From the NCBI RefSeq assembly GCF_034424215.1, contig NZ_CP139960.1, positions 1,302,001-1,366,000 of the forward strand: a stretch of 64,000 bases of DNA, written 5' to 3'. The position numbers and the translations under genes were made by a program. Positions 1 to 64,000 of the stretch are shown piece by piece. Under the pieces are notes generated by a model. It saw only the letters and a list, made by a program, of their open reading frames with translations. It was not told where the DNA came from and searched no databases. Positions within the stretch are counted from its first letter, which is position 1. Each line of letters begins with the position of its first letter. The DNA comes from Niabella yanshanensis. Its GTDB lineage: Bacteria > Bacteroidota > Bacteroidia > Chitinophagales > Chitinophagaceae.

Positions 1-157
1 AGCAATCGCTTACTTTTCTAATTAACCGAATGTAAACTCACTCAATGAGGAGAAAGATTCTCATTTCGGATAGTCGCTAACCATTACGAGAAACTCGATA
101 TACCTTATCAGTAATGTTAATTAAGCTGGTTCGCACTTCAATATCATTACTTTCCAA

Positions 158-165
158 TAAATTTG
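158..165 (+). promoter_or_regulatory. -7 promoter box for signal peptidase gene
   Basis: TAAATTTG matches the Bacteroidota -7 consensus TAnnTTTG and lies 19 bases before the ATG at 184. It overlaps the possible TTG start at 163, which argues against that start. No clear -33 TTTG is visible. Confidence 0.45.
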
Positions 166-183
166 CCGCTAAAAATCTGGCCG

Positions 184-1737
184 ATGCCTTTCAATCAATT
201 ATTAGTTGTATACCTGATTAGTTTACTGCTTGTTTTACTTCCGTCGTTTGGTTTGTCTAAATTATTCAAGAAAGCCGGTCACGAGTCCTGGAAAGCTTAT
301 GTACCTTTTTACAATACCTGGATTATGCAGGAAATTGCACAGCGCCCTAAACACTGGGTATTCTGGCAGTTCATACCTGTTGTGGGCTGGTTTATTACCC
401 CTGGTATCTTTATAGAATTTGCAAAGGTGTTTTGCCGTTTTTCTTTTTTAGATCATGCGGCGGCGTCTTTGCTGGCCCCATTCTATTTTCCCTGGCTGGC
501 CAATCATAAAGATGCGCGGTTTATTGGTGCAGAAGGCGTAAAGAAACATAAAAAGCCGGGCTGGCGAGAGTGGGTGGATGCCGCTATTTTTGCGGTGATC
601 GCCGCTACCCTGATCCGCACATTTATTTTTGAAGCGTATACTATTCCGTCCAGCTCCATGGAGAAAACCCTTCTGGTAAGGGATTTTCTTTTTGTGAGCA
701 AGTTTAGTTATGGACCCCGGATACCTAATACACCTCTATCTGTTCCCTTTGTACACAACTATCTTCCCAGTGTTAATACCAAGTCCTATTCTACCTTGAT
801 AGAATTACCTTATATCCGCTGGTTCGCAGCGCCTGTGAAAAGGAACGATTGCGTAGTATTTAATTTCCCTGCCGGTGATACGGTCATACACCGGCCAGAA
901 TTTGAGTCAGCCAACCCTTATTATGATATTAAAAGAAGAGCCGCAGCCGGCTCGGAAACAGATCAGTATATCCTGGCCAATCCCGATGAGTTCCCGGTAG
1001 TTGGCCACCCTTTAGATAAAACGGACAACTATATTAAACGTTGCGTGGGTATTGCCGGCGACTCGTTAAAGATTGTAGACGGCATTGTTTATATCAATAA
1101 TAAACCCGGCTACGTATCTCCTACTGCAGCTACCTATTATACTTTCAAAACAAAGAACAACCTGCAGATTGATGAGGATTTTTTAAGAGAAGCAGGTATT
1201 GCCCTGAATATGGAAAGCGGCAGTCCTGATTTCAGTGCATGGCAGGATGGTATTTATCATATCAATCTTACGCTTCCTGAGCTGGAAATACTAAAAAAAT
1301 TACCGGCGGTAGATGCGACCAGCATTATAAAGGAAGTAGCTCGTGGCGACGCGGGTTCTGAAAGTCTTTTCCCTTATTACGATGTTGCCCATGCGTGGAC
1401 AGTAGACAATTACGGATCGATCTGGATTCCTAAAAAAGGTGGCACGGTCACTCTAAACGCCGAGACCTACCCCATGTATGAGCGCGCGATCCGCACATAT
1501 GAAGGCAATACCCTCGAAAACAGGAATGGTGCCTACTTCATCAACGGGCAGCAAACCAATACTTACACTTTTAAAATGGACTATTACTGGATGATGGGTG
1601 ACAACCGCCACAAAAGCCAGGATAGCCGTTTCTGGGGCTTTGTGCCGGAGAGTGCGGTAGTTGGCAAAGCCTGGATGATCTGGTTCAGCTATGATAATGG
1701 TCCGAGATGGAAAAGGCTGTTTAATATTATTAAGTAG
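184..1737 (+). CDS. lepB: Signal peptidase I, extended N-terminus
   Basis: This is a membrane-bound leader peptidase that removes signal peptides from Sec-exported proteins. The N-terminal ~120 residues contain two or three hydrophobic segments that resemble a small separate membrane domain. The peptidase part begins near residue 130. The nucleophile is Ser158 in the SSSME motif and the general base is Lys285 in YIKRCVG. The C-terminal family box MGDNRHKSQDSR is present. At 517 residues it is much longer than the E. coli enzyme, partly from a large insert between the catalytic parts; this is common in Bacteroidota. A TTG at 163 is in frame, but ATG 184 is preferred because the TTG lies inside the -7 box. 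Confidence 0.93.
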   Translation: MPFNQLLVVYLISLLLVLLPSFGLSKLFKKAGHESWKAYVPFYNTWIMQEIAQRPKHWVFWQFIPVVGWFITPGIFIEFAKVFCRFSFLDHAAASLLAPFYFPWLANHKDARFIGAEGVKKHKKPGWREWVDAAIFAVIAATLIRTFIFEAYTIPSSSMEKTLLVRDFLFVSKFSYGPRIPNTPLSVPFVHNYLPSVNTKSYSTLIELPYIRWFAAPVKRNDCVVFNFPAGDTVIHRPEFESANPYYDIKRRAAAGSETDQYILANPDEFPVVGHPLDKTDNYIKRCVGIAGDSLKIVDGIVYINNKPGYVSPTAATYYTFKTKNNLQIDEDFLREAGIALNMESGSPDFSAWQDGIYHINLTLPELEILKKLPAVDATSIIKEVARGDAGSESLFPYYDVAHAWTVDNYGSIWIPKKGGTVTLNAETYPMYERAIRTYEGNTLENRNGAYFINGQQTNTYTFKMDYYWMMGDNRHKSQDSRFWGFVPESAVVGKAWMIWFSYDNGPRWKRLFNIIK

Positions 1738-1815
1738 TTAGTTCATAGTGGATAGATTATAGTTCATAGAGCAAGCCCTATTAGGTCATACTATGAACTA
1801 TGATCCATGAACTAT
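1738..1815. repeat. Imperfect inverted repeat with GTTCATAG units
   Basis: Just after the lepB stop, copies of TAGTTCATAG on one side face CTATGAACTA copies on the other, giving a long AT-rich imperfect hairpin. It may act as the lepB terminator or be a small dispersed repeat; the sequence does not decide which. Confidence 0.45.
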
Positions 1816-1922
1816 CTACTATTAACCATTCTCACCCTCCCTACTTTTCAACCATTTAACCAGTCAACTATCCGACTTTTCAACTAAAACAACTACCTTC
1901 GCACCGCTTTTAACAAAGCACA

Positions 1923-2014
1923 GCGTTTCCCGGGGTGCCTATCTGCCAGCAGGCGGAGAAGCTGAGATAATACCCGTAAACCTGATCAGGGTAATGCCTG
2001 CGCAGGGAAGGAAG
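1923..2014 (+). promoter_or_regulatory. TPP (thiamine) riboswitch
   Basis: The conserved THI-box elements occur in order: GGGGTGCC, GCTGAGA followed by TACCC, ACCTGATC, GGGTAATGCC and GCGCAGGGA. The flanks TTTCCCGGGG and CGCAGGGAAG can form the closing P1 stem. It ends about 70 bases before the TonB receptor at 2083, so thiamine pyrophosphate should repress that gene. This element class is well defined and the match is direct. Confidence 0.95.
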
Positions 2015-2082
2015 AACTTTCTAATCCTTTCTCATTTCAGCATTTCCCTCTCATTAATTTTTTAACCCGCCTGCCTTGAGGT

Positions 2083-4350
2083 ATGGCAAAAAAGAAAAAA
2101 CAAATGAAGAGGATTCTCGTGTTCATTGGCTTGTCATGCACAGCCGGTTCATCTCTTTTCGCTCAAAGGGATAGTATCCCATCTGACAGTGTTCAACTCC
2201 TGACTCCCGTAGAAGTACGTTCTACCCGCCTCAACGAAAAATCGCCTTTTGCAGTAAGCAACATTGGTAAAAAAGAAATTGCCAAACAGAACCTGGGACA
2301 AAATTTTCCTTACCTGCTCAACCAGATTCCTTCTGTAGTAACCAGCTCTGATGATGGCGTGGGCATAGGCTATTCTTCTATGCGGATCAGGGGTTCCGAT
2401 ATTGCGCGTACCAATGTCACCTTCAATGGTATTCCGGTTAACGATCCTGAATCGCAGGGCGCGTTCTTTGTCAACTTTGGCGATATTGCCTCCTCTACCA
2501 GTTCGGTTCAGCTGCAACGCGGCGTAGGCTCTTCTACCAACGGGGCCGGAGCGTTTGGAGCCTCATTGAATATTTACAATATCGAACAAAACAAACAGGC
2601 TTCTGCCAGCATCAGCAATGCCTATGGCTCCTTTAATACCTGGAAACACACATTACAAGCCGGTACAGGCTTGTTGCGCGGCGGTTTCCAGTTTGATGTG
2701 CGTTTATCTAAAATCAACTCAAGCGGGTACATACAGCGCTCTAACAGCTATTTAAAATCATTGCAGTTTTTAGCCGGCTGGACCTCTAAGGATGAAATGA
2801 CCAATATCAAATTCAACCTCTTATCAGGTAAAGAGAAAACCGGGCAGGCATGGAATGGTATAGGTACCATTTTCTTCGACGGCCAGGGCCCGGATGGTTT
2901 AAGCTATAGCGATCAACTGGACCTTGCCGGCCGGCGCACCAATACCCTGGGTAAAATGGCCGATGGAAACTATTACGACGACCAGACCGATAATTACCAG
3001 CAGGATTATTACCAGCTATTCCTGAATCATAAATTCAATCCCTACTGGTCAGCAAATCTTAGCTTCTTTTTAACCCGTGGTAAAGGATATTATAACGAAT
3101 ACAGAAAAGGCGATCCGTTCTCCGACTATGGGTTACAAAACCCTGTGATTGGAGATTCGGTAATTACATCTACGAACCTTACCCGCCAGCTTTGGCTGGA
3201 CAATCATTATTACGGAACCGTATTTTCTGTAAACTATAGCAGGAATAATACGGATATCAATATCGGAGGTGCGTATACCCAATACGATGCCAAGCATTAC
3301 GGATTTATAAGATGGGCGGATGTTGGCGTACCCGTCAATTACCGTTGGTACAACCTGCCCGCTTCTAAAAATGATTTTAATATTTATGCAAAGCTGCAGC
3401 AACAAATTATCACCAATTTGTATGGCTTTGTTGACCTGCAGCTGAGGTCGGTAGATTATGCGATCGAAGGGTTCAGGAAAAACCCAGGCTTACAATCCGG
3501 CGGAAAATACACATTCTTTAATCCTAAAGCAGGTGTGAGCTATATCATGAAACATGCTAATACCGCGCAAAGCAAAGTGTACGGATCGGTGGCAGTGGCC
3601 AATAAAGAGCCTAACCGGGATGACTTTGAGGCGAACACCACTGAAGCTCCTAAACATGAGCAACTAACCGATTTCGAACTTGGTTACCAATTTAATGCTA
3701 AAAAGTTTGAAGCCGGCATTAATGGTTATTATATGAAATATAATAACCAGCTGATCGCTACCGGGAAGATCAACGATGTAGGCGCCACTGCCCGCATTAA
3801 CGTCGACAACAGTTACCGTGCGGGTATTGAGTTAACGGCCGCCTATCGCCCCACCTACTGGCTGCAAGCCAGTGCCAATGCCACTTTCAGCAGGAACAAA
3901 TTAAAAAACCTGGTACAATATGATGTTGACTATGATAATGAAGGGCAGATCAGTGAATCCTTCAGCAATACCGACATTTCTTTTTCCCCTAATGCAGTTG
4001 CCGGAGCCGTGTTAACATTCGAGCCGTTTACCAAGCCGGAAAGTAAGCAGCATTTTTACTTTGATCTGTTGGAAAAATACGTGGGCAGGCAGTACCTGGA
4101 TAATTCACAAAACCAACTCAGGAGCATTAATCCTTATGCATTAACCGATGCCAGGGTTCGTTACCAGTTTTCATCCAACGTCTTTAAGGACATCAGCATT
4201 ATACTGATGGTTAATAATGTTTTCAACAAAAAATATGAAAACAACGGCTACACCTATACTTATTTATATGATGGTGTAATGACCACAGAAAATTATTACT
4301 TCACACAAGCCGGTACTAACTGGAATGTGGGATTAACATTTGGTTTCTAA
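2083..4350 (+). CDS. TonB-dependent receptor, probable thiamine transporter
   Basis: This is an outer-membrane beta-barrel receptor of 755 residues. A basic start and hydrophobic signal peptide end near SLFAQ. The plug domain follows at about residues 45-170 (NIGKKEIAKQNLG, RIRGSDIARTNV, QLQRGVGSSTNGAGAFG), then a long barrel ending in an aromatic-terminal strand (NVGLTFGF). There is no N-terminal carboxypeptidase-like or STN domain and no SusD partner, so it looks like a cofactor or metal importer rather than a glycan SusC. The TPP riboswitch upstream makes thiamine or a precursor the likely substrate; riboswitch-linked outer-membrane receptors of this kind are known in Bacteroidota. An internal ATG at 2104 is an alternative start. 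No other thiamine gene is adjacent. Confidence 0.9.
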   Translation: MAKKKKQMKRILVFIGLSCTAGSSLFAQRDSIPSDSVQLLTPVEVRSTRLNEKSPFAVSNIGKKEIAKQNLGQNFPYLLNQIPSVVTSSDDGVGIGYSSMRIRGSDIARTNVTFNGIPVNDPESQGAFFVNFGDIASSTSSVQLQRGVGSSTNGAGAFGASLNIYNIEQNKQASASISNAYGSFNTWKHTLQAGTGLLRGGFQFDVRLSKINSSGYIQRSNSYLKSLQFLAGWTSKDEMTNIKFNLLSGKEKTGQAWNGIGTIFFDGQGPDGLSYSDQLDLAGRRTNTLGKMADGNYYDDQTDNYQQDYYQLFLNHKFNPYWSANLSFFLTRGKGYYNEYRKGDPFSDYGLQNPVIGDSVITSTNLTRQLWLDNHYYGTVFSVNYSRNNTDINIGGAYTQYDAKHYGFIRWADVGVPVNYRWYNLPASKNDFNIYAKLQQQIITNLYGFVDLQLRSVDYAIEGFRKNPGLQSGGKYTFFNPKAGVSYIMKHANTAQSKVYGSVAVANKEPNRDDFEANTTEAPKHEQLTDFELGYQFNAKKFEAGINGYYMKYNNQLIATGKINDVGATARINVDNSYRAGIELTAAYRPTYWLQASANATFSRNKLKNLVQYDVDYDNEGQISESFSNTDISFSPNAVAGAVLTFEPFTKPESKQHFYFDLLEKYVGRQYLDNSQNQLRSINPYALTDARVRYQFSSNVFKDISIILMVNNVFNKKYENNGYTYTYLYDGVMTTENYYFTQAGTNWNVGLTFGF

Positions 4351-4356
4351 ACTACA

Positions 4357-4389
4357 AAGGCCTGCGGAGCATTCAGCTCCGCAGGCCTT
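4357..4389. terminator. Bidirectional hairpin between convergent genes
   Basis: A 14-bp perfect stem (AAGGCCTGCGGAGC and its complement) with a 5-base loop lies between the convergent TonB receptor and rhodanese genes. Confidence 0.75.
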
Positions 4390-4427
4390 CAATATCATCT
4401 TCCGGTAAGAAGAGCTTTACACCTTTT

Positions 4428-4739
4428 TTACTCTGCCTCAAAAGCATCTCTCCAGGCCAAAACGCCTCCCTCTACATTCACCGTTTTTTTGAACCCTTGC
4501 GAATCCAGGTAAAGACAGGCCGCAGCGCTTCTTTTTCCGCTTCGGCAGTGGATAACGATCTCCTCGTCCTGCTTTCCTTCCAGCGGGCCCAGGTCGCCGT
4601 TTTGTATATTACCCAGGGGAATCAATGTACCCCCGATATTGTACTCCTCGTACTCAGCCGGCTCCCGGCAGTCGATGAGATTTACTTTTTCACCATTGTC
4701 AATTTTTTCTTTCAATTGCTGAACGGTAATGGTTTCCAT
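4428..4739 (-). CDS. Rhodanese-like domain protein
   Basis: This is a single-domain sulfurtransferase-type protein of 103 residues, with no signal peptide, so it is cytoplasmic. The N-terminal part holds the rhodanese signature LIDCREPAEYEEYNI. The active-site loop is HCRSGKRS, whose Cys would carry the persulfide. Its length is typical of GlpE/PspE-like single-domain rhodaneses. It lies 24 bases after the PASTA protein gene on the same strand and is probably co-transcribed with ddl and that gene. The sulfur acceptor is not evident from the neighbours. Confidence 0.88.
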   Translation of the reverse strand: METITVQQLKEKIDNGEKVNLIDCREPAEYEEYNIGGTLIPLGNIQNGDLGPLEGKQDEEIVIHCRSGKRSAAACLYLDSQGFKKTVNVEGGVLAWRDAFEAE

Positions 4740-4763
4740 AATATTTAAAGTTTGCTTTTTTAA

Positions 4764-5594
4764 TTATTCACTATCTGTGCTGTCGGGAACAGAAAGGTCA
4801 TGATTACTTAAAGAATCAATTACCGGTGCGGTAGTGCTCACCCATACATCCATCACCTGTCCGGCCCTGATACTGATAATATGTCCCTCGTCATCAAAGC
4901 GCTCGGGGCTCTGCCTGTATACATAAGCATTTACGGTATCACGCACGCCCGGGTCGGGGATAATGGACGCCAGCTCAATACCTTTTTCCTTTAATAAAGC
5001 CCTGGCCTGCCCCAGCGTAAGACCAATCAGATTCGGAATAGCATACGCGGTATTACTCAGTTCCGAACCGATCACCAGGTCTACCTTACTTCCCATACGT
5101 ATCTGGGCTCCGGGTTGAATCAGCACCCCGTTATATAATTGTTCTAACACAGAGTTCTTGGCAAAATCGGGTCTGAAGGTAGTATCGCCCAGCTTTAACC
5201 CTGCGGCCTCCAACTCCCTTAACGCATTCCGAAAACTCCTTCCTACGATGTTGGGCATTTGCGTGTAGGGCGGTTGTGACATATTATAAGTAATATAAAC
5301 CGTGCGACTTGACTTTACTACTTCCAGTTCGTCGGGCACCTGCCTGATCACCCTCAGCGGTGCAATGGTATCATTATATACGCTATCCTGGATCTCTACT
5401 GTAAACCCTGCATCACTCAATATTTTTTGCGCTTCTGCCAGCGATTTACCCGTTACACTTGGAACTGTTTTGGCATCGTCGTGATTGGTAAACCACCCTA
5501 ATGAGCTGATCAGCGCTACAAACAGGACCACCGCTAAAAGCAATCCAACCAATAGGTTCACCCAAAGCGGCTTACCTGTAATAAATCTAAACAT
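4764..5594 (-). CDS. PASTA-domain membrane protein
   Basis: A 276-residue protein with one N-terminal transmembrane helix (about residues 12-32) followed by three consecutive PASTA domains, at roughly 38-106, 108-182 and 185-255. The rest would face the periplasm. PASTA domains bind peptidoglycan or its muropeptides and usually sit on Ser/Thr kinases or class B PBPs. No kinase or transpeptidase domain is fused here. It follows ddl by 100 bases, an arrangement familiar in Bacteroidota that supports a cell-wall role. The molecular function is unknown. Confidence 0.88.
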   Translation of the reverse strand: MFRFITGKPLWVNLLVGLLLAVVLFVALISSLGWFTNHDDAKTVPSVTGKSLAEAQKILSDAGFTVEIQDSVYNDTIAPLRVIRQVPDELEVVKSSRTVYITYNMSQPPYTQMPNIVGRSFRNALRELEAAGLKLGDTTFRPDFAKNSVLEQLYNGVLIQPGAQIRMGSKVDLVIGSELSNTAYAIPNLIGLTLGQARALLKEKGIELASIIPDPGVRDTVNAYVYRQSPERFDDEGHIISIRAGQVMDVWVSTTAPVIDSLSNHDLSVPDSTDSE

Positions 5595-5694
5595 TCGACA
5601 AATTTATATGGTAAACGTACATAATTTTTAGTAGACAGGTTTAAATTACCTCTTCCGGCAGAAAAATTTATGCCAGTTACTTCCAGCCAATCGC

Positions 5695-6681
5695 TTATAC
5701 GAAACATTCCTCCACCAACAAGCTGTAAAATTCCTTCAGGTTACCACCGGCTGCAGCTACCTGTTGCGGAATCAGGCTAGCGGCGCTCTGACCGGGTATT
5801 GTATTCACTTCCAGCATAAAGGGTGCTCCGACAGCTTCACTATAAATAAAATCAATACGTATCACTCCCCTGCAGTTAAATATCGCATATACCTGCCGGG
5901 CTGCTGCTCTTATTTTATCGGCGATCAGCTCATCCACCTGCGCTGGTGTTACTTCGGTAGACTTACCTTCATATTTTGCTTCAAAGTCGAAAAAAACCTT
6001 GGAATCATCTGCTTTTACTTCTGTCATGGGCAGGGTAATGATTTCCCCCCTTGATTTATAAACGCCAATAGTAAATTCACGGCCCACGATCATTTCCTCC
6101 ACCAGCACCTGGGTGTCTTCTTTGAAAGCCTTTTCTATCGCAGGTTGCAGCTCTTCCGGCTGTAATACTTTGCTCATACCAATGCTGGATCCGCCGCTAT
6201 TGGGTTTCACAAACAGCGGCAATTGCAATTTTTGCAAAATGTCTGCGCCATCAACCGGCGAATGGTCAAATAATAAAACCGATTGCGCTACATTAATGCC
6301 CGATTTGCCAGCCACCCCGGTTGTATAGCTTTTATTCATAGCAAGGGCCGATGTAGCCGCGTTACAACCTGTGTAAGGTATCTTCAGCATATCAAAATAC
6401 CCTTGCAATTTCCCGTCTTCGCCAGGCGTACCATGCAAAGCGATCAGTACCGCATCAAACCTGATTATTTGATCTTTATCCTGAACAGTGAAGTCGTTTT
6501 TGTCAACAGCCACCGGCTCTCCCTGTTCCGGTTCATAAAACCAACCCTCCCGGGTAATATTGATCCTGTAAACATCATATTGCTGCCGATCAAGATTATT
6601 TTGAATGGTAGTAGCGCTTTTATAGGATATTACGGCTTCGCCGGAATATCCCCCCGTAACCAATGCTATATTTTTTTTCAT
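5695..6681 (-). CDS. ddl: D-alanine--D-alanine ligase
   Basis: A cytoplasmic ATP-grasp enzyme that makes the D-Ala-D-Ala dipeptide for peptidoglycan precursors. The 328-residue length is normal. The N-terminus has the family glycine-rich segment (LVTGGYSGEAVIS), the central part HGTPGEDGKLQGYFD and the PYTGC segment, and the ATP-grasp region KPNSGGSSIGM. The C-terminal metal-binding segment is LEVNTIPGQSAASLIPQQ. It heads the reverse-strand group ddl-PASTA-rhodanese. Ddl A/B subtype cannot be assigned. Confidence 0.95.
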   Translation of the reverse strand: MKKNIALVTGGYSGEAVISYKSATTIQNNLDRQQYDVYRINITREGWFYEPEQGEPVAVDKNDFTVQDKDQIIRFDAVLIALHGTPGEDGKLQGYFDMLKIPYTGCNAATSALAMNKSYTTGVAGKSGINVAQSVLLFDHSPVDGADILQKLQLPLFVKPNSGGSSIGMSKVLQPEELQPAIEKAFKEDTQVLVEEMIVGREFTIGVYKSRGEIITLPMTEVKADDSKVFFDFEAKYEGKSTEVTPAQVDELIADKIRAAARQVYAIFNCRGVIRIDFIYSEAVGAPFMLEVNTIPGQSAASLIPQQVAAAGGNLKEFYSLLVEECFV

Positions 6682-6725
6682 GCGGAATGAACTGTTTAGG
6701 ATTTACCAATCTTTTTTTTATGAAA

Positions 6726-6754
6726 AACCTCACAGGATATCGCCCTGTGAGGTT
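6726..6754 (-). terminator. Hairpin terminator after ferredoxin gene
   Basis: An 11-bp stem (AACCTCACAGG and its complement) with a short loop lies just downstream of the reverse-strand ferredoxin gene and upstream of ddl. Confidence 0.65.
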
Positions 6755-6792
6755 CTAAAGCGTGGCTGATAAAAGGACACGCCACTGATTTT

Positions 6793-7140
6793 TTAAACGT
6801 GTAATTTATCTTTTTTCTCCATCAGCTGATCCACTGTTTCCTGGTACATCTCATCAGGTACACAGCAGTCCACCGGGCAAACGGACGCACATTGGGGTTC
6901 TTCATGAAATCCCTGGCATTCAGTACATTTATCGGGAGTGATATAATAGGTATCCACTGCTAAAGGTTCATTTTTAAAATGAGCATCTACTACGTTCCCG
7001 TTCATTAAGGTAAATGCTCCGTTTACTGAAGTACCGTCTGAAATAGCCCATTCTACCCCACCCTCATAAATAGCGTTATTCGGGCACTCCGGTTCACATG
7101 CTCCACAGTTTATACACTCATCTGTAATTTTTATTGCCAT
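6793..7140 (-). CDS. 4Fe-4S dicluster ferredoxin
   Basis: A 115-residue soluble electron carrier. The first cluster motif is [12 protein letters not shown] near the N-terminus. The second is CTECQ followed by eight residues and CASVCP near residues 74-92. Both have four cysteines and the second has the longer spacing seen in the 2[4Fe-4S] Alvin-type ferredoxins. A ~55-residue insert separates the motifs. It is divergent from the acyl-CoA reductase gene at 7302, with a 161-base shared upstream region; this pairing recurs in Bacteroidota. Whether it donates electrons to the reductase is inference. Confidence 0.93.
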
Positions 7141-7185
7141 ATCCTATTGTTTGTTTTATGAAACTATATTTGTTCGTATAATCTG

Positions 7186-7193
7186 CAAAATTA
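7186..7193 (-). promoter_or_regulatory. Possible -7 box for ferredoxin gene
   Basis: On the reverse strand TAATTTTG fits TAnnTTTG, 46 bases before the ferredoxin start. No convincing -33 element accompanies it. Confidence 0.3.
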
Positions 7194-7301
7194 CTGAATG
7201 GACATGAAATGCACGATATGAACCCTCAAACAAAATTCAGGTAAACAATTTAAGACCGTTAAATTCGCCTTTTGAAGAGTTGAGCAACAAAAAATAAACA
7301 A

Positions 7302-8306
7302 ATGACTTTACAAAAACGTATTGAAATATTAGTGCAACTGGGACAATATATGCAGGAAAACAGCGAAGATTGGCAAGAGATCAAACAAAAGGCTTTTGTG
7401 CATAACGGCTGGTTTTTACCCGATTTTATAGACCTGAGCGTTAATAATATTACCCGGTATTTCCTGCAAACGGAAGTCCTGCAAAACTGGGTCAGCCAAT
7501 ATCCGGACCTGGCGCAGGAACCAGCTTCACCCCGGCTGGTTGGGATTGTTATGGCCGGTAATATACCTCTGGTAGGTTTTCACGACTTTCTTTGCGTATT
7601 TATCAGTGGGCACAGATGCCTGATTAAACCATCGTCGAAAGATGAAGTGTTGATTAAACACCTGGTTGCTAAAATAATTGAATGGGCACCGGAGTTGGAT
7701 GAATTTATTGCTTTTGCGGAGCTGCTTAAAAATTGTGATGCCTATATCGCTACCGGTAGTAATAGCACAGCCGGCCACTTTGAATATTATTTTGGTCGTT
7801 TTCCTCATATCATCCGCCGTAACCGCACTTCTGTTGCTGTTATAACCGGCACTGAAACGAAGGAAGAGCTGGAGCAACTTGCTGATGACATTTACCTGTA
7901 TTTCGGTATGGGCTGCCGCAACATCACTAAAATATATGTGCCGCAACATTACGATTTTGAGTCGCTGATCAATATCTTTAAGAAATATGATTACCTGGCA
8001 GATCATCATAAGTATAAAAACAACTATGATTACAACCTGGCGCTCCATATTCTCAATAACAAATTTTATATGAGCAATGCAGCACTTTTATTGGTGGAAG
8101 AAAAAAGCCTTTTTTCACCGGTCAGCCAGTTGAATTATGAAGTATATGAAAATATTGAAATGGTTAAAGCTGAACTGAATCAAAGCAATGATGTGCAATG
8201 TGTAGTGGGTAACGGATTTATACCTTTTGGCCACGCCCAGCACCCATCGCTGACAGACTATGCCGATGGAGTGGACACGATGCAATGGCTGGCAACCCTT
8301 AGGTAG
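7302..8306 (+). CDS. LuxC-like acyl-CoA reductase
   Basis: A 334-residue member of the LuxC branch of the aldehyde dehydrogenase superfamily, which reduces fatty acyl-CoA to aldehyde with NADPH via a thioester on cysteine. The candidate nucleophile is Cys205 in FGMGCRNITK. The segment VMAGNIPLVGFHDF resembles the family's nucleotide-binding region. It is shorter than luciferase LuxC (~480 residues). It is a single gene, divergent from the ferredoxin. No LuxD or LuxE partner is present, so the real substrate is unknown. Confidence 0.82.
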   Translation: MTLQKRIEILVQLGQYMQENSEDWQEIKQKAFVHNGWFLPDFIDLSVNNITRYFLQTEVLQNWVSQYPDLAQEPASPRLVGIVMAGNIPLVGFHDFLCVFISGHRCLIKPSSKDEVLIKHLVAKIIEWAPELDEFIAFAELLKNCDAYIATGSNSTAGHFEYYFGRFPHIIRRNRTSVAVITGTETKEELEQLADDIYLYFGMGCRNITKIYVPQHYDFESLINIFKKYDYLADHHKYKNNYDYNLALHILNNKFYMSNAALLLVEEKSLFSPVSQLNYEVYENIEMVKAELNQSNDVQCVVGNGFIPFGHAQHPSLTDYADGVDTMQWLATLR

Positions 8307-8513
8307 GGTTGTTACTTTAACATATAATTGATGAAGCTGGCGAAATAAAAGCTTATCATTCAACGTCAAACAAAACAATTCACAAAGTACGAAGACTTTA
8401 GTAAAACTTTGTTAAACTCAAACCTGTCAAAAAAAAATACATCTGACAATTTGTTATTTTGTGAAAGAATAGGAATAGTTTTTGAATAACTCATTAAAAA
8501 AGTGAACAAGAGT

Positions 8514-10073
8514 ATGAAAGTTAAACAGTTAGTACTGGTAGTAGTGGTTAGCGTACTATCAGCTTTTGCAGGAGTTTACATTTACGGAAAATTTTTCAGG
8601 AGTAGTTCGGCCGGGTTAGGACTTCCGGTAGATGGAAAGTTGCCTGTTAATTATGCCAGTTTTTTTGACAGTAAAGGAAATGCGGCAGAGCCTACCGATT
8701 TCACCAAAGCTTCGCAGTCAGCGGTTCCGGCCGTTGTGCATATCAAAACGAAAATACCGGCTAAGCAAGTGACCAATGATCTGCCCAACAGCCGGGGAGG
8801 TGGCCGCGATCCTTTTGAAGATTTCTTTGGAGATTTCTTCGGTGGCGGCATGGGTCCGCAAATCATTCCTGAACAAAGAGCTTCGGGTAGCGGCGTTATT
8901 ATCAGCCAGGACGGTTATATTGTAACCAATAACCACGTTATTTCTGACAGGGATGGCAAAGGAATTGCCCCTGAGATCAAGGTAACCTTAAACGAAGGAA
9001 GAAAAACCTACACGGCCAAAGTGGTAGGTCGCGATCCAAGTACCGACCTGGCAGTTTTGAAAATAGAAGCTACCAGCCTGCCTTACCTGATTTATGGTAA
9101 CTCAGACCATCTGCAATTAGGTCAGTGGGTGTTAGCTGTGGGTTATCCTTTTAACCTGGAAGCTACCGTGACAGCGGGTATCATTAGTGCAAAAGGAAGA
9201 AGCATTGGCATTAACAGCCAGCAAAGCCAGTCGCCTGTGGAGTCATTCATACAAACAGATGCGGCAGTAAACTCTGGTAACAGTGGTGGCGCCCTGATTA
9301 ATACCAACGGAGAACTGATCGGCATTAATTCTGCGATCCTGGCTCCGGGTGGAACTTACGCCGGTTATTCGTTTGCTATACCTTCTACTATTGTTAGAAA
9401 GATAGTAAACGATATTGTTAAGTTTGGAGATGTGAAGCGTGGTTACCTGGGTGTAACTTATTCGCCGCAATCTGCCCAGAACGAAGAATACCTGAAAAGA
9501 GCAGGACTCCAGGATGGTGTGTATGTATTAGGCACAGATCCTGACGGAGGAGCCGGCAAAGCAGGTATTAAGAAAGGCGATATCATCACCAAAATCAACG
9601 GAAGGGATATTGTTTCAGGTTTGGAAATCAGCGGGGCTATTGCAAGTGCACAACCTGGCGACAAAGTAAAACTCACCTATGTTCGTGCCGGAAAAGAAAA
9701 TACAGTGGATGTAACCTTGTCAGCGCAATCAAAAATGGTGCAGATCACTTCAGCGGAAGCTATCGGCGATCGTTTAGGTGTGGATCTGAAAAATGTGGAA
9801 TCACAACGTGCTACCCAGTTAAGAATCAAGGGCGGTGTTGAAGTAACCAATATAAAATCAGATGGTCCGCTGAGAAGAACGCGTATGGAGAAAGGATTTA
9901 TTATCACTTCTGTAAACGGAAGGGAAATTAAGAACGTAGATGAGTTTGCGCAGATGTTATCGCAGGCCAGGGGAAGTACGATCGAACTGGTGGGTATTTA
10001 CCCCGGATATAGCGGAAGGTACAGCTACCAGATCAATTTGTCGGGAGATGAAGCAGATGGCGGAGCATTCTAG
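8514..10073 (+). CDS. degP: DegP/HtrA-type periplasmic serine protease
   Basis: An envelope quality-control protease of 519 residues, with an N-terminal signal anchor (VLVVVVSVLSAFAGVYIYG). The trypsin-like domain has the catalytic triad His141 (TNNHVIS), Asp178 (STDLAVLK) and Ser257 (GNSGGAL). Two PDZ domains follow, at about residues 305-400 and 415-510. A glycine- and phenylalanine-rich linker (DPFEDFFGDFFGGG) precedes the protease domain, as in the Q-linker of DegP/DegQ. A GTG at 8502 is in frame, but ATG 8514 gives a conventional start. DegP and DegQ cannot be separated from sequence alone. Confidence 0.95.
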   Translation: MKVKQLVLVVVVSVLSAFAGVYIYGKFFRSSSAGLGLPVDGKLPVNYASFFDSKGNAAEPTDFTKASQSAVPAVVHIKTKIPAKQVTNDLPNSRGGGRDPFEDFFGDFFGGGMGPQIIPEQRASGSGVIISQDGYIVTNNHVISDRDGKGIAPEIKVTLNEGRKTYTAKVVGRDPSTDLAVLKIEATSLPYLIYGNSDHLQLGQWVLAVGYPFNLEATVTAGIISAKGRSIGINSQQSQSPVESFIQTDAAVNSGNSGGALINTNGELIGINSAILAPGGTYAGYSFAIPSTIVRKIVNDIVKFGDVKRGYLGVTYSPQSAQNEEYLKRAGLQDGVYVLGTDPDGGAGKAGIKKGDIITKINGRDIVSGLEISGAIASAQPGDKVKLTYVRAGKENTVDVTLSAQSKMVQITSAEAIGDRLGVDLKNVESQRATQLRIKGGVEVTNIKSDGPLRRTRMEKGFIITSVNGREIKNVDEFAQMLSQARGSTIELVGIYPGYSGRYSYQINLSGDEADGGAF

Positions 10074-10096
10074 AAGAAACTTGTAACAACAATAAC

Positions 10097-10130
10097 AAAA
10101 CAGGCCGTGGTTTAAACCACGGCCTGTTTT
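10097..10130. terminator. Bidirectional palindromic terminator
   Basis: A perfect 17+17 palindrome (AAAACAGGCCGTGGTTT and its complement) with T-runs on both strands lies between the convergent protease gene and the DUF4886 gene. Confidence 0.85.
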
Positions 10131-10151
10131 ATATAATAAATTGAATACACA

Positions 10152-11000
10152 CTAAAGCTTTATTTTAGACACCCGGAAAGGTTTTTTAACGGCTTTATGT
10201 GCGGCTGTTTTAGCTATAGTGGCCTGCAAGTCAGAAAGCTTTTGCGGTTTGTAGGTATTCTTGCGAACATCGGTATTAAAAAGCTTTTCATACCAGGTAC
10301 AGGCAGCAGTAAAACGGCCATAATCCAGGTTCAAATGGTACCCATCTCTTGTATAACGATCGCCAATGCTGGAAGTTCGTCCATTTTGAACAGCAGTGCC
10401 GGAAGGAACAATAAATTTAAACCATCCCGATTTACTAAGCCTCTTTGAAACATCTACTATCTGTTCGTACATTATTTTTTGCTGCCGGTTATAATTGGCA
10501 AACCCTGTATGTTTGGAGTCCTGCTGGTAAGCCCATGTCTGATGGTACACTAAAGCAGCACCAGGCGCTTTTGACTTTACATAATTGACCAGCAAGGGTA
10601 AATGCTTCATTATGACATCATATTTCCCGGAGAGCGGACTGGCCTGCTGTAAACTGATATAATCCCAGTCTTCATCGGCAATAGCTTCCTCGATACTAAC
10701 GTTTTTCCTGCTTAGTTTTTCGCCATTTAATTGCGTCTTTCTATAATCGTAGGCTTTTTTGTTGCTATCCGCGTTTTTAACATGCAGGTCGATGGGCGCG
10801 CCACCTATATACATGTTACCAATAATAATCTTCTTATCATTGGCTTTTGCCAGGTCATATAAATAGTTCTCCAGCGCATCTTCTGAAAAACTGTTACCAA
10901 TGGCTAAAATTTTTAAAACTTCAGGGTGTTTAGTCTTTTGGGCTGCTACCGCATATACCTGGAAGACGACGAGGGTAATTAAAACAATACATTTTTTCAT
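10152..11000 (-). CDS. DUF4886 protein, SGNH-hydrolase-like, secreted
   Basis: A 282-residue secreted protein. The chosen start (ATG 11000) gives a clean signal peptide MKKCIVLITLVVFQVYAVAA; an upstream in-frame start at 11081 adds 27 residues before it. The first block ILAIGNSFSEDALENYL has the GNSFS nucleophile region of SGNH-like esterases as modified in DUF4886. The C-terminal RDGYHLNLDYGRF would supply the Asp/His pair. The family occurs widely in Bacteroidota glycan-degradation settings. The substrate is unknown. The amylase gene upstream on the same strand ends in its own terminator. Confidence 0.8.
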   Translation of the reverse strand: MKKCIVLITLVVFQVYAVAAQKTKHPEVLKILAIGNSFSEDALENYLYDLAKANDKKIIIGNMYIGGAPIDLHVKNADSNKKAYDYRKTQLNGEKLSRKNVSIEEAIADEDWDYISLQQASPLSGKYDVIMKHLPLLVNYVKSKAPGAALVYHQTWAYQQDSKHTGFANYNRQQKIMYEQIVDVSKRLSKSGWFKFIVPSGTAVQNGRTSSIGDRYTRDGYHLNLDYGRFTAACTWYEKLFNTDVRKNTYKPQKLSDLQATIAKTAAHKAVKKPFRVSKIKL

Positions 11001-11104
11001 AGGGATAAAAATATAACTTTTAAACAGTTTGCACGTGTTCATCGGATGCCTGCTTACAAGTGGGTTTATTGACACTGTCATTGCTGGTGCGATACAGCAA
11101 TAAA

Positions 11105-11127
11105 AAAACCTGGCTGCACCAGGTTTT
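11105..11127 (-). terminator. Hairpin terminator after amylase gene
   Basis: A 9-bp stem AAAACCTGG with its complement and a 5-base loop lies 21 bases downstream of the reverse-strand amylase stop. An A-run on the plus strand supplies the U-tract. Confidence 0.7.
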
Positions 11128-11147
11128 AATGCTGTTTAGATTCTTTA

Positions 11148-12533
11148 TTATTTTTTTACATATACCAGGTATTCCCAAGGCTGCATGTCGAAGCTTTTAG
11201 ACGAACTAAAGTCATTGGATGCCTGGGAAAAAGCGTTTTCAAATGAGCCATTGAGTGCGTTATCGATAATATCAAACCTGGCTATATCTCTGGAAAGGTT
11301 CAACACCACCACTACTTCATCGTCACCGTTTTTACGCAGGTAAGCAAATATTTTATCGTCTGCCGTGGTTGTTAATTTCAGCGTCTGTACTGCCGGATCG
11401 CCCCCTCTCAGTGCAGCATGAGTTGCATGCAGGTTCAACAGGGTTTTATAAAAATCATGTAATTCATATTTCCCCGTCCACGGAATGGGATCTTTGTCAA
11501 AAAATTTCAATCGCTTATCTTTTAATGGCAGCTCCTGGCCGCTGTAAATTAGCGGTACGCCATTCCAGGTGCAGCTAAACACCGCCAGCGCCTTAGCCAT
11601 ATCCCCGTATTTCTCATATTCGGTGCCATTCCAGCTATTCTCATCATGATTAGTGGTAAACCAGGCCCTCATACTGCTATCGCCAATATTGCTGTATTGC
11701 TGTAGCAGGTCTAACAATTCATGCAAGGGCTGGTGCTGCTGGTAAAAATCTTTGGTTTTGTGCATCCATTTCCAGGAGTAGCTGGCGTCAAAGACCTTAC
11801 CATAGTCGGGGGTTTCCAGCTCGTCAAACTCTCCCAGCCAGAACAGGGGCTTTACTGCATCTACCTGCGGCCTGGCTTCCTGCCAGAAATCCACTTCTAC
11901 CCATGAGGCTAGATCGCATCGGAAGCCATCAATATTACATTCGGTAATCCAAAACTTCATAGCATCGATCATAGCTTTGCGCAGTTCAGGGTTTTGAAAA
12001 TTCAATTCAATAATATCATCCATACCACTGGCTACATGAAAAGTACCTGTAGCAGAATCATGCAGGTAGTAATCCGGGTTAGATTTTGTCCATACATGAT
12101 CCCAGCCGGTATGATTTGCTACCCAGTCAATAATCACTTTAAAACCCTGGCTGTGGGCCGTGTCTACCAGTTTCTTAAAATCTTCCAGGGTACCAAATTC
12201 AGGGTTGATAGATGTATAATCAGAACAGGCATAATAGCTCCCCAGCGAACCCTTCATTTTCTCCTTAGCAATGGGCGTTATGGGCATGAACCATAAAACC
12301 TGTACGCCCATGTCTTTCAACCTGGAAAGCTCTTTTACAAATGCGTTAAAAGTGCCTTCCTGTGTGTATTGCCGCACATTTACCTCGTAAATATTGGTTG
12401 CATGCTTCCAGTCTGTGTTTGTTGTTGCCATTGTACCGGTTTTATTTTGTTGGTTATCTTTTTCTTCTTTAGGCATCAGCTTGCAAGAGCTTAACAACAT
12501 CATACTTACTGCTAAAACTGCCAGTTTGCTCAT
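11148..12533 (-). CDS. GH13 alpha-amylase family lipoprotein
   Basis: A 461-residue secreted glycoside hydrolase acting on alpha-glucans. The signal sequence ends in the lipobox LSSC at residue ~16, so it should be membrane-anchored. The (beta/alpha)8 barrel shows all four GH13 regions: DWVANHTG; GFRCDLAS with nucleophile Asp207; LGEFDE with acid/base Glu235; and TNHDENS with the transition-state Asp297. A beta-rich C-terminal domain follows. It is monocistronic and divergent from ispH. The subfamily and exact product specificity cannot be told from sequence. Confidence 0.93.
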   Translation of the reverse strand: MSKLAVLAVSMMLLSSCKLMPKEEKDNQQNKTGTMATTNTDWKHATNIYEVNVRQYTQEGTFNAFVKELSRLKDMGVQVLWFMPITPIAKEKMKGSLGSYYACSDYTSINPEFGTLEDFKKLVDTAHSQGFKVIIDWVANHTGWDHVWTKSNPDYYLHDSATGTFHVASGMDDIIELNFQNPELRKAMIDAMKFWITECNIDGFRCDLASWVEVDFWQEARPQVDAVKPLFWLGEFDELETPDYGKVFDASYSWKWMHKTKDFYQQHQPLHELLDLLQQYSNIGDSSMRAWFTTNHDENSWNGTEYEKYGDMAKALAVFSCTWNGVPLIYSGQELPLKDKRLKFFDKDPIPWTGKYELHDFYKTLLNLHATHAALRGGDPAVQTLKLTTTADDKIFAYLRKNGDDEVVVVLNLSRDIARFDIIDNALNGSFENAFSQASNDFSSSKSFDMQPWEYLVYVKK

Positions 12534-12620
12534 AAAGAAATCTTTGAAATTGAAGATAGGGAAATATTTGTATTGAGTGGTATTGCTTTTACAACGGTTA
12601 GTTTATCGGGTTTTCCTGTT

Positions 12621-12628
12621 TATCTTTG
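12621..12628 (+). promoter_or_regulatory. -7 promoter box directly before ispH
   Basis: TATCTTTG lies only 5 bases before the ATG at 12634, in the context TATCTTTGCAGGT. With initiation a few bases downstream of the box, the ispH mRNA would be almost leaderless. It also rules out the in-frame start at 12577. Confidence 0.6.
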
Positions 12629-12633
12629 CAGGT

Positions 12634-13860
12634 ATGAAGCAGTTTGAAGTACCGGTTTTCTACAGGAGTTCTCTCATATCCACCATAAAAAAACTGAGGA
12701 AGGAAAAAGACAAATTAAAAAAAGATTTCAGTCCTACCCTATTAAATTTCGGACCGGTACAGATATACCTGGCCCGGCATTTTGGCTTTTGCTATGGTGT
12801 TGAGAATGCAATAGAAATTGCTTTTAAAACAGTGGAAGAAAATCCCGGGAAACGGATTTTCTTACTCAGCGAAATGATCCATAACCCGCAGGTAAACGCG
12901 GACCTTAGCCGGCACGGCGTTCAGTTTTTACAGGACACTTATGGTAAGGAGCTTATTCCGTTCGATGATCTCACTTCAGATGACATTGTGCTGATACCCG
13001 CTTTCGGTACCACCCTTGCCATCGAAAAGAAATTAAATGACATCGGCATTCCAACAGAAAAGTACAACACTACTTGTCCTTTTGTAGAAAAAGTGTGGAA
13101 TCGCAGCGCGGCTATTGCCAAAAAAGATTATACCATCATTATACATGGCAAACCATCGCACGAGGAAACGAGGGCTACTTTTTCACATGCAGCTGCGGGT
13201 GCACCTTCAGTAGTAGTAAAAGACATGAAGGAAACACAGCGACTGGCCTTGTACATTACCGGCGAACTGGATGCAGCCCGTTTTTACGAAGAATTTAAAA
13301 ACCAGTATAGCGAAGGCTTTGATGTAACCAAAGACTTTGCAAGAATTGGTGTAGTGAACCAAACCACTATGCTGGCCAGCGACACGCAGGCCATTGCCGA
13401 TTATTTAAAACAGGTTATGGTAGAAAAGTACAACCTGTCAAAGGAAAACCTGGCAGAACGCTTTGCAGATACCAGGGATACCTTATGCTATGCTACCAAC
13501 GACAATCAAACATCGGTTTCGTCAATGCTTCAAACAGATGCTGACCTCGCTATTGTTGTAGGGGGGTATAACTCCTCTAACACTTCACACCTGGTGGAAC
13601 TTTGTGAAGAAAAACTCCCTACTTATTATATCAACAGTCCTGATAAGATCATCTCTCAAAAAGAGATCATCCATTTCAATTTTCACACCAGCCAGGAGTT
13701 GCTTACTGCAGACTACCTGCCTCAGCAGGAGCCGGTAAAAATATTAATCACCAGTGGCGCCTCCTGTCCGGATATACTGGTTGAGCAAGTGATTGAAAAA
13801 ATAACGGGCTTTTATCCCAATGCGCTCCCGATGGAAGCTGTAGCGCAGCAATTAGTGTAA
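12634..13860 (+). CDS. ispH: 4-hydroxy-3-methylbut-2-enyl diphosphate reductase
   Basis: This is the last enzyme of the MEP pathway, reducing HMBPP to IPP and DMAPP with a [4Fe-4S] cluster. The three cluster cysteines are visible: Cys53 (FGFCYGV), Cys148 (TTCPFV) and Cys285 (TLCYATND). The conserved HGK and ATFSHA segments are present. At 408 residues it is longer than E. coli IspH (316), with an N-terminal extension of about 40 residues and an insert; this matches the long form found in Bacteroidota. ATG 12634 is chosen because a -7 box lies immediately before it. Confidence 0.95.
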   Translation: MKQFEVPVFYRSSLISTIKKLRKEKDKLKKDFSPTLLNFGPVQIYLARHFGFCYGVENAIEIAFKTVEENPGKRIFLLSEMIHNPQVNADLSRHGVQFLQDTYGKELIPFDDLTSDDIVLIPAFGTTLAIEKKLNDIGIPTEKYNTTCPFVEKVWNRSAAIAKKDYTIIIHGKPSHEETRATFSHAAAGAPSVVVKDMKETQRLALYITGELDAARFYEEFKNQYSEGFDVTKDFARIGVVNQTTMLASDTQAIADYLKQVMVEKYNLSKENLAERFADTRDTLCYATNDNQTSVSSMLQTDADLAIVVGGYNSSNTSHLVELCEEKLPTYYINSPDKIISQKEIIHFNFHTSQELLTADYLPQQEPVKILITSGASCPDILVEQVIEKITGFYPNALPMEAVAQQLV

Positions 13861-13878
13861 CTGTTTCAATTAATAAGC

Positions 13879-16572
13879 TTAATAGGAAGTTTCCAGCAAT
13901 TGTTCCAGCTGGGTTATTCCTTTCGACAGGATACTTTTGATGATCCGGTAACTCCTCAATGCATTATCAGGCAGCTCGTCTTTGATCGCTTTTTCTTCCA
14001 GCAACTCGAAGTGCGGCATCAGCTTTTTGCCGATCGTAACGGCAGTAGATGATTTAAGCTTATGAGCCAGCATCTTTATTTCTTTATAATTTCTTTCGTT
14101 AATAGCCTGATCCAGCTCCTCCATTTGCCCTGGCACCTGCGATAAAAACAATTCGATCACTTCTTTTTCGAATTCTTTATTATTATCAGAAAGCTCTCTC
14201 AGGTAACTCAGGTCCACCACGCTGTTATCGGTTGAAAAAAGCTTCTGTGACGGGCTGGATGCCACTTTTACAGCAGGTTCTATAGGCACACTGAAATCCC
14301 GGGCAACCAGGGCGCTTATTTTCTCAAACAGCTGCCGTGTATTCACCGGCTTGGTCAAATAGTCATTCATACCTGCTTCCAGGCACCTGTCTTTTTCTCC
14401 TGCCAGTACGTGGGCTGTCAATGCTATAATAGGCAGCTCCAAATGCAGTTCCTTCCTGATGATTTTGGTAGTATCATACCCGTTCATATCAGGCAGCTCA
14501 ATATCCATTAAAACAATGTCGTAGAAATTTTCCTTTACTTTTTCTACGGCCTGGAAACCATTTTCTGCTACATCTATTTTCACATTGGTTCCCAGGAAAA
14601 TGCCATTAATCAGTTTTATATTAAGCGAGTTATCTTCTACCAGCAATATTCTTAAATCATCCAGGAAAGAAAGATCTGTTACCGTTTCGATAGGTGTAGC
14701 ATTGCTCAGCTCTGCTTCATTAAAATTGGCAAATTCCATGGTAAAGCTGAATATGGAACCCACCCCTAACTCGCTGGTCACCGTAATTTCGCCGCCCTGG
14801 CTTTGAACAATATGTTTGGCAATACTCAGGCCCAACCCTGTACCACCATACAACCTCGTTGTTTCCACCCCCGCCTGCTCAAAACGCTTAAATACCCTCG
14901 ACAGTTTATCTTTTGAAATACCAATACCCGAATCTTTGATCCTGAACTCAATAATCGAAGTCTTTTCGTTAGAGGAAATCATTTTGGCAAAAATCAACAC
15001 GCTACCCTTGGGTGTAAATTTAATAGCATTTCCTACGATATTGGTAATCACCTGGGTCAGTCTCACCGGATCACCTATCACCACTTCGGGCACATTGTTA
15101 TCGCACTCATAGCTCAGGGTAATGCCCTTACTTTTGGCTTTGGGCAGGTATAAAACGCATATAGAATTCAGGATACCGTCAATACTTACAGGATGCTCTT
15201 CAAAAACCATCATATTCGATTCCAGCTTCGAAAAGTCCAGGATATCATTTAATAATCTCAGGAGGTTCTCTCCTGCGGACCGGATAATCCGGACATACTC
15301 ATTTTCTTCCGTACCAATATCCCTTTTGCCCAGCAGCTCGGCAAAGCCCAGGATGGCATTGATCGGCGTCCTGATCTCGTGGCTCATGTTGCTAAGGAAG
15401 GATTCCTTTAATTTAAGCGATTCTTCCACCAGCTTTTTAGCTTCGATCAACTCATTCTCAAACTGTTTTATATTGCTGATATCATCAAAAACAGAGATCG
15501 CATACTCCAGCTGGTTCTTTTCATTGTAAAGCGGGATAGCGCTTACCCTTAAGGGAATCTGATTACCGTTTACGTCTACGGTAGTTTCGTTAAAGCCAAT
15601 ATTTTCCTCTCCATGAATAGCATGGGTAATAAATAGCTTATCCCTGAGATCGTCTTTTAGAGCGCCGCTGAAGGTATAGGTATGATCCAGGGCTTCAAAT
15701 ACTTTGCCATCTGAAAGCAACTGCTGATCCAGTAAGGTAACTGCTTTTTGATTAGCATGATACTCGTTGCTTTTGGTATTTACAATAATAACACCCACGG
15801 GTAACTTATCCAGGATACTTTCAAGCCTTATCTGCGATTTCAACAGCAGCTTCTCCGTGTCCACCAATCGCTGGTAAATCTTACGAATGTAAACGAGCGT
15901 AAGCATAATGATCAGCACGGCTACCACCACACTGGTGATCACAACGTAGATCACCATATTAAAGCTATCATTTTCCTTCCTAAGCTTATCAGACTGTAAA
16001 GCTTTTTCGGTATTAATAAAGTTTAATACATTATACCGGAGCTTGTTAACCAGCCTTGTTTCGTCTCCTCCGTTTAAGAAATTCCATGCCTCCAAAAAAG
16101 ACACGTACTTGCGTTTAACAATGATGCTATAGGCTACTTCCTTCTGATCGCTGACCAGGCCTGCAATACTATCCAGCAACAAACGCTGCCGGTATATCAT
16201 AGGCAGGCTTTTTAAAGAATTAATACGGGTATGCAGTATGCGGCTGGAAATACCAAAAGACTTCAGAAAGGAGGAGTCATTGGTGATGATATAACCGCGA
16301 TAAGCAGATTGTACGTCCTGGATGTCGTTAAGGATATCCTGTGAGCGGGTAATGATAATGCCGGACAAATTAACATCCCTCATAGATTGCTTATACCTGA
16401 TGGTTCTTGAATTGGCAAAAATTCCCAGCCCTATCAGGATAAGCGCACTAACACTCAGGGCGATAGTAATTTTTACCTTTTCAGATAATGCTATGGGTTT
16501 TCCTGAACTCACTTTTATTAAGTTATTCCAATATTCTTCAGGTTTAGCCTTGCTACAACAGCTATAAGCCAC
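13879..16572 (-). CDS. Hybrid sensor histidine kinase with REC and HPt
   Basis: An 897-residue phosphorelay protein of the inner membrane. Order: TM1 (about 34-53), a CHASE3-like periplasmic region, TM2 (about 208-230), a PAS domain (about 250-375), HisKA with phospho-accepting His398 in SHEIRTP, a HATPase domain (G boxes DSGIGIS and GGTGLGLSI), a receiver domain with Asp690 in LMDIELPD, and a C-terminal HPt domain with His837 in LAHKLKSS. All relay residues are intact. No DNA-binding output gene is adjacent, so the final target is unknown; the stand-alone receiver at 31984 is too far away to link. It converges with ispH with 18 bases between stops. Confidence 0.93.
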   Translation of the reverse strand: MAYSCCSKAKPEEYWNNLIKVSSGKPIALSEKVKITIALSVSALILIGLGIFANSRTIRYKQSMRDVNLSGIIITRSQDILNDIQDVQSAYRGYIITNDSSFLKSFGISSRILHTRINSLKSLPMIYRQRLLLDSIAGLVSDQKEVAYSIIVKRKYVSFLEAWNFLNGGDETRLVNKLRYNVLNFINTEKALQSDKLRKENDSFNMVIYVVITSVVVAVLIIMLTLVYIRKIYQRLVDTEKLLLKSQIRLESILDKLPVGVIIVNTKSNEYHANQKAVTLLDQQLLSDGKVFEALDHTYTFSGALKDDLRDKLFITHAIHGEENIGFNETTVDVNGNQIPLRVSAIPLYNEKNQLEYAISVFDDISNIKQFENELIEAKKLVEESLKLKESFLSNMSHEIRTPINAILGFAELLGKRDIGTEENEYVRIIRSAGENLLRLLNDILDFSKLESNMMVFEEHPVSIDGILNSICVLYLPKAKSKGITLSYECDNNVPEVVIGDPVRLTQVITNIVGNAIKFTPKGSVLIFAKMISSNEKTSIIEFRIKDSGIGISKDKLSRVFKRFEQAGVETTRLYGGTGLGLSIAKHIVQSQGGEITVTSELGVGSIFSFTMEFANFNEAELSNATPIETVTDLSFLDDLRILLVEDNSLNIKLINGIFLGTNVKIDVAENGFQAVEKVKENFYDIVLMDIELPDMNGYDTTKIIRKELHLELPIIALTAHVLAGEKDRCLEAGMNDYLTKPVNTRQLFEKISALVARDFSVPIEPAVKVASSPSQKLFSTDNSVVDLSYLRELSDNNKEFEKEVIELFLSQVPGQMEELDQAINERNYKEIKMLAHKLKSSTAVTIGKKLMPHFELLEEKAIKDELPDNALRSYRIIKSILSKGITQLEQLLETSY

Positions 16573-16703
16573 GCTAGACTTGGTTAGAAGGTAACTGTAA
16601 ATGTATGAATTAATTAAAACATCACCAATATTAGTTACAGCGGGTGAAAATTAATCTGTCTATATTTGACGGGAGAAATGCCCATAAAATAAAGTTCACG
16701 GTC

Positions 16704-16889
16704 ATGAAAAACCCTTTAACATCGATGCTCGTATTTAGCCGGAAAATTTTGTTACCCGGTAATAAAAAAACAGCCAAAGCACCCCGCAGCCTATTAATAG
16801 AAAAAAAATGGTGGATGGGGGAAGATCTTTTTATTGATCAAAAGCCATTTATCAGCAATACTTTCAAAGATAAACGGGTTACCAGTTAG
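16704..16889 (+). CDS. Hypothetical small basic protein
   Basis: A 61-residue open frame beginning MKNPLTSMLVFSRK, rich in Lys and Trp, with no recognised domain or clear membrane segment. A -7-like TATATTTG at 16661-16668 precedes the ATG by 36 bases, which favours expression. An in-frame GTG at 16644 overlaps the promoter box. Conservation cannot be judged here. Confidence 0.4.
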   Translation: MKNPLTSMLVFSRKILLPGNKKTAKAPRSLLIEKKWWMGEDLFIDQKPFISNTFKDKRVTS

Positions 16890-16952
16890 GCGCGGCTCAT
16901 TATTTTACGCCCTTTAACAATGCATGCAAGCGATATGACGCATACAACAAAA

Positions 16953-16978
16953 AAGCAGCTACTTTATTGTAACTGCTT
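16953..16978 (-). terminator. Terminator of the tRNA-Arg gene
   Basis: On the reverse strand, AAGCAGTTAC pairs with GTAGCTGCTT (one G-U) around an AATAAA loop and is followed by a T-run, 12 bases after the tRNA 3' end. Confidence 0.75.
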
Positions 16979-16990
16979 GATACTTTATTG

Positions 16991-17064
16991 TGACCGCGTT
17001 AGGATTCAAACCTAAAACCTTCTGATCCGTAGTCAGATGCTCTATTCAATTGAGCTACGCAGCC
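16991..17064 (-). tRNA. tRNA-Arg(ACG), divergent core
   Basis: A 74-base cloverleaf on the reverse strand. The acceptor stem is 7 bp with G2-U71 and U4-G69 wobbles, the D stem GCUC/GAGC is intact, the anticodon stem UCUGA/UCAGA encloses loop CUACGGA (anticodon ACG), and the T stem is UUAGG/CCUAA. The T loop is UUUGAAU rather than UUCGAAU (C56 to U), and the D loop AAUUGAAUA has A at position 19 where G is nearly invariant. These two changes restore a Watson-Crick 19-56 pair. A15-U48 is likewise paired. CCA is not encoded. Probably functional. Confidence 0.88.
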
Positions 17065-17336
17065 AATTCCCGTAAGGGAGAGCAAAAGTAAGGAAAATAA
17101 TCATTCTAACAAAGCAATTTCTCAGAAAAAAGTAAAAATCTTTTGGCAACAGGGCATTAAAAAATGGCCCGCTTTGAGAGCGTTGACCACATCAGTTCTT
17201 TAATTCTGACCACGGTTTTAGATTCGGCCTGCCCTAAGTATTTATGTTCTTTCCGGGAGTTCCATGCATTTAAGTAGCCGATAAGCATTAACTTGTAGCA
17301 TAGAAAGTATTTACCCATGCTGGTGTAGCAATTTCC

Positions 17337-18140
17337 ATGTCTTTATGTTTTGCCGCTGTCTTTGATAATATGGAAGACGCTGTTATAGCGCACGATGCCA
17401 ATGGAGTGATTTTTTTAGCAAATCCTGCAGTAAAAAACACTTTCGGATATGATCCGGAAACACTTATCGGTAAAGATGTACGGATACTGATACCTGCCAG
17501 GCTTCGGCCAGGATATGAGCAGCTGATAAAAGAGGTTTACCAGGGAAGAAAGATAACCGGGAAGACCAGTTCCTGGCTTAATTCTGAAGGTGTGTTAGTT
17601 CCGGTTTCTCTAATATTAGCTCCCATCAATGATCAACAAGGCGCCTCTATTGGTGTCTCGGCAATATTCCGCACGATTTACAGGGAAATAGACGCCGAGG
17701 TAGAACGTAATCATCTCAGGGCCATAATTGAATGATCGGAGGATGCCATCATTACTAAAACGCTCCATGGCATCATTGCAAGCTGGTACGGAGCGGCGGA
17801 AAGAATGTTTGGGTATACTTCGGATGAAGCGGTCGGCAGGCCCATTACAATGCTGATTCCCCGGGAGCGCTTAGCTGAAGAGAGTATGATATTAGACCAG
17901 ATCCATCGTGGTCTTAAGATAGAACATTTTGAAACTGTACGCAGCAATAAGGATGGCGAGCTCATTCCTGTATCGCTTTCAATTTCCCCCATCAGGAACC
18001 ACCTGGGAGAAATATCTCCCAGGCGAAGGCTGCGCAGGCAGTACGGCTTCCTGTTGCTTTTTCATCATTGTAAAATTTTTAAAGGAAAATAGGGTACAGA
18101 AACAAATCCTTTGATACCGATGAGGAAAGAGCAATTGATC
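17337..18140 (+). pseudogene. Decayed PAS-domain sensor gene
   Basis: Two PAS domains are readable in the same frame. The first spans codons from 17337 (MEDAVIAHDANGVIFLANPA to PINDQQGASIGVSAIFR). The second starts SEDAIITKTLHGIIASWYGA and runs to SISPIRNHLGEI. They are separated by an in-frame TGA at 17733, where related proteins usually read E-S-S-D/E-D; a single C-to-G change of a TCA codon would explain it. After about 18010 the frame is lost, though a stretch near 18119 still reads like a linker that follows such PAS arrays (KEQLIAELVT). No kinase domain remains. This is a degraded histidine kinase or regulator gene. Confidence 0.75.
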
Positions 18141-18314
18141 GCTGAATTGGTAACCTAGACCTTATATAAAAAAGCCCTTCCCTCCTATTAAGGAAAAAGC
18201 TTTTTGCCTTGAACCGAATGGCAATATTGCCTGCCGTTTTAAACAACCTGTCTCGTTCTTACACTCGTAAGTCATTGTAAACGCAGGAGGCAAAAACATC
18301 AAATCAATAACCGC

Positions 18315-18500
18315 TTATTTTTTATGGGATAGAAGATAGGCTTCTATCTTTTCACGGTGGTTGCCAACCGCCTTAATGGCTGCTAATACCTCTTCTTTCG
18401 TAACACCATGTTTTTTTATCATATACTGTACTTCATAATCCTCACCTCCGGCTACCTGGTTACGGTCCCTTGCGTCGTTTTTTGTTTTATCGTCTGCCAT
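18315..18500 (-). CDS. DUF3606 small protein
   Basis: A 61-residue acidic-basic protein starting MADDKTKNDARDRNQVAG, matching the DUF3606 pattern (D-R-x-x-V, then YEVQYMIKKHGVTKEEVLAAIKAVG). No signal peptide is present. Family members are short stress-associated proteins of unknown function in soil Bacteroidota and Proteobacteria. It lies between the decayed PAS gene and ligD; its neighbours give no further clue. Confidence 0.82.
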   Translation of the reverse strand: MADDKTKNDARDRNQVAGGEDYEVQYMIKKHGVTKEEVLAAIKAVGNHREKIEAYLLSHKK

Positions 18501-18623
18501 AACATAAAAATTTAGATGATTAGTAATACATTTAAATCAAACAAAGACTATGCAAAAACCTCCGCCAATTGTGAAAGTTTTGCAGAAATGCCGCTTTTCA
18601 AAACAAAAATGCGTTGCTCCCCA

Positions 18624-20762
18624 CTATCTCAACTGTTTTGGATATTTAGCTAAAGCTGCCTGCAGGTTGATGCCTTTGCCCAGAACGGGTTTAAATAAAT
18701 CGCCTGTTTCGCGTAAGCGGGCAGGTGCATTCTTAATAGTAAAATCTGACATCTTCAAACCAGGCTTCACTTCATCCCAATGCAGCGGCATCGAAACAGT
18801 GGCGCCCGGCTTTGGCCGCAGTGAATAGGGGCAGGCCAATGTTGCGCCGGGCCTGTTTTGTAAAAAATCAAGATACATTTTACCTTTTCTATTTTTCACC
18901 AGCCTTTCAACACTTGTGAAAGAGGAATATTGACGCTGAATATCTTCAACAATAAGCCGCCCGAACATTTGCGACTGATCGTAAGTGTATTTAGCCGCAA
19001 GAGGTATATAGATATGCATGCCTGTAGACCCTGAGGTTTTACAGTAGCAAGGCACTCCCATTGCATCCAACAGGTCTTTTATTGCGTTGGCAATTTTAAT
19101 TACCTGGTTAAAGGTATTTTTATCCGGATCAAGATCCAGCACACAATAGTCCGGGTGATCGGGCGACTGGATCCTGCTAAACCAGGGGTTCATTTCTATG
19201 CAGCCTAAAGAAGCCATCCACAATAGCGTATCTTCATTATCGCCCACCAGAAACTCCTTTTTTACGCCATCGCTGGTGGTATATGGAAAGGTGCTGACCC
19301 AACCGGGAGATTTACCCTTTACGTCTTTCTGATAAAAGCCCGGTTTGGTGATACCGTTAGGAAAGCGGTTGAGCGATTGCGGCCGGTCTTTTAAATAAGG
19401 CAATATATACTCCGCCACCTGGTAATAATAATTAAACATATCCCGTTTAGTATACCCTTCCTTAGGCCAATACACTTTGCTTAAGTTGGTAAACTTTAAA
19501 TCATGTCCCTTTATATTCCGGGTCTGTGTTTCATCTGTTGGGTTTAGCAGTGTTTTCCTTCCCTTATCTTTTGGTGCTTTTGTTAATATTGCGGCAGGCT
19601 TATCTTTTTTGTTCACTTCCATCACCACTTTTTTAGTATCCGATTCGGTTTCCCTCACCACCTCGCCTGCCTTCTTATCTTCCCGCATTCCCTCAAAAGA
19701 CGGGTGGCGAAAAACACCCTCGTCCGTAATCTCAGCATAGGCTACTTCGCATACCAGTTGGGGCTTTAGCCAGGTAGGCTTTGCCCCCATGCGCTTTCTG
19801 AACCGCGAAGGCTTGTCAACATCTATTGCTTCAGCAAAAGGAGATTTTTTAACGATGAGCGGTTTAAATAACTCCATCATTTCCTGCTGCCGCTTATCCG
19901 AAAATCCCGTACCCACTTTGCCCACGTACTTTAGCTTGCCTTTTTCATGAACGGCTAATAACAGCGCACTAAAGGTTTTGGAACTCCCTTCGTTTTTAGT
20001 AAACCCTGCTATTATAACTTCCTGCCGTTTATTAACCTTTATTTTCAGCCACTCCTTGCTACGCAGGTCAGATGTATAAACGCTGTCGGCCCGCTTTGCC
20101 ATAATACCTTCCAGCCCCATTTTTTCAGCAGCAGTAAACATTTCGGTACCCGGCACATCAAAAACATTGCTGATCCTTATACGGTCATCCTCCTGGGGCA
20201 ATACCTGTTTCAATATTGCTTGCCGCTCAGTAAGCGGCAGTCCCATTACATTTTTGCCATTGTACCATAAAATATCAAATGCGTAAAATGCCAGTTCTCC
20301 ATCAGCCTCACTACGCCAATTCTGCAGCTGGTTAAAGTTGGAGTTGCCTTGTTCATCAAGCGCTACAATTTCGCCATCTATCAACATATCGGCCTTCCAG
20401 GTGGTCAGCATATCGTGTATCGGGTAAAATTTTTTATCGAATGATTTATTGTTACGGGATAGTAGTTGAACCCTGCCCTTCTTCACAAAACCCAAAGCCC
20501 TGTAACCATCCCATTTCACTTCATACACCCAATCGGGGTCATCAAAAGGTTTGTCAACCAATGTTGCCAACATAGGTTTAATATTTTTGGGCATCAATCC
20601 CGTTTTTGCCTTCGCTAATAATGCCGGCAAACTATCGTCTAATGTTTTTTGAAGGCTTTTCACTTCGGTATTCGCTACTGCTTTCTTCTTTTTTGTGGGC
20701 GCTTGCCTGGCAGGGGTAGCCGTACCGCCAACACTATTATTTTTTTTCCTGGTAGGTGGCAT
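18624..20762 (-). CDS. ligD: DNA ligase D, LIG-POL form
   Basis: An ATP-dependent ligase-polymerase for non-homologous end joining, 712 residues. The N-terminal ~50 residues are Lys/Ala/Thr-rich. The ligase domain has adenylated Lys83 in EVKWDGYRA and motif V KEWLKIKV, followed by an OB fold ending near residue 380. After a Lys-rich linker, the LigD primase-polymerase domain (about 420-712) contains the metal site LDLDPDK and SGSTGMHIYIP. The usual 3'-phosphoesterase domain is absent, making it shorter than Pseudomonas-type LigD. No Ku gene lies in the window. Monocistronic. Confidence 0.93.
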   Translation of the reverse strand: MPPTRKKNNSVGGTATPARQAPTKKKKAVANTEVKSLQKTLDDSLPALLAKAKTGLMPKNIKPMLATLVDKPFDDPDWVYEVKWDGYRALGFVKKGRVQLLSRNNKSFDKKFYPIHDMLTTWKADMLIDGEIVALDEQGNSNFNQLQNWRSEADGELAFYAFDILWYNGKNVMGLPLTERQAILKQVLPQEDDRIRISNVFDVPGTEMFTAAEKMGLEGIMAKRADSVYTSDLRSKEWLKIKVNKRQEVIIAGFTKNEGSSKTFSALLLAVHEKGKLKYVGKVGTGFSDKRQQEMMELFKPLIVKKSPFAEAIDVDKPSRFRKRMGAKPTWLKPQLVCEVAYAEITDEGVFRHPSFEGMREDKKAGEVVRETESDTKKVVMEVNKKDKPAAILTKAPKDKGRKTLLNPTDETQTRNIKGHDLKFTNLSKVYWPKEGYTKRDMFNYYYQVAEYILPYLKDRPQSLNRFPNGITKPGFYQKDVKGKSPGWVSTFPYTTSDGVKKEFLVGDNEDTLLWMASLGCIEMNPWFSRIQSPDHPDYCVLDLDPDKNTFNQVIKIANAIKDLLDAMGVPCYCKTSGSTGMHIYIPLAAKYTYDQSQMFGRLIVEDIQRQYSSFTSVERLVKNRKGKMYLDFLQNRPGATLACPYSLRPKPGATVSMPLHWDEVKPGLKMSDFTIKNAPARLRETGDLFKPVLGKGINLQAALAKYPKQLR

Positions 20763-21370
20763 GTCTTTTTATATTTTTTTCAGCACTTGTTAAATAGGTT
20801 GCAACAAGCATACCAGTTGATCTACAATATGTATAACTACTTTTTCATTTTTTTTAAATATTAAAGGCCGATAGTGTGGAGCTTTTTGCCCAAAACATAT
20901 TCATTACTAAATAATTCAGCAATGAATATTCGGGATAACTATGACTGCGATCCTATTATCACCCATTTTAGCTGGCGGGATATCATTTACCCATGGAAGA
21001 AATGGGCCGCCTCTTCTAAGTAGTATCCGTACTGGAAAATATGTAAGCCATGACTCCCACGGGTATTTTTGTGAAGCTGTTTGTAAAGCCGGTAAGGCGT
21101 ATCATTACATTTGAGCTAAAAAATCTTTTCAGGGAGGAAACCGATACCATAGTTACACCCCATCCTGAAAAGGATATTTTTAAGCCCCCGCCTAAGAAAT
21201 AATTTCTTACGGGGTACTAAGGACCAGGTTGAAAGTTGGAAATATCGAATCAGTCATAATTTTGGGCCATCGAAAAAGAAAGAAGTTAATATCTCTAATT
21301 CTTCTTTAAAGAAGCAATCCCTCTTATTTGAATACAATATCTACAATACCTCAAAAGTTTGACTTGCTCC
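20763..21370. other. 608-base intergenic stretch with only short frames
   Basis: Only short open frames are visible: 20922-21023 plus (33 codons, ending WRDIIYPWKKWAASSK) and 21050-21202 plus (50 codons, MTPTGIFVKLFVKP). Both read like protein but match nothing I recognise. They overlap little and may be remnants of one lost gene. No RNA gene or repeat was seen. Confidence 0.35.
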
Positions 21371-22267
21371 CTAATATTTTTTCAGATTCATTGCAGGTAA
21401 GGTTACCTTATTTTTAGTAATGTTAAAAATAGTGGTAGTGTCCCTGTAAGCACTGTTGCCCGCACCATACTTTATACTATAACGCCCCAGTTCCAGCCCC
21501 CGTATTTTGAAGTATCCCCTCCCGTCTGGTAAAGCAGTAGCAGTATCCGTATCGTTATACACACTTACTATTAACGAAGCAGCCGCCGGAAAAGCGTAGC
21601 CCTCCAGCTCTAAAGACCTGTCTGCCGGCAAAGTCCTCAAATAAGGATTAAGCACATACCCATCCCGCTGCTCATAGATGGAGCGTCCCAGATCAAAATC
21701 AAGATAAACAGCAGCACTGCCATCGTTGTTTTTTATGCGGCTTTCTTTTAATACATCAATATAAATATGGTGATTCAATGAATCGTCTGCCAGCTGCAAA
21801 GGAAGCTGAATACCATTTTTTACCACATGATTATTACTCCCTAATGCTATACGTATTTTTCTTACAACGCCTGTAATTTGTACCGATCCCAACAACATAT
21901 CAATGCCGTTTCTTAACTTCAGAATATCATATATACCAGGTGCAAAATCCAGTGATACCCATTTACCAAACTCATTGCCATTGCCAACTGGTATGCCGCC
22001 ATGCCACAAAGTGCCGCCCGGCGCACCCAGGCTGTCATTACTCCGGTGGTGATCGTGTTGAGCGATTTGCTGTTCATCTCCACCACCACTTTCATCTACC
22101 TTCACTTCTACCGAATGGATGTCAATATTCACCTGTTCCAGGTTAGCAGGATTGTCCGTTAAATAAACAGAGAACATTTGAGGAATAGCCCCGGTTTCGT
22201 TGTTTTTTTTGCAGCTTATGATTACAAGCAGCAGCATAGCCATTGATGACAGAAATAGTTTTTGCAT
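21371..22267 (-). CDS. DUF4382 lipoprotein
   Basis: A 298-residue lipoprotein with signal sequence and lipobox VIISC near residue 19. The N-terminal half matches DUF4382 (FSVYLTDNPANLEQVNIDIHSVEV, then a long middle with FAPGIYDILKLRNGID). The C-terminal ~80 residues look like a carboxypeptidase-regulatory/CNA-B type beta-sandwich. It starts 55 bases after the ECF sigma gene on the same strand and is probably co-transcribed with it. A lipoprotein in this place suggests either a regulon member or an extra component of the signalling system. Function unknown. Confidence 0.85.
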   Translation of the reverse strand: MQKLFLSSMAMLLLVIISCKKNNETGAIPQMFSVYLTDNPANLEQVNIDIHSVEVKVDESGGGDEQQIAQHDHHRSNDSLGAPGGTLWHGGIPVGNGNEFGKWVSLDFAPGIYDILKLRNGIDMLLGSVQITGVVRKIRIALGSNNHVVKNGIQLPLQLADDSLNHHIYIDVLKESRIKNNDGSAAVYLDFDLGRSIYEQRDGYVLNPYLRTLPADRSLELEGYAFPAAASLIVSVYNDTDTATALPDGRGYFKIRGLELGRYSIKYGAGNSAYRDTTTIFNITKNKVTLPAMNLKKY

Positions 22268-22321
22268 ACAATTACAATTTTGTGTTAATAGAAAATCGTA
22301 ATGTAGCCGGCATTTGTCCCC

Positions 22322-22891
22322 TCAAAAAAAAGAAGCGATTATTTTGGTGCCAGCAGACTTTAATACTTCCCTGATCTTAGCCATTGCCAACGAGTATTTG
22401 TTTCTTACCGTTTTTTCACTGATCGATAGCAGCCTGGCCGTTTCTCCTACAGAATGGCCCTGGCGCCTAAGCCAGGCTATTCGTTTTACTGCGCCGGGAA
22501 GTTCATCAATTACCTTTTGAATGAGGATGTTCATATCCTTTAAGCTGATATCTTCCAGAATATGCGAGTAACCTATTTGCTCTATGGTGTTGCGTTTTTC
22601 ATTGTCCAGCGAGATTATTTCATGATGCAGCGAGCGATAATAATCCAGTACTCTGAAGTTTAAAAATTTACAAAAAAAACCCTTAGCCATACCTTCCTCA
22701 TTGGTTAATACAAAAGAAGGATCTTTCCAGATCTTTATCCAAAACTCCTGCAATATATCCTGTGTCACTTCATGTTCTTTTATCTTACCAAACACATGCA
22801 TATACAGGCTCTGCCAGTACCGGTCGTACAAGGCATTATAGGCCTCCCTGTTTTTGAACCCAATTAATATTATCAGCTCTTTGTCAGTCAA
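22322..22891 (-). CDS. ECF RNA polymerase sigma factor
   Basis: A 189-residue ECF sigma factor. Region 2 is around residues 10-80 (NREAYNALYDRYWQSLYMHV, ILQEFWIKIW), and region 4 near 125-180 has the helix-turn-helix segment GHSVGETARLLSISEKTVRNKY. It is divergent from the FecR gene (143 bases between starts), unlike the usual sigma-FecR order on one strand. It should be held inactive by the FecR protein and released by the TonB receptor at 24109. Confidence 0.93.
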   Translation of the reverse strand: MTDKELIILIGFKNREAYNALYDRYWQSLYMHVFGKIKEHEVTQDILQEFWIKIWKDPSFVLTNEEGMAKGFFCKFLNFRVLDYYRSLHHEIISLDNEKRNTIEQIGYSHILEDISLKDMNILIQKVIDELPGAVKRIAWLRRQGHSVGETARLLSISEKTVRNKYSLAMAKIREVLKSAGTKIIASFF

Positions 22892-23034
22892 TTCAGGATT
22901 AATTTCAAGTCGTTATCCGTAAAATTGCAGTATATCAGCCCAAAAATCAAGCAGGTTTCAGTATTTTTCTTTTTTTGTAAAAAACCGGGGACACCTGACC
23001 GGTTTGCTGCGATTACTATGTACATATTGATGTT

Positions 23035-24087
23035 ATGAACCGGAAAGAATATTTAGAAAAATACCTCTATGGCACTGCTTCACAAGAGGAAAAAGAACAG
23101 GTAACTGTTTGGATTACCGGCCTGATGGAGCGTGTGGCAACCGGACAGGCTAATGAAGAAGAGGAAAAAATTATAACTCATTGGCTCAACCATGAGCGTG
23201 AGGTTTCAATTAACGCCGAAGAAGTAGAGAAACGAGGAAAGGCAACCAAAATGATACTGGGCGCACAACAACTGACTGACTTGCGCAAAAATAATCGATT
23301 CACTTTTTACCGGTATGCAGCCGCCATCACCGTCCTGTTTGTTATTGGCATTGGCTCCTACTATATTTATCAACCCCATGAAAAAAAGAGGGAAGCCACC
23401 TTGTATTTCCCCGCGGCCGGTCGCGTGGAGGCCAATATTATTACCTACAAGGTTCGCCCGGCAGATACTATAAAAAAGGTACAACTACCAGACAGCAGTT
23501 TCGTGTACCTGAATACTAACGCCTCCTTGTCAATAGATTCAGGCAGGTTCAATCTGCGCAACCGGGATGTAGTACTCGATCACGGAGAGGCCTTTTTCGA
23601 GGTAGCCAAAAATGCAGAAAAGAAATTTACCGTTCAGTTGGGAAATTTGGTACTGGAAGTGGTCGGTACTTCTTTCAATATTGAAAATAATGAGATAAAG
23701 GCTGAAAAAAGAGTCTTTGTTAAAACAGGTAAAGTATTAATTAAAGACAAAGAAAAGCTGATCGCCAGCTTAACACCCCATGAAGTGTTTACTTATAATA
23801 ATATAACAAAAGAATATGCCATCAAAAAAAATGCTACTATCGATCTTTCTGAATGGACCTCGGGAAGATTAGTATTTGAAGGCGCTGATTGGAACGAAAT
23901 AAAACAAAAGATAAAAAACCGCTTTAATGTTGACCTGGCTATAGAAAACAATGCGCTTCCGGCCCATATAGAACTTAATGCTATTTTTAACAGAGAAGAC
24001 AACTATTCAGAAATAGCTAAAATAATTGCGGGTATCTATGGTGCCCGGTTTAGAACAGAAGCTCATAAAATTATATTTTTCAAATAA
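23035..24087 (+). CDS. FecR-family anti-sigma factor
   Basis: A 350-residue inner-membrane anti-sigma factor. The cytoplasmic N-terminus (1-92) contains two similar short motifs, YLYGTASQEEKEQV..W and ATGQANEEEEKIITHW, that look like a tandem duplication of the sigma-binding segment. One transmembrane helix lies at about 93-112. The periplasmic FecR domain (about 135-235) has LPDSSFVYLNTNASLS and GEAFFEVAKN. A DUF4974-like domain closes the C-terminus (LVFEGADWNEIKQKIK), the part expected to contact the receptor's signalling domain. It is followed after 21 bases by the TonB receptor. Confidence 0.93.
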   Translation: MNRKEYLEKYLYGTASQEEKEQVTVWITGLMERVATGQANEEEEKIITHWLNHEREVSINAEEVEKRGKATKMILGAQQLTDLRKNNRFTFYRYAAAITVLFVIGIGSYYIYQPHEKKREATLYFPAAGRVEANIITYKVRPADTIKKVQLPDSSFVYLNTNASLSIDSGRFNLRNRDVVLDHGEAFFEVAKNAEKKFTVQLGNLVLEVVGTSFNIENNEIKAEKRVFVKTGKVLIKDKEKLIASLTPHEVFTYNNITKEYAIKKNATIDLSEWTSGRLVFEGADWNEIKQKIKNRFNVDLAIENNALPAHIELNAIFNREDNYSEIAKIIAGIYGARFRTEAHKIIFFK

Positions 24088-24108
24088 CCTGATTGCAATA
24101 AAATAAAT

Positions 24109-27100
24109 TTGCTATACCGGATACTGATAGGGCTTATGTTGTTGACGGCAACCTGTGTGCGATTGTCTGCGCAGCCATTGGTGACATATGCCGGCGAGCC
24201 GCTACACCAGCGGCTGGAGCGGATTGTAAAAGATTTTAATGTACATATTGCTTACGATCAAATGCAGATCAGGAACATAGTAACTGCCGAAATTAATATG
24301 CAGGTAAAGAAACCAGAGGAGGCACTAACGATCTCATTGCAAGGAACAGGATTTACTTATCAAAAACGAAATACTACTCATTTCTACATCTTACCCGTAA
24401 AAAGAGGGGTTATCAGCGGACATATTATTGATGCAGACGATGCAACCGCACTACCTGGTGTTTCCGTTAAAATCGGTGATCACTTATTTGCAGCTTCAGC
24501 CGATGGAACATTTTACCTGGAACTTCCGGCAGGCTCCTACCCTGTTTTATTGAGCGCAGTAGGCTATCAAACCATGAAGCTTCCTTTTGTTGAATTAGAA
24601 GCGGGGCAAAATTTATCTTTAAACCTGGCTCTTCAAAAAAAGCCATTCAATCTTCCCCAGGTAAACATAACCTCATCTATTGCAGAAGAACAGGTACTTG
24701 CCTACTATATAAAACGAAGGCAGCAGGTGGTAGTTGCTGATGGGCTTGTAAAGCCACAAATAACAAGTTTGCCGGATGAACAGATTTCAAAGATCATCAA
24801 AAGGATCAACGGTGTAAATTACACCGGCACAACGGTGGGTATCAGAGGACTTAGCGAAAGATACAGCCAGGTTTTGCTGGACGGCATTCCCCTGCCGTCT
24901 TCCGGCTTCAATAAAAGGGCACTTATGGCGGATATAATTCCCAAAGAACTCTCAGGAGAAATTACGCTTATCAAAACGGCAGCACCAGATGTCAACAGTG
25001 ATTTCACAGGCGGGCAAATACAAATTCAGTCGCTAGCTATCCCTGACCAAAGCTTTACTTCTTTCTCTTTAGGTACGGGTGGCAACAGCCAGTCCGTTTT
25101 TAAGAACGCTGAAAGACTCGGTAATAAAGGGAAACTTGACTGGCTGGGTATAGATGATGGCGGCCGTAAAAAACCAGCCTGGATACGCTCCTGGCAGTGG
25201 TACAATAACCTGCCTCAGCCACCGCCTGTTGATCCCACGGGTACACAAAGGCTTATTCCGGGTGAACTCAACCTTTATACTTCGCTCAATGCCATACAAC
25301 AAAGCAAAGGCATCAGTGCGGAGGGGCTGGTGCCTCAGAACAGCACTATACTGCCCGACTTTCACGTGAGTTTTTCACTGGGACGCGCTTATGCCTTAAA
25401 AGGCCAATCCACACTGGGCCTGGTATGGGGAACGTCTGTCTATCAACAGCAGTCTTCAGCATCCTTCTACAACCTGCGCAGATCTTCCCATATTGCCAGG
25501 CAGGACTCATTGCGTCCCGATCCGGCAGGCGGGGGCACACAATATGAGCAGCGTTACGGTGCTGCTACAGTGCTCAACCTCGGGCTTAAAAAACCAACAT
25601 TCCGCCTAACATTAAACAATATACTGAGCACGCAGTTACAGGACAATTTCAGTATAGCGACCCGCAGCTATTTCAATAAGGGACAAACGCGACAGTTTAA
25701 CGAACTTTTTCAACAGCCCGAACCATCATTTTTTCACCAACACAAACTGGAGTTAGAAAAACAGTTTTCCGCTTCCACATCAGTTAACTACTTTATTGCA
25801 TTCACTAATGCTTTGCAAAGACTTTCTGACAGAAGGCACCTGCAATATTTTTTAACCGCTTCTGGTCCGGAAGGCATGGTTTATAATACACCCAATATAC
25901 TTTATAACTGGCGTCAGAATAACGATTCGAATATTGTAGATAATCGCACCTGGATAGATGCCATAGAAAAAAATTACTTGTCCGGATTATCATTTACACA
26001 ACGATTGTTGAAGCTGGGCCTGTTTTCGGGAAGTATAAAAGCCGGATGGTCAGGATCCGTAAGGCATAAAATCTTCTCTGTAATGCGCCTGCTTCCTTAC
26101 GCCCACGAAAACGCCGGGATTACCGGTCGGTATCATGAGTTGCTTCACCCTTCGGCTAACAATAACGTTTACTATTGGGCCGAAAACACCAACGGTACTC
26201 TATTTACGGGGCGTGCTCAGAACCAGACTCTTTACCTGCTGACAGATCAGTCGTTAGGCGGCCATCTCAGGTTTTGTTACGGGGTAAGAGCTGAATATTA
26301 CCACATGCAAAACAATCAGCAGGTATTTTTGAAACGGCTGCATAACGGCATTATCCCCCCTCAATATTACCAGGGCATAACCGGCGAAAAAAACTGGAAC
26401 CTGTTACCATCGGCTCATGCAATCGTAAGCATCCGTAAAAATATCAACATCCGTATTGCCTATTCCCAAACCCTTCTAAGGCCCGATTTCAGGGAGCTTT
26501 CCTATTTTGGGTTATATGACTACGAGCTGGATGCGAATATCAATGGGCGGCAGTTATTAAGTACCCAGGTTGGCAACTACGATGCCCGCTGGGAATGGTA
26601 TCCCACTCCGGCTGAAATTATTTCAATATCATTGTTTCATAAGCAATTGAACAATCCTGTAGAGTTGGCCCAATCCGCGCCGTTTCCCAATGCCTACGGT
26701 TATATAAATCAGCATAGTGCTCAAACAACAGGTATTGAAATAGAACTTCGTAAATCAATGGCATTTATATCGCCCGGAGTCTTTTTAAAGAACCTGCATA
26801 TCCATGCAGCTTACACCGCCAACTGGTCGAAAGTAGCAATTATGAGTTATCCATTGTTGGCTAACGGGGCTTTTACACAAAGAAGAATGTTCAACCAGGA
26901 CAGGGCACTATTTAACCAGGCGCCATGGACGCTAAATGCAGCTTTACTCTACAACGCTTCTCAAATAGGAATTTCAGTATTCTATAACCAAATCGGACCT
27001 AAAACTTATATTACCCATACCAATCCCAATCTGATTGAATATGAAAACAGCGTTGATGAACTGGATATAGGAGGTTATATAAAATGCCGGAAAGGCAGGG

Positions 27101-27303
27101 GCCGCATTACCCTCAGTGCTTTAAACCTATTGAACCAGTGGCGCATTTATTATAGAAACAATAATGCTTACCGGCAGGTAAATGGCGATCATTGGGAATT
27201 AGCAAACGGCACAGTGGCTTATAACCCCTTAGACGGAGACACCATAACTTACAGGATCAGACAGGGAATCAGGGGTACTATTGAACTTATATGGAAATTT
27301 TAG
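24109..27303 (+). CDS. TonB-dependent receptor with STN signalling domain
   Basis: A 1064-residue outer-membrane transducer. A signal peptide ends near LSAQP. The STN (secretin/TonB short N-terminal) domain spans about 25-100 and is followed by a CarboxypepD_reg-like domain (GVISGHIIDADDATALPGVSVKI, about 103-190). The plug contains RINGVNYTGTTVGIRGLSERYSQ, and the beta-barrel ends in an aromatic residue (IELIWKF). With FecR just upstream and a divergent ECF sigma, this is a FecA-like cell-surface-signalling receptor. No SusD follows, so glycan import is not indicated. The start is TTG 24109; ATG 24136 would shorten the signal peptide. Ligand unknown. Confidence 0.92.
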   Translation: MLYRILIGLMLLTATCVRLSAQPLVTYAGEPLHQRLERIVKDFNVHIAYDQMQIRNIVTAEINMQVKKPEEALTISLQGTGFTYQKRNTTHFYILPVKRGVISGHIIDADDATALPGVSVKIGDHLFAASADGTFYLELPAGSYPVLLSAVGYQTMKLPFVELEAGQNLSLNLALQKKPFNLPQVNITSSIAEEQVLAYYIKRRQQVVVADGLVKPQITSLPDEQISKIIKRINGVNYTGTTVGIRGLSERYSQVLLDGIPLPSSGFNKRALMADIIPKELSGEITLIKTAAPDVNSDFTGGQIQIQSLAIPDQSFTSFSLGTGGNSQSVFKNAERLGNKGKLDWLGIDDGGRKKPAWIRSWQWYNNLPQPPPVDPTGTQRLIPGELNLYTSLNAIQQSKGISAEGLVPQNSTILPDFHVSFSLGRAYALKGQSTLGLVWGTSVYQQQSSASFYNLRRSSHIARQDSLRPDPAGGGTQYEQRYGAATVLNLGLKKPTFRLTLNNILSTQLQDNFSIATRSYFNKGQTRQFNELFQQPEPSFFHQHKLELEKQFSASTSVNYFIAFTNALQRLSDRRHLQYFLTASGPEGMVYNTPNILYNWRQNNDSNIVDNRTWIDAIEKNYLSGLSFTQRLLKLGLFSGSIKAGWSGSVRHKIFSVMRLLPYAHENAGITGRYHELLHPSANNNVYYWAENTNGTLFTGRAQNQTLYLLTDQSLGGHLRFCYGVRAEYYHMQNNQQVFLKRLHNGIIPPQYYQGITGEKNWNLLPSAHAIVSIRKNINIRIAYSQTLLRPDFRELSYFGLYDYELDANINGRQLLSTQVGNYDARWEWYPTPAEIISISLFHKQLNNPVELAQSAPFPNAYGYINQHSAQTTGIEIELRKSMAFISPGVFLKNLHIHAAYTANWSKVAIMSYPLLANGAFTQRRMFNQDRALFNQAPWTLNAALLYNASQIGISVFYNQIGPKTYITHTNPNLIEYENSVDELDIGGYIKCRKGRGRITLSALNLLNQWRIYYRNNNAYRQVNGDHWELANGTVAYNPLDGDTITYRIRQGIRGTIELIWKF

Positions 27304-27360
27304 AAGATCCGGGGACATTTTCGTTTTTGACTGCGATTTATAATAAACCAGGAACTACAT

Positions 27361-27849
27361 ATGACAAAATCATTCATCCAGATCTTTCTCCTGCTGGCTA
27401 TCACAGCCCGGTTAACCGCCTGCAGCAAACAGGCTGCAGAGGTTGATAAAGAAGAAATAATAGAAACTGAAAACCTGGAGAAGGTATACGGCTGCACACA
27501 TACAACATCATTGCTATCCTACCGTACCTGGCCGGCAACAGGCATGCCCCGCTTATTTAAGATAACAAGCCAGAAAGATTTTGATCAGATAGTTAAAGGA
27601 GCCACCTGCTCGCCTGATATAGACTTTGGCCGGCACACACTGCTGATAGGTGTGGAGACACTCAACACAGGATACAGTGGTATTACCTATCGGCTCAGGA
27701 AAATAACAAAAGGCGGGCAGGATAGCCTGGAGCTTACCATAAGCTTTCAGTTAAATGCAGCTACTGTAATGTCTGAACCTACCTGGCATATATTAATACC
27801 CAAGCACCTTGAGCATATTCCTGTAAAGATCCATATTGAAAAGGAATAA
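27361..27849 (+). CDS. Hypothetical lipoprotein
   Basis: A 162-residue protein with a signal sequence and a cysteine at residue 20 (RLTACSK) that fits a Bacteroidota lipobox. The mature part holds two further cysteines (VYGCTHT and GATCSPD) and a beta-rich C-terminus. No family recognised. It starts 57 bases after the TonB receptor on the same strand and is probably part of the signalling operon. Confidence 0.7.
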   Translation: MTKSFIQIFLLLAITARLTACSKQAAEVDKEEIIETENLEKVYGCTHTTSLLSYRTWPATGMPRLFKITSQKDFDQIVKGATCSPDIDFGRHTLLIGVETLNTGYSGITYRLRKITKGGQDSLELTISFQLNAATVMSEPTWHILIPKHLEHIPVKIHIEKE

Positions 27850-27914
27850 AGTACCTAAAGCAATATTTTAAATATCACCCCCGTTATTCCTATGCCCTGG
27901 TAGTCTGATTTCTC

Positions 27915-28100
27915 TCAGGCTGCATCTTTTGTATTTTTTACCAACCCGATACCCGAGAAGAAAAAGATAAGCCCTATAATGCCCACAACTATTAATGTTG
28001 TATAATTAGCGCTCTTGTTGATGAGTTCGTAGCCCGTATAAATAAGGCCGATGATTCCTAAGATAGTCAATACGGTACCGAAAATGCGTTTTACATTCAT
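27915..28100 (-). CDS. Small two-helix membrane protein
   Basis: A 61-residue protein with two hydrophobic helices (about 7-24 and 34-54), separated by a short polar loop (ELINKSANY) and ending in a basic tail. The pattern resembles small uncharacterised Bacteroidota membrane proteins. It stands alone, convergent with the preceding operon. No function can be assigned. Confidence 0.65.
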   Translation of the reverse strand: MNVKRIFGTVLTILGIIGLIYTGYELINKSANYTTLIVVGIIGLIFFFSGIGLVKNTKDAA

Positions 28101-28242
28101 AATCCTGGTTTTTAGGATAGCTACGCAATATCTGTGCCTTAATAAGTATATCCTGGTAAGCCTAAGACAAACAGCATTACCGCCATAAGCTATTTAGCAA
28201 AAAAAGAATATCTTACAACCGATTGCAACAATACCATCGATT

Positions 28243-29538
28243 ATGATTTGTAAGCTGTTTTATAGTGCCGTTTTTCTGTTGATTACAATTACCGTATGCG
28301 CGCAACAACCTACCCCCCTGAAGCCGCGTATACTGATCAGCTCAGATATAGGAGGAACCGACCCCGATGACAACCAATCGCTGATCCATTTACTGATGTA
28401 TAGCGAAAAATTCAGGCTGGAAGGATTGATTTCTTCCCCGTCCTTTGGCGAAGGCAATAAGGAAGAAATTTTAAAAACCATCGACCTCTACGAAAAAGAC
28501 AGACCCAAACTGATCGCGCATGAAAAAGGAATGGCCTCACCTGAGTTCCTGAGATCGATCACCAAACAAGGCCGTAAAGGCGCTGCACCATTTAAAGGTT
28601 ATGATAAAGCAACCGAAGGATCTGACTGGATCATTCAATGTGCTATGAAGCAAGACAAAGAACCCTTATGGGTATTGGTATGGGGCGGACTGGAAGATGT
28701 GGCGCAGGCCCTGCATGATGCGCCGGGTATACAGGATAAGATCCGCATTTACTGGATCGGCGGCCCTAATAAAAAATGGAGCGCCAATGCTTACGCTTAT
28801 ATAGTAGCCCACTTCCCCAACCTCTGGTTTATTGAAAACAACTCCAGCTACTATGGCTTCTTTTCTCATAGCGATGAGCCGGATAGTGTAACTACTTCTA
28901 ATTACTACAATCAATACATACAAGGCAAAAGTTTCCTGGGCAAAGACTTTATCAATTATTACAAGGGCGAGATCAAGATGGGCGATACCCCTTCTTTACT
29001 TTATATGATGGATGGCAACCCCAAAGACCCCACCCGGGAGAGCTGGGGAGGCAGCTTTGAAAAGATCAGCTATAGCCCCAGAACAATACTAGAACACACC
29101 ACCACTGACAAAGACACGGTAGCCTACTGTTCTGTTTTAGAGTTCAGGTTTACCATCCCCGGCACAAAAGCAGTTAAAGATTCTGTTTACTTTTGGATGG
29201 AAGTACCTTATGGTAATACCGTGCAAAAATGGCCGGGCTATTATATCGGCAACGGTGTTTTCTCCTTGAGATATATTCCTAAAAAGGCTGAAACACTCCA
29301 TTACACTTTTACTTCTGACATTAAAGCGCTCGATGGCAAAAAAGGGACAATAGTGGTGGATAATCTCTGGCCCGGAAAGAAGGGGGTTGCCGACTATCAA
29401 CTCGGTACCAACTGGTACTCCGACAAACCCGACCCTGGTCTTTACTTTGGCAAGCTACAGGGCGGCAAAACCACTGCCAAATGGAAAAGTGCCATATTAA
29501 TGGATTGGGCCGGGCGATGGAAATGGCTCAACAATTAA
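28243..29538 (+). CDS. DUF1593 secreted protein, nucleoside-hydrolase-like
   Basis: A 431-residue secreted protein with signal peptide (ending VCAQQ). The N-terminal domain, about 25-270, matches DUF1593: SSDIGGTDPDDNQSLIHLLMYS resembles the metal-binding Asp cluster of nucleoside hydrolases (DTDPGxDDA). The C-terminal third is beta-rich and matches the domain often following DUF1593 (SYSPRTILEHTT to the final WAGRWKWL). Such proteins occur in polysaccharide-utilisation settings and are sometimes labelled cellulose-binding. No SusCD pair is next to it. The substrate is unknown. Confidence 0.85.
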   Translation: MICKLFYSAVFLLITITVCAQQPTPLKPRILISSDIGGTDPDDNQSLIHLLMYSEKFRLEGLISSPSFGEGNKEEILKTIDLYEKDRPKLIAHEKGMASPEFLRSITKQGRKGAAPFKGYDKATEGSDWIIQCAMKQDKEPLWVLVWGGLEDVAQALHDAPGIQDKIRIYWIGGPNKKWSANAYAYIVAHFPNLWFIENNSSYYGFFSHSDEPDSVTTSNYYNQYIQGKSFLGKDFINYYKGEIKMGDTPSLLYMMDGNPKDPTRESWGGSFEKISYSPRTILEHTTTDKDTVAYCSVLEFRFTIPGTKAVKDSVYFWMEVPYGNTVQKWPGYYIGNGVFSLRYIPKKAETLHYTFTSDIKALDGKKGTIVVDNLWPGKKGVADYQLGTNWYSDKPDPGLYFGKLQGGKTTAKWKSAILMDWAGRWKWLNN

Positions 29539-29609
29539 CAGCTTAAAATATCCGGGGCAATCGTTCTAAAATTTAACCTGTTTTTACAACAGTAATACTT
29601 TAGTAACAC

Positions 29610-29617
29610 TATATTTG
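29610..29617 (+). promoter_or_regulatory. -7 box before small membrane protein gene
   Basis: TATATTTG lies 6 bases before a GTG at 29624. As at ispH, a start this close gives an almost leaderless mRNA and favours GTG 29624 over the TTG at 29615 that overlaps the box. Confidence 0.45.
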
Positions 29618-29623
29618 AAAATT

Positions 29624-30022
29624 GTGCAAAAAGCAATCCTTTATATCAGAAAATACAAACAACTTATCCTGGTTGGTTTACTGGTGTTTGGATTGGCGCC
29701 CTGCACCGTTAAAGAGGCCTGGTTATCCATCGCTGGTTTGGATTATACTAAACCACTCAATGGATCTAAAACCACCACCTCGGGTCAGCAATGCCAGTAT
29801 AGTTATATAAGTGCGCGAAAGATGGACGTTCAGCAAAAGATACGCGTCAACAAAAAACTCCTTTCCAACTATCTACCGGGCAAAACTTACACGACAACAG
29901 CAGCAGAAATCCGCTCCCGGGATTCCTTCTATTTCAGGGCCAATAGCCCCCCTATCTATATTTTATATAAACGTTTAAAGCTGGGTATGGTATTGCATGG
30001 GTGCAATACACATCTTCGCTAA
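29624..30022 (+). CDS. Hypothetical protein with one N-terminal TM helix
   Basis: A 132-residue protein with a GTG start. One hydrophobic helix (LILVGLLVFGLAPCTV) near residues 14-30 is followed by a soluble stretch with the segment KEAWLSIAGLDYTKPLNGSKTT. The last ~25 residues run into the repeat-rich region downstream and may not be native. No known domain. Confidence 0.55.
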   Translation: MQKAILYIRKYKQLILVGLLVFGLAPCTVKEAWLSIAGLDYTKPLNGSKTTTSGQQCQYSYISARKMDVQQKIRVNKKLLSNYLPGKTYTTTAAEIRSRDSFYFRANSPPIYILYKRLKLGMVLHGCNTHLR

Positions 30023-30448
30023 AGTCATGCCCGCCCGTGCCGGTACGCCTGCCTGACCGGACGGGCTGGGACGGGGTGGCCTCTCCTAAATAGCAGAGAC
30101 TTACCCGCGGCGAGCGCATCAGTCATTAATATATCGCTGCCCTGCAGTTTTACCGCATTTATGTCTATTCTTTTACTAATATATCGCAGCTACGCTGCTT
30201 TTATTATGGTGATCGTTGCCGCATAGCGGCATCGTATTAATGGAGGCCATAATAATTTGTTAGTTACCGGAGCTGCATAGCAGTGATATATGCTGAGAGG
30301 AATTGATACGGTCGCCCCGGAGACAGCCCCACAGGCTCAAAAGAACCTACAAAAGGAAGTATAGCATAAAGCGAGAATCTGAATGACACCCCGTAGTATT
30401 TACCAACGGCAATTTATCTCTTTTTACGTTTATTAAAATATCAGTTAC
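30023..30448. repeat. Cluster of short palindromic repeats (REP-like)
   Basis: This gene-free stretch begins with a GC-rich imperfect palindrome (about 30030-30080). It continues with four short hairpins built on one theme, each next to ATATATCG/CGATATAT or ATCGT: CGCTGCCCTGCAG (about 30137), GCAGCTACGCTGC (about 30187), TGCCGCATAGCGGCA (about 30217) and GCTGCATAGCAG (about 30270). Their spacing is 30-55 bases. The style fits the dispersed palindromic repeats of Chitinophagaceae genomes. No coding frame is convincing. Confidence 0.6.
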
Positions 30449-31465
30449 ATGAATTTGACTTATAAAGCAATGCCGGCTAACCCCGCCGGGCTTTTTACAT
30501 TGGCCCTGCGCTGGGTGATCGGCTGGACCTATTTCTCAGCATTCTGGAGGCGGCTCATCCTGGAAAACAAACTCGTCCCTAATGAAGCCGGGTATATCGG
30601 CGAAAAGTTCAACCATTTTCTTCCTAATGCATTAGGCATCCGATCCCTTATCGAATACCTGGTTTCGCACCCGGAAGCCCTGCAGGGTGCTATGATCGCT
30701 TTTACCATTATAGAAGTCATTGTCGGATTACTGCTGATGCTGGGCCTGTTTACCAGGCTCATGAGCATCGGTGTGATGCTGCTTGCTCTTGGCATACTGC
30801 TGGGTTCGGGCTGGCTGGGCACTACCTGCCTGGATGAATGGCAAATAGGTGTGCTGGGCATTGCGGGGGGCTTTACTATATTTCTGAGCGGCAGCAGCGC
30901 TTTTTCGCTGGACCACTACCTGGCCCAAAAGAAGCACCCTATAAGCCAAAAGAAATGGTTTACCTGGGCCGGCTCAGGTGCATTGCCGGTTGGCCGCCTG
31001 CGTCCCCTGGTTTTAATAATATCCCTGCTGATAGCCGCCTTAACACTGTTCACCAATCAATATTTCCATGGCGGCGTTTGGGGAAAGCTCCATAACAAAT
31101 CTGTTAAACCCAAAGTAGAGATCTCCAACATCCGCTATACTGAGGGGGAGCTGAGCTTGCAGCTTTTCAGAACGGAAGGCGCCGACGTATATGGTTCTTT
31201 TTTGATTGGCATAGCCCTGCTCAATGACCGGGGAGATACCATCCGATCACTAGGGCAAAAGGAGTTATCACAGTTTCCACCGAAAAAGATCAGGAATCAT
31301 TTTGTTGCCAAAATCAAACCGGGAAAGCATAGTTTAATTTTACCCCTGGGCGCCAAAGCAAACCTGTTCATTCCGGCAAAGGGTTTGAATGCTTATCAGA
31401 AATATATCATCCGGCTGACCGACATCAGCGGGATAAGCTGGGAAGAAGGTTTTAAGATCGATTGA
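30449..31465 (+). CDS. DoxD-DoxA fusion (thiosulfate:quinone oxidoreductase-like)
   Basis: A 338-residue membrane protein. The N-terminal ~190 residues match the DoxD/DoxX membrane domain with about four or five helices (FTLALRWVIGWTYFSAFWRR, LLMLGLFTRLMSIGVMLL, GSGWLGTTCLDEWQIGVLGI). A further helix precedes the C-terminal periplasmic DoxA-like domain (about 225-338, FHGGVWGKLHNKS onward). In Acidianus the two parts are separate subunits of thiosulfate:quinone oxidoreductase; fused forms occur in Bacteroidota. Actual thiosulfate oxidation is unproven here. Confidence 0.85.
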   Translation: MNLTYKAMPANPAGLFTLALRWVIGWTYFSAFWRRLILENKLVPNEAGYIGEKFNHFLPNALGIRSLIEYLVSHPEALQGAMIAFTIIEVIVGLLLMLGLFTRLMSIGVMLLALGILLGSGWLGTTCLDEWQIGVLGIAGGFTIFLSGSSAFSLDHYLAQKKHPISQKKWFTWAGSGALPVGRLRPLVLIISLLIAALTLFTNQYFHGGVWGKLHNKSVKPKVEISNIRYTEGELSLQLFRTEGADVYGSFLIGIALLNDRGDTIRSLGQKELSQFPPKKIRNHFVAKIKPGKHSLILPLGAKANLFIPAKGLNAYQKYIIRLTDISGISWEEGFKID

Positions 31466-31507
31466 ATATTATTTCAAAAACAGTCCCGTCATTCATCATA
31501 AAACAGT

Positions 31508-31529
31508 CCCCGGGTTAGAAACCCCGGGG
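31508..31529 (+). terminator. GC-rich hairpin after DoxDA gene
   Basis: CCCCGGGTT faces AACCCCGGGG around a short AGA loop, 42 bases after the DoxDA stop. There is no strong T-run. Confidence 0.55.
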
Positions 31530-31578
31530 CTTATCTACATTGCTTGCCAAAACAGCCACTCCACCTAAAAACCGGCTT

Positions 31579-31692
31579 ATGAATAAAAAAAGATGCTGCT
31601 GGTCGCTCGTTGCAATCATCACTACCTCAACATACCTTTTCCTGCAGTGCAATAAAGCGAAGAGCCGGGGCATAACAATCAGTAAACAATAA
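31579..31692 (+). CDS. Possible 37-residue peptide with signal-like N-terminus
   Basis: An open frame MNKKRCCWSLVAIITTSTYL followed by FLQCNK and a short basic tail. A positively charged start and hydrophobic core end at a Cys, resembling a lipoprotein signal with a weak lipobox. It may be a tiny lipoprotein or the 5' remnant of a longer one. The region up to 31983 shows only one more short frame (31841-31969 plus, 42 codons). Confidence 0.35.
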   Translation: MNKKRCCWSLVAIITTSTYLFLQCNKAKSRGITISKQ

Positions 31693-31983
31693 GTATGCCT
31701 AGTCCCATTTGCTTATTCTCGTCCATGTGTCAGTGGCTTCTCCAGGCTTATTGCATTACAATCAGACACAGGCGTTCTTTCTTCAGCATCATCGGTAATA
31801 GCTCTCTATAGTTGACCGAAGAAAGCAGCTGGGGAAATCAATGGCACAATATATAAAAGCGGCTTTGCTGATTTTAAATCAACAGCCAGCTTTAACTTTT
31901 GTAGCTATCCCGACAAAAAGAAGTGAGATGAGAGATACGCTGTCACAGCTGCAAATCAATCTATAGCATCCTTTGATTCAACA

Positions 31984-32364
31984 CTACAATGACTCTTCAA
32001 TAACCGGAGTAGTCCTGCTTGCATAAAAGTCAACCCGGTCGCGAATATAATCAATACTAAAAGGCTTATTAATAAACTCGTCGGCCCCGGCGTCCATAGC
32101 GGCCCGGGCAATATCTGCCGTCGCTGAAGTTATCAGTACCGGTACCTGGTTGAACTGCGTATGATTTTTAATATACTTACACAATTCTAACCCGTTATAA
32201 CCCGGTAGCCGGTAGTCAACAATGAACAGATCGGGAATAGCGTTGAGGCCGGTAAGAATGACGTCTCCGTGTTCCAAACTGGTCACCCGATAATTTTCTT
32301 TAAAAAGGATATCAAAAATTTCCAGAATGCCAGCATCGTCTTCTACTACAATTATTTGCTTCAT
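31984..32364 (-). CDS. Stand-alone response regulator receiver
   Basis: A 126-residue CheY-like receiver with no output domain. The acidic pocket is VVEDDAG near the N-terminus, the phospho-acceptor is Asp50 in FIVDYRLPG, the conserved Thr/Ser is in LITSATA, and the Lys is in NKPFS. ATG 32364 (MKQIIVVEDD) is preferred over the upstream frame start at 32439, which adds 25 residues not seen in the family. No kinase is adjacent, so it probably serves a remote phosphorelay. Confidence 0.92.
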   Translation of the reverse strand: MKQIIVVEDDAGILEIFDILFKENYRVTSLEHGDVILTGLNAIPDLFIVDYRLPGYNGLELCKYIKNHTQFNQVPVLITSATADIARAAMDAGADEFINKPFSIDYIRDRVDFYASRTTPVIEESL

Positions 32365-32705
32365 AACACAACATTTTAAAGCATTTTCATCATCCCGGTG
32401 ACCGGTGAAAATGCAGGTGCCAATACACACTAAGAGCATGCATTACCACAGTTAATAAAAAGAAGCTCTGGATTAATAGAAGGTGTGCAAAATCGGTTTG
32501 GGCGGGAATCTGGTTCCTAAGAATGAAGAGCGACCCATGTCTTTGATCTTATCGCGATACAAATCCCTATGCATTGCGGTTACATAAAGGTACTCTTATT
32601 ATATGACAGTGAAGAATAACCTTACACACTGTGATTTGCTTTAGAGCACTTATGATCTGCGACATTAAACCACTGGAAATAAGCAACGTCACAAAGGGCG
32701 AATAC

Positions 32706-32843
32706 TCAGTGTATTAGCAAAGCAGCAGCCTGCTTCGTGCCCATCAATGTTGCAAACCCGCCTGCGTATTCATTAGGCCTTGCTAAACTTAAGATAGTAT
32801 CCAGACCCTGAGCCCCTAACTTTGCCGTATGGATATGAGGCAT
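32706..32843 (-). CDS. Possible 45-residue protein
   Basis: A short reverse-strand frame starting MPHIHTAKLGAQGLD and continuing with a protein-like, low-bias sequence (LARPNEYAGGFATLMG). The frame stays open upstream into the rlmH promoter, so it may be the end of a decayed gene. No family recognised. The rest of 32440-32883 shows nothing else. Confidence 0.25.
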   Translation of the reverse strand: MPHIHTAKLGAQGLDTILSLARPNEYAGGFATLMGTKQAAALLIH

Positions 32844-32883
32844 TTTTTTATTCGCAACCCACTCCTTTAATTTATATATTGAT

Positions 32884-33357
32884 ATGAAAATCTTTTTCTG
32901 GTCTATTGGAAAAAATCATGACACTTATGTAAAATCGGGTATCGAAGACTTTTCCAAAAGAATTAACAACTATTTCAAGCTGGATTGGGAAATTATTGCT
33001 CCGCTAAAAAATGCCGCCAAAATGAGCATAGACGATATCAAAAAAAACGAAGGCGAATTGATCTTATCCAAAGTTCAAAAGGAGGATTTCCTGGTTGCCC
33101 TGGATGAAAGAGGCACGCAACTCAGTTCGGAAGGACTGGCTCAGCAAATACAGCTATGTGCTAACAACTCCAGTAAAAGAGTTATCTTTTTAATAGGTGG
33201 CGCTTTTGGTATACATGACGCTGTGCTAAACAGAGCCAACTTTAAATGGAGCTTATCAAAACTGGTATTCCCCCACCAGCTGGTAAGGCTGATATTAGCT
33301 GAACAAGTATATAGAGCCTGCACCATTTTAAAAAACGAGAAATATCATCATCAATAA
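32884..33357 (+). CDS. rlmH: 23S rRNA (pseudouridine1915-N3)-methyltransferase
   Basis: A 157-residue SPOUT-class methyltransferase that methylates pseudouridine 1915 in helix 69 of 23S rRNA. The SAM-binding knot includes VALDERGTQLSSE and FLIGGAFGIHDAV. The C-terminal LSKLVFPHQLVRLILAEQVYRA and KYHH end are diagnostic. Length matches E. coli RlmH (155). It is followed after 7 bases by a small membrane protein gene, probably one transcript. Confidence 0.96.
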   Translation: MKIFFWSIGKNHDTYVKSGIEDFSKRINNYFKLDWEIIAPLKNAAKMSIDDIKKNEGELILSKVQKEDFLVALDERGTQLSSEGLAQQIQLCANNSSKRVIFLIGGAFGIHDAVLNRANFKWSLSKLVFPHQLVRLILAEQVYRACTILKNEKYHHQ

Positions 33358-33364
33358 GTACCCG

Positions 33365-33742
33365 TTGAAATACCGCATCATTATTTTATTAAGCTTTTTT
33401 GCAGGTAGTTTGATCTCGCTGGCAAGCCTTATCATCATCAGGGAGCAACAGCCCCATCCTCTGCACACCCACCCCGGTAATGATATGGTAGGCTTAGCTT
33501 ATGGCCTGGCTGTTGGCTTTAATATAGTGCTGGCGCTTTGTTCTTTACCTTCCTTGCTGGCGCCGGCACGGGTAACAAATAAAGCATGGCTACCAGCTTT
33601 GTTACTGCTCGGTCTGCCCTTAGCTTTCACCCTATATAGCGCCATTGGACTGGATGCTTATGCGCTACTCTACTGCTTACCTTACCTGCTGGTAAGTTCT
33701 GTTTTATTCATCTTTCGTGTCAGAAAAGAGAGGCGCTTATAA
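33365..33742 (+). CDS. Small polytopic membrane protein
   Basis: A 125-residue hydrophobic protein with four predicted helices (about 5-22, 40-60, 72-90, 95-115) and a basic C-terminus (RVRKERRL). The start is a TTG only 7 bases after the rlmH stop; no ATG near the beginning fits better. No family recognised. Confidence 0.6.
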   Translation: MKYRIIILLSFFAGSLISLASLIIIREQQPHPLHTHPGNDMVGLAYGLAVGFNIVLALCSLPSLLAPARVTNKAWLPALLLLGLPLAFTLYSAIGLDAYALLYCLPYLLVSSVLFIFRVRKERRL

Positions 33743-33786
33743 TCGCCCTTCATCATTACCTTGTGCTTTAAAAAAGAAGCTCCGAT

Positions 33787-33954
33787 ATGCGTTATGATAC
33801 CTATAATACCGACGTAAAGGAGGGAACCATTTATAGCTACCCATTTAATAAATACTACAAAATTATATCACTAAACAGCTTCGCTGAATTTCGCGCAAAA
33901 TACTCAAATCTCCTACCTATATTTCGCATACCGGTCCGTGACCAAAGCAAATAA
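33787..33954 (+). CDS. Hypothetical 55-residue protein, possibly truncated
   Basis: An open frame MRYDTYNTDVKEGTIYSYPF ending in IPVRDQSK. It lies directly before an insertion-sequence-like stretch and the damaged GIY-YIG copy, so it may be the 5' part of a gene cut by that event. No domain recognised. Confidence 0.35.
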   Translation: MRYDTYNTDVKEGTIYSYPFNKYYKIISLNSFAEFRAKYSNLLPIFRIPVRDQSK

Positions 33955-33989
33955 TGGCTGGCTTCAGGTTTGCTAACTTTTGGAGCAAT

Positions 33990-34068
33990 TGTATTGCGTT
34001 GACGATAGGAAGTGAACAATCCCCCAATTTGAATTGATCCCCAAATATTCAACTTGATCCATGTAAAT
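33990..34068. mobile_element. Possible insertion-sequence end remnant
   Basis: On the reverse strand the stretch reads GGATCAAGTTGAATATTTGG, GGATCAATTCAAATTGGGGG, then ATTGTTCACTTCC. Repeated GGATCAA-type units of this kind are seen at IS21-family ends in Bacteroidota. There is no transposase. It begins exactly where the duplicated GIY-YIG coding sequence stops (after MPHYV). Confidence 0.35.
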
Positions 34069-34166
34069 ACATAGTGAGGCATCAGGAGGGGTGTCTTTAA
34101 GAGTTATAAAGCAAAAGGCTCCGATTACTCAGAGCCTTTTTGCGGACCGGACGGGACTCGAACCCG
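34069..34166 (-). repeat. 98-bp direct repeat, copy A (tRNA-Asp 3' end, terminator, leader)
   Basis: Identical to 34444-34541 except for one base (GAGTT versus GGGTT). In reverse-strand order it contains the tRNA-Asp T arm and acceptor 3' strand, a terminator hairpin (34113-34140), a leader and the first five codons of a GIY-YIG gene (start at 34082, MPHYV). After those codons the frame runs into the insertion-sequence-like stretch. Confidence 0.9.
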
Positions 34167-34195
34167 TCCCGGCTCAGCCGGGACCGTGACAGGCC
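34143..34195 (-). pseudogene. Partial tRNA-Asp (3' half)
   Basis: It carries the anticodon-loop segment CCTGTCACGG, the T arm CGGGTTCGAGTCCCG and the acceptor 3' strand TCCGGTCCG of tRNA-Asp. The 5' half is missing. In place of the variable region is a perfect palindrome GTCCCGGCT-C-AGCCGGGAC (34166-34184). It directly follows the GIY-YIG stop codon. Confidence 0.85.
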
Positions 34196-34196
34196 C

Positions 34197-34457
34197 TTAG
34201 CCTAAAAGATTGGTAGGCTGCGTAACCAGCCATTCGAAATACTCTTTCTTGCATTTCTTTAATTCCTTTTCTCTTATAAGAGCAGATTTTTTGTCCGAAT
34301 GCAATTCAACATAAATCAACACCCATGGACATTTTGACGATGTAAATGTTGATAGTCCTTCATTGTGCTCGCTAATCCTGCGCTCATAATCCGCTGTATA
34401 TCCCTTATAATAAGTGCCGTCTTTCAAACTTTTGATAATATAAACATAGTGAGGCAT
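34197..34457 (-). CDS. Small GIY-YIG nuclease, tRNA-associated
   Basis: An 86-residue single-domain GIY-YIG protein of the UPF0213/YhbQ type. The first motif is the YVYIIKS strand and the second is YYKGYT, followed by the conserved ADYERRISEHN with the catalytic Arg region. The metal-binding Glu would lie in IREKELKKC. There is no DNA-binding module. It lies 60 bases downstream of intact tRNA-Asp on the same strand, after that tRNA's terminator. Its stop codon abuts a copy of the tRNA-Asp 3' half. The position between two tRNA 3' ends, inside a 98-bp direct repeat, suggests a minimal homing-like mobile gene rather than a repair enzyme. Confidence 0.88.
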   Translation of the reverse strand: MPHYVYIIKSLKDGTYYKGYTADYERRISEHNEGLSTFTSSKCPWVLIYVELHSDKKSALIREKELKKCKKEYFEWLVTQPTNLLG

Positions 34458-34541
34458 CAGGAGGGGTGTCTTTAAGGGTTATAAAGCAAAAGGCTCCGAT
34501 TACTCAGAGCCTTTTTGCGGACCGGACGGGACTCGAACCCG
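34444..34541 (-). repeat. 98-bp direct repeat, copy B
   Basis: The proximal copy of the repeat at 34069-34166, offset 375 bases. It joins the 3' part of the intact tRNA-Asp (from the T arm), the terminator, the leader and the first codons of the intact GIY-YIG gene. Confidence 0.9.
34488..34515 (-). terminator. Terminator of tRNA-Asp
   Basis: AAAAGGCTC pairs with GAGCCTTTT around a 10-base loop, starting 3 bases after the tRNA 3' end. The same hairpin is duplicated at 34113-34140. Confidence 0.8.
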
Positions 34542-34591
34542 CGACCTCCGCCGTGACAGGGCGGCATTCTAACCAACTGAACTACCGATCC
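34518..34591 (-). tRNA. tRNA-Asp(GTC)
   Basis: A complete cloverleaf on the reverse strand: acceptor GGATCGG/CCGGTCC, D arm GTTC...GAAT, anticodon loop CTGTCAC (anticodon GTC), T arm CGGGTTCGAGTCCCG and discriminator G. It ends CA but not full CCA. It is the intact source of the partial copy at 34143-34195. Confidence 0.95.
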
Positions 34592-34682
34592 TTTCAAATT
34601 GGGAGTGCAAATATAGGAGCGTAAAAATTAATAGCCAAACAATTTTAAAAAAATTTTTCTACTTTTTTTTTATTTTGGCGCT

Positions 34683-35201
34683 ATGAACCTGAATATACTA
34701 TTACAAAGAGGCTACTCAAAAGAACAAGCAGATGAAGTGGTAAACTGGGTAAGCGATAACCAAAAACACTTCGATGAACTGCTAAGCGTCTTTCTTACAC
34801 ATCAGGACTACCGTATTGTTCAAAGAGCTGCGTGGCCTTTAAGTTATGCAGCCATTAATCAACCGCAGTTGATTAAAAAACATTATAAGAAAATTATAAA
34901 GCAACTTAATGCTCCGGGGCAACCTGCTGCAGTAAGAAGAAATATACTACGCATATTCGATCAGCTTCCCGAAATACCTGAAGATTATCATGGCGTGCTC
35001 ATGGATAGTTGTTTCCAATATATAGCCGATCCGGATGAAACCATCGCAGCGCAGGCTTACGCATTAGGTATACTCGAAAAGCTCACTAAACTGTACCCGG
35101 AAATATTATTCGAGCTAAAGACAATAGTAGAAGTAAGAATGCCCAATGCCGCACCTGCTTTCCGATCAAGGGCCAAAAAGATTTTAAAGAAAAAATCGTA
35201 A
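34683..35201 (+). CDS. HEAT-like helical repeat protein
   Basis: A 172-residue, all-helical cytoplasmic protein with helical pairs resembling HEAT/ARM repeats (DYRIVQRAAWPLSYAAINQP, AVRRNILRIFDQLPEIPED, DETIAAQAYALGILEKLTKL). The C-terminus is very basic (RSRAKKILKKKS). Homologous small proteins are common and unnamed in Bacteroidota. It is monocistronic; a TATTTTGG box just before the ATG is close to the -7 consensus. Function unknown, perhaps a protein-binding scaffold. Confidence 0.78.
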   Translation: MNLNILLQRGYSKEQADEVVNWVSDNQKHFDELLSVFLTHQDYRIVQRAAWPLSYAAINQPQLIKKHYKKIIKQLNAPGQPAAVRRNILRIFDQLPEIPEDYHGVLMDSCFQYIADPDETIAAQAYALGILEKLTKLYPEILFELKTIVEVRMPNAAPAFRSRAKKILKKKS

Positions 35202-35753
35202 CACATAAAGAAACTTCAATGAAGTTAAGCCATTCGTCGGCAATTTTACAAGCTCAACCTAATCATTTTCCATCATCTCTTAATGCACATAGCCCGTTTG
35301 AACAACTGCTTGACTCGTTTTTCCGGCGCTAATTCAGACTCCGTATGAGGCGCACAAACCCAGTTTCTTTTCTTTGATCCCGGCAGAGGCGCAGGCACAT
35401 TTCATGGGCGGATTCTTTTCATCGCAACCGGAGCTAATTTCTGCCAGGTAAGGGATTATGGTACTATTGGCTAAGGCACGTCCTACCTATCTCATTAATA
35501 ATGCATCAGCCGATCGGGGTCAGATGCATATAACTTCTTTGTACATATTCCCACCCATTTACCAAACGCCTCTTTACCACTGTCTTTCTTTACGGCCAGT
35601 TTACTAACGAACAAAGATGTTATTTCGTATTCCTTTCGATAATCCAACCGGGGTCTTTTCCTTTTATAGCTTGTTAAAATCGCGAAATATTTATTCAGAT
35701 AGGAGAATTAAAAAACCGATACAATTACATTTGCAGGCTTAAAAGGAAATATA
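35202..35753. other. 552-base gene-poor stretch with a startless frame
   Basis: On the reverse strand 35495-35707 is open for 70 codons and reads like a basic protein (RPRLDYRKEYEITSLFVSKL, then GKWVGICTKKLYASDPDRL), but it has no ATG near its beginning. It may be the tail of a lost gene. The rest shows no RNA gene or repeat. Confidence 0.3.
35726..35733 (+). promoter_or_regulatory. -7 box before serine hydrolase gene
   Basis: TACATTTG, in the context ATTACATTTGCAGG, lies 20 bases before the TTG start at 35754. No clear -33 element is visible. Confidence 0.45.
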
Positions 35754-37202
35754 TTGAGAAGATTTATTGTTTTCGTTGGCCTGGCTTTTATATTGATTGC
35801 CTGTAAATCAGGCTCTTCCAGCCCTACACTCAGTAAGGAAGATTCTACAGCCCTGGGCATTGCACTCCCAGCTCCCGAAAAATTAAAAGAAGGTGAGCTC
35901 GTCCTGTACCAAACAAAACTGAATGAGCTCTTCGACAAGCAGCTGATCAACCGTAATTTCAACGGTGCGATATTGGTTGCCAAAGGTGGGAACATTCTGT
36001 ATGAAAAATATGTGGGATTTACAGATCCCAAAGCAAAGATCACTCCAATCACCGACAGCTCCTCTTTCCACCTGGCTTCGACCAGCAAACCCTTTACCGG
36101 TGTTACTATTTTAAAATTAGTACAACAGGGAAAAGTGCATCTTACTGACGACCTCGCGCAATACTTCCCAGGCTTTCCTTACCCCGGTGTAACAGTAAAA
36201 GACCTGCTCAGCCATAGAAGCGGCCTGCCCAATTATTTATATATCATGGAGGACAAGGAGAAGTGGCCTGCTCAAAAAATGGTTACTAATAATGACGTGC
36301 TTAATTTCCTGATACAATATAAGCCGGCCCTTAGTTATCGTACCGGCGCCCGTTTTAGCTACTGTAACACCAACTATGTATTGCTGGCTTTGATCATTGA
36401 AAAAGTAACCGGTACACCCTACCCACAATACCTCAGCGAAAATATCTTCAGTCCCCTTGGCATGAAACACACTTTCGTTTACACACCCACCGATAGCGGA
36501 CGGGTGATGATGTCTTATAAACCATCGGGCGTCATATGGGACCAGGATATTTTTGATCATACTTACGGCGACAAAAATATTTATAGTACACCCCGCGATA
36601 TGATGAAATGGGATGCCGCTTTATACAATGATGCATTCATCAGGCAAAGCCTGCTGGACTCTGCCTACCAACCGCTTAGTAACGAAACGCCGTCTACACA
36701 CAACTATGGCCTGGGCTGGCGTTTATTAAACCTGCCCAATGGCAAAAAAGTGATTTATCACAATGGTAAATGGCATGGATTCAGCCCGGCTTTTGCCAGG
36801 CTAACTGACGAAAAAGCCGTGATCATTATTCTGGGCAACCAGTATAATACTAATATTTATAAAGCAGCCAAACTGGCTTATAATGTATTTGGAGATTACA
36901 TGCAAAATGATACACAGGCGGAAGAAGAGCCCACTATTACACCTCAGCCGGTAGCCGTGCAAAAGAAAAAGCCTGTATCACCACCGCCGGCTAAAATTGT
37001 AAAAGAGGCTCCCCAAAAAAACAACAAGATAAAAGCAGCCACCAGACCTAAAGTTGTAGCAAAGCCAAAAACAACACCCAAAGCAAAAGCGCCCGCTACG
37101 AAACCTGCAGCTAAAACTACTAAAGTTGTGAAGCCAGCCACTAAAAAACAAACGACTACCACATTAAAAAAGACCGAACCGGTCAAAAAGAAAAAAAGCT
37201 AG
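35754..37202 (+). CDS. Serine beta-lactamase-like hydrolase with basic tail
   Basis: A 482-residue lipoprotein (lipobox LIAC near residue 17) of the class C beta-lactamase/DD-peptidase-like family. The catalytic motifs are intact: Ser109-x-x-Lys112 (STSK), Tyr203-x-Asn205 (YCN) and HNG in place of KTG. The hydrolase domain spans about 50-385. The last ~90 residues are low-complexity Lys/Pro/Ala/Thr (AKPKTTPKAKAPATKPAAKT) ending KKKKS, resembling a histone H1 or cell-wall-binding basic tail. That tail is unusual for the family. The start codon is TTG. The gene is followed by the NAD(P)H-hydrate repair gene. Natural substrate unknown. Confidence 0.85.
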   Translation: MRRFIVFVGLAFILIACKSGSSSPTLSKEDSTALGIALPAPEKLKEGELVLYQTKLNELFDKQLINRNFNGAILVAKGGNILYEKYVGFTDPKAKITPITDSSSFHLASTSKPFTGVTILKLVQQGKVHLTDDLAQYFPGFPYPGVTVKDLLSHRSGLPNYLYIMEDKEKWPAQKMVTNNDVLNFLIQYKPALSYRTGARFSYCNTNYVLLALIIEKVTGTPYPQYLSENIFSPLGMKHTFVYTPTDSGRVMMSYKPSGVIWDQDIFDHTYGDKNIYSTPRDMMKWDAALYNDAFIRQSLLDSAYQPLSNETPSTHNYGLGWRLLNLPNGKKVIYHNGKWHGFSPAFARLTDEKAVIIILGNQYNTNIYKAAKLAYNVFGDYMQNDTQAEEEPTITPQPVAVQKKKPVSPPPAKIVKEAPQKNNKIKAATRPKVVAKPKTTPKAKAPATKPAAKTTKVVKPATKKQTTTTLKKTEPVKKKKS

Positions 37203-37266
37203 TTAAGCAGGATGGTCTCATAAGCATTAGAGCGCTTTATTTATCTTTAATGCTCAACTATAGGCC

Positions 37267-38763
37267 ATGAAATTACTCAATGCATCTCAAATAAGGGAAT
37301 GGGACCAGTATACTATCCAAGACGAGCCCATCAGCTCCATTGATCTTATGGAAAGAGCCGCAAGGGCTTGCCGGGATTGGATTAGAAGGCAGTTTCCGAC
37401 ACATTCCTTTGACATCTTCTGCTGCACGGGCAATAATGGCGGAGACGGCCTGGCTATTGCGAGACTATTGATGCTGATGCGGATTCCTGTGAAAGTATTT
37501 ATAGTAAACGCGGCCGGCAAAGCAAGCCGGGATTTTACCACCAATCTTGAAAGACTAAAAGCAATTCCCGGGGCCAATATCATCGAATTGACTTCCGGAA
37601 CCTTCCCCCCTCCGCCTGATCCGTCAGCGATCATAATCGATGCCTTACTGGGGACGGGCATCAACAGACCCATAGAAGGATTTACGGGAGAGATCGTTAG
37701 CTTTATCAATGCTCAGTCTAACAAAGTAATTGCCATTGACATGCCTTCGGGATTGCAAAGCGACACCTATTCAGGCACTACCCCTATTATTCAGGCCAAC
37801 CACACTTTGACCTTTCAAATCTTTAAGCTGGGCTTGCTGATGCCCTGCAATGCGGGGCATTTCGGACAGGTTCACGTACTCGATATCGGTCTGGCCCCCG
37901 CATATCTTACAACAGTAGAGTCCAAGTATGAATTAACAGAAAAGACGCTATTTGCTTCTTTTTATAAAACCAGGGAAAACTATGCGCATAAGGGTAATTT
38001 TGGGCACGCTCTTATAATAGCAGGAAGCTACGGTAAAATGGGTGCGGCCGTTTTAAGCACTAAAGCCTGCCTGCGAAGCGGTGCAGGACTGGTAACCGCA
38101 CATGTTCCGGGCAAAGGCGTCAACATTATCCAAACCAGTGCTCCTGAGGCAATGTGCCAGACAGATCCCGATGGAGAAATGATTACCACGATCCAGTATC
38201 CGCTTAAAAGTTATTCAGCCATCGGTATCGGGCCAGGCACAGGCACTCACCCATCCACACAAAAGCTACTACAACACATTTTTAACAGCTATTCCCAGCC
38301 CCTGGTACTGGACGCAGATGCGCTGAATATATTGTCTGAGAATAAACCCTGGTTAAACCTCCTCCCCGAGAATAGTATCATCACGCCTCACCCCAAAGAA
38401 TTCAGCCGCCTTTTTGGCGAGCAATCCAACGACTTTGAAAGAATAGAAACAGCGCTTGAGCAGGCAAGCCACCTGAAGATCATTATTATATTAAAAGGTC
38501 ATCGCACATTTATTGCAACGCCCGCCGGTAAAGGCTATTTTAATACAACGGGTAATGCAGGTATGGCCACCGGTGGCAGCGGCGATGTATTAACAGGCCT
38601 TATTACAGGTTTGCTTGCACAAGGTTATACGGCGGCTGAAGCAGCTATCATGGGCGTTTACCTGCACGGCCTGGCAGGTGATAAAGCTGCTGCAGTTTAT
38701 GGTATGGAGGCTATGATTGCCGGTGACCTGGTAAAAAAATTAAGGTTTCCAGCTTTTGAATAA
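37267..38763 (+). CDS. nnrD: Bifunctional NAD(P)H-hydrate epimerase/dehydratase
   Basis: A metabolite-repair enzyme that restores hydrated NADH and NADPH. The N-terminal YjeF_N epimerase domain (about 1-215) has CCTGNNGGDGLAIARLL and DMPSGL. The C-terminal ADP-dependent dehydratase domain (about 225-498, YjeF_C/ribokinase-like) has AHKGNFGHALIIAGSYGKMGA, TPHPKEFSRL and the catalytic GNAGMATGGSGDVLTG. The 498-residue length fits the fused form. Monocistronic. Confidence 0.95.
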   Translation: MKLLNASQIREWDQYTIQDEPISSIDLMERAARACRDWIRRQFPTHSFDIFCCTGNNGGDGLAIARLLMLMRIPVKVFIVNAAGKASRDFTTNLERLKAIPGANIIELTSGTFPPPPDPSAIIIDALLGTGINRPIEGFTGEIVSFINAQSNKVIAIDMPSGLQSDTYSGTTPIIQANHTLTFQIFKLGLLMPCNAGHFGQVHVLDIGLAPAYLTTVESKYELTEKTLFASFYKTRENYAHKGNFGHALIIAGSYGKMGAAVLSTKACLRSGAGLVTAHVPGKGVNIIQTSAPEAMCQTDPDGEMITTIQYPLKSYSAIGIGPGTGTHPSTQKLLQHIFNSYSQPLVLDADALNILSENKPWLNLLPENSIITPHPKEFSRLFGEQSNDFERIETALEQASHLKIIIILKGHRTFIATPAGKGYFNTTGNAGMATGGSGDVLTGLITGLLAQGYTAAEAAIMGVYLHGLAGDKAAAVYGMEAMIAGDLVKKLRFPAFE

Positions 38764-38795
38764 ACAGCATCATTAATAAATTTATTGCAACTATG

Positions 38796-38826
38796 TTGCA
38801 TTTTTTAATTTTATCAGCTATCTTTG
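38796..38826 (+). promoter_or_regulatory. Bacteroidota promoter for flavoprotein gene
   Basis: TTG at 38796-38798, 20 bases, then TATCTTTG at 38819-38826 gives a full -33/-7 pair. The -7 box is 13 bases before the ATG at 38840. Confidence 0.7.
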
Positions 38827-38839
38827 CTTAAAGACAGTT

Positions 38840-39739
38840 ATGGAAAATTTTGACGTTATTATAATCGGGGGCAGCTATGCCGGCTTATCTGCAGCTATGA
38901 CCCTGGGCCGCTCTCTTCGCAATGTTTTAGTAATAGACAGCGGGTTACCCTGCAACCGGCAAACACCGCATTCCCATAATTTTTTAACAAGGGATGGTGA
39001 AACGCCGAAAGCAATAGCTACCATAGCCAAAGAGCAGGTACTGCAATATCCTACGGTCCAATTTATAGAGGGTATTGCCACCAACGCCCAACGACTCGAA
39101 AACGGTTTTGAAATTACTACGAAAACACAACAATCGTTTACAGCAAAAAAGCTGATTATCGCTTCAGGGATTCATGATATTCATCCGGATATTAAGGGTT
39201 TCTCTGAAAGCTGGGGTATTTCTGTTATTCATTGCCCCTATTGCCACGGGTATGAGTTTCGTCATCAGCAAACAGCTATTATGGCTAATGGAGAAAGAGC
39301 CGCTCACCTGGCCATGCTGGTGCGCAATCTTACGAACCAATTAACTATTTTAAGCAACGGCCCTGCCGCTTTTGAAACAGACCAGCTAGAGAAATTCGGG
39401 AAACATAATATATCCATTATTGAAAATAAGATCACAACCATACAACATGTAAACGGCCAGGTGCAACACCTGGTTTTTGAAGATGGAAGCATACAACCAT
39501 TTGATGCGGTATATGCCGCCATCCCATTTGTTCAGCATTCTGATATTCCATCGCAGCTGGAATGTGAGCTAACGGAGCAAGGGCATATCAAAACAGATAG
39601 CTTTCAAAAAACCAGTGTACCGGATGTTTTTGCCTGCGGCGATAGCGCTTCTCCTATGCGATCTGTTGCTAATGCCGTATATACCGGCAATATGGCCGGG
39701 AGTATGATCAATGCGGAGCTTTGCAGGGAGCTGTTTTAA
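38840..39739 (+). CDS. Thioredoxin-reductase-like FAD oxidoreductase
   Basis: A 299-residue flavoprotein. The FAD-binding dinucleotide motif is VIIIGGSYAGLSAAM at the N-terminus. The redox pair is Cys132-x-x-Cys135 in HCPYCHGYE, where thioredoxin reductase has CATCDG. The closing FAD motif is VFACGDSAS. It is slightly shorter than TrxB (~310-320). The second GxGxxG for NADPH is degenerate (MANGERAAHLA), so the electron donor is uncertain. The peroxiredoxin-thioredoxin operon lies 345 bases downstream, suggesting a shared role in thiol redox balance. Confidence 0.87.
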   Translation: MENFDVIIIGGSYAGLSAAMTLGRSLRNVLVIDSGLPCNRQTPHSHNFLTRDGETPKAIATIAKEQVLQYPTVQFIEGIATNAQRLENGFEITTKTQQSFTAKKLIIASGIHDIHPDIKGFSESWGISVIHCPYCHGYEFRHQQTAIMANGERAAHLAMLVRNLTNQLTILSNGPAAFETDQLEKFGKHNISIIENKITTIQHVNGQVQHLVFEDGSIQPFDAVYAAIPFVQHSDIPSQLECELTEQGHIKTDSFQKTSVPDVFACGDSASPMRSVANAVYTGNMAGSMINAELCRELF

Positions 39740-39985
39740 AATCAAATTATTATTAAACCATTTAGGAATTAAGGACATTAAGTGTTCAATGATGAACGTT
39801 ATACCCAATCTTAACGATCCTTAACTTGTTATTTTTTTTAACTCAAATAAAAAACTGAGAATAGTTTAAAATGTTAGGGCTTCAACTCCTGCATACCCAT
39901 TGCCAAAAGCTATAATAAATTAAATAAAAATAGATTTTATCTATACCATTATTAATAATTCCAATAGAGATTTTGATGGAAAATG

Positions 39986-40016
39986 TTTGATGCAACCGGC
40001 GATTGAGATACTTTTG
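39986..40016 (+). promoter_or_regulatory. Bacteroidota promoter for peroxiredoxin operon
   Basis: TTTG at 39986-39989, 19 bases, then TACTTTTG at 40009-40016 is a full consensus pair. It leaves a ~60-base leader before the ATG at 40085. The rest of the 345-base gap 39740-40084 is AT-rich with no other feature seen. Confidence 0.7.
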
Positions 40017-40084
40017 CGCCGTCAACGATTTGCCGCCATAGTGAGAAGATCATTATTGATTTTTAATTTATAAAACTTATACAA

Positions 40085-40717
40085 ATGGCATTAACAGGCA
40101 AAAAAGCGCCTCACTTTATCTCGGGCGCAGTGATCAATGGCGAAGAGATCGTAGATAACTTTTCACTAGACCAATACCTGGGCAAAAAACACGTCATCCT
40201 GTTTTTCTATCCAAAAGATTTTACTTTCGTATGCCCTACCGAAATTCATGCATTCCAGGAAAAACTGGCTGAATTTGAAAAAAGAAATGCAGTGGTAATC
40301 GGTTGCTCAACCGACACCGAGGAAACCCACCTGGCCTGGTTAACTACTCCAAAGGAAAACGGTGGCATTGAAGGGGTAACCTACCCTATCATAGCAGATG
40401 CCGCTAAAACCATTGCGATGAATTACGGTGTGTTAGCCGGTGAATATTTCTTTAATAATGATACAAGGCAGTGGTCTTTCAACGGTGCTCCCGTAGCCTT
40501 CCGTGGTACTTTCCTGATTGACAAAGAAGGCATCGTGCGTCATGAGTCTATTAACGATTTGCCGCTGGGCCGTAATATAGACGAATATCTTCGCCTGCTG
40601 GATGCCCAATTACACGTGGAGCAATATGGCGAGGTTTGCCCTGCCAACTGGGAAGAAGGTGAAGCTGCAATGAAAGCGACTAATGAAGGCGTTACTGAAT
40701 ATTTTTCAAGAAACTAA
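40085..40717 (+). CDS. 2-Cys peroxiredoxin (AhpC/Prx1 type)
   Basis: A cytoplasmic thiol peroxidase of 210 residues that reduces hydrogen peroxide and organic peroxides. The peroxidatic cysteine is Cys50 in TFVCPTEIHAF, and the resolving cysteine is in GEVCPANWEEG near residue 185. The active-site Arg lies in the RGTFLIDKEG region. It starts a three-gene operon with the thioredoxin (10 bases after) and the small protein at 41023. Its reductant is probably the neighbouring thioredoxin. Confidence 0.94.
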   Translation: MALTGKKAPHFISGAVINGEEIVDNFSLDQYLGKKHVILFFYPKDFTFVCPTEIHAFQEKLAEFEKRNAVVIGCSTDTEETHLAWLTTPKENGGIEGVTYPIIADAAKTIAMNYGVLAGEYFFNNDTRQWSFNGAPVAFRGTFLIDKEGIVRHESINDLPLGRNIDEYLRLLDAQLHVEQYGEVCPANWEEGEAAMKATNEGVTEYFSRN

Positions 40718-40727
40718 AAGAATATTG

Positions 40728-41042
40728 ATGTTAATAGAACTGGAACAGGATAACCTGGAAGCAATTGTTGCACAGCATCCTAAAGTGGTAGTGCAATACT
40801 CGGCCGGCTGGTGCGGTAACTGCCGTTTAATGAAACCGAAATTTAAAAGACTTTCGGGTGAGCATGAATCTACCGTGTTCGTGATTGCCGACGCTGAAAA
40901 GTTCCCTTTAAGCCGGAAGCTGGCTGCGGTTAACAACCTGCCTACCTTTGCCGGCTTCAATAACGGTACGTTGGTAAACCAGGTACAAACAAATAAAGAA
41001 GACCAATTAAAAAACCTGATCAATGAAGTTACCGGTAATTAG
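40728..41042 (+). CDS. Thioredoxin-family protein with CGNC site
   Basis: A 104-residue thioredoxin fold with no signal peptide. The active site is W28-C29-G-N-C32 (GWCGNCRLMKPKF), where classical thioredoxin has WCGPC; the changed dipeptide usually shifts the redox potential. The cis-Pro is in NNLPTFAGF. ATG 40728 is chosen over an in-frame ATG at 40683 that would overlap the peroxiredoxin by 35 bases and add a non-homologous N-terminus. Probably the dedicated electron donor of the peroxiredoxin. Confidence 0.9.
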   Translation: MLIELEQDNLEAIVAQHPKVVVQYSAGWCGNCRLMKPKFKRLSGEHESTVFVIADAEKFPLSRKLAAVNNLPTFAGFNNGTLVNQVQTNKEDQLKNLINEVTGN

Positions 41043-41271
41043 ACAGATACAAAGGAACTGCTCTGCAGAGCAAATAGAAAATGCAATAGCAGTGCTGGAA
41101 AGCATTAGTGAAGCATCTTCTATTAAAGAAGATGAATTAGATGTGATAGGCGAACTGATCTCTAATTGCTGTGGTGCATTGGAAGTACATGAAATGGTAG
41201 CAGCAGGGGAAACAGAGAAGGACGCTTTGAACGGTTTTATGAAAAAAGTGATGGGGTCGATCGACCAATAA
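41023..41271 (+). CDS. Small helical protein, DUF6952-like
   Basis: An 82-residue, probably all-helical acidic protein with the segment LDVIGELISNCCGALEVHEMV, which carries a vicinal Cys-Cys pair. It overlaps the thioredoxin gene by 20 bases, so translation is coupled. Similar proteins follow peroxiredoxin-thioredoxin pairs in other Bacteroidota; I believe this is DUF6952, but the number should be checked. The CC pair and position hint at a redox-linked role. Confidence 0.75.
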   Translation: MKLPVIRQIQRNCSAEQIENAIAVLESISEASSIKEDELDVIGELISNCCGALEVHEMVAAGETEKDALNGFMKKVMGSIDQ

Positions 41272-41288
41272 ATATCCGGGATATTTTT

Positions 41289-41314
41289 ACAGCCTGCACT
41301 TTGATGCAGGCTGT
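41289..41314. terminator. Hairpin terminator of the peroxiredoxin operon
   Basis: ACAGCCTGCA and its complement form a 10-bp stem with a 6-base loop followed by TTTTG. It also sits at the end of the convergent phosphoribosyltransferase gene. Confidence 0.8.
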
Positions 41315-41328
41315 TTTGTTTTATACAT

Positions 41329-41829
41329 TTATGCGAGATAAGCTCCCGTAATATGATCACCAGTGGCTTCTACAATAATATGCTCCTGCAAAGTAGTAGC
41401 CAGCGATAAGCCCTTATAGTTGGCGCTGATCGGATATTGGGTATGAGAACGCTCTACCAATACAAGGGTCTGTATTTTTTTGGGATGAAACGCTAAAAAA
41501 GGTTTAATCGCATATAACAAAGTTCTCCCGCTATTGGTCACATCATCCATAATGATGATTACTTTATCATCAAAACCGCCTTTCGCGCTCAGTTCAATTT
41601 CCTCAGGCTTGGATTTGTCCAATTGTATAGTCAGCAATTCAACTTTTACCTCAGCGAATTTCTTTACGATCTTTTGTAATTTTTTTGCCAGCAATACACC
41701 TTTCTCCTCTATACCTGCAAACACCAGCTCTTTTTCTTCGATATTATTTTCAATAATCTCCAGTGCCAGGCGGTTTAATTTCTTTTCTATAATATCGCTC
41801 TGTAAAATATATCTTTTCTCCTTTGCCAT
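41329..41829 (-). CDS. Phosphoribosyltransferase-family protein (PyrR-like)
   Basis: A 166-residue type I PRTase fold. The PRPP-binding signature is VIIIMDDVTNSGRTLLYAI, with the two acidic residues before the loop. The N-terminal part (IEENIEEKELVFAGIEEKG) resembles PyrR and hypoxanthine PRTases. The nucleobase specificity, or a regulatory PyrR role, cannot be decided; no pyrimidine genes are near. Monocistronic and convergent with the peroxiredoxin operon. Confidence 0.85.
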   Translation of the reverse strand: MAKEKRYILQSDIIEKKLNRLALEIIENNIEEKELVFAGIEEKGVLLAKKLQKIVKKFAEVKVELLTIQLDKSKPEEIELSAKGGFDDKVIIIMDDVTNSGRTLLYAIKPFLAFHPKKIQTLVLVERSHTQYPISANYKGLSLATTLQEHIIVEATGDHITGAYLA

Positions 41830-42077
41830 TTTTCTGTTTTAAATATTCAATTAACAGCCCTGCTATTCTATTTCGATATAAAGCGCTCTTAATCTTCGTC
41901 AACAAAAATATAAATACTCATCAACATGGCGTAAATTAGCAATAAAGTTGTTTAAACATTCTTATTTCATCAGAAAAAGCTGTTAGTCAGAGCCCGACCA
42001 GTTGGTTATATCTGGAAAAGCTACCTACAGTGTTTTTATGCAGGAGGTTGAATGAATCGATAACTAATTGATCTGCC

Positions 42078-43394
42078 ATGGAAATAATACAACAAGTTTT
42101 ATTCGCGTTACTGTTGGGGGTTGCCTTGTTTCTCTTTTCAAGAAAAGCATTTCAGATACGCCGCAACATCCATATTGGCCTGGACGAAGAAATAACAGAT
42201 AACCCCGCGCAGCGCTGGAATAATGTATTGCTGCTGGCATTGGGACAAAAAAAGATGTTTCGCAATCCCCTTGTAGGCATATTACATTTTTTTGTATATG
42301 CGGGATTTATTATTATCAATATTGAAGTGCTGGAAATTGTACTGGATGGCATACTCGGCACGCACCGGTTGTTTGCCGGCTTCCTGGGTGGTTTGTATAC
42401 CTTCCTGATCAATGCATTCGAAATATTGGCTTTCTTGGTGATCGTGGCTTGTGCCGTATTCCTGGTTCGGAGAAATATTGTACGGATCAGACGGTTTACC
42501 AGTAAAGACCTCGATGGATGGCCCAGGAGCGACGCCAACTATATTTTAATCACAGAGATAGTTTTGATGAGCCTGTTTTTGACCATGAATGCATCAGACA
42601 CGCTATTACAGGATCGCGGTGTAGAACACTACGCGGCAGCTAATACAGGTAATTTTGTTATTTCGCAGTACCTGCAACCCTGGCTGGACCCCTTAAACAA
42701 TGCAACATTAGGGTTTATTGAAAGACTCTGTTGGTGGTTGCACATAGCCGGCATTTTAACTTTCTTAAACTATCTGCCTTACTCCAAACACCTGCACATT
42801 ATCCTTGCCTTCCCTAATGCCTATTACAACCGGTTAGAGCCCATGGGTAAAATGGAAAATATGCCCGCTGTTCAAAACGAAGTATTGTACGCCATGCAAC
42901 CGGAGCTGGCTCCCGCCGATGCTGCCCCTCCTGCTAAATTTGGTGCAAAAGATGTGATGGACCTGAGCTGGAAAAACCTGCTGGATGCCTATTCATGCAC
43001 CGAATGCGGCCGGTGCTCGGCAGCCTGCCCTGCTAATATGACGGGTAAGAAATTGTCTCCCCGAAAAATAATGATGGATACCCGCGACCGGGCCGAAGAA
43101 GTAGGAAACAATATCAGCATAAACAAAGAGTTTAAGGACGACGGCAAAAGCTTGCTGCACGATTATATAACAACAGAAGAGCTAAGAGCCTGCACTACCT
43201 GTAATGCCTGCGTGCAGGAATGCCCCGTAAGTATTAACCCGCTGGATATTATTTTACAATTGCGCCGCCAGCTGGTAATGGAAGAAAGCAATGCACCACA
43301 GGAATGGAACGTCATGTTCAGCAATGTTGAAAATAATTTTGCGCCCTGGAAATTCAGTCCCGATGACCGGGATAAGTGGACAGAAGCCGTTTAG
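42078..43394 (+). CDS. Membrane-bound (Fe-S) oxidoreductase, HdrC-like
   Basis: A 438-residue protein with five or so N-terminal helices resembling the nitrate reductase gamma/HdrE-type haem domain (about 1-255), followed by a cytoplasmic 4Fe-4S dicluster. The cluster motifs are CTECGRCSAACP beginning at Cys307 and CTTCNACVQECP beginning at Cys372. It would pass electrons between the quinone pool and a soluble partner. In related genomes a CCG-domain protein usually follows; here the next gene is a different membrane protein and the partner is missing from this window. Confidence 0.88.
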   Translation: MEIIQQVLFALLLGVALFLFSRKAFQIRRNIHIGLDEEITDNPAQRWNNVLLLALGQKKMFRNPLVGILHFFVYAGFIIINIEVLEIVLDGILGTHRLFAGFLGGLYTFLINAFEILAFLVIVACAVFLVRRNIVRIRRFTSKDLDGWPRSDANYILITEIVLMSLFLTMNASDTLLQDRGVEHYAAANTGNFVISQYLQPWLDPLNNATLGFIERLCWWLHIAGILTFLNYLPYSKHLHIILAFPNAYYNRLEPMGKMENMPAVQNEVLYAMQPELAPADAAPPAKFGAKDVMDLSWKNLLDAYSCTECGRCSAACPANMTGKKLSPRKIMMDTRDRAEEVGNNISINKEFKDDGKSLLHDYITTEELRACTTCNACVQECPVSINPLDIILQLRRQLVMEESNAPQEWNVMFSNVENNFAPWKFSPDDRDKWTEAV

Positions 43395-43455
43395 CAGCTT
43401 TAAGATACATATACAAATCGATATGGAAAACGGCTGCTGATGGCATCTAAACTGT

Positions 43456-44055
43456 ATGACAAAATGGAAAATACTGAACGGGATAGCCTTTATAGTATTG
43501 TGGTCAGCAATAGTAACCAGCTACTATGGTTTTCTTTATCCCGCACCCTTCGCCCCGGCTTCCCTCGTACAGCAGGTTGAGTGGAAATCATTTTTGCTCT
43601 TGTACTTTGCGTTACTTTTACTAGCTTTTACGTTCAGCCTTATCGGCTCCGGATTATACGCTTTTCAAAAAAGCTTTTTAAAGATATTATTGACTTTACA
43701 TATTGTTGCTATAATGAGTATAGGCATAGTAGCAGGTATTACACTGTACAATAAAAGAAGCGGCTTAAAGGAGCTTTTATCGGATACAAAACAACAGGCC
43801 GCGCGCGATATTCGGGCTGATGCCATCTATTATATTTCGTATGGACTTCCTCATCCTGACAGCAACTACTTCAAAAGGGATAGCATTATGGCCAAATATG
43901 GCATACACCATACTTCCACCTGTATCATAGACTAGTTTAATGCCGAAAGAGATGCTTATTATGAACAGTTAACACAGGACTACCTTGATCAGAGAAATGG
44001 TAAAAACTGGAAGGCCAAAATGCAAAAGGAATTAGCGCAATACCCCGCTCATTGA
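43456..44055 (+). pseudogene. Membrane protein gene interrupted by in-frame TAG
   Basis: The frame starts at ATG 43456, reads two or three membrane helices (GIAFIVLWSAIVTSYYGFLY, SFLLLYFALLLLAFTFSLIG, ILLTLHIVAIMSIGIVAGIT) and stops at TAG 43933-43935 after 159 codons. The same frame stays open for 39 more codons beyond it (FNAERDAYYEQLTQDYLDQR to QKELAQYPAH) and ends in TGA at 44053-44055. The downstream part is clearly protein-like and its polar character fits a C-terminal tail. A single change of a sense codon such as CAG would explain the amber. The 159-residue product may still be made. Confidence 0.7.
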
Positions 44056-44069
44056 AAACAATAACATTC

Positions 44070-44759
44070 TTAATGATGTGCCGGGTCTTCTCTCTTTTCC
44101 TCCTCGTCATGTATCTTTTCGACGACATTTTTCTTTTTGATAAACATCCGCCACATTTGAACCAATGCGGTGACGACGAAAATACCCGCAATTACATAGT
44201 TCATTACGGACTGGTTATTCTGAATTTTTGAGGCAATCAGCCGTCCGCCAAAAATAAAGAGGCTATTCCCAATCAGCGTTCCAATACCAATACCTATCGT
44301 GTAAAAATTAAAATGATGCTTATTGGGCAGTAATATCTTTTTTGTAAAGAGAACGGTGCTCCAGCCGAACCAGAAAGGGATCTGCATGGGGTTTACTGCG
44401 CCCATTGTTATTCCCAACAAGTAAGAAGGTAAGTTATTATTGAGGATGATGTTCTTATTTTCATGAGGGTGTGCCGCTGCTATAAAGCTGGTAACAGCCA
44501 GGGCAACGACTATCAACAGGGTTAACCATTCAAGTAGTTTAAAGATCTTTTCCTGCTTTCTTACCCAATCCATCGCAAGCAGTGATATTCTAACGTAAAT
44601 CATCTCCGCTGTAAGCGCTCCTAACGAAAACAACATGGCACTGCGCACTGACTCTGTTATAGCAATCTGCATAGCTGCTATATTGAGCGTACCTAGCGGT
44701 AAAGTGCCCAGGAAGCTCACTAACATTCCGGTAAAAAAGATGCGAACCGTTCCTTTCAT
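44070..44759 (-). CDS. LysE-family translocator
   Basis: A 229-residue inner-membrane exporter with about six helices. The N-terminal GMLVSFLGTLPLGTLNIAAM resembles the conserved LysE/RhtB start (P-G-P-x-N), here modified to PLGTLN. The middle GITMGAVNPMQIPFWFG also fits the family. The C-terminal tail is charged (HDEEEKREDPAHH). The substrate, an amino acid or other small solute, cannot be assigned. It starts 9 bases after the pcm stop on the same strand, so the two are probably co-transcribed. Confidence 0.82.
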   Translation of the reverse strand: MKGTVRIFFTGMLVSFLGTLPLGTLNIAAMQIAITESVRSAMLFSLGALTAEMIYVRISLLAMDWVRKQEKIFKLLEWLTLLIVVALAVTSFIAAAHPHENKNIILNNNLPSYLLGITMGAVNPMQIPFWFGWSTVLFTKKILLPNKHHFNFYTIGIGIGTLIGNSLFIFGGRLIASKIQNNQSVMNYVIAGIFVVTALVQMWRMFIKKKNVVEKIHDEEEKREDPAHH

Positions 44760-44768
44760 CAGCAAGTA

Positions 44769-45425
44769 TTAAGCATTTTTACCTTGTAACATAGGAACAA
44801 AAGAGAAATTATCAAAATATTCTACTTCTATTCCCTGTTCCAGTTTGGTAACTCTTCGCATCTGTTGCGCGGCTCCGTTATTTACAGGGATCACCATTTT
44901 CCCCCCCACCTTCATCTGCTCGATAAGCCGGGGTGGTATCTCAGGCGCTGCGGCCGTAACAATTACCTTATCAAAGGGACCATAAGTGGGAAGTCCCTGG
45001 AATCCATCTCCGTAAAAAAACTTAATGTTAGGGTACTGTTTCAGATAAACAAATAATTTATTTTCATCAAACAGTTTTTTCTGGCGTTCAATGGTAAATA
45101 CTTTGGCCCCCAACGCAGCCAGTACAACCGCCTGGTAAGCACTACCCGTGCCTATCTCCAGCACTTTGTCATTCTTTTGAATTTGCAGCAATTCGGTTTG
45201 ATAGGCCACTGTGTAAGGCTGGGAAATCGTCTGGCCTTCGCCTATCGGAAAAGCCTTATCGACATAAGCGACATCTAAAAACGCAGAATCGAGGAAAAAA
45301 TGCCGGGGCACATTGTTAATGGCTTCGAGTACATTTTCATCCTTTATCCCCTTTTCCCTAACGGTATCTACGAGCTTCTTTCTAAGCCCTTTGTGCCTGT
45401 AGCTATCTTCTAAACTGCGCCTCAT
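44769..45425 (-). CDS. pcm: Protein-L-isoaspartate O-methyltransferase
   Basis: A cytoplasmic SAM-dependent repair enzyme for isoaspartyl residues, 218 residues. Motifs: PRHFFLDSAFLDVAYVDKAF, GQTISQPYTVAYQTELL, the SAM-binding VLEIGTGSAYQAVVLA, and VTAAAPEIPPRLIEQM. All are typical of PIMT. ATG 45425 is chosen because a -7 box lies 4 bases upstream; an in-frame ATG at 45509 would add 28 hydrophobic residues absent from the family. Confidence 0.95.
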   Translation of the reverse strand: MRRSLEDSYRHKGLRKKLVDTVREKGIKDENVLEAINNVPRHFFLDSAFLDVAYVDKAFPIGEGQTISQPYTVAYQTELLQIQKNDKVLEIGTGSAYQAVVLAALGAKVFTIERQKKLFDENKLFVYLKQYPNIKFFYGDGFQGLPTYGPFDKVIVTAAAPEIPPRLIEQMKVGGKMVIPVNNGAAQQMRRVTKLEQGIEVEYFDNFSFVPMLQGKNA

Positions 45426-45429
45426 GCCG

Positions 45430-45460
45430 CAAATGTAACTGATAGTTGATAAGATTACAA
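45430..45460 (-). promoter_or_regulatory. Promoter for pcm, near-leaderless
   Basis: On the reverse strand TTG (45460-45458), 20 bases, then TACATTTG (45437-45430) form the -33/-7 pair. The ATG follows only 4 bases later. Confidence 0.65.
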
Positions 45461-45566
45461 GTTGGAAGATTGAAAAGAAAACGTTACTAATAACATAAAA
45501 TATTGACAATTAAATCTCCCTGGGTTCTGTTTTTACCCGCCTTTTCGGCTTAACTCATTCAAATAC

Positions 45567-45574
45567 TATATTTG
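45567..45574 (+). promoter_or_regulatory. -7 box before GT4 gene
   Basis: TATATTTG in the context ACTATATTTGCTACCG lies 8 bases before the ATG at 45583. A TTTC near 45543 sits at the right distance for a weak -33 element. Confidence 0.5.
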
Positions 45575-45582
45575 CTACCGAT

Positions 45583-46713
45583 ATGGCTAAAGTAATTATT
45601 CTGGGTCCGGCACATCCGCTTCGCGGCGGCGGCATGACAACATTCAACCATCGCCTTGCTAAAGAATTTATTGCTATGGGCCATAGCTGCGTTATATATT
45701 CCTTTAGCCTGCAATATCCTGATTTCCTTTTTCCGGGGAAATCCCAGTATACCGATGAGCCGGCTCCTGAAAATATAAACATATATAGCGTCGTTAATTC
45801 CATTAACCCCCTGAACTGGCTTAAAGTAGGACAGCGTTTGAAAAAAGAACGCGCAGATATTATTGTAGTTCGCTATTGGTTGCCATTAATGGGTCCGGCA
45901 TTAGGCACCATTCTCAGACAGGTTAAAAAGAATAAATATACAAAGGTCATCTGTATTGCCGACAATGTTATCCCACATGAAAAAAGACCCGGAGATAAAC
46001 CCTTCACCCGTTACTTTCTCAAAGCCTGTGACGGCTTTATTACCCTGAGTGAAAAAGTACTAAGGGATTTAAGAACTTTTACAACCTCGAAGCAAGCAGT
46101 ATTAGTGCAGCATCCGTTATATGATAATTTCGGGCCCATTGTTTCCAAACAATCTGCCAGGGAACACCTGGGCATACCGCCAACCGGTAAGATTATCCTG
46201 TTTTTTGGATTTATAAGGAAATACAAAGGCCTGGATATTTTGCTGCAGGCAGTGCAGCAACTAAAACCGGCAATACCTGATTTCAAACTACTGGTTGCCG
46301 GGGAGTTTTACGAAGATGAAAAGGGGTACCAGGAATTAATTGACCGGCTGGACATCAGGAACCAATTGATCCTGAAAACCAACTTCATTGCGGACAGTGA
46401 AGTAAAGTATTATCTCTGCGCGGCCGATGTGCTGGTACAGCCTTATAAAAACGCTACTCAAAGCGGAGTCACCCCCCTGGCCTATCATTTTGAAAGGCCC
46501 ATGATTGTAACGAATGTGGGTGGTTTGCCGGCGTTGGTGCCGCATGGAAAATCAGGGCTGGTTTGCGAACCTGATCCTGCATCAATAGCACATGCTATAA
46601 AAGAATTTTACGAATTAGGAGAAGATCATTTTATTCCACATCTTCGCAGCGAAAAAGTAAAATACAGCTGGAAAAATATTGTGGAAGCGATCTTCACCTT
46701 ATCTGAACAGTAA
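45583..46713 (+). CDS. Glycosyltransferase family 4
   Basis: A 376-residue GT-B fold glycosyltransferase with no signal peptide, cytoplasmic or peripherally membrane-bound. The N-terminal glycine-rich loop is HPLRGGGMTTFNHRL. The C-terminal nucleotide-sugar part includes ILFFGFIRKYKGLDILLQA and the E-x7-E-like stretch before PMIVTNVGGLPALV. It is the first gene of the heptose cluster but is separated from hddA by 272 bases. It could transfer the GDP-heptose made by the next genes, which is inference. Confidence 0.87.
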   Translation: MAKVIILGPAHPLRGGGMTTFNHRLAKEFIAMGHSCVIYSFSLQYPDFLFPGKSQYTDEPAPENINIYSVVNSINPLNWLKVGQRLKKERADIIVVRYWLPLMGPALGTILRQVKKNKYTKVICIADNVIPHEKRPGDKPFTRYFLKACDGFITLSEKVLRDLRTFTTSKQAVLVQHPLYDNFGPIVSKQSAREHLGIPPTGKIILFFGFIRKYKGLDILLQAVQQLKPAIPDFKLLVAGEFYEDEKGYQELIDRLDIRNQLILKTNFIADSEVKYYLCAADVLVQPYKNATQSGVTPLAYHFERPMIVTNVGGLPALVPHGKSGLVCEPDPASIAHAIKEFYELGEDHFIPHLRSEKVKYSWKNIVEAIFTLSEQ

Positions 46714-46985
46714 CCTATTGTTTTTTTAATTTACTATGATTGAAGTTGCAAATAACTATTGGGGTTCACATTTTACAACTGTCTATTCAGCGATAGAAAT
46801 GCTTTTAACTTATAACAGCAATTTCTGGAACGTAAATTATCGTGCGTTAGTAACCAGCTCGCAGAGAGAAATACGGGAAAGACCTGTTGCAAAATTGTCC
46901 CAACACCCGTCTTAATCGCAGGTTACCGGTCAGCAAGTTTCTCCGAGAACTATTTGAACAGAAAAAAATCACCATTAAAAAAAAA

Positions 46986-48008
46986 ATGATACATAGAAGT
47001 AAAGCACCGCTTAGAATAGGTTTAGCAGGAGGAGGAACAGACGTAAGCCCCTATTGTGATGAATTTGGGGGAGCGATATTAAATGCGACCATTTCGTTGA
47101 ATGCTAATGCCACTATAGAGTTACTGGAAAGTGACCAGATCGTTCTGGAGGCTTTTGACCGGAATGAAACAGCTACTTTTAGCTGGGACCCAACCTTGCC
47201 GATAGATGGACATCTTGATCTTTTAAAAGGTGTATACAACCGTATACAAAAGGATTACCCTTTTGAAAAAAGAGGCTTTAAACTCAGCACATTCGTAGAC
47301 GCTCCGGCAGGATCAGGGTTAGGCACTTCATCTACACTGGTAGTTGCTATAGTAGGCGCTTTTACAGAAATGTTGCAACTTCCCTTAGGAGAATATGACA
47401 TTGCCCACTACGCTTACGAGATAGAAAGAACGGATCTTAAACTGGCAGGTGGCCGTCAGGATCAGTACGCTGCTACTTTTGGGGGGGTTAATTTTATGGA
47501 ATTTTACAGCGGCGATAAAGTAATCGTTAATCCCCTCCGGATCAGGCAGCGTTACCTCGATGAACTGGAAAATAACCTGCTCTTATACTATACATCTACC
47601 AGCAGGGAATCAGCCAAGATCATTGAAGAGCAAAGCAAAAATGTAACAGAAAAAAAGCAGACTTCTATTGAGGCGATGCACCAGTTAAAACAGCAGGCCC
47701 AAATGATGAAAGAAGCCTTACTTAAAGGTCAGTTGCATGAAATAGGCCATATACTGGATATTGGATTCGAGCAAAAGCGTAAAATGGCCCAGGGCATTAA
47801 CAATCAATTGATAGACGATATTTATTACGCCGCAAAAGAAGCAGGCGCTACCGGCGGGAAGATCAGCGGCGCGGGGGGCGGCGGATTTATGATTTTTTAC
47901 TGCCCTGGTAACACCAAATATAAAGTGCAACAAACCCTTGATCAATTTGGTGGTGTTAACCGCAACTACCAATTTACTAAACACGGATTAAAAACCTGGA
48001 GTGTATAA
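46986..48008 (+). CDS. hddA: D-glycero-D-manno-heptose 7-phosphate kinase (GHMP)
   Basis: A GHMP-superfamily sugar kinase, 340 residues, that phosphorylates heptose 7-phosphate at C1. Start motif SKAPLRIGLAGGGTDVSPY, ATP-binding APAGSGLGTSSTL, and C-terminal GGKISGAGGGGFMIFYC. ATG 46986 gives the normal N-terminus MIHRSKAPLR; the in-frame start at 46887 adds 33 non-homologous residues. gmhA follows 3 bases later, and the pathway context supports HddA rather than a fucokinase- or galactokinase-like enzyme. Confidence 0.9.
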   Translation: MIHRSKAPLRIGLAGGGTDVSPYCDEFGGAILNATISLNANATIELLESDQIVLEAFDRNETATFSWDPTLPIDGHLDLLKGVYNRIQKDYPFEKRGFKLSTFVDAPAGSGLGTSSTLVVAIVGAFTEMLQLPLGEYDIAHYAYEIERTDLKLAGGRQDQYAATFGGVNFMEFYSGDKVIVNPLRIRQRYLDELENNLLLYYTSTSRESAKIIEEQSKNVTEKKQTSIEAMHQLKQQAQMMKEALLKGQLHEIGHILDIGFEQKRKMAQGINNQLIDDIYYAAKEAGATGGKISGAGGGGFMIFYCPGNTKYKVQQTLDQFGGVNRNYQFTKHGLKTWSV

Positions 48009-48011
48009 ACC

Positions 48012-48590
48012 ATGAGTAATCAAATAAAAGAACTAATACAATCGTCCATTACCACCAAACAACTGGTATTGGAAAATGAAGAACTGATCCAAACAGTTAA
48101 CCGGGTAACAGATATTATTGTTACTGCCTTCAAAAATGGAAACAGCGTCTATTTCTGCGGCAATGGAGGCAGTGCGGCTGATGCGCAACATCTCGCTGCC
48201 GAATTCAGCGGCCGTTTCTATAAAGACCGTAAAGCCTTACCTGCAGAAGCGCTGCACTGCAACACCTCATATCTTACTGCAGTGGCTAATGATTACAGCT
48301 TCGATGTGATATATGCACGCCTGATACAGGGCCTGGGCAAACCTGGCGATATCCTGATTGGTCTGAGTACATCCGGGAATTCAAAAAACATTGTACAGGC
48401 ATTTGAAACGGCACGCGAAAAACAAATGACCACGATAGGCTTTACAGGTTTAAGCGGTGGATCGATGAAAGCATTCAGTGACCACCTGGTTAATATACCT
48501 TCTACAGATACCCCGCGTATACAGGAATGCCATATGTTACTGGGTCATATTATTTGCCAACTGGTAGAGGAAAAATACTTTGCTGAATAG
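48012..48590 (+). CDS. gmhA: Phosphoheptose isomerase
   Basis: A 192-residue SIS-domain enzyme that converts sedoheptulose 7-phosphate to D-glycero-D-manno-heptose 7-phosphate. It contains FCGNGGSAADAQHLAAEFSG, LPAEALHCNTSYLTAVAND and the SIS phosphate loop LIGLSTSGNSKNIVQA. Length matches E. coli GmhA (192). It supplies the substrate of the HddA kinase encoded immediately upstream. Confidence 0.95.
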   Translation: MSNQIKELIQSSITTKQLVLENEELIQTVNRVTDIIVTAFKNGNSVYFCGNGGSAADAQHLAAEFSGRFYKDRKALPAEALHCNTSYLTAVANDYSFDVIYARLIQGLGKPGDILIGLSTSGNSKNIVQAFETAREKQMTTIGFTGLSGGSMKAFSDHLVNIPSTDTPRIQECHMLLGHIICQLVEEKYFAE

Positions 48591-48661
48591 CCTCTGAGGC
48601 ACTCATTCCACCTCACAGTCCCTCATAATTTAACTTCAATACCATAACAACACAAGCCTAT

Positions 48662-50311
48662 ATGAAAAAAATTTCTATGCGATTACTCCAGGCAGGATTA
48701 CTGCTTGGTATTAATGCAGCGGCTTATGCAGCCGATACAACCATTACAATTACTAAAACTTACCTGAACCTGCCTGTATCACAAAAAGCCGATAGAAAAC
48801 AAATGCGGTTTGAAACAGGCGGCAAACAGGAGCGGTTTTTTAAGATCCGCCTGGCGGATACAGAGCCGGAATATTGGGTCTTTTGCGATGTAACCCATCT
48901 CAAAGGGAAAACGATCACGATCAAATATGAGGGTAATTCTGCCGGCATTAAACAGATCTACCAGGATGATAAAATAGCCGGGCAGGATTCTTTATACAAG
49001 GAACGGAATCGTCCGCAATTTCATTTTACGACACGCAGAGGCTGGATCAATGATCCGAATGGTCTTATTTACTTCGACGGGGAATATCATTTATTTTATC
49101 AACATAATCCGTACGAAAAAGAATGGGAAAACATGCATTGGGCACATGCCGTGAGTACCGACCTGGTACACTGGAAAGAACTGCCGCTGGCATTAAGTCC
49201 GGATAGCCTGGGTACTATGTTCTCCGGCTCAACAGTAATGGATTATAAAAACAGTGCAGGATTCAATAAAGGAAGCCAGCCAGCTATGATTGCTGCTTAT
49301 ACTGCTGCGTCGGATCATAAGCAAACGCAATGTATTGCTTACAGCCTTGACAAAGGACGAACCTGGACCAAATACAAGGGCAACCCGGTTATTGACTCCA
49401 AAGAGAAATGGAATAGTGTTGACACCCGTGACCCAAGAGTTTCCTGGTATGAACCCGGTAAGCACTGGGTGATGGTTTTAAATGAAAGAGATGGCCATTC
49501 CATTTATACTTCTATCAATTTAAAAGATTGGACCTACCAAAGCCATACGACCGGTTTTTGGGAATGCCCTGACCTTTTTGAGCTGCCTGTTGATAATAAG
49601 CCCGGCCGAAAGAAATGGGTAATGCTGGGCGCCTCTAATTCTTATATGATTGGCAGCTTTGACGGTAAAAAATTTACGCCTGAATCAGGCAAACACTATT
49701 TCTCTACCGGATCTATTTATGCTGCTCAAACCATTACCAATATGCCTGATGCTGATGGCAGACGCATACAGATTGGCTGGGGACGTATCTCTCACCAGGG
49801 TATGCCTTTTAACGGCCAGATGCTGATGCCTACCGAACTGACCTTGAAAACCACAAAAAATGGTGTGCGGGTTTTCAGCAATCCTATAAAAGAATATAAC
49901 CAGCTTTTTACTCCGCAGAATAAATGGACCAATATCAGCGCCCGGCAAGCTAACAATTATTTGAAGACTTATAACGATAAAGATCGTCTTCGCATTAAAA
50001 CTACCATTCGCTTGTCACATGCTACCAGCGCGGGTCTTAGCCTGTTTGGCCAGCGGATACTGGATTATGACATGAACCACAACCTGGTAAACGGTGTCTT
50101 TTATTCCCCGGAAGATATGACCAGCATGGAGATATCTGCAGATATCTATATTGACAGAACCTCCATTGAAGTGTTCATTGACGGCGGTGCCTACTCCTAC
50201 TCTATGGAACGCAGAAGCACAAAAGATAATAACGAAGGACTTCATTTTTGGGGAACGAATATAGAAGTCAAAAACCTGGAAGTGTTCGGGGTACAATCGA
50301 TCTGGAATTAA
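48662..50311 (+). CDS. GH32 fructan hydrolase with DUF4980 domain
   Basis: A 549-residue secreted glycosidase (signal peptide ending AAAYAAD). An N-terminal ~110-residue beta domain resembles DUF4980, often found before GH32 in Bacteroidota. The five-blade propeller shows the three catalytic motifs: WINDPNG with nucleophile Asp131, RDPRVSW with Asp257, and WECPDLF with acid/base Glu301. A C-terminal beta-sandwich follows. It should cleave beta-fructosides (levan, inulin or sucrose). It lies between gmhA and hddC-gmhB, an odd position for a catabolic enzyme; no SusCD or fructokinase is near. Confidence 0.93.
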   Translation: MKKISMRLLQAGLLLGINAAAYAADTTITITKTYLNLPVSQKADRKQMRFETGGKQERFFKIRLADTEPEYWVFCDVTHLKGKTITIKYEGNSAGIKQIYQDDKIAGQDSLYKERNRPQFHFTTRRGWINDPNGLIYFDGEYHLFYQHNPYEKEWENMHWAHAVSTDLVHWKELPLALSPDSLGTMFSGSTVMDYKNSAGFNKGSQPAMIAAYTAASDHKQTQCIAYSLDKGRTWTKYKGNPVIDSKEKWNSVDTRDPRVSWYEPGKHWVMVLNERDGHSIYTSINLKDWTYQSHTTGFWECPDLFELPVDNKPGRKKWVMLGASNSYMIGSFDGKKFTPESGKHYFSTGSIYAAQTITNMPDADGRRIQIGWGRISHQGMPFNGQMLMPTELTLKTTKNGVRVFSNPIKEYNQLFTPQNKWTNISARQANNYLKTYNDKDRLRIKTTIRLSHATSAGLSLFGQRILDYDMNHNLVNGVFYSPEDMTSMEISADIYIDRTSIEVFIDGGAYSYSMERRSTKDNNEGLHFWGTNIEVKNLEVFGVQSIWN

Positions 50312-50329
50312 CTATTAAAACAATTAGTC

Positions 50330-51616
50330 GTGTCATCAGATATCAACCGGAATGTGATCGCATCAGGACCCATACAGGAGGCTATTATTTTAGCCGGCGG
50401 CCTCGGTACCCGCCTTCGATCTGCGGTTCCTGACCTGCCCAAATGTATGGCTCCGGTTGCAGGTCAGCCTTTCTTGTTCTATGTAGTGAACTACCTCCGC
50501 ATGCAGGATATCAAAAAAATTATTTTCAGCCTGGGGTATATGCATGAGGTGATACTAAACTGGCTGCAACATGAATTCCCTACGCTCAGTTATGAATACG
50601 TAATAGAAGATGAGCCATTGGGAACCGGCGGCGCTATCCAACTGGCACTAGAGAAAGCTGAAACAGATAATGTATTTGTGGCAAATGGCGACACCCTATT
50701 TAAGTTTGATGCATCGGCGATGCTGGATCAACATCTTAACAAGAAGGCCGAATGCACGCTGGCCTTAAAACCAATGCAACAATTTGAGCGCTATGGCGTG
50801 GTTGAACTGAATGAGCAGGATACGATCATTTCTTTTAAAGAAAAACAGTACTATGAGTCGGGCCTGATTAATGCGGGGCTGTACCTGATCAATAAGCAAA
50901 AGTTCTTTGCAAGGAATTTCCCGGTTAAATTTTCTTTTGAAAAAGATTACCTGGAAAAATTTGTCGGAGAACATGTCTTCTCAGGGCTCAGCACGAATGC
51001 CTATTTCATTGACATCGGTATCCCGGAAGACTATAACCGGGCTCAATCAGAATTCAGCAAACCTGACCTGGATCTTGCTGCTATTGACAAAAGCTGGACC
51101 TTGTTCCTGGACAGAGACGGTGTGATCAATCACGACAACCCCGGAGGATATATTACCACAGCCGATGAGTTTCGCTTTACGGATGGTTCGCCTGAGCTTT
51201 TTAAAAAGCTGTCGGGTATATTTGGTCGAATTGTCGTGGTAACTAATCAGCGTGGTGTGGGTCGGGGTATTATTCAATACGATGACCTGATGGCAATGAA
51301 CACCAAAATGCTGCAGGGAATTCAGGAAGCAGGAGGAACTATTGAAAAAATTTATTTCTGCACTGATACAGACAACCGTTCTTTTGGAAGGAAGCCCAAT
51401 CCCGGTATGGCTGTACAGGCAATAAAAGATTTCCCGGATATTGACGTCAATAAATCTGTTATTGTTGGGAACAGCCTGAGCGATATGAAGTTTGGATGCT
51501 ATACAGGAATGTATACAGTCTTTGTAACAACCACTAACAAAGCAGTATCTTTTCCTCACCCTGACATCAACCTGATATTTGAAGATTTAAGTAGCTTTGC
51601 CGCATCTTTGAAATAA
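50330..51616 (+). CDS. hddC-gmhB: Fused heptose-1-P guanylyltransferase and HBP phosphatase
   Basis: A 428-residue two-domain protein with a GTG start. The N-terminal domain (about 15-245) is a sugar nucleotidyltransferase (ILAGGLGTRLRSAVPDLPK, VANGDTLFKFD), matching HddC. The C-terminal domain (about 255-428) is a HAD phosphatase with nucleophile Asp261 and Asp263 in FLDRDGVIN, followed by VVTNQRGVGRGI and KPNPGMA, matching GmhB. Together they perform the last two steps: dephosphorylation of heptose 1,7-bisphosphate and GTP transfer to heptose 1-phosphate. Usually these are separate genes. Confidence 0.9.
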   Translation: MSSDINRNVIASGPIQEAIILAGGLGTRLRSAVPDLPKCMAPVAGQPFLFYVVNYLRMQDIKKIIFSLGYMHEVILNWLQHEFPTLSYEYVIEDEPLGTGGAIQLALEKAETDNVFVANGDTLFKFDASAMLDQHLNKKAECTLALKPMQQFERYGVVELNEQDTIISFKEKQYYESGLINAGLYLINKQKFFARNFPVKFSFEKDYLEKFVGEHVFSGLSTNAYFIDIGIPEDYNRAQSEFSKPDLDLAAIDKSWTLFLDRDGVINHDNPGGYITTADEFRFTDGSPELFKKLSGIFGRIVVVTNQRGVGRGIIQYDDLMAMNTKMLQGIQEAGGTIEKIYFCTDTDNRSFGRKPNPGMAVQAIKDFPDIDVNKSVIVGNSLSDMKFGCYTGMYTVFVTTTNKAVSFPHPDINLIFEDLSSFAASLK

Positions 51617-51632
51617 AACTCAATCATCACTA

Positions 51633-52463
51633 ATGGTAATATTATTGCAGTGTAGCGATCGTGTGGGCCTGGTGGCCGATATATCATCAGTAATGGCAAC
51701 AGCCGGACTGAACATCATTTCTATGAAGGAGTTTGTAAACGTGGATGAAAACCGCTTTTACATCCGCCTGGAAATACAGGGCGATACTGATACGGCGCAA
51801 CTACAGCAACAACTCAAAGCCCGCCTTCCTGATGACACCGAGATCAGCATCAGACCCTATGAAAAAAAGAAGATAGCTATTTTGGTAACTAAAGAACATC
51901 ATTGCCTGGGAGATATACTACTAAGAAATTATTTTAATACCCTGGGTGCAGAAGTGCAGTGCGTTATCGGCAACTACAATAACCTGGAAGCCTTAACGAC
52001 AAAGTTTGATATCCCTTTTCATTGCATCAGCCACGAAGGAAAGGAAAAACATGCTTTTGAACAGGAGATACAGGAAGCATTGGCTGCCTACGAATTCGAC
52101 TACATTATACTGGCTAAATTCATGCGCATCCTTTCCCCGGAATTCAATTCAAAATATGCGTCAAGGATTGTAAACATCCATCACTCATTCCTGCCGGCAT
52201 TTATAGGCGCACATCCTTACAAACAGGCATATGAGCGTGGTGTCAAACTGATCGGTGCCACAGCCCATTTTGTTACTAATGTTTTGGATGACGGCCCTAT
52301 TATTGCACAACAAACCATATATGTCAATCATACCCATTCTGTAAAAGATATGATACGCCTGGGCAGGGAAATAGAAAAATCTGTGCTGGCGAATGCACTG
52401 CAATTGGTATTACAGGATAAAGTGCTGGTATATCATAATAAAACGATCGTATTTGAAAACTAA
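51633..52463 (+). CDS. purU: Formyltetrahydrofolate deformylase
   Basis: A 276-residue cytoplasmic enzyme that releases formate from 10-formyl-THF for purine synthesis and one-carbon balance. An N-terminal ACT-like domain (about 1-80, SDRVGLVADISSVMATAGLN) precedes the formyltransferase-fold domain (about 85-276). The catalytic segment is NIHHSFLPAFIGAHPYKQAY, with the GATAHFVTNVLDDGPII region. It follows hddC-gmhB by 16 bases and may be co-transcribed, with no obvious functional link. Confidence 0.95.
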   Translation: MVILLQCSDRVGLVADISSVMATAGLNIISMKEFVNVDENRFYIRLEIQGDTDTAQLQQQLKARLPDDTEISIRPYEKKKIAILVTKEHHCLGDILLRNYFNTLGAEVQCVIGNYNNLEALTTKFDIPFHCISHEGKEKHAFEQEIQEALAAYEFDYIILAKFMRILSPEFNSKYASRIVNIHHSFLPAFIGAHPYKQAYERGVKLIGATAHFVTNVLDDGPIIAQQTIYVNHTHSVKDMIRLGREIEKSVLANALQLVLQDKVLVYHNKTIVFEN

Positions 52464-52480
52464 TGAACGGCACCACGTCT

Positions 52481-53014
52481 CTACCTGTTTAAAAGCGCAT
52501 ACAGGTCCAGGCTGATAAATCGGCCATTTTTCACTTCAGCATCCTGCTGGGTTCCTTCCAGCACGAAGCACAGCTTCTGCATTACCCGCTTACTATTATG
52601 ATTAGCCGTTTCTACCACGGCTTCGATGCGGTGTATTCCCACTTTAGTGAAGGCATGGTCACAGATAAGCCGGGCAGATGACACCATAATTCCACGTCCC
52701 CAATATTCCGGCAACAACCAGAAACCGATCTCGGCTTTACGATGCACTTCTGAATAATTGTTGAACCCGCAGGCGCCATAAAACCCATTGCCGTCTTTAG
52801 ATACAATGGCCCACCAAACGCCACTGCCCTCTTCCCGGATTTGTTGATACCATTCCATCTGAGCTTTGGTTTCCGAGCGTGTTTTATAGCTGATACCATA
52901 GTACCTGATCACATCTGGATGAGAAAGTCCCTGGTAAATTTGATCCAGGTCTGATGATACAATAGGTCTTAGGAGGATATCTTTGGCAGACAATTCAGGG
53001 CAGCTGATTTTCAT
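52481..53014 (-). CDS. GNAT N-acetyltransferase, RimJ/RimL-like
   Basis: A 177-residue acetyltransferase. The acetyl-CoA loop segment appears as AEIGFWLLPEYWGRGIMVSSA, followed by HRIEAVVETANHNSKRVMQKLCF, typical of RimJ/RimL-type GNATs that act on protein N-termini or antibiotics. ATG 53014 (MKISCPELSAKD) is preferred over the in-frame start at 53050. It converges with purU. Substrate unknown. Confidence 0.88.
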   Translation of the reverse strand: MKISCPELSAKDILLRPIVSSDLDQIYQGLSHPDVIRYYGISYKTRSETKAQMEWYQQIREEGSGVWWAIVSKDGNGFYGACGFNNYSEVHRKAEIGFWLLPEYWGRGIMVSSARLICDHAFTKVGIHRIEAVVETANHNSKRVMQKLCFVLEGTQQDAEVKNGRFISLDLYALLNR

Positions 53015-53140
53015 GTTCCTTTCTTTAATCGTGTTTAAAGGTATCACCATTTATTACAATTCTGAAAAAGTTTATCCAAAAGAAATGCCGCATCTTTTTA
53101 CAGATACGGCATTACTCCATCAAAACCTAACCATCAAAAC

Positions 53141-56100
53141 TTATAAATGCGTGGGTGTAAAACCGTCTTCACTCAACGCTCTGTGTTCATAATTGGCTAC
53201 CATCAGTTCTTCAATAGATTCCTGTTTTTTATTTTTATTGAATCGCGCGATCAGCTTGTCAAAAATGGCGTACATCACGGGAACTACGATCAGCGTCAGG
53301 AACAACGAACTCAATAAACCTCCGATAATAACCCAGGCCAACCCGTTCTTCCATTCCGCACCCGCACCACTGGCCAATGCAATTGGTAACATACCAATCA
53401 CCATGGCAATCGTGGTCATCAGGATGGGTCTTAACCTGGCATGGTTCGCCTGTATCAGCGCGTTGTAGGTAGTTTCACCTTCTGCTTTTCGCTGATTGGT
53501 AAAGTCTACCAGGATAATCGCATTCTTGGCCACCAAACCAATCAACATGATCAAACCCAATATGGTAAATATATTTAAAGAGTTATTGGTGAGCGCCAGC
53601 GCCAGCAATGCACCTATAATGGATAAAGGGATAGAGAACAATACCACAAACGGGTATACAAAACTATCATACAAAGCCACCATGATTAAGTACACCAATA
53701 CAATGGCAATCAACAATGCGATACCCAGGGTACCAAAACCTTCACTTTGATTTTCCATATCGCCACCCCAGATATAGTTGACTCCCGTAGGTTTTTGGAT
53801 ATCTTCTATAGCAACACCCCACTCCGCGGCAATAGTACCGGTAGGACGGCCAACAGATTGCGCCTGCACAGTAACTGAAGTACTTTTATCTCTTCTTTCC
53901 AGCATACTCGGTCCTGAACTTTCTCTTACTGTAGCGAATTGAGATAACCGTATCTGCTCTCCCCTTTCATTCATAAACAAAAGGTTGTTAACATCGGTAA
54001 TGCTCTTACGATTGAAAGCACCATAGCGCATATTAATATCATATTCATATTCACCCGCACGGTACTTTCCATCGGTATTTCCGCTAAAAGCCGTTTGCAT
54101 AGTAGCACCTACGGTTTGAAGACTCAGGCCTAATGCAGCCATTTTATCCCTATCCACCTGCACATTGATCTCGGGGTTCCCGGTCTCTACCGATAATTTA
54201 ATTTCAGTAGCACCTTTGATACCGGCCAGTTTATCCTTGGCCGCATTGGCGAAACGCATCACACTATCCAGGTTAGGGCCTGTTACCACGAGGCCTAAAG
54301 GCGCGTTTTCCGCAGAGCCCAAAATACTTACGGGTACTGTTTTTACTTTGGCTCCTACCAGTATCTTTTCGAGCTCCCTCTTTGTTTTAGCAGCGTATAC
54401 ATTAGCGTCATCCTCCCTGTCTTTTTTCTCCACCAAACGCACGCTGATCTCCGACTTATAAGCCGTAGCCTGTGATGCCCCCATACCATCACTACTCTGA
54501 CCAACTGTTGTAATCAGGTTGGTTACTTCAGGTTTGGTTTTCAGAAATGCTTCTGCTCTTTGGGTCATCTGGTTGGTTTGTTCGATTGAAACATCTTTCG
54601 GCATTTCTATCTGCACCAGGAACTCGCCCCTGTCACTTTTAGGAAAGAAATCCGTACCCACAAAACCTGCTCCGATCATGGAGAAAGATGTGATCAGCAG
54701 TACAAATACTGCAACCAATGTGGTTTTCTTGTATTTCAAACTCCATTTCAAAATACCGGTGATAGCATCGGTGAATTTGTTCAAGCCTCTTTCAAAGCTC
54801 AGTATTATTTTACCAAACCAGCTTTTCCCCGTGATGTGCTCCAGCTTACCAAAACGGGAGCTTAACAAGGGTACAATGGTGAAGGAAGATAATAAGGACA
54901 GTACTGTAGCCAAAGCTACCGTTACACAAAACTCTCTCAAAATATCCGACACCAATCCTGTACTTATGGCTATAGGAATAAACACCACCACAATTACTAA
55001 TGTAATGGCAGTAACCGTAAAACCAATTTCTTTGGTGGCGTCAAATGCAGCCCTCACTTTGTTTTTCCCCATCTCCATGTGGCGGTAAATATTCTCTAAT
55101 ACCACAATGGCATCATCAACCAATATACCTACCACTAATGAAAGACCGAGTAATGACATCAGGTTTAAAGAATAGCCCAGCAGGCTCATACCTATAAATG
55201 TTGCAATTAAAGAGGCAGGTATGGCCACCATCACAATCAGTGCGTTTCTGATACTATGCAGGAAAAACAACATTACCACGGCTACCAGGATGATCGCCAG
55301 GATCAGGTCATGTATTACCGCATCGGCAGATTCTAACGTATAAACAGAAGCATCATTGGCGATGGTTAACTGCAAACCCGAAGAGGCATATTCTGATTGC
55401 AGCCGGTTTACAATGGCCTGCACCCCTTCGCTCACACTAACACCATTGGCATCCGATTGCTTCAACACCTGTAACGCGATTGATGATTCATTATTTACCC
55501 TCGCCAGCTTTTCTACATCTTTCTGGGCATCCTGAACATCAGCCACATCAGCTAAACGTACCTGTCCGCCGGTAGCAGAAGTTTTTACCACCAGGTTTCT
55601 TAATTCATCAATTGTTTTAAATTTACCGGCTAGGCGGATCAGGATATCCTGATCTCTTGTTTGTACGCTACCCGTCGGGAAATCAAGATTAGCTGCCAGT
55701 ACCGCCTGCTGCACCTGCAATACGGAAAGACCATTAGCTTCCAGTTTTGCGGCATTAAAGCTTACCTGTATCTCCCGCTCCTGCCCACCAATAAGGTTTA
55801 CCTGAGCTACACCGGGCACACGGGAAATAACCGGCCCGATCCGCTTATCCATCAGGTCGAAGAAACTCGCCTCATCGAGTTTCGCAGTAGCTGATAGAGT
55901 AACCACCGGCAGATCATCTAATGAAAACTTGTTCAGAGACGGAGGATCTACATCATCAGGAAGATCTTTTAATATCGCGTTTACTTTTCTTTGCGCATCA
56001 TTTAAGGCATAGTCCACATCGGTACCACTATTTAAAGTAATAATAACTGTAGACAAACTTTCATAAGACTTTACATCTATCTTTTTAATGTTTTCCATAG

Positions 56101-56317
56101 AAGATACCGCATCTTCTATTTTTCTCGACACCGTATTCTCCACTTCGCTCGGCGATGCGCCGGGGTAGATCGTAGTAACAGAAACTACCGATGGACTAAA
56201 CTTGGGCAGTAGTTCGTAATTAAGCGTTGTGTAACTGAGAATACCTCCCAGGGTGAGTATTGTAAACAATACTATGACCAGTGAGGGCCGTTTAATGGAT
56301 AATTCAGCAATTTTCAT
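53141..56317 (-). CDS. RND efflux pump permease (HAE1 type)
   Basis: A 1058-residue inner-membrane drug/proton antiporter of the AcrB/MexF kind. It has the twofold RND layout: a first helix (LVIVLFTILTLGGILSYTTL), a large periplasmic loop (about 35-330), helices including GILVDDAIVVLENIYRHMEM with the conserved Asp pair used in proton relay, then the second half starting near residue 525. It is the last gene of TetR-TolC-adaptor-permease, about 117 bases after the adaptor. The substrate is not predictable. Confidence 0.95.
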   Translation of the reverse strand: MKIAELSIKRPSLVIVLFTILTLGGILSYTTLNYELLPKFSPSVVSVTTIYPGASPSEVENTVSRKIEDAVSSMENIKKIDVKSYESLSTVIITLNSGTDVDYALNDAQRKVNAILKDLPDDVDPPSLNKFSLDDLPVVTLSATAKLDEASFFDLMDKRIGPVISRVPGVAQVNLIGGQEREIQVSFNAAKLEANGLSVLQVQQAVLAANLDFPTGSVQTRDQDILIRLAGKFKTIDELRNLVVKTSATGGQVRLADVADVQDAQKDVEKLARVNNESSIALQVLKQSDANGVSVSEGVQAIVNRLQSEYASSGLQLTIANDASVYTLESADAVIHDLILAIILVAVVMLFFLHSIRNALIVMVAIPASLIATFIGMSLLGYSLNLMSLLGLSLVVGILVDDAIVVLENIYRHMEMGKNKVRAAFDATKEIGFTVTAITLVIVVVFIPIAISTGLVSDILREFCVTVALATVLSLLSSFTIVPLLSSRFGKLEHITGKSWFGKIILSFERGLNKFTDAITGILKWSLKYKKTTLVAVFVLLITSFSMIGAGFVGTDFFPKSDRGEFLVQIEMPKDVSIEQTNQMTQRAEAFLKTKPEVTNLITTVGQSSDGMGASQATAYKSEISVRLVEKKDREDDANVYAAKTKRELEKILVGAKVKTVPVSILGSAENAPLGLVVTGPNLDSVMRFANAAKDKLAGIKGATEIKLSVETGNPEINVQVDRDKMAALGLSLQTVGATMQTAFSGNTDGKYRAGEYEYDINMRYGAFNRKSITDVNNLLFMNERGEQIRLSQFATVRESSGPSMLERRDKSTSVTVQAQSVGRPTGTIAAEWGVAIEDIQKPTGVNYIWGGDMENQSEGFGTLGIALLIAIVLVYLIMVALYDSFVYPFVVLFSIPLSIIGALLALALTNNSLNIFTILGLIMLIGLVAKNAIILVDFTNQRKAEGETTYNALIQANHARLRPILMTTIAMVIGMLPIALASGAGAEWKNGLAWVIIGGLLSSLFLTLIVVPVMYAIFDKLIARFNKNKKQESIEELMVANYEHRALSEDGFTPTHL

Positions 56318-56434
56318 TTATAGTATTTTATAGGATTTAATATCCTTTGTTCTTAGTAAATCATTGGACTATAACATCCGGAACCAGCTGTATAGTGAAC
56401 CATTTATCCTATCGCATAAATAGCCTCTGGCCCC

Positions 56435-57502
56435 TTATTTGATGATTGATACAGGACTTCCATTCACCAAATTGATTTGGCCTGTAACAATTACCTGCTC
56501 ATTAACTGCCAGTCCTTCCAGCACTTCTACTTTATCTCCGAAGATCCTGCCCGCTACTACTTTACGTAATACAGCTTTTCCTTCTTTTACTGTAAATATT
56601 TCGTTGCTGCTAACACTGCCTACAAATGCAGCTCTCGGTATCAGTATGGCAGGCGCCTGTTGTGCAAATACAAAATGAGCCGATCCATACATACCAGCCT
56701 TTAAAGATTGACCTGCATTATTAGCGATCGCAATCTTTACCGGGAAATTCAGGTTGGCATCTGCTTTAGGCGCAATAAATTCTATTTTACCTACAAATTT
56801 TTTATCGGGGAATACGCTTGCCGCAATGTCCACCACATCACCAATATGCAGATTAGCTACCTGTTGTTCAGAAACAGCTACGTCCAATGTCAGTTTAGAT
56901 ACATCAACAATTTCAAATAACTGTGTTCCCGGAGACAAAACGGAGCCTGGTTCAATCATACGTTTGTTCACAATACCATTAATAGAGGCCCTGATGTTGG
57001 CATCCGTTACTTTTATACGGGCCTGTCTTACTCTTGCTGCTGCGTTCTTTAAAGACAGTTCAGCCTGGTCTACCTGCTGCTGCGTAACCCCACCTGTTTT
57101 CAAAGCGCTCTCATAACGTTCTTTATCTTTCAATGCATTCTGATACACTTCATTGGCGTTCTGTACATCTACATCCAGGTTATCCGTTTTAATAACGGCC
57201 AGGGTTTGCCCCTTTCTTACATAACTACCTTCATCTACCAGCACGCTGATCACACGACCTGCAGTCTCAGCAGCAAAATTGATCTCCTGACCGGCTGCGA
57301 ATATGCCGTTGGCATTAAAATCGATATTCAGGTCTGCTGTTTTCACCGTGTCGATCTTTACAGCTATTGCACTGTTCGCTTCCGCTACCACAGCAGTTTT
57401 GGCTTCATTTTTCTTTTTATTATTGGTTAATACATAAGCAATCAATGCCAGTATACCCACAACAGCCAGGATGGTAATAATGATTCTTGTACTCTTTTTC
57501 AT
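56435..57502 (-). CDS. RND efflux periplasmic adaptor (MFP)
   Basis: A 355-residue HlyD/AcrA-type adaptor joining the permease to the outer-membrane channel. One N-terminal membrane helix (IIITILAVVGILALIAYVL) is followed by a biotinyl-lipoyl-like region (AETAGRVISVLVDEGSYVRKG), an alpha-hairpin (about 110-170), the second lipoyl half and beta-barrel. It starts 31 bases after the TolC gene stop on the same strand, an unusual but known order of TolC before the adaptor. Confidence 0.95.
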   Translation of the reverse strand: MKKSTRIIITILAVVGILALIAYVLTNNKKKNEAKTAVVAEANSAIAVKIDTVKTADLNIDFNANGIFAAGQEINFAAETAGRVISVLVDEGSYVRKGQTLAVIKTDNLDVDVQNANEVYQNALKDKERYESALKTGGVTQQQVDQAELSLKNAAARVRQARIKVTDANIRASINGIVNKRMIEPGSVLSPGTQLFEIVDVSKLTLDVAVSEQQVANLHIGDVVDIAASVFPDKKFVGKIEFIAPKADANLNFPVKIAIANNAGQSLKAGMYGSAHFVFAQQAPAILIPRAAFVGSVSSNEIFTVKEGKAVLRKVVAGRIFGDKVEVLEGLAVNEQVIVTGQINLVNGSPVSIIK

Positions 57503-57533
57503 CTGTTCGTTTATTTTATATTTTGTTTGATGG

Positions 57534-58895
57534 TTAATTCATGAGGGTCTTTAACATCCCTTTCGATTTGATCAGTTGTATCTCAGCTACGCGGTAGTTC
57601 AACATAGCCGCTACATGATTATTCTGGGCTTCAGACAAAGCATTTTGAGCGTCCAGCAAATCGGTAAGTGGAGCAAGCCCTAACTGATAATTACTTCTGG
57701 TGTTATCAAGCACTTTCTGAGCAAGCTCTACATTTATTTTTTGGTTGTTCAGTATAATGATATTATTCTTTATCTGCGTTTTGGCATTTTCGTAAGACAG
57801 GTCAATACTATTTTTTGTCTTAGTCCTGTCCTCCCTTAATCTTTTCAGCTCTACATTAGCCTGGTTGATCCTGGCTTTGGTGGCATGCCCGTTAAAGATG
57901 GGTATTTTCAGGTTTAACCCGATGGCCGCCACATCAAACGAATTGCCATTGCGACCCGCGCCTATAGGGAAGCGATTCGATAAGCTCTGATAACTATAGT
58001 TACTGGTTAAAGAAAGTGTAGGATAATACTCGGCTACAATAGATTTCTTCTGATACTCCAGGAGCTCTTCCTGCTTGTTCAACACCCTGATCTCTGTGCG
58101 ATTGTTAGCATTCAAGCTATCGGGCAGGTCCAGTTGAAATACTGCTATATCCAGTTGTTCAGGATCCTCAATCACAACGGGCTGCGTAACCGGCATACCG
58201 ATATAAAACTTCAACTGGTTTTCGTATTGAGTAACCGCATTGAGCAACTGTTGCCGTTGACTTTGCAGATTCGATAACTGAACGGTTACACGATCTACAT
58301 CTATCTGTTTACCCAGTCCGCTCTCAAACTGACCTTTTATAATATTATAGGCTTTTTGAGTAGTGCTGATATTGCTGTCGACATTGGCGATCTGCTGGCG
58401 CTGCACAAATACCTGGTAATAGCTGGTAGCCACCTGTTCTAATACCTGCTCTTCGGTGAGCTGGTTATTTAAGGTGTAAAATTCCTTGGTAGTTTTAGCA
58501 GCCTTCAACCCTGTAAATACCGATTGGTCAAAAAGATTTTGGGTAAGATTCACGCCCACGTTGGCGTTCCATTTTTGCCCAAAAGCGATCAGCATATCCT
58601 GTCCCGGGTTGGATGGGTTCAATGCCCCTGGCAACACACTTTGCTGTAGTAACGGGTTATAATTCAATTGCCCTGATCCACTGATCTGGGGCAGCGCCCT
58701 TGATCGAACCTCATCTATTTTGTACTGGGCATTCTCCAGATCGAGCCGAGCTTTGCGCGCATCCGTATAATGCTGAACGGCGTAATTTAAAGCCTCTTTA
58801 AGAGTTAATGCCTCTCCGGTCTGAGCCATGACGCTGCCTGTAACAATGCTCATAACCAGTGAAAGCCATAACGGTTTTAGATTTTTCTTGAACAT
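57534..58895 (-). CDS. TolC-family outer-membrane efflux channel
   Basis: A 453-residue outer-membrane factor with signal peptide (ending VMAQT). It shows the two repeated halves of TolC, each with long amphipathic helices (ALNYAVQHYTDARKARLDLE in the first, TDLLDAQNALSEAQNNHVAA in the second). It starts 9 bases after the TetR gene, so the regulator and pump form one operon. Confidence 0.94.
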   Translation of the reverse strand: MFKKNLKPLWLSLVMSIVTGSVMAQTGEALTLKEALNYAVQHYTDARKARLDLENAQYKIDEVRSRALPQISGSGQLNYNPLLQQSVLPGALNPSNPGQDMLIAFGQKWNANVGVNLTQNLFDQSVFTGLKAAKTTKEFYTLNNQLTEEQVLEQVATSYYQVFVQRQQIANVDSNISTTQKAYNIIKGQFESGLGKQIDVDRVTVQLSNLQSQRQQLLNAVTQYENQLKFYIGMPVTQPVVIEDPEQLDIAVFQLDLPDSLNANNRTEIRVLNKQEELLEYQKKSIVAEYYPTLSLTSNYSYQSLSNRFPIGAGRNGNSFDVAAIGLNLKIPIFNGHATKARINQANVELKRLREDRTKTKNSIDLSYENAKTQIKNNIIILNNQKINVELAQKVLDNTRSNYQLGLAPLTDLLDAQNALSEAQNNHVAAMLNYRVAEIQLIKSKGMLKTLMN

Positions 58896-58904
58896 ATTTG
58901 ATGA

Positions 58905-59531
58905 TTAAACTTGTACGGTTGTTGAATATTGATTTAAATGTTGGGTGGCCAGGTCTTCTCCCTGGTGCGTGGTTATCCCATACAGCAGGCAGGCCACCAG
59001 TTGTTGCTGCACATCTTTACCGGAATGCTGATGCCCCAGCAGCGTAATATCTTTATTATAAGCCATTAACTGGTTTAAAGACAGGTGTGCGATGATATTA
59101 CTGTTTACATCTTCTTTATACAAACCACAGCCTTTTCCTCTTTCGATATTGTAGGAAAGGATCACCGGCAGAAACTGGGTTCTGAAAAGGCGTAGCTCGC
59201 TGTAGACTTCTACATTGTCCTGTTTGAGTTGACGTATTACGGCCGGCGGGAAGAATGCAGAAAACTTTAATATCAACTTCGACACGTTCAAAAATTCTGC
59301 TACCGCATCATTTGCCTGGTCTAATACCTGCCGGATCTTTACCTCTACATGATTGATTAAGCGGTGGTATAAAGTCTCGATCAGATCCGCTTTGTTTTCA
59401 AAATATTTATACAATGTTTTTTTAGAAACACCGGAAGAAGCAGCCACATCATCCATCGTAGTGGTTCTGGGCCCATACTCCGAAAAAAGAAACAAAGCCT
59501 TTTTTAATATTTTATTTCTGCTTGCTGACAT
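58905..59531 (-). CDS. TetR-family repressor of the efflux operon
   Basis: A 208-residue regulator with an N-terminal helix-turn-helix (TTMDDVAASSGVSKKTLYKYFENKADLI) and a divergent ligand-binding C-terminus. It heads the TetR-TolC-adaptor-permease operon and probably represses its own promoter. A palindrome TTGAC-N6-GTCAA lies 7 bases upstream of its start. The inducer is unknown. Confidence 0.92.
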   Translation of the reverse strand: MSASRNKILKKALFLFSEYGPRTTTMDDVAASSGVSKKTLYKYFENKADLIETLYHRLINHVEVKIRQVLDQANDAVAEFLNVSKLILKFSAFFPPAVIRQLKQDNVEVYSELRLFRTQFLPVILSYNIERGKGCGLYKEDVNSNIIAHLSLNQLMAYNKDITLLGHQHSGKDVQQQLVACLLYGITTHQGEDLATQHLNQYSTTVQV

Positions 59532-59537
59532 ATTTGT

Positions 59538-59553
59538 TTGACTTTTTTGTCAA
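59538..59553. promoter_or_regulatory. Palindromic operator before efflux operon
   Basis: TTGACTTTTTTGTCAA is a perfect 5-bp inverted repeat with a 6-base T spacer just before the TetR start at 59531, the expected place for an autoregulatory TetR operator. Confidence 0.55.
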
Positions 59554-59610
59554 TTACTAAACATAAAAAAATGATTAGGGCTGAAGAACGATCCAAATAC
59601 TAACATAAAT

Positions 59611-59630
59611 GTTTGACAATATTGTTAATA
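59611..59630. promoter_or_regulatory. Second palindrome, shared with the other TetR gene
   Basis: GTTTGACAATATTGTTAATA is a near-palindrome. Its core TTTGACAA-N2-TTGTTAA also occurs at 60252-60271 before the second TetR gene, so one regulator may bind both. Confidence 0.5.
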
Positions 59631-59645
59631 ACGGGTCAAAAAAAA

Positions 59646-60248
59646 TTACTTCAGGAAAAGCGTTTTTAAAATTGCAGCTTCCCGGTCAGCCATGATTGCA
59701 TCAAATTCCTTTTTGGTAACGGGTAAAGTACGCTCCAGAAGCGGACGCATAATAATAGGGTACGAAATAAGTGAAGCCATATTCAATAAAAAATGTACAG
59801 GATTCATGGTTACAATATTGCCTGCTTTCATTTCTTTTTTTATCTCCTTTAAAAAGCCTTCGATCTTTTCATACTCGGGGTTCTTGCCTTCTATTAATGA
59901 ATCCAGTTCCTTGGGATCGATGATCTGGGATAACAAATAGCTGTCTAAAAAAGGATACTTCAGCCCCTGTTCCATCCAGATATTGATAAGGTGCTTCATT
60001 TTCTGTTTAAAAGAAAGCTCGGGGTGATCCATTTCCTCCATTTTTTTATGGAACTCGTTCCTGCCATCTTCCATCACCTTCTTAAAAAGCTGATCTTTTG
60101 AGCGAAAATAATAATGCACCAAAGTCCGGTTCACCCCTGCAGCATCTGCGATCTCCTGGGTAGTAGCATTAAACCTTCCTTCTGTAAAAAATATCTTTTT
60201 TGCAGTTTCCTTAATCAGATCTTCGGTGGCGCTATCTTTCTTAGACAT
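59646..60248 (-). CDS. TetR-family regulator, second
   Basis: A 200-residue TetR/AcrR-type regulator. The helix-turn-helix segment is ATTQEIADAAGVNRTLVHYYFRSKDQLF. The C-terminal part resembles the TetR_C domain of AcrR-like regulators. ATG 60248 is preferred to the in-frame ATG at 60260, because the palindrome 60252-60271 would otherwise lie within the coding start. The SBF-like transporter gene lies 63 bases upstream on the same strand. Confidence 0.9.
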   Translation of the reverse strand: MSKKDSATEDLIKETAKKIFFTEGRFNATTQEIADAAGVNRTLVHYYFRSKDQLFKKVMEDGRNEFHKKMEEMDHPELSFKQKMKHLINIWMEQGLKYPFLDSYLLSQIIDPKELDSLIEGKNPEYEKIEGFLKEIKKEMKAGNIVTMNPVHFLLNMASLISYPIIMRPLLERTLPVTKKEFDAIMADREAAILKTLFLK

Positions 60249-60251
60249 AAT

Positions 60252-60271
60252 GTTTGACAAAATTGTTAAAC
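60252..60271. promoter_or_regulatory. Palindromic operator before second TetR gene
   Basis: GTTTGACAAAATTGTTAAAC is a near-perfect 20-base palindrome ending 3 bases before the ATG at 60248. It is suited to autorepression. Confidence 0.6.
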
Positions 60272-60310
60272 AAAGTTACAGCTATTCAATTCAAAAAAAC
60301 AAGTTAAAAA

Positions 60311-61276
60311 CTAAATTTCTTTTTCCTGAGCCATTTTAGATGCGATAACGCTTACTATAAAGATCTGTATGGCATGAAAAAGCATCAGTGGCAAAAGGAT
60401 CAGCCCTGCAGGCATCGAAGCCGGAAACAACACTTTGGAGAAAACAGTGCCATGCACCAACGATTTTTTGGTACCACAAAACCGTGCGGTGATGGTATCT
60501 TCCCGGTTAAATCCCAACCGGCGTGCCATTAAACCGATGACCCAGTAAATGCCGTAAAAAAGTAATACTACCGCCAGCGCCATCAACAGCAGGTCCAATA
60601 CATCAACCGAACTGAATATATTTTTCTCGAATGATTCGGCAAAGCTTTTATAAACGATCAGCAACACAATTGTTTTATCAAACAAGGTAAGGTATTTACC
60701 GTATCGTACGGTATAAGCATGTCCCAACCTCTGCAGAGCCAAACCCAGTACTACCGGCAATAATATTTCGGTTAATAGCTTCAGGTAAATATGGCCCAGG
60801 TCAAAATCAGCTGCGGTCTGCTCTAAGAATAATCCTACCCAAAGCGGCGTGATAGCAATACCTATCAAACCGGAGATACTGGCATTAAAGATAGCGGCCG
60901 GTATATTGCCCTTTGCTATGGAAACCATCACTACAGATGAAGAAACCGTGGACGGTAAGGCGGCCAGGAAAAGAAAAGCCAGCCAGACGGAAAAATGAGT
61001 TTCCTTGAAAAACGGGTAAGCAATAATAACAATAGCAGGAAATAAAAGATAGGTAGATGCCTGTATCAGCACATGAAGCTTCCAGTTCTTAAGACCCGAT
61101 TTAATTTTTTCAGGGCTGAGCTTTAAACCATAGAAGAAAAAGATAAGCGATACCCCAATACTGCTGATGGCATCAAGAGGTATCTTACTCTGCCCGCTTC
61201 CGGGTTCCCGAAAAAAGTAAGCGATAATTACTACTGCAATTATCGCCAATACAAATTTATCTATTTTAAATTTCAC
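60311..61276 (-). CDS. SBF-like bile acid:sodium symporter-family protein
   Basis: A 321-residue membrane protein with about ten helices, matching the SBF-like group (Rch1/YfeH-type) related to bile acid:Na+ symporters. Characteristic segments are IGVSLIFFFYGLKLSPEKIK, LAALPSTVSSSVVMVSIAKG (the crossover region) and FCGTKKSLVHGTVFSKVLF. The substrate is unknown; bile acids are unlikely for an environmental bacterium. The gene lies between plsX and the second TetR gene on the same strand. Confidence 0.88.
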   Translation of the reverse strand: MKFKIDKFVLAIIAVVIIAYFFREPGSGQSKIPLDAISSIGVSLIFFFYGLKLSPEKIKSGLKNWKLHVLIQASTYLLFPAIVIIAYPFFKETHFSVWLAFLFLAALPSTVSSSVVMVSIAKGNIPAAIFNASISGLIGIAITPLWVGLFLEQTAADFDLGHIYLKLLTEILLPVVLGLALQRLGHAYTVRYGKYLTLFDKTIVLLIVYKSFAESFEKNIFSSVDVLDLLLMALAVVLLFYGIYWVIGLMARRLGFNREDTITARFCGTKKSLVHGTVFSKVLFPASMPAGLILLPLMLFHAIQIFIVSVIASKMAQEKEI

Positions 61277-61318
61277 GATACTTATTCATGGCCGCCTCAG
61301 CAGGCTATAAAAGAATAA

Positions 61319-62266
61319 CTATATTCCGCTAATCGCCTCTTTTACTTTGCCCAGTACATTGGTGTTCAGCATACGCACAGCTACATCTATCATATTACCA
61401 AAGGCGGTGCCGTGCGAAATTCCATGACCGATAATTACCGGCTTCTCCACTCCCAGGACCGGGGTTCCGCCATAAATTTCAAAATTGAAGCGGTTCAAAT
61501 AAGGATTGTCGATCTGTTGATTCTGGGCAATATCGTAAACAGATTCGGCCAGCTTTAAAATAACGTTACCGGTAAATCCTTCACAAACCATTACATCAGC
61601 CTTATCTCCAAACACATCACGTCCTTCTACATTACCAATAAAATGTATGGCTTTATTTTCTTTTAAAAGCGGGTAAGCTGCCTGTGCCAGTATATTACCT
61701 TTCCCTTCTTCTTCACCTACGTTGATCAGCCCCACTTTGGGTTGCTCCACACCATATATGTATTGGCTGAAAACGGACCCCATAACCGCGAACTGGTTGA
61801 GCTGCTCAGGTTTGCAGTCGGCATTCAACCCAACGTCCACCAACAAACCGGTTCCTCCATCCTGCTTGGGAATAACAGAAGAAATAGTGGGTCTTAATAC
61901 ACCTTCGACTGTTTTAATACTGAACATAGCCCCTACCAGCATAGCGCCCGTATTCCCTGCGCTGATAAAAGCATCAATTTTACCTGTAGCCAGGTATTTA
62001 AAACCCACGGAAATGGATGAATTTTGTTTTTCTTTCAAAGCCCTGGTGGGATGCTCATTCATCTCAATGATCTCAGTGGTAGGTATTACCTGGTATTTCT
62101 CCTGCGGAACGCCCTGTTCAGCCAGCAAGGCGCTCAGTTGCAACTCATCTCCAAACAGCACCAATGATAATCCGTCAAAATCATGCGCCAGCAAATATTG
62201 CTTTACGCCTTTTACTGCTTCCAAAGGTGCAAAATCACCTCCCATCATGTCTAATCCGATATTCAT
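61319..62266 (-). CDS. plsX: Phosphate acyltransferase PlsX
   Basis: A 315-residue cytoplasmic enzyme that makes acyl-phosphate from acyl-ACP for phospholipid synthesis. It starts MNIGLDMMGGDFAPLEAVKG, with SAGNTGAMLVGAMFSIK and VCEGFTGNVILKLAE in the middle and VIIGHGISHGTAFGNMI near the end. Length is normal. It forms the conserved group yceD-rpmF-plsX, with a 188-base gap before it. Confidence 0.95.
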   Translation of the reverse strand: MNIGLDMMGGDFAPLEAVKGVKQYLLAHDFDGLSLVLFGDELQLSALLAEQGVPQEKYQVIPTTEIIEMNEHPTRALKEKQNSSISVGFKYLATGKIDAFISAGNTGAMLVGAMFSIKTVEGVLRPTISSVIPKQDGGTGLLVDVGLNADCKPEQLNQFAVMGSVFSQYIYGVEQPKVGLINVGEEEGKGNILAQAAYPLLKENKAIHFIGNVEGRDVFGDKADVMVCEGFTGNVILKLAESVYDIAQNQQIDNPYLNRFNFEIYGGTPVLGVEKPVIIGHGISHGTAFGNMIDVAVRMLNTNVLGKVKEAISGI

Positions 62267-62454
62267 CCGCAGATTTTTTGCTTTTCAATTGGGGAAATCC
62301 CCTTTTACTTCAACCCTCAGTATACCAGCATCCTGTGTCGAAAGTACTGCATACACTCCGTATCGGCTAAAATAAAAAAATTCCAGATACATCAGCCAAT
62401 GAATAGCCGGTATGTACATGGAATTCCGAAAAAAATAATATAGAACTAAAGATA

Positions 62455-62649
62455 CTAAGCCTTTGAAGGTGCTGTTTCAGCTACCACTTTACCTTTGTAA
62501 ATCAACTTTCCTTCGCTCACGTGCGCACGGTGACGTACATGGATCTCGCCAGTAGTTGCATCTGTAGTTAAAGTTTGTGCAGTAGCTTTATAGTGTGTTC
62601 TACGTTTTGCGCTTCTTTGCTGGCTGTGCCTGCGTTTAGGATTTGGCAT
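62455..62649 (-). CDS. rpmF: 50S ribosomal protein L32
   Basis: A 64-residue basic ribosomal protein. It starts MPNPKRRHSQQRSAKRRTHY, the classic L32 N-terminus. The zinc-binding cysteines of some L32 forms are absent, as in many C-minus paralogues. It lies 43 bases after yceD on the same strand. Confidence 0.97.
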   Translation of the reverse strand: MPNPKRRHSQQRSAKRRTHYKATAQTLTTDATTGEIHVRHRAHVSEGKLIYKGKVVAETAPSKA

Positions 62650-62692
62650 AACTCTTTATTTATATGCGTTAAAAATTCTGTTTATCTAAAAA

Positions 62693-63244
62693 TCAATCTT
62701 TTTTGTTTTTGAACTGGTCCAATCCTTTCCAGATCGGGTTTACGTCCGGTTTTGCAGGTTTGTCTCCCTCTAATTTATCCAACATTTTCAGCGCTTCCTG
62801 GTTGCATTGCGGTCCATCGGCATTATCATACCCACATGTTTTATGCATCGGGATGCTCAGGTTAATGAACTCGTATATCCAGTTTTCTACATTAAGGTGA
62901 CTTTCGCCACGGCCGATGTAGAAAACATCCGGGTCCCCCTCTTCATCATTCATCAACTCCGGTTCTTCTACCATCTTTACGGTGATGTTGAATTCGTCCC
63001 AGAGGTCGAGTTTTAAATCATTGTTACAACGGTCGCAGGTTACCATTAAATCGCCACCAATTTCAAACTTCAACTGCATAAAACTGCTTTTTTTGTCCAA
63101 AAGCAATTTTACCTGTGCGTGGCAATTGGTAAAATCCTGTTGCTGAAATGTCTCAAAGAACTTGTCCAAGATTTCGTAGTTAAACTCATGAACACCAGGC
63201 TTTAACCCCACAAATGCAATATCGTATTCTCTCCTGTTCATCAT
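62693..63244 (-). CDS. yceD: DUF177 (YceD-like) protein
   Basis: A 183-residue cytoplasmic protein of the DUF177 family, which lies before rpmF in most bacteria and is implicated in 23S rRNA accumulation. It has a CxxC pair (VTCDRCNNDL) typical of the family and a second Cys region (CGYDNADGPQC) near the C-terminus. Start ATG at 63244. Confidence 0.92.
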   Translation of the reverse strand: MMNRREYDIAFVGLKPGVHEFNYEILDKFFETFQQQDFTNCHAQVKLLLDKKSSFMQLKFEIGGDLMVTCDRCNNDLKLDLWDEFNITVKMVEEPELMNDEEGDPDVFYIGRGESHLNVENWIYEFINLSIPMHKTCGYDNADGPQCNQEALKMLDKLEGDKPAKPDVNPIWKGLDQFKNKKD

Positions 63245-63577
63245 AAAGACTACTTACCTCGAAATTAGAGCGTGCAAATGTACGAAGATTTTTGTAAAAA
63301 AGCAGGTTTCTTTTCAATATTATTTTAGGCTGTCAGCTTCAGTGCCCCTCTGAGCAACAGTTCCGGCTGCTCCAGGCTCCGCTTTGCTCCGGCCCTGCGG
63401 GCCATGCCTTTCACATCCGGCAGCTTCTCAACAATTTAACTATTCCAATCTTTTGCAGGCGCGTATAAAAAGACAGTTTTATACATTTCATTTTTTAACG
63501 TTTCACCCTGTCATCCTGTCATAAAGCTACTAAAATTCGCCTATCTTTGCACGCTTGAAACTAATAAAAAGAAATTA
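63245..63577. other. 333-base divergent intergenic region
   Basis: It separates yceD and miaB. A GC-rich stretch at about 63340-63420 has short self-complementary pieces (GGCTCCGCTTTGCTCC, GCCCTGCGGGC). No gene is seen. The miaB promoter box is at its right end. Confidence 0.4.
63542..63549 (+). promoter_or_regulatory. -7 box for miaB
   Basis: TATCTTTG in the context CCTATCTTTGCACGC lies 28 bases before the ATG at 63578. No strong -33 TTTG is visible. Confidence 0.55.
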
Positions 63578-64000
63578 ATGCTTGATTTGGTAGCGAATAA
63601 AACGCATGATGAACAACGGCAGGGAGAAAGTTATGCTCCTTTTTCGGTGGACCCTAATGAGTATCAAAAGAAATTCTATATCGAAAGCTATGGCTGCGCA
63701 ATGAACTTTGCCGACAGTGAAGTAGTGGCATCTATTTTAAACAAAGAAGGTTTTGGCGCTACGCGAAATGTGGAAGAAGCCAACCTTATTTTTATTAATA
63801 CCTGCTCTATACGCGAAAAAGCAGAGCAAACAGTTCGCAAGCGCCTGACAGAATTCAGGAAGCTGAAGGCCCGTAACCCCGGCACGCTGGTGGGCGTATT
63901 GGGTTGCATGGCAGAGCGTTTAAAATCCAAGTTTTTAGAAGAAGAAAAACTGGTAGATATTGTAGTAGGCCCTGATGCTTACCGCAGCCTGCCCAGGCTG
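63578..64000 (+). CDS. miaB: tRNA-2-methylthio-N6-dimethylallyladenosine synthase, 5' part
   Basis: The first 141 codons of a radical-SAM methylthiotransferase that modifies A37 of tRNAs reading UNN codons. The gene runs off the window end. The UPF0004 N-terminal domain is visible with its cluster cysteines: [32 protein letters not shown] and [13 protein letters not shown]. The radical-SAM CxxxCxxC motif lies beyond the edge. The N-terminal ~28 residues before the domain are a short family-variable extension. Confidence 0.95.

Follow-up and report, generated by a model that had tools for sequence, protein, structure and literature searches.

A putative intron-less homing-type element at bacterial tRNA genes, built from a minimal GIY-YIG gene and palindrome-tagged tRNA fragments

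Introduction

SegB is a free-standing GIY-YIG homing endonuclease of T-even phages; according to the accessible part of its description, the gene lies beside a tRNA gene and recombination forms tandem tRNA-gene units (PMC13096335). In fungal mitochondria, mobile ORFs (mORFs) at atp6 of Allomyces and at atp6, atp9, cox2 and nad3 of Glomus come with duplicated host-gene 3′ ends, as the available portion of that work reports (PMC3630166), and rRNA genes of CPR bacteria carry homing-endonuclease insertions, as stated in the accessible text of another study (PMC11270868). The enzyme family and the homing idea are already known.

Here we analyze a locus in a 64-kb stretch of the Niabella yanshanensis genome (the window), where the repeated unit measures 375 bp and consists of a GIY-YIG gene, part of the same tRNA beside which it lies, a terminator and a gene start. 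A sequence-only reading of the window had proposed a sub-400-bp element that duplicates the end of tRNA-Asp and leaves the tRNA intact, and the same design at many tRNA genes supports this proposal. Beyond that reading, we report a palindrome in the tRNA copies, protein lineages specific to particular tRNAs, copies on the 5′ side of the tRNA and a 5′-side version of the arrangement in a CPR phylum.

Results

All features of the locus lie on the minus strand, in the order tRNA-Asp, terminator-like hairpin, 86-aa gene, an incomplete second copy of tRNA-Asp (T′), and repeats of the terminator and of the gene's first codons. The intact tRNA-Asp(gtc) occupies 34517..34591 and is called in full by ARAGORN and by the Rfam tRNA model (68.1 bits). 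On its 3′ side follow a terminator-like hairpin with a T run (34488..34515, an inverted repeat in the sequence) and the predicted GIY-YIG nuclease gene (34197..34457, from the ORF and its Pfam match). T′, delimited by alignment and by the 98-bp repeat, lies at 34142..34193 and corresponds to tRNA positions 32-75; it is interrupted by a perfect palindrome, TCCCGGCTCAGCCGGGA on the plus strand, at 34167..34183 (hairpin search and alignment), which takes the place of the variable loop together with the last part of the anticodon stem and the first T-stem base. A second copy of the terminator-like hairpin (34113..34140, again an inverted repeat) precedes the duplicated leader and the stub of a second gene start, MPHYV (34064..34112, from the ORF list and the repeat), where the repeat ends. 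The ORF beginning with this stub had no match in Pfam.

The two direct repeats noticed earlier, at 34444-34541 and 34069-34166, are 98 bp long with exactly one mismatch and, when extended, span 103 nt at 97% identity with a spacing of 375; they form the only direct-repeat family of at least 30 nt listed in the window by the repeat finder (seed 14). Each holds the tRNA end, terminator, leader and MPHYV codons, and the tRNA homology of T′ goes beyond the T arm and acceptor that had been claimed, running from position 32 to the 3′ end. The complete 86-aa gene does lie between them with its stop beside the second tRNA part, the tRNA homology resuming 3 nt past the stop codon. In agreement with a unit that has neither integrase nor intron, this gene is the only ORF of at least 40 aa between the repeats, no intron was found in 33000-35500 by an Rfam search to an E of 1, and the intact tRNA-Asp is uninterrupted. 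A DNA search of the genome found this tRNA-Asp as the sole full-length copy, the other four matches being fragments or about 69% identical. Only 2 TCC..GGA hairpins with a stem of at least 6 occur in the whole window, and the T′ palindrome is one of them. Elements at tRNA-Phe and tRNA-Ser of the same genome share the design and have their own, different palindromes in the T loop and variable arm. The palindrome of the window, TCCCGGCTCAGCCGGGA, recurs at the tRNA-Asp of a named Sphingobacteriales record. As side observations, the region of T′ at 34144-34196 (minus) reaches 31.3 bits with the tRNA-like model mascRNA-menRNA, whose gathering score is 42.5, and a solitary tRNA-Asp 3′ fragment with neither palindrome nor nearby tRNA occurs elsewhere in the genome (G000:C1:569312-569346; about 1495-1529 of locus L010).

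The protein, P0001, consists of a GIY-YIG domain and little more (Pfam PF01541, 58.8 bits against a cut-off of 22.6; predicted model with a mean pLDDT of 92.6), that is, a catalytic domain with no evident DNA-binding domain. Residues Y6, Y17, R27 and E63, which we take to be the conserved catalytic tyrosines, arginine and glutamate of GIY-YIG enzymes, are invariant both in 15 and in 10 aligned proteins. The nearest solved relatives by sequence are UPF0213 and then SLX1, UvrC and I-TevI; a fold search with the predicted model ranked UPF0213 first and then SLX1-type proteins, I-TevI and UvrC. Searches with P0001 in NCBIfam, PADLOC and PHROGs had no hit; of 15 family members, 4 hit a model for group I intron endonucleases and 4 a model for phage homing endonucleases. 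The dN/dS ratio is 0.05, 0.08 and 0.09 in three gene pairs, in which the gene is under purifying selection; the remaining twelve pairs are saturated in dS. We considered and rejected a known anti-phage defence family, as no PADLOC family matches P0001 and the three weak matches each came from one of 15 members. Phages, plasmids and viral contigs were likewise rejected as vehicles: the relatives in 27 plasmid and 13 phage records are below 60% identity to P0001, and the viral contigs gave none.

Linkage to tRNA genes was counted over 216 loci in 208 clusters, omitting same-place duplicates (L008-L010, L022, L030, L087), long GIY proteins (L005-L007, L012, L024, L026) and loci fetched for other purposes (L120-L140, L142-L151). 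A same-strand tRNA lies within 250 nt in 162 of the 208 clusters, and an opposite-strand tRNA that near in none. The share of linked clusters is 62/70 in the family, 62/68 in the phylum and 7/10 among named records; the family and phylum shares are biased upward because their loci are the best-scoring entries of ranked lists. Bias is smallest in the genus set: a Pfam census of 17 Niabella genomes gave 60 clusters, 31 with a same-strand tRNA within 250 nt, 26 far from one and 3 too close to a contig end, with at least three further census loci outside the analysis (G005:C1:3433787, G009:C1:2745139 and G009:C1:357827). Among the 26 far clusters, 21 score below 60 with the profile of tRNA-linked members, and most of these form one separate clade. 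We also tested the expectation that homologues sit mainly at tRNA genes, and it held for 153 of the 174 clusters scoring at least 75 with the same profile. The linked tRNAs include Asp, Phe, Ser, Val, Met, Arg, Ala, Leu, Lys, Pro, Gly, Asn, Glu and Cys types, and in a genome sample of the window's phylum the profile has matches in 199 of 296 genomes (tRNA context checked for part of them). In a record labelled Deltaproteobacteria (L116/L297), outside Bacteroidota, tRNA-Asp is followed at a distance of 75 nt by a broken gene that begins MPHYVYIIQSLKDGTYY.

In the CPR phylum of a record labelled Kerfeldbacteria, profile matches occur in 140 of 192 sampled genomes (tRNA context again checked for part). 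Among the best 30 loci (L302-L331), 19 are tRNA-linked, and an opposite-strand tRNA was seen in none. The gene is 5′ of the tRNA in 17 of the 19, within 22 nt in 15 of these 17, which reverses the usual gene order of the window's phylum. An extra tRNA copy was found in just 5/19 linked loci, and a new hairpin in 4 of 7 copies.

Repetition of the tRNA near the gene, another expectation of the sequence-only reading, was borne out in other genomes: an extra copy of the same tRNA was found in 135 of the 162 linked clusters, against 2 of 810 decoy trials with tRNAs of other amino acids, and none was found in the other 27. Copies are downstream in 89 of the 162 clusters, upstream in 64 and on both sides in 30. 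A new hairpin with a stem of at least 6 is present in 156/226 copies versus 261/2260 shuffled copies, and a new TCC..GGA hairpin in 112/226 copies versus 7/162 tRNAs called functional and 5/224 3′ flanks of equal length; some of those 7 are probably interrupted copies that ARAGORN accepted, such as a “tRNA-Stop” in locus L081. The copies contain 79 distinct TCC..GGA palindromes of varying sequence. Palindrome position tends to repeat for a given tRNA and, numbered from 0, is mostly 36-38 in Met, 26-30 and 62-63 in Ser(gga), 35-46 or 50-51 in Asp and 27-28 in Val. The share of G.T among single stem mismatches, meant to separate RNA from DNA selection, is 8 of 27 versus 2 of 12 expected, which gives no clear separation.

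Several further arrangements of such copies were observed. Locus L140 (G000:C1:4604800-4606400) has a tandem array of four units at about 655-980, without a GIY-YIG gene; each unit is about 82 bp long and consists of a truncated tRNA 5′ part that carries TCCCGATAATTCGGGA. The array immediately precedes an intact tRNA readable as tRNA-Leu (undetermined by ARAGORN), and single copies similar to its units precede two other tRNA-Leu genes (L148, L147). From position 1603 of L125, the tRNA-Asp locus of genome G015, tandem units of about 84 bp consist of a palindrome-bearing tRNA-Asp 3′ end and a terminator, with no nuclease gene. Two full-length tRNA-Met copies with TCCGCCGCGGCGGA lie in tandem before an intact tRNA-Met (L053, 1167-1355). 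Genome-wide, TCCCGn..CGGGA exceeds the reversed control in G020 and other genomes even where the GIY profile has no match (56 versus 6 in G020).

Protein lineage tracks the tRNA, with lineages specific to particular tRNAs. Over 152 clusters (named records and unlinked clusters excluded), with the comparison confined to relatives in different families to avoid near-copies, the best relative is at the same anticodon in 49 (shuffled mean 9.1, maximum 22) and at the same amino acid in 72 (shuffled mean 13.8, maximum 30). A protein tree of 199 of the 208 clusters, built without short matches and repeated names and with 29 labels (28 tRNA types and “none”), requires 72 changes versus 146.5 when shuffled, the tree having few columns and many weak forks. 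Within one anticodon, hairpin position agrees with that of the nearest protein in 57/71 cases and of the most distant in 19/71; this fits a site defined by the nuclease, and also plain co-inheritance of gene and copy as one unit. The idea that protein lineage sets hairpin position across amino acids was tried on the 97 clusters with a hairpin call and rejected, there being no signal (20/97 versus 22.8 shuffled).

Occupied and unoccupied alleles were found at orthologous Niabella loci of both tRNA-Asp and tRNA-Phe. The tRNA-Asp is identical (75/75 nt) in all 17 genomes and, by the profile, is followed by the gene in the window's genome only. A search for unoccupied tRNA-Asp loci in relatives, as the earlier reading called for, gave G004 and G007, which lack the gene yet keep the conserved upstream neighbourhood and the identical tRNA. 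Other tRNA-Asp loci hold a truncated gene with 18 codons left (N. defluvii), a leader remnant (G009), or an array of palindrome-bearing 3′ ends with no gene (G015). The tRNA-Phe locus was found in 16 of the 17 genomes and carries the gene in 8; of the others, G006 and G011 have a gene-start stub alone, G001 a shortened remnant, and five no match. With one genome per species, the comparison shows presence, decay and absence without fixing the polarity of change, and no recent insertion between strains was seen. Tandem arrays, suspected from the window, do exist: 50 of the 208 clusters hold at least 2 genes, G361 has 5 units at 315-bp spacing behind tRNA-Asp, and neighbouring full-length genes are 302-443 bp apart in 43/46 pairs. 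Three identical tRNA-Met units in G007 were considered as evidence of movement within that genome and rejected, as they sit in duplicated segments of about 3 kb that are more than 99% identical.

Discussion

Based on these findings, we think it somewhat probable that the unit is a minimal intron-less homing-type mobile element at the gene of one tRNA isoacceptor, with tRNA fragments as its homology arms. We favour such an element because the arrangement matches that of the fungal mobile ORFs and resembles tRNA-segB amplification; in its support we count the tRNA linkage, the extra copies, the anticodon-specific lineages, the agreement of hairpin position, the empty and decayed loci, the dN/dS ratios and the invariant residues. 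Cleavage of tRNA DNA by the protein and movement of the unit are inferred, as is the role assigned to the palindrome. The nuclease would break the tRNA gene of its own isoacceptor, and repair would copy the unit from an occupied locus with the tRNA halves as homology arms; with such arms, the essential tRNA would be rebuilt and its old part displaced as T′. The palindrome would mark, and probably destroy, the nuclease site in T′, and recombination between the repeats could lead to array growth and to unit loss.

Several observations stand against this homing-type element. The intact tRNA of an occupied locus keeps the presumed target, with the same sequence as in empty relatives, so self-protection is unexplained by the model. 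Related proteins at tRNAs of different amino acids show no agreement in hairpin position, the lineage linkage could reflect mere co-inheritance of one unit, and the protein is a catalytic domain with no evident DNA-binding domain. No extra copy was found in 27 of the 162 linked clusters, and just 5 of the 19 linked CPR loci had one. Simple homing predicts the host's own terminator at T′, whereas the tRNA and T′ terminators differ in only 4 of 43 loci with no further homology, by a strict detector. Where the repeat extends past the tRNA (35/78 loci), the right junction falls near or just inside the gene start in 27 of 35; the model does not predict this position, which suggests a further rule for the junction.

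The palindromes invite two other explanations. As an account of the palindromes alone, they may be no more than the usual mobile palindromes of these genomes, which would accumulate in dead tRNA copies for want of anything that removes them. The excess of TCCCGn..CGGGA over the reversed control in G020 (56 versus 6), a genome with no GIY profile match, agrees with such palindromes, but the window's genome has just 46 in 5.54 Mb versus 31 in the control, and 7 of 14 inspected among these 46 (chosen partly as perfect-looking or clustered) lie in tRNA copies. Since TCC..GGA hairpins also occur in only 5/224 flanks beside copies, and palindrome positions recur by tRNA across families, we consider this explanation rather unlikely, while giving it real weight. 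Alternatively, the palindromes could be the ends of the element and guide its mobility, with a nuclease specific for the hairpin or branched DNA of the palindrome-bearing copies, much as TnpA/REP systems use hairpins. Among solved relatives, SLX1-type nucleases of branched DNA rank next to UPF0213 in closeness, ahead of UvrC and I-TevI; the 79 distinct TCC..GGA palindromes in the copies vary in sequence; and the nuclease-free array of palindrome-bearing truncated tRNAs at L140 resembles a non-autonomous derivative. The SLX1-like fold and this array before a tRNA-Leu-like tRNA keep a structure-guided mechanism in consideration, but a second conserved end was not identified, the palindrome position differs between tRNAs, and many copies have no detected new hairpin (stem of at least 6 in 156/226), so we judge it unlikely.

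Accounts that place the selected function elsewhere fare less well. If the protein acted on its cognate tRNA or the precursor, the palindrome-bearing copies could be decoy, antidote or processing RNAs; T′ is in sense orientation directly after the gene, has 31.3 bits with the mascRNA-menRNA model (gathering score 42.5) and is predicted to fold into the palindrome hairpin next to an intact T arm. This fold is no better than that of shuffled sequences (z of -0.95), and GIY-YIG enzymes are generally known to act on DNA, which makes an RNA-level system improbable. The nuclease might instead promote tandem tRNA amplification to the benefit of the host: in phage T6, SegB amplifies a 718-bp tRNA-Tyr-segB unit, as the accessible part of that report describes (PMC13096335), and the tandem arrays here are similar. 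The inspected extra copies are mostly truncated or palindrome-interrupted, so the arrays add nuclease genes and hardly any working tRNAs; a dosage system of this kind seems to us very doubtful. Least credible of all is that the copies are passive remnants of tRNA duplications made by an integrase, with an unrelated gene caught between them. Many integrations use tRNA genes as their sites and leave tRNA fragments behind, according to the available part of a previous study (PMC9897764), but a single gene family is met at many tRNAs, the window's repeats enclose no other ORF of 40 aa, gene spacing in arrays stays at 302-443 bp in 43/46 neighbouring full-length pairs, and 5′-side copies occur too (64 upstream and 89 downstream among 162 clusters), so that such a coincidence is scarcely believable.

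The recurrence at many tRNA genes in distantly related bacteria suggests a widespread selfish element that is apparently undescribed. In the PMC literature covered by our searches, we found no description of the arrangement, nor of palindrome-tagged tRNA copies, isoacceptor-specific lineages or a two-phylum spread. More broadly, such units may form a class of tRNA-gene parasites in at least two bacterial phyla, comprising isoacceptor-specialised minimal GIY-YIG families that move in units of about 300-450 bp (gene plus palindrome-tagged tRNA fragment), in which the tagged copies, nuclease-free arrays included, would be an active part, namely a site, an end or an immunity tag; we put this wider claim forward tentatively, with doubt slightly outweighing belief. 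Should it hold, sub-kilobase selfish units sit at many tRNA genes of both the window's phylum and a CPR phylum, and annotation would break each of them up into a tRNA, a small protein and noise. The nucleases would then be a natural panel of compact enzymes, each tied to a known tRNA sequence, and target recognition by bare GIY-YIG domains would therefore be directly testable. Tandem pseudo-tRNAs would also be explained, and bacteria would have a counterpart to the mobile ORFs of fungi and their duplicated gene ends.

Among known systems, UPF0213 proteins (PDB 1zg2 and 1ywl) are the closest solved sequences, and 1zg2 has the closest fold; they are small stand-alone GIY-YIG domains entered as hypothetical proteins. 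In REP/RAYT and IS200/IS605 systems, short palindromes are tied to a small nuclease-like protein and non-autonomous arrays occur, but the enzyme fold is different and there are no tRNA arms. SegB shares with the window's element a GIY-YIG gene beside a tRNA gene and tandem tRNA units; it belongs to phage genomes, and the accessible part of its description reports neither palindrome-marked tRNA copies nor an isoacceptor preference (PMC13096335), whereas the window's protein has little beyond the catalytic domain and is encoded in a bacterial chromosome. The CPR insertions are likewise homing endonuclease genes at stable RNA genes, but inside rRNA genes according to the accessible text (PMC11270868), while those described here are beside tRNA genes. 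In the fungal mORFs, the endonuclease gene brings a replacement 3′ end and the native end is displaced downstream, as would happen with the homing-type element that we favour; these mORFs are at protein genes of mitochondria and mostly encode LAGLIDADG enzymes, and the available portion of that work describes no tRNA targets or palindromes (PMC3630166), in contrast to the tRNA-linked, palindrome-tagged GIY-YIG units found here.
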